A DNA stretch of 20,523 nucleotides from a virus: IMG/VR virus record IMGVR_UViG_3300044949_001905, positions 1 to 20,523 of that record; one strand, 5' to 3'. Under the pieces are notes generated by a model. It had not been told where the DNA came from. It ran no database searches and saw only the letters and a program-made list of their open reading frames with translations. Of the stretch, positions 1-20,523 are shown piece by piece. Position 1 is the stretch's first letter; the number at the start of each line of letters is the position of its first letter. The position numbers were made by a program, and so were the translations under genes.

Positions 1-1
1 C

Positions 2-1867
2 CGGGCGCAAAAGGCAGGAGACCAGGTTACCTTCACCTTTAAAGGTGTACAGACTCAGACTAAGTTCACCAATGAGGCAATCAGAGAGTACATTCTTAGC
101 CTTGGCGATTACGAAGGTGTAGCCGGGGCAGCAGCTGCTGTGTCTGGTACTCTGGGAGGTCAGGTCAATAACTTAGGCGATGCATGGGATGGCTTTCTTA
201 ACAAGATAGGCACATTGCTGAAGCCTGTTTTAACTAATGCTCTAAACACAACATCGCAATTTATGGATGACATAAATGCTTTGTTTAACAATGCTAAAAC
301 CGGAGCAGAAAAAATGGCTGCTGAAGAGTTATCGGTTTATGAATTGGCAAAAGATAATGCCATGAAAATGACCGATGCCCAACTTGAGGCAAAAATTAAA
401 GCTACTGATCAAGAAATTAAAATATTAACCAAGAAAAAAGTTGATTATGAAAAATTTATAGCTGACTCAGATGATGCATCATTGGCTGCGAGTTATCAGA
501 AACTAATTGATAACATCAATATGGAGATAGCTGCTTACAATGGTGGTAATGCAGCATTTAAAGAGCAACAGCAATTAAGAATTGATAATGCAGCTAAGAC
601 AGCCAAACAACTGGCTGATTTTGAAAAGCAAAGGGAGGCAGATGCTGAAAAAGCAAGAAAAGCTGCCGAGAAAGCAGAGAAGGAGCGAGTGGCTGCTGAA
701 AAGCAGAACTTCCAAGACCGCATGCAACTTCTTAACCTGGAGAAAGAGCAGCGCAAGTTATTGGGTGAGCTAAGAGGTGACCCTACTGCTGCACTTGCTG
801 CCGAAAAAATTTATGAACAGCAGGTTTATGACCTTAAAAAAGAGTTTTTAGAGAAGAAAATTGGTCTTAAACAAATTGAAGTAGACAATGCTGAGCTATC
901 AGCCAAGGCATCAGCAAAGGCTTATGAGGATGCGGTTGAGAAGGAAAAGTTAACAGCCATATCATTGACTGACTTTTTAGCCAAAGAGAATGCCAAGAGA
1001 GAAGAGGATGACAAAAAATTATTTGACTCTCGATTGGCAGCAATGAAAAAATTCGTTTCTCAATACGAGAGTACTTATAAAGATGCAATTGATAAGGAAG
1101 TTAAAAAATATAAGGAAGCAGAGGAAATTAAAGCAGCATCCATTGAGTTAGGCAATCAATTAGCAGCCGGAGCATTCAATTTATACTCCCAATCAATAGA
1201 TAGGGAGATAACTTTATTAAATAAAAGGGCAAATGCAGAAATAGCTTTAGCTGATGGCAACGAGCAAAAGATAGCAGAAATCAATGCCAGGAGAGAGCAA
1301 AAGCAGGCCGAACTTCAGCGCAAGCAATTTGAAGCTGAGAGAGCAGCAGCCATTGCCAGAGTAGTTTTTGAAACTGCTGCCATCATAGCTAAGTGGTCAA
1401 GTAACCCTGTGACACTACCACTTGCTGCTATTACCTTAGCTGCTCAGGCTGCCCAGATTGGATTCATATTTGCTCAGAAAGTACCTGAATTTGCTGAGGG
1501 TACAAAAGGCAAGCCATTTGAAGGAGGTCTGGCAATGGTTGGTGAGAAAGGTGTGGAGAAGGTAGTAACCAAGTCAGGCAAGGTTTACTTCACTCCACCG
1601 ACAGCTACCCTGGTTGACCTGCCCAAAGGCTCTCAGGTTATCCCTAATTCCAGCCTAAGCAAGCAGGAGGTGTTCTGGGCTAATCGCCTTTCCGGAGGAC
1701 AGACAACAGCCAATCCAATGGTAGGCAAGCTGGATGAATTAGGCAGCATTTTAAAGTCTCTGCCCATCACTCAACTTAATATGGATGAGCGAGGATTTGA
1801 GAAGTATATTCGCACCGAGCGAAGGACTACAAAGATTTTGAACAACAGGTTCAGAAGTTCGCAATAG
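2..1867 (+). CDS. Tail tape measure protein, 3' part (partial)
   Basis: The reading frame is open from the first bases of the window, so the gene begins upstream; 621 residues are visible. A GTG at position 140 is in frame, but conserved-looking coding sequence precedes it, so it is not taken as the start. Early residues contain a glycine/alanine stretch followed by LGDAWDGFLNKIG, typical of the end of the TP901-type tape measure core. Next comes a long charged Lys/Glu/Ala coiled-coil region, then a hydrophobic Ala/Ile-rich segment around nt 1330-1490, then a Gly-rich C-terminal part with KGKPFEGGLAMVGEKG and LPKGSQVIPN, common near the ends of tape measure proteins. Tape measures set tail length and pass into the host envelope during DNA ejection. 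A strong terminator follows directly. Family assignment is by recognition of sequence style. Confidence 0.85.
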   Translation, partial: RAQKAGDQVTFTFKGVQTQTKFTNEAIREYILSLGDYEGVAGAAAAVSGTLGGQVNNLGDAWDGFLNKIGTLLKPVLTNALNTTSQFMDDINALFNNAKTGAEKMAAEELSVYELAKDNAMKMTDAQLEAKIKATDQEIKILTKKKVDYEKFIADSDDASLAASYQKLIDNINMEIAAYNGGNAAFKEQQQLRIDNAAKTAKQLADFEKQREADAEKARKAAEKAEKERVAAEKQNFQDRMQLLNLEKEQRKLLGELRGDPTAALAAEKIYEQQVYDLKKEFLEKKIGLKQIEVDNAELSAKASAKAYEDAVEKEKLTAISLTDFLAKENAKREEDDKKLFDSRLAAMKKFVSQYESTYKDAIDKEVKKYKEAEEIKAASIELGNQLAAGAFNLYSQSIDREITLLNKRANAEIALADGNEQKIAEINARREQKQAELQRKQFEAERAAAIARVVFETAAIIAKWSSNPVTLPLAAITLAAQAAQIGFIFAQKVPEFAEGTKGKPFEGGLAMVGEKGVEKVVTKSGKVYFTPPTATLVDLPKGSQVIPNSSLSKQEVFWANRLSGGQTTANPMVGKLDELGSILKSLPITQLNMDERGFEKYIRTERRTTKILNNRFRSSQ

Positions 1868-1903
1868 TCATAGGTACTTTTATTGGTTTAGATCAAGTGA
1901 AAC

Positions 1904-1934
1904 AGCCCTTGCGATGCAGGGGCTTTTTCTTTTT
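1904..1934 (+). terminator. Intrinsic terminator after the tape measure gene
   Basis: A 9-bp stem is visible: AGCCCTTGC (1904-1912) pairs fully with GCAGGGGCT (1916-1924), allowing one G-T pair, around a GAT loop. It is followed directly by TTTTCTTTTT. This is a textbook Rho-independent terminator and should end or attenuate the tape measure transcript before the gene starting at 1946. Confidence 0.85.
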
Positions 1935-1941
1935 ACCTTTG
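1934..1941 (+). promoter_or_regulatory. Possible Bacteroidota -7 box (TACCTTTG)
   Basis: TACCTTTG matches the Bacteroidota -7 consensus TAnnTTTG exactly and lies just past the terminator T-tract, 4 nt before the ATG at 1946. A TTG at 1909-1911 is a loose -33 candidate, but the spacing is a little long and it lies inside the terminator stem. If used, the transcript would be leaderless or nearly so. A chance match is possible. Confidence 0.3.
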
Positions 1942-1945
1942 CTAC

Positions 1946-4222
1946 ATGGCAAATTGGAAGTTTTACCTTGATGGCAATGAAGTAGAAGAACCCATAGGCT
2001 GGGATGCCATTGAGTTCACTGCTATCCGGATGGAGAGTCATGGCATTGACCAGCCATTCAGCACCGAATTAAAGTTTTATAATAAGGGAGCAAAATATAT
2101 CAAGGCCATCTATGACCAGTACTTCATTAATCAGCCGATTGCCATAACCATTACCTCAGATGTAGGCTACAATAATGCTCCCTGGCAGTTTGATGGCTTT
2201 CTCAACATGGCAATCTATCAAGAGCATAATGTCTGCGACACTGATAGCTGGGAGATAACTGTTGGCATTATTGATGACAACTTCAGGGAGGAGTTCAAAG
2301 CCAGGCAGGATGTAGAGATTGACCTGACCAGCACAACGGATTTGAATGACAATGCTATATCAGCCATTAGTCAAAAGGAGATCAGGCTGCACAGGCAAGA
2401 CTTGTACCTTCAGGCTAATGGCAAGAACTTAGATGACTACACTAACACTATTAGCAACACAGCCGGGCCAGCATTACAGACATTCATTCTTGCCCCTACC
2501 TTCTGGCAGCAATCTGACTTTACTCAGGAGTTTGGAAGCACTCCTAATACTAATGTCATTTTTTTTACGGGAGCTGGCAACCTTGGTAATAGCCCGATAT
2601 TTATCAATAATGGCACTACATCAAGGACATTTACCTACACAATTACTATCCATTGGAGAGCGGAGAGTACTGGGCCAAATCCATCCATATATAACCTACT
2701 GCTTCTTCAGCTTAATGGCAATATTCCAGAACCGTATCCACCAAGTATAGGTCTGCATACTGCAACACTTAATCCTGGTGATGTTGAGGTCATTAATACT
2801 ACCTACACAGGAACGGTAACCATTGCCACAGGCATTAAATTATCTCTTCTTTTTTTACCGGATTTGGCAATTGGGGGAGCGACTGAAATAACTCTATACA
2901 AGGGCTACACAATAACTTTGGAGGAGGTCAACTCAGGAGAGTATGCCTCCACAGCCAATTGCCTGACCATTGAGCAATGGCTCAGGAGGAGCATCTATGT
3001 AATGACTGGCAGCAACAATAAGCTGCTGTCTGATTGCTTTAGTGAGGCTGATGATGGCTGTTACTGGAACAATGCCCTGACCAATGGCCTGAGATTAAGG
3101 CAGGCAGATGGTCAGAATGGACTTGGCGCATTAAGGACAAGCTGGAAAGCCATCTTTGAAGACCTTGACAAAATCTTTTGCCTTGGATGGGCATTTGAGT
3201 GGACTGGATCAGAGTGGAAAATCAGAGTTGAGCCAAGGGAGTACTTTTACCAGAACTCAATTAGTTCGACCTTTTTTAATGTCGGTGAAGTAACCCAGAT
3301 GGCTAAGGTTGACATGTTAATGAACAACATCACCCTTGGCTTTACCGACACATGGAAAAACATACAGCTTTCTGGAGTCTTTGCCATACACACTGACCGC
3401 AATTACTTTGTTGCTAACCGGGCAATGGCTGAAAACTCAACAGCAAAGCTGGACATGAGAACAAACATCATCGGAGAAGGTTATGCAATTGAGTTCAGCA
3501 GAAGGCTATCCGGCATAACATTTGGCGGTGCTACTTCAGATAGGCCAAATGACTATGAGACATTCATCATCTGGCTGACCAGAGCAGAGGTGACATTAGA
3601 CAACATTGAAGGTACTTGCTTCAATCTGCCTCAGGAGACAGGCACAGTTACCTTTGCTCCTGGAGAAATCAGCATGCCATCCAGCTTCATTGCCTTCAGT
3701 AGCTCACCATTAGAAAACCTTTACAACATCTGGCACACACCGGCACGAATTGCACTCAGGTGGTGGAAGGTGCTTGGCATGCACACCTTTGGACTCACAA
3801 ATCCACAGCTTCAGTTTCAAGTAGGCCAGTATCAGACCGGCTATTACTCCCAGATCAATGACAGCACCGAACCTTGCCAGCAGTATCTAATTGATGACCC
3901 ACTTTATGAAAATGTCAGCCCAAGACCGGATGTGCTTAGGGATGGAGAAAAGGAGTACTTATTTAAGCCGATAGGCATTGAGTTTAGCTATCCACAAAGT
4001 CTCTGCGATTTCTTAACTTTGAGCCAAGATGAGCAGTACCGGAAAGTCAGGCTCACCTCTGGTAGCTTGGATGTTCAAGGGTTTATCACCGAGGCCACCA
4101 ATCAGCCAGAGGATGCTTCCGGAGGTACAACTAAATTCACTCTGCTGATGTCAGCACAGGATGCCCTTGAAGGAGGTGCTTTCTCAGATGGCTTCAGCGA
4201 TGGCTTCGACATAGATGGCTAA
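1946..4222 (+). CDS. Large tail/baseplate structural protein (758 aa)
   Basis: This is the first gene after the tape measure, the place where siphophage-type genomes encode distal tail and tail-associated (baseplate hub) proteins. The N-terminal 120 residues are rich in aromatic residues and beta strand-like (FYLDGNEVEEPIGWDAIEF), as in tail-tip proteins. The middle third (about residues 190-330) is Thr/Asn/Gly-rich and looks like an inserted beta-sandwich. A block near nt 3140-3250 (EDLDKIFCLGWAFEWTG) resembles the hub or phage late-control region of Bacteroidota phage tails. The end is a short Gly/Asp/Ser repeat (FSDGFSDGFDIDG). No catalytic motif is visible. The stop overlaps the next start by 8 nt (ATGGCTAA), so translation is probably coupled. 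The tail role rests on context; the precise name is not certain. Confidence 0.6.
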   Translation: MANWKFYLDGNEVEEPIGWDAIEFTAIRMESHGIDQPFSTELKFYNKGAKYIKAIYDQYFINQPIAITITSDVGYNNAPWQFDGFLNMAIYQEHNVCDTDSWEITVGIIDDNFREEFKARQDVEIDLTSTTDLNDNAISAISQKEIRLHRQDLYLQANGKNLDDYTNTISNTAGPALQTFILAPTFWQQSDFTQEFGSTPNTNVIFFTGAGNLGNSPIFINNGTTSRTFTYTITIHWRAESTGPNPSIYNLLLLQLNGNIPEPYPPSIGLHTATLNPGDVEVINTTYTGTVTIATGIKLSLLFLPDLAIGGATEITLYKGYTITLEEVNSGEYASTANCLTIEQWLRRSIYVMTGSNNKLLSDCFSEADDGCYWNNALTNGLRLRQADGQNGLGALRTSWKAIFEDLDKIFCLGWAFEWTGSEWKIRVEPREYFYQNSISSTFFNVGEVTQMAKVDMLMNNITLGFTDTWKNIQLSGVFAIHTDRNYFVANRAMAENSTAKLDMRTNIIGEGYAIEFSRRLSGITFGGATSDRPNDYETFIIWLTRAEVTLDNIEGTCFNLPQETGTVTFAPGEISMPSSFIAFSSSPLENLYNIWHTPARIALRWWKVLGMHTFGLTNPQLQFQVGQYQTGYYSQINDSTEPCQQYLIDDPLYENVSPRPDVLRDGEKEYLFKPIGIEFSYPQSLCDFLTLSQDEQYRKVRLTSGSLDVQGFITEATNQPEDASGGTTKFTLLMSAQDALEGGAFSDGFSDGFDIDG

Positions 4223-5867
4223 CATAACCAGGGCATCATTAGATGCCAATGCACTAACTAACTTCCCGGACAATAACACTAACTTCATCACACCTGCACT
4301 ACTCAGGGCATGGCTTGATGATGCTGTGGATAGCTTTGTCACCCAGAAGGACAAGAGTACTCTGGAGAATGCGATCTATGAGAATGAGGGAAGTGCATTA
4401 ACTGCTGCTGCAACTATTAATCTGGCAAATGCATCGGGCAACTATCTGCACATAACCGGAGCATTCAATGGTGTAAATTCATTTGGCATTTGTCCGGCAG
4501 GGGCAAGGTTTATCCTGGTCTTCGATGGGGTATGTACCTTGACTGACTCAGCAACTCTTGTGTTGCCCGGAGGCTCAGACATCACTACTGCTGCCGGAGA
4601 CTGTGCCATGCTTGTCTCTGAAGGCTCAGGAAGTTGGCGCATGGTTGGCTTTTTCCCAATCTCTGGAGGAGGGGGAGGAGGAGACATTACAGCGGTAACT
4701 GCCGGAACTGGATTAAGTGGAGGAGGCACAAGTGGAGCAGTTACTTTGAACCTGGCTAATACTGCTGTCACTCCTAATAGTTATACCAATGCCAACATAA
4801 CCGTTGATCAACAAGGCAGAATCACAGCAGCCTCAAGTGGTACATCAGGAGGTGTGCCAGGGGGAGCAGACACAGAGGTTCAATACAACAATGCCGGAGC
4901 ATTCGGAGGCATTCCTGAACTCACTTATTCAGGTGGATTTGTGCAGATTGAAACACCTAAGATAGGCACAGGCAATGGCAATGGACATCTTCATATTCAC
5001 TCTGCCAACTCTGCGCCTACTGGGATAACCAACTACCTAACTACATGGTGGGAGAAGGCTACCAGAGTACTTGGATTTAGATCAGAGACTGACACCCATG
5101 AGACCTACATCCAACTAACTGCGCCTACTGCGGATAGAACTATTACTCTTCCTGATGCATCTGGCAATGTGGTTATTGACACTACTGTGCCTTCATTTAG
5201 CAATGGAACAAGTGCCGGAGAAATTAGACTTCTTGAACCTTCAGGAAGTGGAACTCAATCGGTAGGAATCAAGGCTCAGGCAATGGGTTCTAATTATGAT
5301 CTAACATTGCCAGTTAATGCAGGTACAAGTGGTCAGGTTTTGCAGACTAATGGTTCGGGATTATTAAGTTGGACAAGAAATGGTGGCACTATTAATGCAT
5401 CATATCTATTAGACACCACAGAAACTCAGGCAACCGGAACTGCTGAAACAATTAATAAGACTCTCTTAATTCCTGCGAATACATTTTCTGCACAAACTTC
5501 TTTTAAAATTATTGTAAGAATTAGAAAAGACAATCCTGGATTTAATGTAGTAGCTACCAGAATTTACATTGGAACAAACCCGGCAAGCATTGTGGGGGCA
5601 TTTAACTTAGGATTGTGGAATTTTGTAGCAGCATTAGCTTATAATGCTACAATAATGGAAAGAAGTGTTTTAATTATTAACCCAACAACACAAACCCAAT
5701 ATAATTTACCACAAAATGGCACAACAGCAATTACCGATGTAATTAATGGAACGAATACTATCTCTGCCATAGATTGGACAGTCAGTCAATATATAATTGT
5801 AACAACTGCATCAAGTGCAGCAACATACTCAGCATTTATTAGGTCAATTCAAATAATCCCACAATAA
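4215..5867 (+). CDS. Tail fibre / receptor-binding protein (550 aa)
   Basis: The sequence has tail fibre style. An N-terminal attachment-like part (about 1-150) is followed by a run of six glycines near residue 152. Low-complexity Gly/Thr/Ser repeats come next (ITAVTAGTGLSGGGTSG, VTPNSYTNANITVDQQGRI), and then segments common in phage fibre shafts (LPDASGNVVID, LPVNAGTSGQVLQTNGSGLLSW). From about residue 390 the C-terminal 160 residues change character: Ile/Asn-rich, beta-like, and encoded by much more AT-rich DNA. This is the usual place for a receptor-binding tip. The start overlaps the previous stop by 8 nt, and the next gene begins 1 nt after the stop. The role in host recognition is inferred from type and position. 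Confidence 0.75.
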   Translation: MANITRASLDANALTNFPDNNTNFITPALLRAWLDDAVDSFVTQKDKSTLENAIYENEGSALTAAATINLANASGNYLHITGAFNGVNSFGICPAGARFILVFDGVCTLTDSATLVLPGGSDITTAAGDCAMLVSEGSGSWRMVGFFPISGGGGGGDITAVTAGTGLSGGGTSGAVTLNLANTAVTPNSYTNANITVDQQGRITAASSGTSGGVPGGADTEVQYNNAGAFGGIPELTYSGGFVQIETPKIGTGNGNGHLHIHSANSAPTGITNYLTTWWEKATRVLGFRSETDTHETYIQLTAPTADRTITLPDASGNVVIDTTVPSFSNGTSAGEIRLLEPSGSGTQSVGIKAQAMGSNYDLTLPVNAGTSGQVLQTNGSGLLSWTRNGGTINASYLLDTTETQATGTAETINKTLLIPANTFSAQTSFKIIVRIRKDNPGFNVVATRIYIGTNPASIVGAFNLGLWNFVAALAYNATIMERSVLIINPTTQTQYNLPQNGTTAITDVINGTNTISAIDWTVSQYIIVTTASSAATYSAFIRSIQIIPQ

Positions 5868-5868
5868 T

Positions 5869-6084
5869 ATGTTAGAACTAATTTTTGATAATCAATTGTT
5901 ATTATTTAATGGATTAGAATACAATGTCATTGATTTACAACATAGTTCTGATGAAGTGGTTTTGACAACGATTCAAAATGATATTTACTATTCGGTTATA
6001 GCTTTAGTTGCTAATCAGGTAACTATTAATGGAGTTCTTCAGACATCGACACAGATGATAATTGACACATTGAGCAATGGCTAA
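5869..6084 (+). CDS. Small AT-rich orphan after tail fibre (71 aa)
   Basis: I do not recognise this protein. It is 71 residues, acidic and rich in Ile/Leu/Val/Asn, with no clear membrane segment, Cys cluster or catalytic motif. It starts 1 nt after the tail fibre stop, and its own stop overlaps the next ATG in the 8-nt string ATGGCTAA, so it is translated within the tail block. Its base composition matches the AT-rich tip of the fibre gene rather than the other neighbours, which suggests tip and orphan arrived together. A small gene next to a fibre tip is often a fibre assembly chaperone or a second tip subunit. That is a positional guess only. Confidence 0.65.
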   Translation: MLELIFDNQLLLFNGLEYNVIDLQHSSDEVVLTTIQNDIYYSVIALVANQVTINGVLQTSTQMIIDTLSNG

Positions 6085-8638
6085 TCCACATCCATTTTAC
6101 CGATTTAGCAAAGCATGGAATGCCGGATTTTACCCGGATAACCAGATCATGTCTGACCTTCTCAATGAAATCAGGAATGACTTGGTTACTTATGTTGCTA
6201 CTAACCCTTGGTCAGGCAAAACCATAAATCAATGGTATAACCTGGTCAAGCAATTCATAAACACTTACACCCAGTCACCCTATTTCGGTGAGTTTGATTT
6301 TACCATTCAAAAAATAAGCGACATCCCCAATTGGGAGTATAACATTAACATCTTTAACCCTGACCTTACGGCTACAACAGCAGGTCAGGTAATTACCATC
6401 AATGGGTTTTTTAACAACACCACACAGCAGGTAGTTAATGCTAATGTCAATGCCTTTACTCCGGGTCTTTTTTTCCCGATTGGGGTTGACTTTACATTAG
6501 TAGAGCAAGAGGTTAAGGCAAGAGAGGCATTAAAAATTGTTGATCTAAATGGGTCTGCTTTTTTCCCTCCTGTATATTCACTTAACCAGACAACCAATGT
6601 TGCTACATCTGCACTTGCCAGAGCAAGAGACTTGCAACTTGTAAATGGAGTAGTAAGTAGATTTCCTGCCGATAATTTGCCTTATCAAAATCAAAGGCTA
6701 TTTGAATTGCCTCAGTTGGATGGAGATGATACCTACATTATCAGCATTATGGAGCGCATCATTCAGGCATCCATTGGTGATACTGATTATACCACTTCCG
6801 TACTGGCTACTTATAATAGTTTCACCATGCCGGATGGATGGGTAAAGTCAGTTAACTATCCTTCATTCACTACTTACGAAAGAGTTCAATTTAATTTTGT
6901 AAATGCCTCCAGAAGGAAGTTTATTTTGGTAGGCAGACTGGATGGCAATTGGCTTTGGCAGAGATTTGTCTCTGATGAATTTGCAAATCCGGTTTACAAT
7001 TTTTTAAGTGCCTACACCGAAACAAATGCATTGCCTTATTATCCACTTCAGGCAGGAAGATGGCTTTATAATGATGACACATTTGACTTTGAATTTGTAG
7101 AGTTTACTTCAGGCTGCTATGTCTCTGAGGAGTTCTATGCTATGCCGGCCAAGCCAGGAGACCAATTCCAGTTTAATGTCTGGGATGCCAACATGCTTGG
7201 TGTTGACTCTGCATTAGTTGGGTTGTTTGAGCAGGATGGAACATTCATTCAGCAGATAGGTACGGCAATTAGACCGACATCTATAACCTGTGAGTCAGCT
7301 TGTCAATATGCATTCAGCTATGTATTGACAGCTGAAAATGTAGAGGCTTACCTTGATGCAATAAATAATGCTATTCCCTCATCTCTCTTTGATCCTCCGG
7401 TAAATTTTAAATGGACAATTGAAAGTGATGAGCCTGGAATTATTGGTGTTGGTAGCTTTCTTTTAATTTTTGGCTTACCCGAATTGACCATGAGCAGCAT
7501 CACTGCCATTGCATCAGCATTTGGCATAGTGATAACGGAGGAGGATGGCAATTATACATTCACCTACACTGCTTCTAATTTACCATGTGGATTTGATTAC
7601 ACATTTAACAATGAATTGTCTGGTGGTGTAAATGATGAGCTATTTACAACTGAGCCTTACACTTGTGTGTGCAGCACAATTGATGCTGAACAGTTGCAAG
7701 CATCGGTTACAATTCCAAGCAAGCAAGGGTGTTACCGGATTGGTTTATATAATGAGCCTACCATTACACCGCCAACAGGAACTTGTGAATTAACCTTCAA
7801 TTACTTTCTGAGTGGATTGATTGAATTAAACACAATGAATGAGGACTATCCTGGAGAGTTTCTAACATTTGCGTTATTCGATGGGACAAATTACTCTCAG
7901 GTCTATCAATGCCCAACACCTTTCCCAATTGCGCCAATTGATTTGATTACTACTGTTGTTGACTTTGGGAATAGCATACCTGGTATGACTGTTGATTATA
8001 GTGAACCTCTGAATGATTTTACTTTCACATGGGTAGTTACGGTTGATTGTGGTCAAGAATATAGAATGCAATCAGGAGTTACGGATGCTGAAGACAATTG
8101 GAATTTTCTATGGTTTGCAACCGAGTATCAACCGTGCGAATGCCCTCCTGAAACAGAGACCTCTTTTGAGCTATACAGCCTGAGCAACATCATTAACATT
8201 GATGCCTCTGATTGCTTTAGTACAATGATTGAGTTTTGGCAGGATTCAGACTCAATTGCCCAAGGCTTTGAATACTTTAATGGCTGGAAGCAGAGAGTTC
8301 GCATTGGTCTTAATGGTGGAGGAGAAAAGCCGGTGATAGAAGAAAGCCTATACAGACAATCTAATGGGGTACATAGAAGACCCCAGAATAAACAGGATTT
8401 ATCCATAGATTTGCATACAGATTTCTTTGACTTGGATACACAATTAGCGATGACCGATGCCACCCGGTATCCTTACTTTATTTGGGAAGGGAAGTCAATC
8501 TTTGTTCGGGGAGATGTTGAGGTTGCCACCACTCAGGATTTCACCAATCAAAGCTCATTTGAAATTTTATCACAAATGAAATTTCAGGCACTCATTCAGG
8601 GCTTTCAGCCCAGGAACTCAAGTTGCTTAACTTGCTAA
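6077..8638 (+). CDS. Large virion structural protein with duplicated Cys-bearing region (853 aa)
   Basis: No named family is recognised. The N-terminal part begins with aromatic-rich sequence (PHPFYRFSKAWNAGFYPDNQ) resembling tail-associated proteins. The central part holds a degenerate internal repeat with a period of about 155 residues. Residues 492-532 (YTFTYTASNLPCGFDYTF ... YTCVC) align with 647-689 (FTFTWVVTVDCGQEYRM ... QPCECP), each ending in a CxC pair, and each copy is preceded by a Cys-containing FxYxL strand. The C-terminal 120 residues (VHRRPQNKQDLSIDLHTDFF onward) look like a separate domain ending in SSCLTC. It lies between the fibre gene and another structural gene and is probably an adsorption or tail-tip component. 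The paired cysteines might form disulphides or bind metal. Confidence 0.6.
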   Translation: MANPHPFYRFSKAWNAGFYPDNQIMSDLLNEIRNDLVTYVATNPWSGKTINQWYNLVKQFINTYTQSPYFGEFDFTIQKISDIPNWEYNINIFNPDLTATTAGQVITINGFFNNTTQQVVNANVNAFTPGLFFPIGVDFTLVEQEVKAREALKIVDLNGSAFFPPVYSLNQTTNVATSALARARDLQLVNGVVSRFPADNLPYQNQRLFELPQLDGDDTYIISIMERIIQASIGDTDYTTSVLATYNSFTMPDGWVKSVNYPSFTTYERVQFNFVNASRRKFILVGRLDGNWLWQRFVSDEFANPVYNFLSAYTETNALPYYPLQAGRWLYNDDTFDFEFVEFTSGCYVSEEFYAMPAKPGDQFQFNVWDANMLGVDSALVGLFEQDGTFIQQIGTAIRPTSITCESACQYAFSYVLTAENVEAYLDAINNAIPSSLFDPPVNFKWTIESDEPGIIGVGSFLLIFGLPELTMSSITAIASAFGIVITEEDGNYTFTYTASNLPCGFDYTFNNELSGGVNDELFTTEPYTCVCSTIDAEQLQASVTIPSKQGCYRIGLYNEPTITPPTGTCELTFNYFLSGLIELNTMNEDYPGEFLTFALFDGTNYSQVYQCPTPFPIAPIDLITTVVDFGNSIPGMTVDYSEPLNDFTFTWVVTVDCGQEYRMQSGVTDAEDNWNFLWFATEYQPCECPPETETSFELYSLSNIINIDASDCFSTMIEFWQDSDSIAQGFEYFNGWKQRVRIGLNGGGEKPVIEESLYRQSNGVHRRPQNKQDLSIDLHTDFFDLDTQLAMTDATRYPYFIWEGKSIFVRGDVEVATTQDFTNQSSFEILSQMKFQALIQGFQPRNSSCLTC

Positions 8639-8644
8639 AAAACA

Positions 8645-9532
8645 ATGTCAATATTTTCATTAACATGCCCCGATGTAGGGTGCTATCAGAATTTTCTCTG
8701 TGACCCAGAGTTTCAGAATAAGATCGTGGCGGTGGCTTATGTTCGTAAGTCTGCTGCCCTCACTGCCAACGAGAAGTCTACCGCTGACCTCTGGATAGCT
8801 GCTCTTTATGACCGCTATCTGAATGGAGAGGCTTACCTTGTGTTTAACACTTCTGGTGAAAAGCCAAGGCCTGAAACTGCAACCACTGCTGGCAGAGGTA
8901 TGCAGAACACTAAGGCTCTTGCAAAGACACACACTGTCAATTATCAGGACATGCAGGGTGTTGTTCAGAACAATGTTCAGTTCTACAATGACATCCTTGC
9001 TACTGCTCAGAACTTCGACTTTTACTACTTCACACCTGGTCGCATCTGGGATGCCTCAGGTTATTATGTAACAGTAATCGGTGATCCAGTAGTAACTGCT
9101 GACCTGAACACCTACCAGATGGCTGAAGTATCAGTAAACTGGGTGAGCAAGGTCAATCCTCTGCCTTATGAGTTTGACACTGACACCTTCCTGGAGGGGC
9201 TGTACTACATCATCTCGATGCAGGGTGGATCAGATTACCAAGGATTCAACTGGACATCACTTTGCTCTGAAGGTACTGAAGAGGCTTTATTCGCAGCAGT
9301 GCTGAATGTAGGTGCTATCTCAGGCGCACCAGCATTAACATGGTCAATTGAACAGCTTGATGGCAGTGATGACATCAATGACATTGTTCTGACAATGGAA
9401 TCATCTACCGGCACTCTTAACTGGGTGAATACTGCCAATGGCACATACATCTTTATGGTTACTGTTACCAATGAGTATGGATGCGTTTTTGGTCAGCAGG
9501 AAGTTACTTTGACCGTCAATTGCGGAGGCTAA
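8645..9532 (+). CDS. Virion structural protein with C-terminal Ig-like domain (295 aa)
   Basis: Residues 1-200 form a compact, mixed-composition domain with four Cys in the first 25 residues or so and a strand-rich end (GDPVVTADLNTYQMAEVSVNW, about 146-166) that resembles tail-tube or tail-assembly proteins. Residues 215-295 read as a putative Ig/cadherin-like (He_PIG-type) domain: PALTWSIEQLDG, then SSTGTLNWVNTANGTYIF, then MVTVTNEYGCVFGQQEVTLT. Ig-like add-ons are common on phage surface proteins and are thought to aid weak binding to cell surfaces or mucus. It sits 6 nt after the 853-aa gene and 10 nt before the portal gene, at the tail/head junction of the map. Tail tube, decoration or neck protein are all possible; I prefer a tail-tube-like role with low confidence. 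Confidence 0.5.
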   Translation: MSIFSLTCPDVGCYQNFLCDPEFQNKIVAVAYVRKSAALTANEKSTADLWIAALYDRYLNGEAYLVFNTSGEKPRPETATTAGRGMQNTKALAKTHTVNYQDMQGVVQNNVQFYNDILATAQNFDFYYFTPGRIWDASGYYVTVIGDPVVTADLNTYQMAEVSVNWVSKVNPLPYEFDTDTFLEGLYYIISMQGGSDYQGFNWTSLCSEGTEEALFAAVLNVGAISGAPALTWSIEQLDGSDDINDIVLTMESSTGTLNWVNTANGTYIFMVTVTNEYGCVFGQQEVTLTVNCGG

Positions 9533-9542
9533 TTAAGTAAAC

Positions 9543-11348
9543 ATGGAAGAGTTAATCGGGGTACTCCTATCTAAGTTGCTCGACCGGAAAATCCGGGAAG
9601 GCAGGCACGACTACATTGAGGAAGCTCGTGAGAAAGCCGAGGAATTGGAGTATCACTTTGAAAACGAGTATCCCGAAAAGCTCCTCCACACTCAGCATCC
9701 GAGTGAAGAACCTTGGATGAAGGAGTACAGGAAGCGCAGATGGCAAGCACCGACTACCACTGCCACCGGAAGAGTATATACATTCCTGCAAAAGATTCAG
9801 CAGGCTGATGACTTTAAAATCAAGTTTGAGTCTGACTTCCAGAAGACAGGCATTGCTGAGCGCATAGGTTTAATGAACAACACTCTTGAGCATTATGTGG
9901 AGGAGGAGTTGCCAAAGACAGGAAGCCTTGAGAAGTGGCTCTTTAATGTGTTTTTGAAGACCTATCTAATGGATGCCAATGCAGTAGTGGTGACACTTCC
10001 TGACTATGAGGACTTCGTAGAAGACCCATCAGGCACTACTACACTGGATTGGTCAAGACCTTACCCTCAGATAATAGAGTCAGAAGACCTTATCTGGGAG
10101 GAGGAGGACTTTGTGATTACCAAGGTTGATGAGTATGTAGACATTAACCGCAAGAAGTGGGATCAGTTCCTCTGCATCACCACTCAAGGTTTGATGCTAT
10201 TCAGGCAGATTAATCAGTACACCTATGACCAGCCATTTCAGGTATTCATTCTGCCCTATGAGTTTGGCTATCTCCCAGCCTGTAAGGTAGGCAACATTAT
10301 CTATGAGGAGGAGGATGGCAAGTTGGTCTATGATTCAGTACTTGCTCCATGCTTGCCAGCTTGGAATGAGGTACTATTCAGGACTGATGACCTGAACATA
10401 CTATGGGCAATGCATGCCCTGCCCCAGAAGTGGGCATTGAAAATGAGTCCATGCAAGACCTGCAATGGCACAGGAATAAGGACAAACAGAAAGGAGGAGA
10501 AGGTCAGTTGCAATGACTGCTCTGGTTCTGGTAGAGCATCAAGCTCACCATTTGGCCTGATGGAGATTAACATTGACCGAGTTTCAGCTGTCAATCCTAC
10601 TCCACAGATTCCACCAGTGCCTCCGGCTGGCTACATAGAGAGGCCAGTAGAGACAGTTAAATTGTTTCAAGAGGACATATTACAAAAGGAATTTCAAGGC
10701 TTCAAAGCCATAGGTCTGGAATTGCTCAGCCAGATACCAGCTGCTCAGTCTGGCATAGCCAAAGAGTATGACCGAAAGGAGCTAAACACCTTCTGCTTTT
10801 CGGTGACCGTTCATCTGGCACAGATTTATCGCAAGGTCTGCTTTTACATCATGCTCCAGAGGTATAATGCACTTTTTGCATCTTCCTTGATGGACAGCGA
10901 CAAGATACAGGCTGCACTTCCGCAAATCACTGTGCCTACTGACTATGATGTGATGACTGCCGACATGGTATCAGAGCAGCTCAAGAAGGCAGTGGATAGC
11001 AAATTTAATCCATTGATTACTGCCGGGATTGAGATGGACTATGTCGAGAAATTGTACGGAGAGAATAGCATTCAAAAGACCTATCTCAAGCTCCTGAGCA
11101 GCCTTGATCCACTGCCATTCAAGACCACAGATGAAAAGACTGTGTTGCTCTCCAGCAATGGCTGCTCTCAGCTCGATTACATCCTAAGTGCTAACCTTGC
11201 AGCATTTATCACTCAGAAAGTGGAAGAGGATGCCTTATGGTATGATAAGCCATTCAATGTGCAGAGGGCAGAGGTGTATGCTTTAGCAGCAGAAAAGCAG
11301 GCGCAGATTAGGCAATCACTTGTGCCAATAATGCCTGAAGGACTATGA
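9543..11348 (+). CDS. Portal protein with DnaJ-like zinc motif insertion (601 aa)
   Basis: Length, acidic composition and position directly before a head morphogenesis gene fit a phage portal, the dodecameric ring at the head vertex through which DNA is packaged and ejected. A mostly helical C-terminal third (about 370-601, FQEDILQKEFQGFKAIG ... SQIPAAQSGIAKEYDRKEL) matches portal stem and crown style. Unusually, residues 304-330 contain two DnaJ-type half motifs, C304-x2-C307-x-G-x-G and C323-x2-C326-x-G-x-G, which would form one zinc-binding hairpin. The next gene starts 1 nt after the stop. No terminase is seen nearby. The portal call is based on order and overall look; the zinc motif is directly visible. 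Confidence 0.7.
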   Translation: MEELIGVLLSKLLDRKIREGRHDYIEEAREKAEELEYHFENEYPEKLLHTQHPSEEPWMKEYRKRRWQAPTTTATGRVYTFLQKIQQADDFKIKFESDFQKTGIAERIGLMNNTLEHYVEEELPKTGSLEKWLFNVFLKTYLMDANAVVVTLPDYEDFVEDPSGTTTLDWSRPYPQIIESEDLIWEEEDFVITKVDEYVDINRKKWDQFLCITTQGLMLFRQINQYTYDQPFQVFILPYEFGYLPACKVGNIIYEEEDGKLVYDSVLAPCLPAWNEVLFRTDDLNILWAMHALPQKWALKMSPCKTCNGTGIRTNRKEEKVSCNDCSGSGRASSSPFGLMEINIDRVSAVNPTPQIPPVPPAGYIERPVETVKLFQEDILQKEFQGFKAIGLELLSQIPAAQSGIAKEYDRKELNTFCFSVTVHLAQIYRKVCFYIMLQRYNALFASSLMDSDKIQAALPQITVPTDYDVMTADMVSEQLKKAVDSKFNPLITAGIEMDYVEKLYGENSIQKTYLKLLSSLDPLPFKTTDEKTVLLSSNGCSQLDYILSANLAAFITQKVEEDALWYDKPFNVQRAEVYALAAEKQAQIRQSLVPIMPEGL

Positions 11349-11349
11349 T

Positions 11350-12216
11350 ATGGCAAAGACTCCTGAGCAGTTAATCAAGCAAATTCAGGAACTTCAGCTG
11401 GCAATTGAAAGCCGGATGGATGATGCTCTGCCCAGGGTATTCAGCAAGTTATCCGATCAGGTAATTGACCTTGCCTCTAATCTGTCACTTGATCCCAAGG
11501 ACAGAGCCAAGTCATTGAAGGAGCTGATAAAACTCAAGAAAGAAATTGCTGACACTATTGTTACTAATGCTCCTTACCAGGCACAAGTGTCTGAGGTCAT
11601 CAAGGGCTTTGAAATGCTTTCGGAGCTAAGCAATGAATACATCACTGTGGCATTAGGTGACTTCAGTGAAAAGAAGGCTCTCTATAAGGCTATCCTTGAG
11701 ACTAACATAGCCACAACCAAGGATGCTCTGCTTGGTGCTGGCATCAGGGAAAACTTTGGCACAGCCATTCAAGAGGTACTGAAGGACAACATTGCTGGCA
11801 TAGGCACAAGGTCTGAACTTAATAAGACACTCAGAAAGTTTATTGAAGGCACTCCAGAGGAATCAGCATTTCTGAATAGGTATATTAAGCAGACAACTAA
11901 TGATGCTGTGATGACCTTTAACAGTGAGTATATCCAGACTATTGCGGAGGATTTGGATGTAGAGTATTATCTCTATGCTGGCACTGTCATAAATGACTCC
12001 AGAGCCTTCTGCGTTTCAAGGTCAGGCAGATACTTTACCACTGACCAGGTCAAAGCCTGGGCCAATCTAAAAGGCTGGGATGGCAGAATGAAAGGCACTA
12101 ACAGCAGCACCATCTTTATTTACCGAGGAGGCTATAATTGCAGGCATCAGCTTTGGCCTGTGAGTCAGGAGCAGTATGAGGCTGCAAAGGAGAAGGGCAG
12201 AGCAGGTCTAAGATGA
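11350..12216 (+). CDS. Head morphogenesis protein, SPP1 gp7-like (288 aa)
   Basis: The N-terminal 190 residues are helical and charged. The C-terminal domain carries the signature of the phage head morphogenesis (SPP1 gp7 / Mu F-like) family: N215-D-S-R-A-F-C221, then SGRYFTTDQVKAW, then GRMKGT, and the closing GGYNCRHQ (Y262-H266). The conserved Cys and His residues are all present. In model phages this minor head protein is carried in the procapsid with the portal, and here it follows the portal gene by 1 nt as expected. Full length appears intact. It is the last plus-strand gene before a minus-strand gene, and a hairpin follows its stop. Confidence 0.9.
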   Translation: MAKTPEQLIKQIQELQLAIESRMDDALPRVFSKLSDQVIDLASNLSLDPKDRAKSLKELIKLKKEIADTIVTNAPYQAQVSEVIKGFEMLSELSNEYITVALGDFSEKKALYKAILETNIATTKDALLGAGIRENFGTAIQEVLKDNIAGIGTRSELNKTLRKFIEGTPEESAFLNRYIKQTTNDAVMTFNSEYIQTIAEDLDVEYYLYAGTVINDSRAFCVSRSGRYFTTDQVKAWANLKGWDGRMKGTNSSTIFIYRGGYNCRHQLWPVSQEQYEAAKEKGRAGLR

Positions 12217-12217
12217 T

Positions 12218-12234
12218 GGGGACACATTGTCCCC
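12218..12234. terminator. Hairpin between convergent genes
   Basis: GGGGACA (12218-12224) and TGTCCCC (12228-12234) form a perfect 7-bp GC-rich stem with a CAT loop, right after the head morphogenesis stop and facing the 3' end of the minus-strand nuclease gene. There is no T-tract on either side, so it may be a weak, Rho-assisted or bidirectional terminator or simply an mRNA-protecting hairpin. A second small stem, CTACAA/TTGTAG, follows at 12241-12253. Confidence 0.5.
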
Positions 12235-12277
12235 AGGTGACTACAACTTGTAGGCAACCTGTTCCAATTTGTCACAA

Positions 12278-12301
12278 TTTCACCCTACCTTTTCACCCTA
12301 C
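12278..12301. repeat. Two 11-bp direct repeats (TTTCACCCTAC)
   Basis: TTTCACCCTAC occurs at 12278-12288 and again at 12291-12301, a 13-bp period. The second copy covers the stop codon of the minus-strand nuclease gene. A role is not known; it could be a slipped duplication at the end of an inserted gene or a protein-binding pair. Confidence 0.6.
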
Positions 12302-12798
12302 TTTCCTTCCCTATAAGCTAAAAGTAGGGAGATAGGCTTTAAATGTCTCTGCTCGATTACATTTCGGAGGCCATAGCCTAAGTTTTGCTGAACCATGACA
12401 GCAGCCATGCTTTGCTTTCTGATATAGCCTTGTAGAATTACCTCTGCTGCCTGTTCAATTGCCCAGCATAGGATGTAGACATCAGCCTTCAGCTCATCAT
12501 TTAAATTGAAGACTAACTTCCCGGTCTTGTACTTGGTGGTCTTGACATCAATGTTATACTCATCCATCATAAGGTCAGTGCCTCCATCACCTTCCAGACC
12601 GCAAGACATATCCATTGGAATCTTGAGAGCCTTACTGACAGCATACTCACCCATGACACCGAGCATGTCAGCTGTCTGCTGGTCATTGCCCCAGTGCTTC
12701 TTATAGCGGTTAGGGTTGGCCTGATCCTTCAGGAAGTGCCTGCCATTGGCAAGCACCCGGAGCAGCTCCATTTCTCTGGGTGTAAAGGTTATCTTCAA
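12298..12798 (-). CDS. Predicted PD-(D/E)XK nuclease-like protein (166 aa)
   Basis: The sequence shows a PD-(D/E)XK layout: an N-terminal helix with E51 (GVMGEYAVSKAL), then GGTD with D75, then D84-V-K86 (NIDVKTTKY), followed by alternating strand and helix. This fold serves restriction enzymes, Holliday-junction resolvases and other DNases. The role here (recombination, packaging-related cleavage, host DNA attack or exclusion of rival phages) cannot be told. The frame starts with TTG at 12798; the first in-frame ATG, at 12771 (residue 10), would keep all predicted catalytic residues. A TGA lies just upstream in frame, so no longer start exists. The gene is the only minus-strand gene in a plus-strand block, flanked by a hairpin and direct repeats at its 3' end and a candidate promoter at its 5' end, as expected of independently expressed cargo. 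Confidence 0.7.
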   Translation of the reverse strand: MKITFTPREMELLRVLANGRHFLKDQANPNRYKKHWGNDQQTADMLGVMGEYAVSKALKIPMDMSCGLEGDGGTDLMMDEYNIDVKTTKYKTGKLVFNLNDELKADVYILCWAIEQAAEVILQGYIRKQSMAAVMVQQNLGYGLRNVIEQRHLKPISLLLAYREGK

Positions 12799-12814
12799 CG
12801 CTCATAGAGGATTA

Positions 12815-12822
12815 CAAAAGTA
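12815..12822 (-). promoter_or_regulatory. Candidate -7 box for the minus-strand nuclease gene
   Basis: Read on the minus strand, TACTTTTG fits TAnnTTTG exactly and lies 16 nt before the TTG start at 12798. Transcription would begin around 12808-12809, giving a very short leader. No clear -33 TTTG is seen at the usual distance. It is the only promoter-like motif seen in the 48-nt gap between the divergent genes. Confidence 0.4.
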
Positions 12823-12846
12823 AGTGATAATAAACGATATTTGAGC

Positions 12847-12978
12847 ATGAAAAAGGCAAAGACAGGCAGCACTCCGGTAGCTAAAATTAGCTTTGGCAAG
12901 CGCAGAGAGGGCAAGCATAGTAAATCAAGAAAGCCAAAGGCAGCAAGACAGAAGGCATATAAAGGACAAGGCAGATAA
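12847..12978 (+). CDS. Very basic 43-aa protein, probable DNA-binding
   Basis: This short gene encodes 43 residues packed with Lys, Arg and Gly and ending in KAYKGQGR. It is highly positively charged with almost no acidic residues. Small basic proteins ending in a similar Y-x-G-Q-G-R motif recur in Bacteroidota phages, where binding of packaged DNA is a reasonable guess. The ATG at 12847 is the only good start, and the TAA shares one base with the next ATG (TAATG at 12976-12980), which supports a real, translationally coupled pair. The function is inferred from charge. Confidence 0.65.
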   Translation: MKKAKTGSTPVAKISFGKRREGKHSKSRKPKAARQKAYKGQGR

Positions 12979-13214
12979 TGGCTGAGAAGAAGTTTCAAAA
13001 GAAGGTCAATGGCAGGACTGTTAAGTTTGGTGCAAAGGGCTATTCCATTGCACCTGGCACAGCCAAGGGCGATGCCTACTGTGCGAGGTCTTCTGGGATA
13101 CCCAAATGCAAGGGGAAGAAACATTGCCCTAATGACTTAAGCAGACAAGCCTGGGGCTGTGTTGGTAAAAAGTCAGTAAAAAGTGCTGCTAAAAAATTTA
13201 CCAGAACTAAGTAA
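12978..13214 (+). CDS. Small basic phage protein with four cysteines (78 aa)
   Basis: The protein is basic and contains FGAKGYSIAPGTAKGDAYCA, followed by further cysteines. C35, C44, C50 and C61 (YCARS ... KCKGKKHC ... WGC) could bind one zinc ion. The pattern G-T-x-K-G-x-x-Y-C-A-R-S ... LSRxAWGC is one I associate with small conserved phage proteins of unknown role, often near structural or packaging genes. It overlaps the preceding 43-aa gene by one base and precedes the endolysin gene. A nucleic acid-binding role is likely from charge and cysteines, but not shown. Confidence 0.75.
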   Translation: MAEKKFQKKVNGRTVKFGAKGYSIAPGTAKGDAYCARSSGIPKCKGKKHCPNDLSRQAWGCVGKKSVKSAAKKFTRTK

Positions 13215-13223
13215 CTTTACAAC

Positions 13224-13598
13224 ATGCAACTGAAGTATTTTAAGCTTTCTGAATTTGACTCCCCCGATGCTCCTGGTTCAGGAAGCAACATGAAGGAGGA
13301 GTTCTTGGTTAAGCTGGACAAGGCCAGAGAAATTGCTGGTGTTGCCTTCCGGATTAACTCAGGGTTCAGAACTCAGGCTCATAATATTTCTTTGAAAAAA
13401 AAGGGATATAAAGCAGTAAGTAACTCTCCACATCTGGGAGGCTGGGCTGCCGACATCCATTGCAATGATTCGGTCAATAGGCTTAAGATTGTTCAGGCAT
13501 TGCTTGAGGTTGGCTTTGTGCGAATCGGAATTGCAGGTACATTTATCCATGTTGATTGTGATCCAACGAAGCCACAGTCACTCATCTGGACATACTAA
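13224..13598 (+). CDS. Endolysin, M15 family peptidase (124 aa)
   Basis: This is a compact M15 (VanY / D-Ala-D-Ala carboxypeptidase-like) zinc peptidase domain: GFRTQAHN (residues 47-54), the signature S68-P-H70-L-G-G-W-A-A-D77, and the closing F-I-H109-V-D111. H70, D77 and H109 are the expected zinc ligands. At 124 residues it covers the domain alone, as in single-domain phage endolysins that cut the peptide part of peptidoglycan. No signal peptide is seen, so a holin would be needed; candidates follow directly. The stop shares one base with the next ATG (TAATG). The sequence TAACTTTA lies 4 nt before the ATG and resembles the -7 motif with one mismatch. Confidence 0.92.
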   Translation: MQLKYFKLSEFDSPDAPGSGSNMKEEFLVKLDKAREIAGVAFRINSGFRTQAHNISLKKKGYKAVSNSPHLGGWAADIHCNDSVNRLKIVQALLEVGFVRIGIAGTFIHVDCDPTKPQSLIWTY

Positions 13599-13894
13599 TG
13601 ACAACAGAAATCAAATCTGAGCTGGTCAAATTCATGGGTGATTTGCCTGCCTACGGAGCAATCTTAATTACGAATTTGACTAACCCTGATATTCAATTTT
13701 ACAACGAGCTGGAAGCCTGGGCATACTCACATGGCTGGGCAGTAATTTTACTCTACCGTTTGGGAGTAATTATCCATGACATCCACAAGCGCATGATGCA
13801 AAAAGACCTGTGGGAGGATGAGAAAGGAGAAGTCAGGATGATGACTGGCTATGAAAAAATTTGGGTTGAAATCAAAAAGTTAAGAAAAAAATGA
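13598..13894 (+). CDS. Lysis-cluster protein of unknown function (98 aa)
   Basis: I do not recognise a family. The N-terminal half has a hydrophobic patch (WAVILLYRLGVIIHDI, about residues 47-62) that could be amphipathic or a weak membrane segment; the C-terminal third is charged and Lys-rich. It overlaps the endolysin stop by one base and the next gene by four (ATGA), so the cluster from 13224 to 14441 is translationally coupled. An accessory lysis or virion role is plausible from position only. Confidence 0.7.
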   Translation: MTTEIKSELVKFMGDLPAYGAILITNLTNPDIQFYNELEAWAYSHGWAVILLYRLGVIIHDIHKRMMQKDLWEDEKGEVRMMTGYEKIWVEIKKLRKK

Positions 13895-14211
13895 CCGTAT
13901 CAAGAGAAATAATTTTTGTCCTTCTGCTCATGGTTGGCTATGTTGCAGGTGATGTGTATTTCGCAAAGCAAGCACACCAGAAGCTGGATAAACTTGTCCA
14001 GGACAACGAGAATTTTACCACAGCAGCATTGTTCAGAGTTGCTCGGTGCGAGACAAGAATTGATAGCATTAAAGCTCAGACAAAGGCAGTGGCAGAATCA
14101 GTTATCTATGTTGACTCAGTTGCCACCACTAAGACAGGCAAATCGGAGAGAGCAGAGAGGAGGGGCAGATTTGTAGGTGGATTGCTGAAGGGATTAATTC
14201 CCGGACTATGA
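13891..14211 (+). CDS. Single-pass membrane protein, spanin-like candidate (106 aa)
   Basis: Residues 6-24 (EIIFVLLLMVGYVAGDVYF) form an N-terminal membrane anchor. A polar, helix-forming region (about 27-75) follows, then a basic tail and a short hydrophobic end (GGLLKGLIPGL). An N-terminal anchor plus helical periplasmic region, directly after an endolysin, is the plan of an inner-membrane spanin (Rz-like), which disrupts the outer membrane at lysis. No companion lipoprotein was seen inside or after the gene. It could also be a holin-associated or unrelated membrane protein. Both ends overlap neighbours by ATGA. Confidence 0.65.
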   Translation: MTVSREIIFVLLLMVGYVAGDVYFAKQAHQKLDKLVQDNENFTTAALFRVARCETRIDSIKAQTKAVAESVIYVDSVATTKTGKSERAERRGRFVGGLLKGLIPGL

Positions 14212-14441
14212 TTCGCAATACCTTCGCCAAGCGGATGCAAGTGTATGCCTACACCTGCACTACTGCTGTGCTGATTGGATTGCTTTTGGGAGTGGGTTAC
14301 CTCTATAAGATTAACCAGGTACAAGCATCTGATTCGGTGCTGATGTTTATTTTGGCTCAGGTGCTTGGCTCATGGGCAGCACTTACAAGCAAGATTTTCC
14401 GCATTACCTCAGCAGGCTCAGACAAAGCTGAGAATAATTAA
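14208..14441 (+). CDS. Two-pass membrane protein, holin candidate (77 aa)
   Basis: The protein has a short basic N-terminus (MIRNTFAKRM), then two membrane segments (about residues 12-31 and 43-60) with a short loop between them, and a charged C-terminal tail. Size, topology and position two genes after the endolysin fit a class II holin, which would form the pores that release the M15 endolysin. It overlaps the upstream gene by ATGA. No holin family signature is recognised, so the call rests on topology and context. Confidence 0.65.
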   Translation: MIRNTFAKRMQVYAYTCTTAVLIGLLLGVGYLYKINQVQASDSVLMFILAQVLGSWAALTSKIFRITSAGSDKAENN

Positions 14442-14446
14442 CTTTG
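14439..14446 (+). promoter_or_regulatory. Possible -7 box (TAACTTTG) before the 344-aa gene
   Basis: TAACTTTG matches TAnnTTTG exactly, overlaps the stop codon of the holin candidate and lies 5 nt before the ATG at 14452. No -33 TTTG is evident. As at 1934, use of this box would give a nearly leaderless mRNA. Confidence 0.25.
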
Positions 14447-14451
14447 TGCTT

Positions 14452-15486
14452 ATGAATTGTCTTCAGAACTACATCGGACTGAAAGGCTGCACCACAGGTG
14501 AGCCATTGTCTGGCCTATACATTAATGACTATCCCGGCATGAGTTCGGAGCTGCTTGATAAGATAGCCACACCGGAGCAGGTAAGCTATGTGGGCATGTG
14601 GAACTCAGCGCAGAATGTTAGCTATGTTAAGATTAAGAGAGACATTCAGGCTGCCCTATACAGCGCAGCAGAGGCTCAGTTAGATCAGGTGCTATTCCAG
14701 ACCAGAAAGGAGTTTGTGCAGCAATGGCAGCAGGTGCAAGTAGTTCCGGCAGAGGCTATCCTGAAAGGCACATTCGTAAGCATTCAGGGCAGCAAGTATT
14801 TGTCCTTAAGGGTTAAGCAGATATATATCTACAATGCCGGGCCAGCGGTCAATGGCATTGACTGGTTTATATTCCAGACTCAGGATGGCAAGCTGCTGGA
14901 TAGTGGCACTGTTAATCTTGGTCCAGGAATGAATTATGTGCCGGTCAATAATGAGTTCTACTCAGACTTTGACAAGCTGAACATTATGGTGGCGGTTGAC
15001 TGCACCAATCTACCTACCAGCACAGGCATGTTCAGTGATTATGGATGGCAGCAAATGGACTTGGAATGTGCCTCTCGTTTCAGCTACCTGTGGCGCAATG
15101 GGTGGAGCATCTTCCCGGTAACTGCTCCGCTTGGCTATGGCTTTGGTGATTCATGGAGTCAGGACAATAGCCAGTCTGGAGTGTACATAGATGCTCAGCT
15201 GCTATGCTCACTTGATAGCTTCATTTGCCAGCAAAAGGAGTTTCTTCTTGATGCCTGGGCAAATCTGCTCTGCTATCAGATACTCTGGCAGAAGGTAGCC
15301 TCACCGAGAGCCAACTACTTTGCTCAGGGCAACCGGGAATTTACCGAGAGGGCAATGGCAACTTTCCTTGATGGCTATCAGCAAAGTCTGGCTATCTGGG
15401 CAAGGCAGCTGAACCTAAGAGGTGAAGGTCTGTGCTTTAACTGCGATAATGCTGGCCTGATTCAGCAAGGATTTGTAAGGCCATAA
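14452..15486 (+). CDS. Conserved phage-associated protein of unknown function (344 aa)
   Basis: The start is placed at the ATG at 14452 (MNCLQNYIGLKGC). A longer frame from 14365 would bury 26 codons inside the holin candidate and give an unlikely N-terminus. The opening, C-L-x-x-Y-I-G-x-x-G-C followed by SGLYINDYPGMS and VSYVGMWNSAQ, is a pattern I associate with uncharacterised proteins of Bacteroidota phages and prophages. Residues 135-200 look strand-rich (IYIYNAGPAVNGIDWFIFQT), and the C-terminal half has several cysteines, ending with CFNCDNAG. There is no membrane segment. It is the last gene of the plus-strand lysis block and may be a virion protein. No function is known to me. Confidence 0.75.
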   Translation: MNCLQNYIGLKGCTTGEPLSGLYINDYPGMSSELLDKIATPEQVSYVGMWNSAQNVSYVKIKRDIQAALYSAAEAQLDQVLFQTRKEFVQQWQQVQVVPAEAILKGTFVSIQGSKYLSLRVKQIYIYNAGPAVNGIDWFIFQTQDGKLLDSGTVNLGPGMNYVPVNNEFYSDFDKLNIMVAVDCTNLPTSTGMFSDYGWQQMDLECASRFSYLWRNGWSIFPVTAPLGYGFGDSWSQDNSQSGVYIDAQLLCSLDSFICQQKEFLLDAWANLLCYQILWQKVASPRANYFAQGNREFTERAMATFLDGYQQSLAIWARQLNLRGEGLCFNCDNAGLIQQGFVRP

Positions 15487-15493
15487 GGCATAA

Positions 15494-15594
15494 GCTTACG
15501 GCAAGTACGGACAATTGCCGTACAATTCTGTCGCAAAAGTTGCCGATATTTGCGACAATATATCACGCAATATTGCGGCAATAGGATAGTTAGC
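15494..15594. repeat. Dense inverted-repeat cluster (possible third attC-like site)
   Basis: Within 100 bp there are several overlapping palindromes. TACGGCAA (15497-15504) pairs with TTGCCGTA (15515-15522), and alternatively GTACGG (15505-15510) with CCGTAC (15518-15523). TGTCGCAAA (15529-15537) pairs perfectly with TTTGCGACA (15549-15557), and CGCAATATTGCG (15566-15577) is self-complementary. ATTGCCG (15514-15520) also pairs with CGGCAAT (15576-15582), enclosing the inner hairpin. The core hexamer TTGCCG/CGGCAA occurs four times. A GTTAGC (15589-15594) closes the region next to the stop of the 63-aa gene, as at the other two hairpin sites. It sits between convergent genes and could be a recombination site, regulator-binding array or termination zone. 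Confidence 0.6.
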
Positions 15595-15601
15595 GGTAAT
15601 G

Positions 15602-15793
15602 CTATATATCCTCCAAAGGGACAGGGTGATAAGAAATGACATACTTATGACAGCTTTGAGCCATGTGTCCGTGATGCCATTCTCCATCAATCCATTGAGC
15701 AATTTCCCATCCGCTTTCAGAATAATGCGGACATCTAACTAAATACCAAGTTTCTTCTTTTGGTTCTTTTTCTGTTGTTTTTACAAGTTTCAT
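15602..15793 (-). CDS. Small Trp/His-rich protein, cassette gene (63 aa)
   Basis: The 63-residue protein starts at ATG 15793 with an AT-rich leader and ends next to the GTTAGC at 15589. The sequence is rich in Trp, His and Tyr (ETWYLVRCPH, GWEIAQWIDGEWHHGH), with a basic N-terminus. The W-x-x-x-x-W-I-D-G-x-W spacing recalls small DUF551-like phage and plasmid proteins, but I would not assign it. It does not overlap neighbouring genes, unlike the tightly packed operon to its right, and it lies between two inverted-repeat regions. Its function is unknown. Confidence 0.65.
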   Translation of the reverse strand: MKLVKTTEKEPKEETWYLVRCPHYSESGWEIAQWIDGEWHHGHMAQSCHKYVISYHPVPLEDI

Positions 15794-15823
15794 TTTTATT
15801 TCAATTTGTGAAGAAGGGCAGCC

Positions 15824-15953
15824 GCTAACAAGGTATTAGCTATATGGCGGCTGACTTGCTTCGGTTAAACATTTATTTTAAATTCAACTGTGGTTCTTCG
15901 TATCGGCTGTGGTGCTGAAAATCCGGCACATCGCTAATACCCGAACCGTTAGC
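15824..15953 (-). repeat. attC-like imperfect hairpin A (130 nt)
   Basis: The outer arms are GCTAAC (15824-15829) and GTTAGC (15948-15953). Inside them, after spacers of 2 and 6 nt, GGTATTAGC (15832-15840) pairs perfectly with GCTAATACC (15933-15941). Weaker complementarity continues inward (TATATGGCGG against CCGGCACATC), and the centre is a long unpaired region. Nested outer and inner arms separated by unequal spacers, about 130 nt in total, resemble integron attC sites. It lies just past the stop of the 83-aa gene on the minus strand and before the 63-aa gene. Confidence 0.5.
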
Positions 15954-15977
15954 ACACATTAAAATTTTAGTGTGTGC
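15952..15977. repeat. 26-bp near-perfect palindrome at the end of the 83-aa gene
   Basis: Arms GCACACA (15952-15958) and TGTGTGC (15971-15977) flank a TAAAATTTTA core (15960-15969), with one mismatch pair (59/70). It covers the last codons and stop of the 83-aa gene. The same TAAAATTTTA decamer is present just before that gene's start (16210-16219), so the gene is bracketed by matching sequence. It may serve as a terminator hairpin on the minus strand, though there is no T-tract. Confidence 0.7.
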
Positions 15978-16210
15978 ATCTTATCAAGATACTCGTTGAA
16001 AATTCGCCTTATGAAAGGTTCAAAAGGTTCGTAATCATTTTTATCTTCAATCCATTCTCTTACTTCCATTTCAGAGTTCCAAAGTAATACTCCATCAAAA
16101 CTGATTGCATCTACAAATCCAGTAGTTGAGTATTCAAATCCTTTTTCAACTTCCCCAAACCTTTCATAAAGCTCGGTATTCAATTCTCTAACAAGTTCTG
16201 TGTAATCCAT
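15959..16210 (-). CDS. Acidic 83-aa protein, cassette gene
   Basis: I do not recognise this protein. It is acidic and rich in Glu, Phe and Tyr (ELNTELYERFGEVEKGFEYS, then EVREWIEDKNDYEPFEPF), probably a small alpha/beta or helical protein, with no Cys and no membrane segment. The ATG at 16210 follows an A/T-rich leader, and the stop lies in a palindrome. It is the only gene between attC-like hairpins A and B, with no overlap to any neighbour, and the gene-plus-site unit measures 366 bp. The surrounding DNA looks more AT-rich than the phage genes on either side. Integron cassette genes are often small orphans of this type. Confidence 0.65.
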   Translation of the reverse strand: MDYTELVRELNTELYERFGEVEKGFEYSTTGFVDAISFDGVLLWNSEMEVREWIEDKNDYEPFEPFIRRIFNEYLDKMHTLKF

Positions 16211-16226
16211 AAAATTTTAACGATGT

Positions 16227-16319
16227 GCTAACAGCGTATATGCAAGATACGCCATGAAGCGGTTTACAATTATTTAAGTTCATGGTTTGGCGTACCTCGC
16301 ATATACGCAAAACGTTATC
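16227..16319 (-). repeat. attC-like imperfect hairpin B (93 nt)
   Basis: The outer boxes are GCTAAC (16227-16232) and GTTATC (16314-16319). Inside, GCGTATATGC (16234-16243) pairs perfectly with GCATATACGC (16299-16308). After a 4-nt internal loop, TACGCC (16248-16253) pairs with GGCGTA (16289-16294), and ATGAA (16254-16258) pairs with TTCAT (16279-16283), with a 5-nt bulge GGTTT on one side only. Two paired blocks, an asymmetric bulge and a variable terminal loop are the hallmarks of folded attC sites. Its sequence differs from hairpin A while the plan is the same. Confidence 0.55.
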
Positions 16320-16362
16320 AGCAATTACTACATTCATTGTATCTTTGTCCTAATAAGACCCC

Positions 16363-16599
16363 TCACGCCTCTTCACAATGCTCACCCGGAGGGGTTTTCG
16401 ATTTTTCTGCCCAGTACTCATCAAAGTCAATTAAGGCACGGAGGAACACCTTGCCTCTGGCATCAAACCTTATTAGGGCAGCATCCCAGGTTTCACCATG
16501 TTGCTGCCTTTCCATTTCAAGAGCCTGCTCAACAATGTCAGGCCACTTTGTAGAGCCTTTTAAAAAATCATGCTCCAAGAGCCATTCTACTGCTGTCAT
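16363..16599 (-). CDS. Small conserved phage protein (78 aa)
   Basis: The protein begins MTAVEWLLEHDFL and contains VEQALEMERQQHGETWDAAL, then FDARGKVFLRALIDFDEYW. This combination (TAVEWL at the start, ALEMEKQQHGETWDAA, a Phe-Asp-Glu-Tyr end) is one I associate with a widespread small protein in Bacteroidota phages and prophages, of unknown function. It is the last gene of the minus-strand operon and overlaps the DUF3310 gene by ATGA. Its 3' end lies about 40 bp from attC-like hairpin B, so the phage operon ends where the cassette-like region begins. Confidence 0.8.
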   Translation of the reverse strand: MTAVEWLLEHDFLKGSTKWPDIVEQALEMERQQHGETWDAALIRFDARGKVFLRALIDFDEYWAEKSKTPPGEHCEEA

Positions 16600-16847
16600 A
16601 GCTTCTCAATCTCCCTATTCAAATACCACTGCGCCTTCTTCAAGTCCTCCAGCTTGCTGCCCTTCTTGCCTGCCCTACTGATGTACTTTATGACATTGCC
16701 CAGGTTAAAGCCAAGCTCCCATGCCTCTATGACCTTGATTGCCTCATAGATGTTCTCTGCTCCACCATAGTGAGCAGGATGATCTACTGCCTGCAATGGC
16801 TTCTCCTCCGGCAGGCTGTTAAGGTAACTACTGATGATGTCTCCCAT
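16596..16847 (-). CDS. DUF3310 protein (83 aa)
   Basis: Residues about 20-80 match the DUF3310 pattern common in phages: VDHPAHYGG, then YEAIKVIEAW, then NLGNVIKYISRAGKK, then LEDLKKAQWYLNREI. The family is a small cytoplasmic phage protein often found among nucleotide-metabolism or early genes; its function is not settled. Length is typical. It overlaps the 78-aa gene by ATGA and begins 2 nt after the preceding stop, so it is part of the minus-strand operon. Confidence 0.92.
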   Translation of the reverse strand: MGDIISSYLNSLPEEKPLQAVDHPAHYGGAENIYEAIKVIEAWELGFNLGNVIKYISRAGKKGSKLEDLKKAQWYLNREIEKL

Positions 16848-16849
16848 AG

Positions 16850-17074
16850 TTAAGGATAATAAAAAACTGGTTTAGGAATATTAAACTCCGACATGGTTCT
16901 GCCTCTAAGCTCTTCCATGTCTTTGTAAAGCTTGCCATTGAAATAATATCCAACATGCCTGGGCTTGCTCCGCATGTTAATAAGTTCAGCCTTAATCAGC
17001 ACATCATTAACATCTACTTCGCCCTCATTGCTGACAATAAAGTCAATCAATTCCTCAATCGGTGTCGGGTTCAT
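16850..17074 (-). CDS. Hypothetical small protein (74 aa)
   Basis: I do not recognise a family. The N-terminal half is acidic and helical (PIEELIDFIVSNEGEVDVND); the C-terminal half has aromatic and Lys/Gly-rich sequence (RHVGYYFNGKLYKDMEELRG) ending PVFYYP. No membrane segment or catalytic motif is seen. It overlaps the upstream 62-aa gene by 20 nt and is separated from DUF3310 by 2 nt, so it is co-transcribed with both. Confidence 0.7.
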   Translation of the reverse strand: MNPTPIEELIDFIVSNEGEVDVNDVLIKAELINMRSKPRHVGYYFNGKLYKDMEELRGRTMSEFNIPKPVFYYP

Positions 17075-17243
17075 TGCTTTCTTTAATTAGTAATTGAATT
17101 ACATGTCTAATATAGATGAGCGCATTCATGCCTCCCTGCCAATAGTTTCTGCTTGTTTTGTCATTGCCATCATGCTCCATCAACATCTTTTTTGATTTGA
17201 TTTCCTTTTCTACAATGATAAGCACTTGCTCAAGATTGGTCAT
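17055..17243 (-). CDS. Hypothetical small protein (62 aa)
   Basis: A small, mostly helical and basic protein (LEQVLIIVEKEIKSKKML, then RNYWQGGMNALIYIRHVIQL) with no recognised domain. A heptad-like pattern of Leu/Ile in both halves could mediate coiled-coil contacts. The start overlaps the previous gene by ATGA and the 3' end overlaps the next gene by 20 nt, which supports expression in the operon. Confidence 0.7.
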   Translation of the reverse strand: MTNLEQVLIIVEKEIKSKKMLMEHDGNDKTSRNYWQGGMNALIYIRHVIQLLIKESNEPDTD

Positions 17244-17470
17244 ATTATTATGCGGTCAATGTTAATATCATGGGCTTCCTTTAGCTCATTCCAAGCCTCC
17301 CAGAGATGAGCCTCATCAATGTGCTTACCATCCTCTGATGTGTCTACCAATTGATTGAGTTTGTTGCGCCAATCCCAGATGAATAAAGCCATATCAAGTG
17401 ACTTAACACAACGATAGTGATTAATTGCATCATCTGCATCATCCATATTAAAGGATAGTACTGCTCTCAT
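17240..17470 (-). CDS. Small conserved phage protein (76 aa)
   Basis: The start (MRAVLSFNMDDADDAINHYR), followed by DMALFIWDWRNKLNQLV, resembles a small acidic protein seen in many tailed phages, in which a short strand beginning M-K-A-x-L-x-F-x-L is followed by a W-D motif and a helix. The function is unknown. It overlaps both neighbours by 4 nt (ATGA), directly downstream of the GT2 gene. Confidence 0.75.
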   Translation of the reverse strand: MRAVLSFNMDDADDAINHYRCVKSLDMALFIWDWRNKLNQLVDTSEDGKHIDEAHLWEAWNELKEAHDINIDRIII

Positions 17471-18168
17471 ATCTTTCTTTTTTTAAGGCTGTCCAGATGC
17501 CCGATGTGCTTGACAAAACCCCTGCACAAGGTCAGGCCAATGTAGCCGGCTTCGTAATACTTCTTGTTATACTGAATCTCAGCAATTGCATGATCATTGC
17601 TTCTCCACTCGCAGAAGTTGCTGAACTTGCCCATTGCTTTGTAATCGGATAGCCTTCGCAATCCGGGATTCCAGGTAAAGCCATGCCAATGACCCTTATA
17701 CCGATGGGCAAGCTGCTGATATCTGACATGTTGTTTTGTTATCTTCATGCCCGGCAGAACGGTATGCCCATTGCGGTCAGAGGGATGTCTCATCCAGACA
17801 CATGCACACTTAGGCTCAGCCTCCAGCACCGAGCGAGAATCATGGATAAAGCCTTCAGCATAAAACTCCCAGTCATCTTCGCAGTGAAAAATGTAAGGAG
17901 TAGTAACCTGAGAGTAGAGTGTATCAATTGCATGCACCTGACCTCGCCTGTTGCTGCTTGACCACTCAGCCATAATCTGCCAATGCCTCATCAGGAATCG
18001 GTCTAATTCCTTAACCAGGACAGCATCAATTGCACCGGAGTCATCGTGTATTAAGAAAGCTGCCGGAGGTAGTCCATCCCAATAGCTGACCAGACTGCTG
18101 ATGGTTTTCTCAAGTAAATCCCATCTTCCGCAGCTGGTCAGGCAGACAGTTATATCTCTCTTATCCAT
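17467..18168 (-). CDS. Family 2-like glycosyltransferase (233 aa)
   Basis: The N-terminus (ITVCLTSCGRWDLLEKTISS, from residue 6) is the first strand and helix of a GT-A fold. H41-D42-D43 in FLIHDDSG and N73-RRG fit GT2 sugar-nucleotide-binding positions, and E97-D98-D99 in HCEDDWEF is the metal-binding DxD-like motif. A C-terminal region with W and H residues (GHWHGFTWNPG) probably shapes the acceptor site. The ATG at 18168 is preferred over the TTG at 18180 because it overlaps the stop of the 35-aa gene in the string ATGGATAA, the same type of junction seen in the tail genes. Possible acceptors are phage virion proteins, modified DNA bases or host surface glycans. Confidence 0.85.
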   Translation of the reverse strand: MDKRDITVCLTSCGRWDLLEKTISSLVSYWDGLPPAAFLIHDDSGAIDAVLVKELDRFLMRHWQIMAEWSSSNRRGQVHAIDTLYSQVTTPYIFHCEDDWEFYAEGFIHDSRSVLEAEPKCACVWMRHPSDRNGHTVLPGMKITKQHVRYQQLAHRYKGHWHGFTWNPGLRRLSDYKAMGKFSNFCEWRSNDHAIAEIQYNKKYYEAGYIGLTLCRGFVKHIGHLDSLKKRKI

Positions 18169-18268
18169 TAATGTAGGCAATGAATTTTACAATTAATAAG
18201 CCAAATAGCAGAGTGTACACCATCCAGAACACTGACTGAATGCATGCTTCTTTGATGTTTACTTTCAT
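18161..18268 (-). CDS. Single-pass membrane microprotein (35 aa)
   Basis: This short frame is well supported by its junctions. The ATG at 18268 is 2 nt after the stop of the 102-aa gene, and its TAA overlaps the glycosyltransferase ATG by 8 nt. The peptide starts MKVNIKEACIQ, continues with a membrane segment (VFWMVYTLLFGLLIVKFIAY) and ends ING. It may anchor the neighbouring glycosyltransferase or act on the membrane by itself. No family is recognised. Confidence 0.65.
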   Translation of the reverse strand: MKVNIKEACIQSVFWMVYTLLFGLLIVKFIAYING

Positions 18269-18270
18269 AA

Positions 18271-18579
18271 TTAAATAAAGTAAGAGTTGTCAATTAAAAG
18301 TAACTCAGTTCCTGGACTTGCCAAATAGTAGGTTTTGCCATTCCAAGCCATGATTTGTTGATCATATTGCTCTTTGGTAATTGTCACCCCTACAAATAGC
18401 ACATGAATATTGCCTTGTGTGTGATGATAACTAATGTAATAGATTTCATCAATTTGATAGACCACCAATTGCCCACCCATCAGGCAGGCTCTGTGGATGT
18501 CTTGGATAGTGCCATCATAGATGTCTACCCACATTCGATTTTGTAAGTCAATCCTGACTTTGCTGCGCATGTTATTCAT
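18271..18579 (-). CDS. Hypothetical protein, first gene of minus-strand operon (102 aa)
   Basis: No family is recognised. The sequence reads as mostly beta strand (VRIDLQNRMWVDIYDG, then QLVVYQIDEIYYISYHH, then KTYYLASPGTELLLID), suggesting a small beta-barrel or sheet protein, without membrane segment. It is the first gene after the divergent promoter region, with a leader of about 47 nt if the TATTTTTG box is used. The 35-aa gene follows by 2 nt, so it heads the eight-gene operon. Confidence 0.7.
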   Translation of the reverse strand: MNNMRSKVRIDLQNRMWVDIYDGTIQDIHRACLMGGQLVVYQIDEIYYISYHHTQGNIHVLFVGVTITKEQYDQQIMAWNGKTYYLASPGTELLLIDNSYFI

Positions 18580-18593
18580 AATTAATTATTGGT

Positions 18594-18601
18594 TAGATTT
18601 G
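18594..18601 (+). promoter_or_regulatory. Candidate promoter -7 box for the plus-strand neck operon
   Basis: TAGATTTG matches TAnnTTTG exactly in the 77-nt divergent gap. The implied start near 18608 leaves an A-rich leader of about 50 nt before the ATG at 18657, typical for Bacteroidota. A -33 element is not clear. Confidence 0.5.
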
Positions 18602-18632
18602 TGATGCAATAAAGGCAAAGGAAAAATAACTG

Positions 18633-18640
18633 CAAAAATA
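18633..18640 (-). promoter_or_regulatory. Candidate promoter -7 box for the minus-strand operon
   Basis: On the minus strand TATTTTTG fits TAnnTTTG, with an implied start near 18626 and a leader of about 47 nt before the ATG at 18579. It faces the plus-strand box at 18594, so the two transcripts would overlap at their 5' ends. The region is very AT-rich, so a chance match is possible. Confidence 0.4.
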
Positions 18641-18656
18641 TTTTTAAAAATAATTT

Positions 18657-19196
18657 ATGCCAGTCTATGACAGCACCTCTGCCTTCCTCCGGCAGCAATT
18701 CAGAAACTTTAAGGAGGCATCCAAAGCCGACAAGGTACTGAGGGCTGCTGCCCTTTATGCTGCTCCTGCTGTTCAGGATAGAGTTCAAAGTAGTGGCAGA
18801 AAGTCTGATGGTACTCAATTACCTCCCTATGATTCTGGGCGCACAGTAAGCACTGCCAGCCCAATAGGTAAGAAATTCGGAGACATTGCAACTAAAAAGC
18901 AAGCCAAATCCTTTGGAGATCGGGCATCGTTTAGCAGCTATAAAGAGTTCAGGCAAAGACTTGGCAGGCAGGTTGCCTACATGGACTTGACATTAACCGG
19001 AGACATGTGGGCAAGCTGGAAGCCAGTGCCAATAAGCAACACTGCCTATGGTGTTACCTTCACTTCAATTGAGCAGGCTAAGGTTGCCGGATATTTGGAG
19101 GAGAGATTCGGTGCTATTTTTGAACTTTCTGACCAGGAGCTTGACCAATCGCTTCAGATCATCAATCGACTGGCAACTCAAATCCTTGCTAAATGA
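18657..19196 (+). CDS. Head-tail completion protein, Mu gpG / HK97 gp10-like (179 aa)
   Basis: An N-terminal helical region with basic residues is followed by LTGDMWASWKPVPIS, then GVTFTSIEQAKVAGYLEERFG and IFELSDQE near residues 110-160. This order (L-T-G-x-M-x-x-S-W, V-x-F, A-x-Y, R-F, F-x-L-S) is that of phage virion morphogenesis / neck proteins, which join head and tail. It starts a plus-strand operon after the divergent promoter region and overlaps the next gene by ATGA. The exact family name (Mu gpG or HK97 gp10) cannot be decided by eye. Confidence 0.7.
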   Translation: MPVYDSTSAFLRQQFRNFKEASKADKVLRAAALYAAPAVQDRVQSSGRKSDGTQLPPYDSGRTVSTASPIGKKFGDIATKKQAKSFGDRASFSSYKEFRQRLGRQVAYMDLTLTGDMWASWKPVPISNTAYGVTFTSIEQAKVAGYLEERFGAIFELSDQELDQSLQIINRLATQILAK

Positions 19197-19678
19197 TAGT
19201 CACCAAGGTAACCGTTGAATCTGCGCTCAAGAATCTCTGCGATAATCTGGCAGGTACATTTGTCAACAACATGCTCAACTATGGGGAGGCTGTTGAGAGC
19301 ATTGTAGAAGGCAGTGCTGGCAACTATGTAACCAAGGATGGACATACTTATTGCGCTGTCAATGACACCTATCCTCTGGTAGTGTTTCTGGTTCGGGAAT
19401 CAGCCAGCCTTGAAGCAACTCCAGCCGGAGGCAGAGCCAACAGCCTGCTCAGGACAGTCAACTTTAAATTAGTAGCTAATTCAACTTTTGAGAATGCCGA
19501 GTTCGGCATTACTTCCATCATCAACAGAACTAAAGGTATAACTTATGCCGGTACGGATTTCAATTCCAAAGCAATCGCCAACCAATACTTCGGGCTACCA
19601 GAGCGAAACTTTGAGACCTACTTCTTCACAATTGACTTCGCTGTCACGGAGCGCATCAGTTGTGCAGTTGCCTGTTGA
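19193..19678 (+). CDS. Probable tail terminator / head-tail joining protein (161 aa)
   Basis: An alpha/beta protein of about the length of tail terminators. It has an N-terminal helix (VTVESALKNLCDNLAG), a long strand region with TYPLVVFLVRESASLEATPA and LLRTVNFKLVANSTF, and a C-terminal strand pair (ETYFFTIDFAVTERISC). It follows a completion protein and precedes further late genes, which is where tail terminator genes usually sit. The stop overlaps the start of the GT25 gene by 11 nt. The function is inferred from position and fold impression. Confidence 0.55.
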   Translation: MIVTKVTVESALKNLCDNLAGTFVNNMLNYGEAVESIVEGSAGNYVTKDGHTYCAVNDTYPLVVFLVRESASLEATPAGGRANSLLRTVNFKLVANSTFENAEFGITSIINRTKGITYAGTDFNSKAIANQYFGLPERNFETYFFTIDFAVTERISCAVAC

Positions 19679-20324
19679 TGCTATTTACTTTATCAGTTTA
19701 AAAAAGGCCAGTCAGCGAAGGAACAGACTTCTCCAGCACCTAAAAGGTCTGAAAGATGCACATGGCAGACCTCCGCAATGGCATGAGGCCAATGATGGCA
19801 ATAAGCCTGGTCATGTGGTTGACAATAGCCTGAAGCGGTCAAGAAAGCGACCTAATATGTCCATTGGAGAGATAGGCTGCTGTGCTTCTCACCGGGAAGT
19901 TTGGACATCTATTGTCCAAAATGGTCATCAAACTGCATTGGTTCTGGAAGATGATGCCAGGTTTGAGATTAACAAATTGCAAAACCTGATTAAGCATTGG
20001 GATAAGCTGCCAGACTTTGACTTCCTGCATTTAGGATGGGAATATTATGCTGGCTACAAGGAGCAGACAATTGAGAAGGTGAGCATTCCAGAACTGCCTG
20101 ATCTCTGGAAAGGCGATGGAATGTGGCTAACACATGCCTACATCATTACTAATCATTGCGCCTTGGATTGGCTTCAGCAAACTATTGTGCAAATCAATGG
20201 TCTGGATGCCCTGACAGCAGACATGCAGAGTGGTTGTCTGGCCTATGGCTTTAAGCCAGCCATTGCCTACCAGGAGCGAGGCACTTCAGGAATGCTCCGC
20301 AGTTCAATACATCACACAGGGTAA
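19668..20324 (+). CDS. GT25-family glycosyltransferase (218 aa)
   Basis: The protein matches the GT25 (LPS glycosyltransferase) pattern: an N-terminal AIYFISLKKASQRRNRL, then GEIGCCASHREVW (67-79), then ALVLEDDARF with the metal-binding E94-D95-D96, and DFLHLGW. A further segment (GDGMWLTHAYIITN) matches the usual G-x-x-x-Y-x-I-S block. A longer open frame from 19545 would overlap the upstream gene by 130 nt. The TTG at 19668 (LPVDAIYF) or the GTG at 19662 gives the expected N-terminus; no ATG is suitably placed. Lying within the neck/tail operon, it is likely expressed late and may glycosylate a virion protein, though host LPS is an alternative acceptor. Confidence 0.88.
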   Translation: MPVDAIYFISLKKASQRRNRLLQHLKGLKDAHGRPPQWHEANDGNKPGHVVDNSLKRSRKRPNMSIGEIGCCASHREVWTSIVQNGHQTALVLEDDARFEINKLQNLIKHWDKLPDFDFLHLGWEYYAGYKEQTIEKVSIPELPDLWKGDGMWLTHAYIITNHCALDWLQQTIVQINGLDALTADMQSGCLAYGFKPAIAYQERGTSGMLRSSIHHTG

Positions 20325-20352
20325 CTTAATTCGTAACTTATATTAAACAAAA

Positions 20353-20523
20353 ATGGATAATTTACAGTACATCCGTGATGCCATCAGACAGCATGGCAAT
20401 CGCACTCAGGTAAAAGTAATTCGTTGGGAAATCAACCCAGTAACAGGCGCACAGGATACTCCCTATGAGGTATCTGTCAATGCTCAGATTGCTCTCCGAG
20501 AATTGCAAAAGCCAGTTAATAAG
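20353..20523 (+). CDS. Start of a further late gene (partial, 57 codons)
   Basis: The frame is open from the ATG at 20353 to the end of the window, following an AT-rich leader of 28 nt after the GT25 stop. The visible sequence (MDNLQYIRDAIRQHGNRTQ, then KVIRWEINPVTGAQD, then VSVNAQIALRELQKPV) has no recognised motif. Position suggests another neck or tail gene, but 57 residues are too few to assign. Confidence 0.7.
   Translation, partial: MDNLQYIRDAIRQHGNRTQVKVIRWEINPVTGAQDTPYEVSVNAQIALRELQKPVNK

Follow-up and report, generated by a model that had tools for sequence, protein, structure and literature searches.

We describe here an array of two gene cassettes of the integron type, which the nucleotide sequence supports at positions 15590-16314 of a phage genome fragment, the IMG/VR record IMGVR_UViG_3300044949_001905 (20,523 bp; this whole stretch is called the window below). 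In our favored reading, to which we give a probability of about 0.8, this is an integron-type array located at an attI-like site of the phage, served in trans by an integrase of the host, and used as an exchangeable cargo bay. The architecture of the array, the attC identity of its hairpins, its exact boundaries, the empty, filled and replaced states of the site, the orientation of the cassette genes and their co-direction with the flanking genes can all be read from the sequences compared.

The phage nature of the window is indicated by profile searches, which gave matches to tape-measure, virion structural protein, portal and endolysin families. The structural genes occupy the + strand up to position 15486, most genes from 16363 to about 18580 lie on the minus strand, and + strand genes resume after that, so that the two cassettes sit between the + strand structural block and the minus-strand block, the latter probably consisting of early genes. 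Among annotated phage genomes, a distant blastn search with 15400-16600 returned just a 33-bp match (E 4), and a tblastn search with three window proteins returned no match; the phage is therefore distant from the isolated phages of that annotated collection. A G+C-rich inverted repeat (CCCCTC..GAGGGG) is found at about 16352-16404, where two transcription units meet. It was judged to be a terminator by eye and not by computation; its position, after the last minus-strand gene and ahead of the array, means that it could cut read-through.

The first cassette extends from 15590 to 15948 (359 bp) and the second from 15949 to 16314 (366 bp), both with their attC polarity on the + strand. The boundaries of the first were derived from the complementarity of its own ends; relatives of the second (L163-L165) align with the window from 15943/15947 to 16218/16220. 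The junction hexamers of the array are GTTAGC, GTTAGC and GTTATC, and the right junction, G|TTATCAGCAATTA (16314-16327, + strand), is made of the phage sequence that directly follows the box described below in empty relatives. A first-pass annotation, made from the letters alone, had proposed two units of these very lengths delimited by GTTAGC or GTTATC, each with one hairpin and one small gene on the same strand; this description is confirmed, both ORFs being on the minus strand. It had also considered that the consensus boxes fit at the AAC/GTT triplets only, and on this point the fit is better than was thought. Indeed, each cassette begins with bases that pair with its own R'' (GTTAGCGG/CCGCTAAC for the first, GTTAGCACA/TGTGCTAAC for the second), as would be expected of a circular cassette containing an entire attC; many cassettes of the relatives show this too. 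A relative of the first cassette, starting at the same first base, is found after another attC in L169 and in a different context in L168.

Both cassette ORFs look like genuine genes, because their relatives differ mainly at silent sites. The gene of the first cassette (15602-15793, minus strand, 63 aa) shows 13 silent and 3 replacement changes in one relative (L168; raw pN/pS 0.019/0.384) and 22 silent and 7 replacement changes in the other (L169; 0.045/0.653). The gene of the second (15959-16210, minus strand, 83 aa) has relatives with 54-55% amino acid identity and raw pN/pS values of 0.24/0.62 (L163) and 0.25/0.58 (L165). Neither of the two proteins has a Pfam or a PHROG match.

The attC identity of the hairpins was examined in two ways. 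A simple scanner looking for the pattern AAC-short spacer-stem-loop-stem-longer spacer-GTT, applied to both strands of the whole window, returned precisely these two sites, compared with 2 in total in 200 shuffled windows. Since the thresholds of this scanner were taken from these phages, an independent covariance model, R1, was built from Bacteroidota genome contigs only, using 36 attC sites located near recombinase genes (those aligned, of 38 in the chosen length range and 48 paired sites). This model was searched without filters; its E-values are to be taken as rough. It matches both sites on the + strand: the attC of the first cassette, from R'' to R', at 15822-15955 (88.8 bits, E 4e-21), and that of the second at 16225-16321 (60.9 bits, E 5e-14). 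The best other match in the window is the second site itself on the opposite strand, at 11 bits. Among 28 other sequences R1 recovered again the arrays of the ten phage loci, one weak place in the Polaribacter phage P12002L and, in the 17 control stretches, one match of 26.6 bits. Both sites have R''/L''/L'/R' arms and unequal spacers, the layout being AAC-2-stem..stem-6-GTT in the first and AAC-1-stem..stem-5-GTT in the second. The proposal that the hairpins are attC-like is thereby strengthened, as is the remark that they share a plan and not a sequence, which counts against copies of one transposable element; no Rfam family matched either of them at the gathering threshold. Folding of both strands, which had been suggested as a check, detected the second site (z -2.9 and -4.1) and missed the first (z -0.24 on the + strand and -0.01 on the minus strand). 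With two attC 403 bp apart and no integrase in the record, the window meets the criterion for a CALIN.

The array is preceded by a conserved left flank, the box TATATCACGCAATATTGCGGCAATAGGATAG (15559-15589, + strand), whose last base is the G of the G|TTA crossover. The same box is found in relatives immediately before different cassettes or before an empty right flank, and by exact pattern it occurs in 32 viral stretches and in none of the bacterial genomes. Relatives were collected through a tail gene, with 133 matched and 80 kept for the box count: the box is present in 21 of these 80 (14 with a cassette and 7 without a called cassette) and absent from the remaining 59. Among the seven, two are empty (L010 and L080), one is empty-like (L031), two have no called attC (L029 and L030), one is cut by the contig end (L034) and one is degenerate (L040). 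The empty configuration reads box..ATA|GTTATCAGCAATT in L010/L195, L080 and L194, the last part being the sequence that comes after the second cassette of the window. In another relative, L004, identity to the window reaches 98.7% over 11369-15593 and 95.5% over 16596-19329, and yet the two cassettes are quite different. The comparison of relatives, which had been put forward as a check on exact GTT breakpoints, thus bears out the presence, absence and replacement of cassettes at exact G|TT breakpoints, and, judging from these alignments, it appears that small cassettes are exchanged at a docking site of the phage. Five box records were found by other means than the tail gene, of which three (67.9, 45.4 and 19.9 kb) lack any match to the window portal protein and two do match it. 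The box is thus probably not confined to one phage lineage, with the reservation that the records may be incomplete.

The box itself is not always there. In two relatives (L005 and L072) box and cassettes are both missing and 15560 is joined to 16352, so the box must itself be gained or lost by another route, and the coming and going of the whole box-array segment remains unexplained. In the window, the sequence TTTGCGACAAT stands to the left of the box; in L004 it is found on the right side of the array, and L005 has it a single time, where the two flanks are joined. The places concerned are 15545-15560 and 16340-16352 in the window, and about 4430-4450 and 5300-5315 in L004.

The genes of phage cassettes are mostly reversed. 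Both window genes are antiparallel to their attC, so that the co-direction of gene and attC used as an integron criterion is not met, and this is the rule in phages, where 206 of the 214 cassettes with an ORF carry it against attC, whereas cassette genes near bacterial recombinases are co-directional with attC in 44 cases out of 46. When only ORFs of at least 150 aa are considered, the phage set has 81 reversed and 2 forward, and the bacterial set 41 forward and 2 reversed. Sites lacking an identifiable cassette start (35 of the 264 from phages and 8 of the 56 from bacteria) or an ORF (15 and 2, respectively) had been excluded beforehand. Phage and bacterial arrays were collected by different routes, which is a weakness of this comparison. 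Three lines of evidence fixed the polarity: the R1 model, the empty sites and the homologous cassettes. There were 49 homologous cassette pairs, 14 of them with a gene at least 80% alike at different loci; in these 14 the right-hand hairpin is conserved with the gene in 8, the left flank in none and neither in 6. The right flank of the reversed phage arrays is co-directional with the cassette genes in 51 of the 56 callable cases (2 opposite, 3 unclear), and the left flank is mixed (36 in the same direction, 19 opposite, 5 unclear). It therefore appears that the phage reads the arrays starting at their attC end, expression being here an inference from this co-direction.

Reversed cassettes are nevertheless not confined to phages, as one Pedobacter integron contains them. 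An exact attC arm is shared by four Bacteroidota genome contigs, of which one (L198) has forward genes and two (L199 and L201, of 3.5 and 32.6 kb) have mostly reversed ones. The fourth (L200, G023:C21:444900-446100) belongs to a 683-kb scaffold of Pedobacter sp. BS3, about 13 kb from a recombinase gene at 431997-432815, and lies within a run of R1 matches, nearly all on one strand, that extends from 434.9 to 509 kb. Two reversed cassettes stand there among forward genes, and one of them carries a methyltransferase-like gene. The simplest reading of this sequence would be that phage cassettes entered a bacterial integron. The idea of a strictly phage-only cassette pool was dropped on account of the reversed cassettes placed inside this Pedobacter integron.

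As to the cargo, 140 phage cassette proteins, drawn at random from 173 distinct ones of at least 70 aa, were scanned against known families, one protein being allowed to match several of them. The families found include N6_N4_Mtase (30), C5 DNA methylases (6), MethyltransfD12 (5) and Mom (2). This methyltransferase cargo is probably anti-restriction and would protect the phage DNA, although the benefit is inferred. The same interpretation of phage cassette methyltransferases is given in the accessible part of PMC9892861. When the 173 phage cassette proteins were compared with 40 bacterial stretches, 7 had a match at E 1e-5.

If the phage carries the site and the cassettes, the enzyme has to be looked for, and candidates were found in the Bacteroidota. 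In Amniculibacterium aquaticum, reached from one of the four contigs that share the attC arm, a 362-aa tyrosine recombinase adjoins the site GTTATGTG and a stretch that resembles a cassette and has an attC. Relatives of the recombinase are present in 194 of the 395 genomes of the class (E 1e-45 or better), many of them being probably general tyrosine recombinases. The 587 kb surrounding 40 of them contain 57 attC-like sites, at 24 of the 40 loci. Control stretches taken from these genomes gave 5 sites in 323 kb, at 4 of 17 loci, and each of ten shuffles of the 587 kb gave 0-6. The other 16 loci have no called attC within the stretch examined. In the closer group of recombinases the array usually begins upstream of the gene and on the opposite strand, with L335 as an exception, and in the more distant group it usually begins downstream, on the same strand. 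An XerA-like recombinase family near attC arrays, without the additional domain of IntI and with these two layouts, is thus seen in the Bacteroidota contigs L333-L370. That the arrays are served by the neighboring recombinase is an association and not a proof.

These bacterial arrays also provide a comparison for the phage box. The motif TTGCG-N11-GTT precedes the first cassette in 7 of 18 bacterial sites, others having a variant of it, and the window box has it exactly. Scored against a matrix of the 18 bacterial sites, the window box reaches 4.5, a value equalled by 8 of 6813 background GTTA sites. The best box variant, TATTGCGTATATAGGATA, outscores all 6813, and the poorer of the 15 variants are equalled by up to 91 of them, several standing at about 1%. 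By its sequence, its spacing and its behavior the box may thus be called attI-like, its function being inferred.

The bacterial enzyme is not a canonical integron integrase. The best match of one recombinase, P0001, is the XerA-like NCBIfam family NF040815, below its cut-off (216.8 vs. 220 bits), and it differs from that family in adjoining an attC and an attI-like site and in having an N-terminal extension of about 90 aa; it has no IntI additional domain. The alignment of the Bacteroidota recombinase with IntI4 (2a3v) pairs residues 98-266 with 13-181 and 292-361 with 250-319, and the gap between the two indicates that about 43 residues of IntI are missing from the recombinase. A canonical IntI (TIGR02249 over the cut-off) was found in 1 of the 395 genomes, and three segments of it, the longest of 24 residues, are absent from more than 90% of the 40 candidate recombinases aligned. 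Software that relies on IntI to recognize a complete integron would probably class these arrays as CALIN. The additional domain is called necessary for an integron integrase in the portion of PMC9668308 that was available, and a recombinase standing beside Bacteroidota arrays without the domain held to define these enzymes therefore puts the definition of the integron in question. From the accessible parts of the sources, IntegronFinder 2 reported a complete integron in Bacteroidetes proper, in Salinibacter ruber, earlier complete ones being those of Chlorobi and Ignavibacteriae (PMC9024848), and a review counts the Bacteroidota among the phyla having integrons (PMC8618304). As far as these go, integrons in the phylum are therefore not new, and this enzyme may be.

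The functioning that we propose is the following. The phage would maintain, past the end of its minus-strand gene block, a small docking site resembling attI (15559-15589), and the infected Bacteroidota cell would supply the integron integrase, probably of the XerA-like type found beside the attC arrays of that phylum. Acting in trans, this host enzyme would join a folded single-stranded attC to the box at G|TTA. Each new cassette would enter adjacent to the box, progressively building the array, and excision would be possible as well. The reversed genes are mostly oriented like the flanking phage genes on the attC side and would not be read from attI. The arrays would thus constitute an exchangeable cargo bay, filled mostly with small genes of unknown function and DNA methyltransferases. 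The enzyme, the single-strand step, the recombination itself, the expression of the genes and their benefit are all inferred. The action of a host enzyme in trans is supported by the lack of any tyrosine recombinase (PF00589) or resolvase in 21 of 21 phage records (the window and 20 others), none of which meets the integron criterion of an integrase in cis; how complete these assembled records are is not known, and the window is a fragment. Against this reading, no recombination has been observed, the host is unknown, and the box was found by exact pattern in no bacterial genome.

The integrase could also be encoded by the phage, having built the array and then been lost from the lineage of the window, or lying on its unsequenced part. 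This is unlikely in our view, but it has some substance, as tyrosine recombinases are present in 9 of 50 attC-bearing viral records (75 had been sought and 50 were covered; one of the 50, G018, also belongs to the 21 recombinase-free records). The five phage recombinase ORFs that were extracted, the only ones of 11 loci, have 35-42% identity to the Bacteroidota enzyme, and in three records (G424, G426 and G454) the integrase adjoins attC with reversed genes. In G426 (L413 12445-16658; record of 35.8 kb, having tail fibre and tape-measure matches) it stands beside attC with reversed genes, as it does in G454 (L415 12675-14439; record having head protease and tail fibre matches), and it is 276-277 aa long in both. 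The largest case, G424 (L232/L395/L396; IMGVR_UViG_3300043411_001575; 169.7 kb), has 39 R1 matches at 38 distinct places over about 38 kb, a 298-aa XerA-like integrase at the array edge (L396:2177-3070) and reversed genes in the parts examined; we are less certain that it is viral, because a tail fibre is all that the tested proteins gave by way of structural matches. What counts against a phage enzyme for the window is that none of the nine tail-gene relatives of 32-36 kb has a tyrosine recombinase, the completeness of these records being, however, not known.

Two other explanations do without any integrase acting at the phage site. In one of them, the array was acquired from a host integron or from another phage by homologous or illegitimate recombination, its sites are passive relics, and relatives differ through recombination in the flanks. 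The available part of PMC9892861 explains phage CALINs by off-target recombination, homologous or illegitimate, two relatives (L003 and L004) have both flanks in common with the window, and the joint absence of box and array in some relatives goes in the same direction. Such a process does not account well for breakpoints falling on G|TT at both ends and between the cassettes, for relatives of one cassette that start at the same first base in different contexts, or for a box conserved at empty sites; moreover, phage genes being mostly reversed and bacterial ones mostly forward, the cassettes are not simple host copies. We therefore hold it to be quite improbable. The other explanation, two hairpin elements (MITE-like or structured RNA) moved by a transposase with passenger ORFs and without any integron integrase, has for itself only that the inverted GTTAGC/GCTAAC ends around each gene can be read as terminal repeats, and we consider it hardly tenable: the hairpins are alike in plan and not in sequence, they fit a bacterial attC model, and the units stand head to tail at one conserved site. 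The lack of an Rfam match at the gathering threshold and the difference in sequence between the hairpins led us to reject a MITE or a structured RNA.

The integron-type array served in trans thus remains our preferred reading, and it can be placed among known systems. CALINs without integrase have been described in virulent phages (Qi et al. 2023, PMC9892861). According to the accessible parts of that work, 5 of 6 phage attC sites recombined with IntI1 and attI1 in an assay, and typical same-direction arrays were seen in two phages, with divergent attC in the Polaribacter phage P12002L. The window resembles these CALINs, as far as they are documented there, in having attC and small cassettes without integrase, with methyltransferase cargo in other phage arrays, and differs from them in its stand-alone attI-like site, empty or filled, in the consistent reversal across phages and in its Bacteroidota-type attC. 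The first-pass annotation had presented gene cassettes in a phage as a novel way of loading accessory genes: phage attC clusters having been published in 2023, this holds only in part, and the orientation and the attI-like box are what we did not find in print, within the searches made. These two features and the probable host enzyme had escaped that annotation. A search of the literature, preprints not covered, gave no paper on a stand-alone phage attI, on reversed phage cassettes or on such a Bacteroidota integrase. In P12002L itself (KR136259), a methyltransferase gene at 29248-29973 lies against an attC-like hairpin at 30011-30052; R1 finds no clear match there, only a weak one at 39118-39249 (27.7 bits, E 3e-5).

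With the sedentary chromosomal integron the array shares the attC hairpins and the head-to-tail cassettes and, as inferred from sequence, the attI and the G|TT crossover. It differs in that no integrase is present in cis, in that the genes face the attI-like box, and in that the cassettes are aligned with the flanking phage genes and not with an attI promoter. Cassettes can also be inserted outside the classical integron, at the G|TT of attG sites, which are scattered and short targets; the phage box differs from these in being a conserved attI-like sequence of about 30 bp.

Such a site could give integrase-less phages a specific way to acquire and discard accessory genes singly, in a fixed place and with defence-related cargo. 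The reversed orientation is a sharp and testable signature, which separates most phage cassettes from most bacterial ones. A broader proposal is that Bacteroidota phages maintain an integron kind of their own, with a docking site, turned cassettes, an XerA-like integrase of host or phage origin, and reading by the phage and not from a promoter on the attI side; on present evidence we are evenly divided about it. If true, this would mean an attC recombination system working with an enzyme that lacks the IntI domain, and an anti-restriction library common to unrelated phages, the pool of which can leak into bacteria, as in Pedobacter.

Some minor observations can be added. The attC hairpins measure mostly 60-89 and 110-129 nt in phage-dominated sets, and 118 nt is the commonest size in bacterial arrays. 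The motif TAnnTTTG, which we take to be the -7 box of Bacteroidota promoters, is found on the attC strand of attC loops 33 times in phages (shuffle mean 15.2) and 9 times in bacteria (2.1). On the strand that the phage genes would need, it is found once, compared with 7.1 in shuffles; a promoter within attC as the source of phage expression was rejected, the motif not being enriched on the required strand. In bacterial arrays, TAnnTTTG in attC might drive the next forward gene. Finally, the window has two glycosyltransferase-like genes, at 17467-18180, with a weak Glycos_transf_2 match, and at 19545-20324, with matches to phage glucosyltransferase families.
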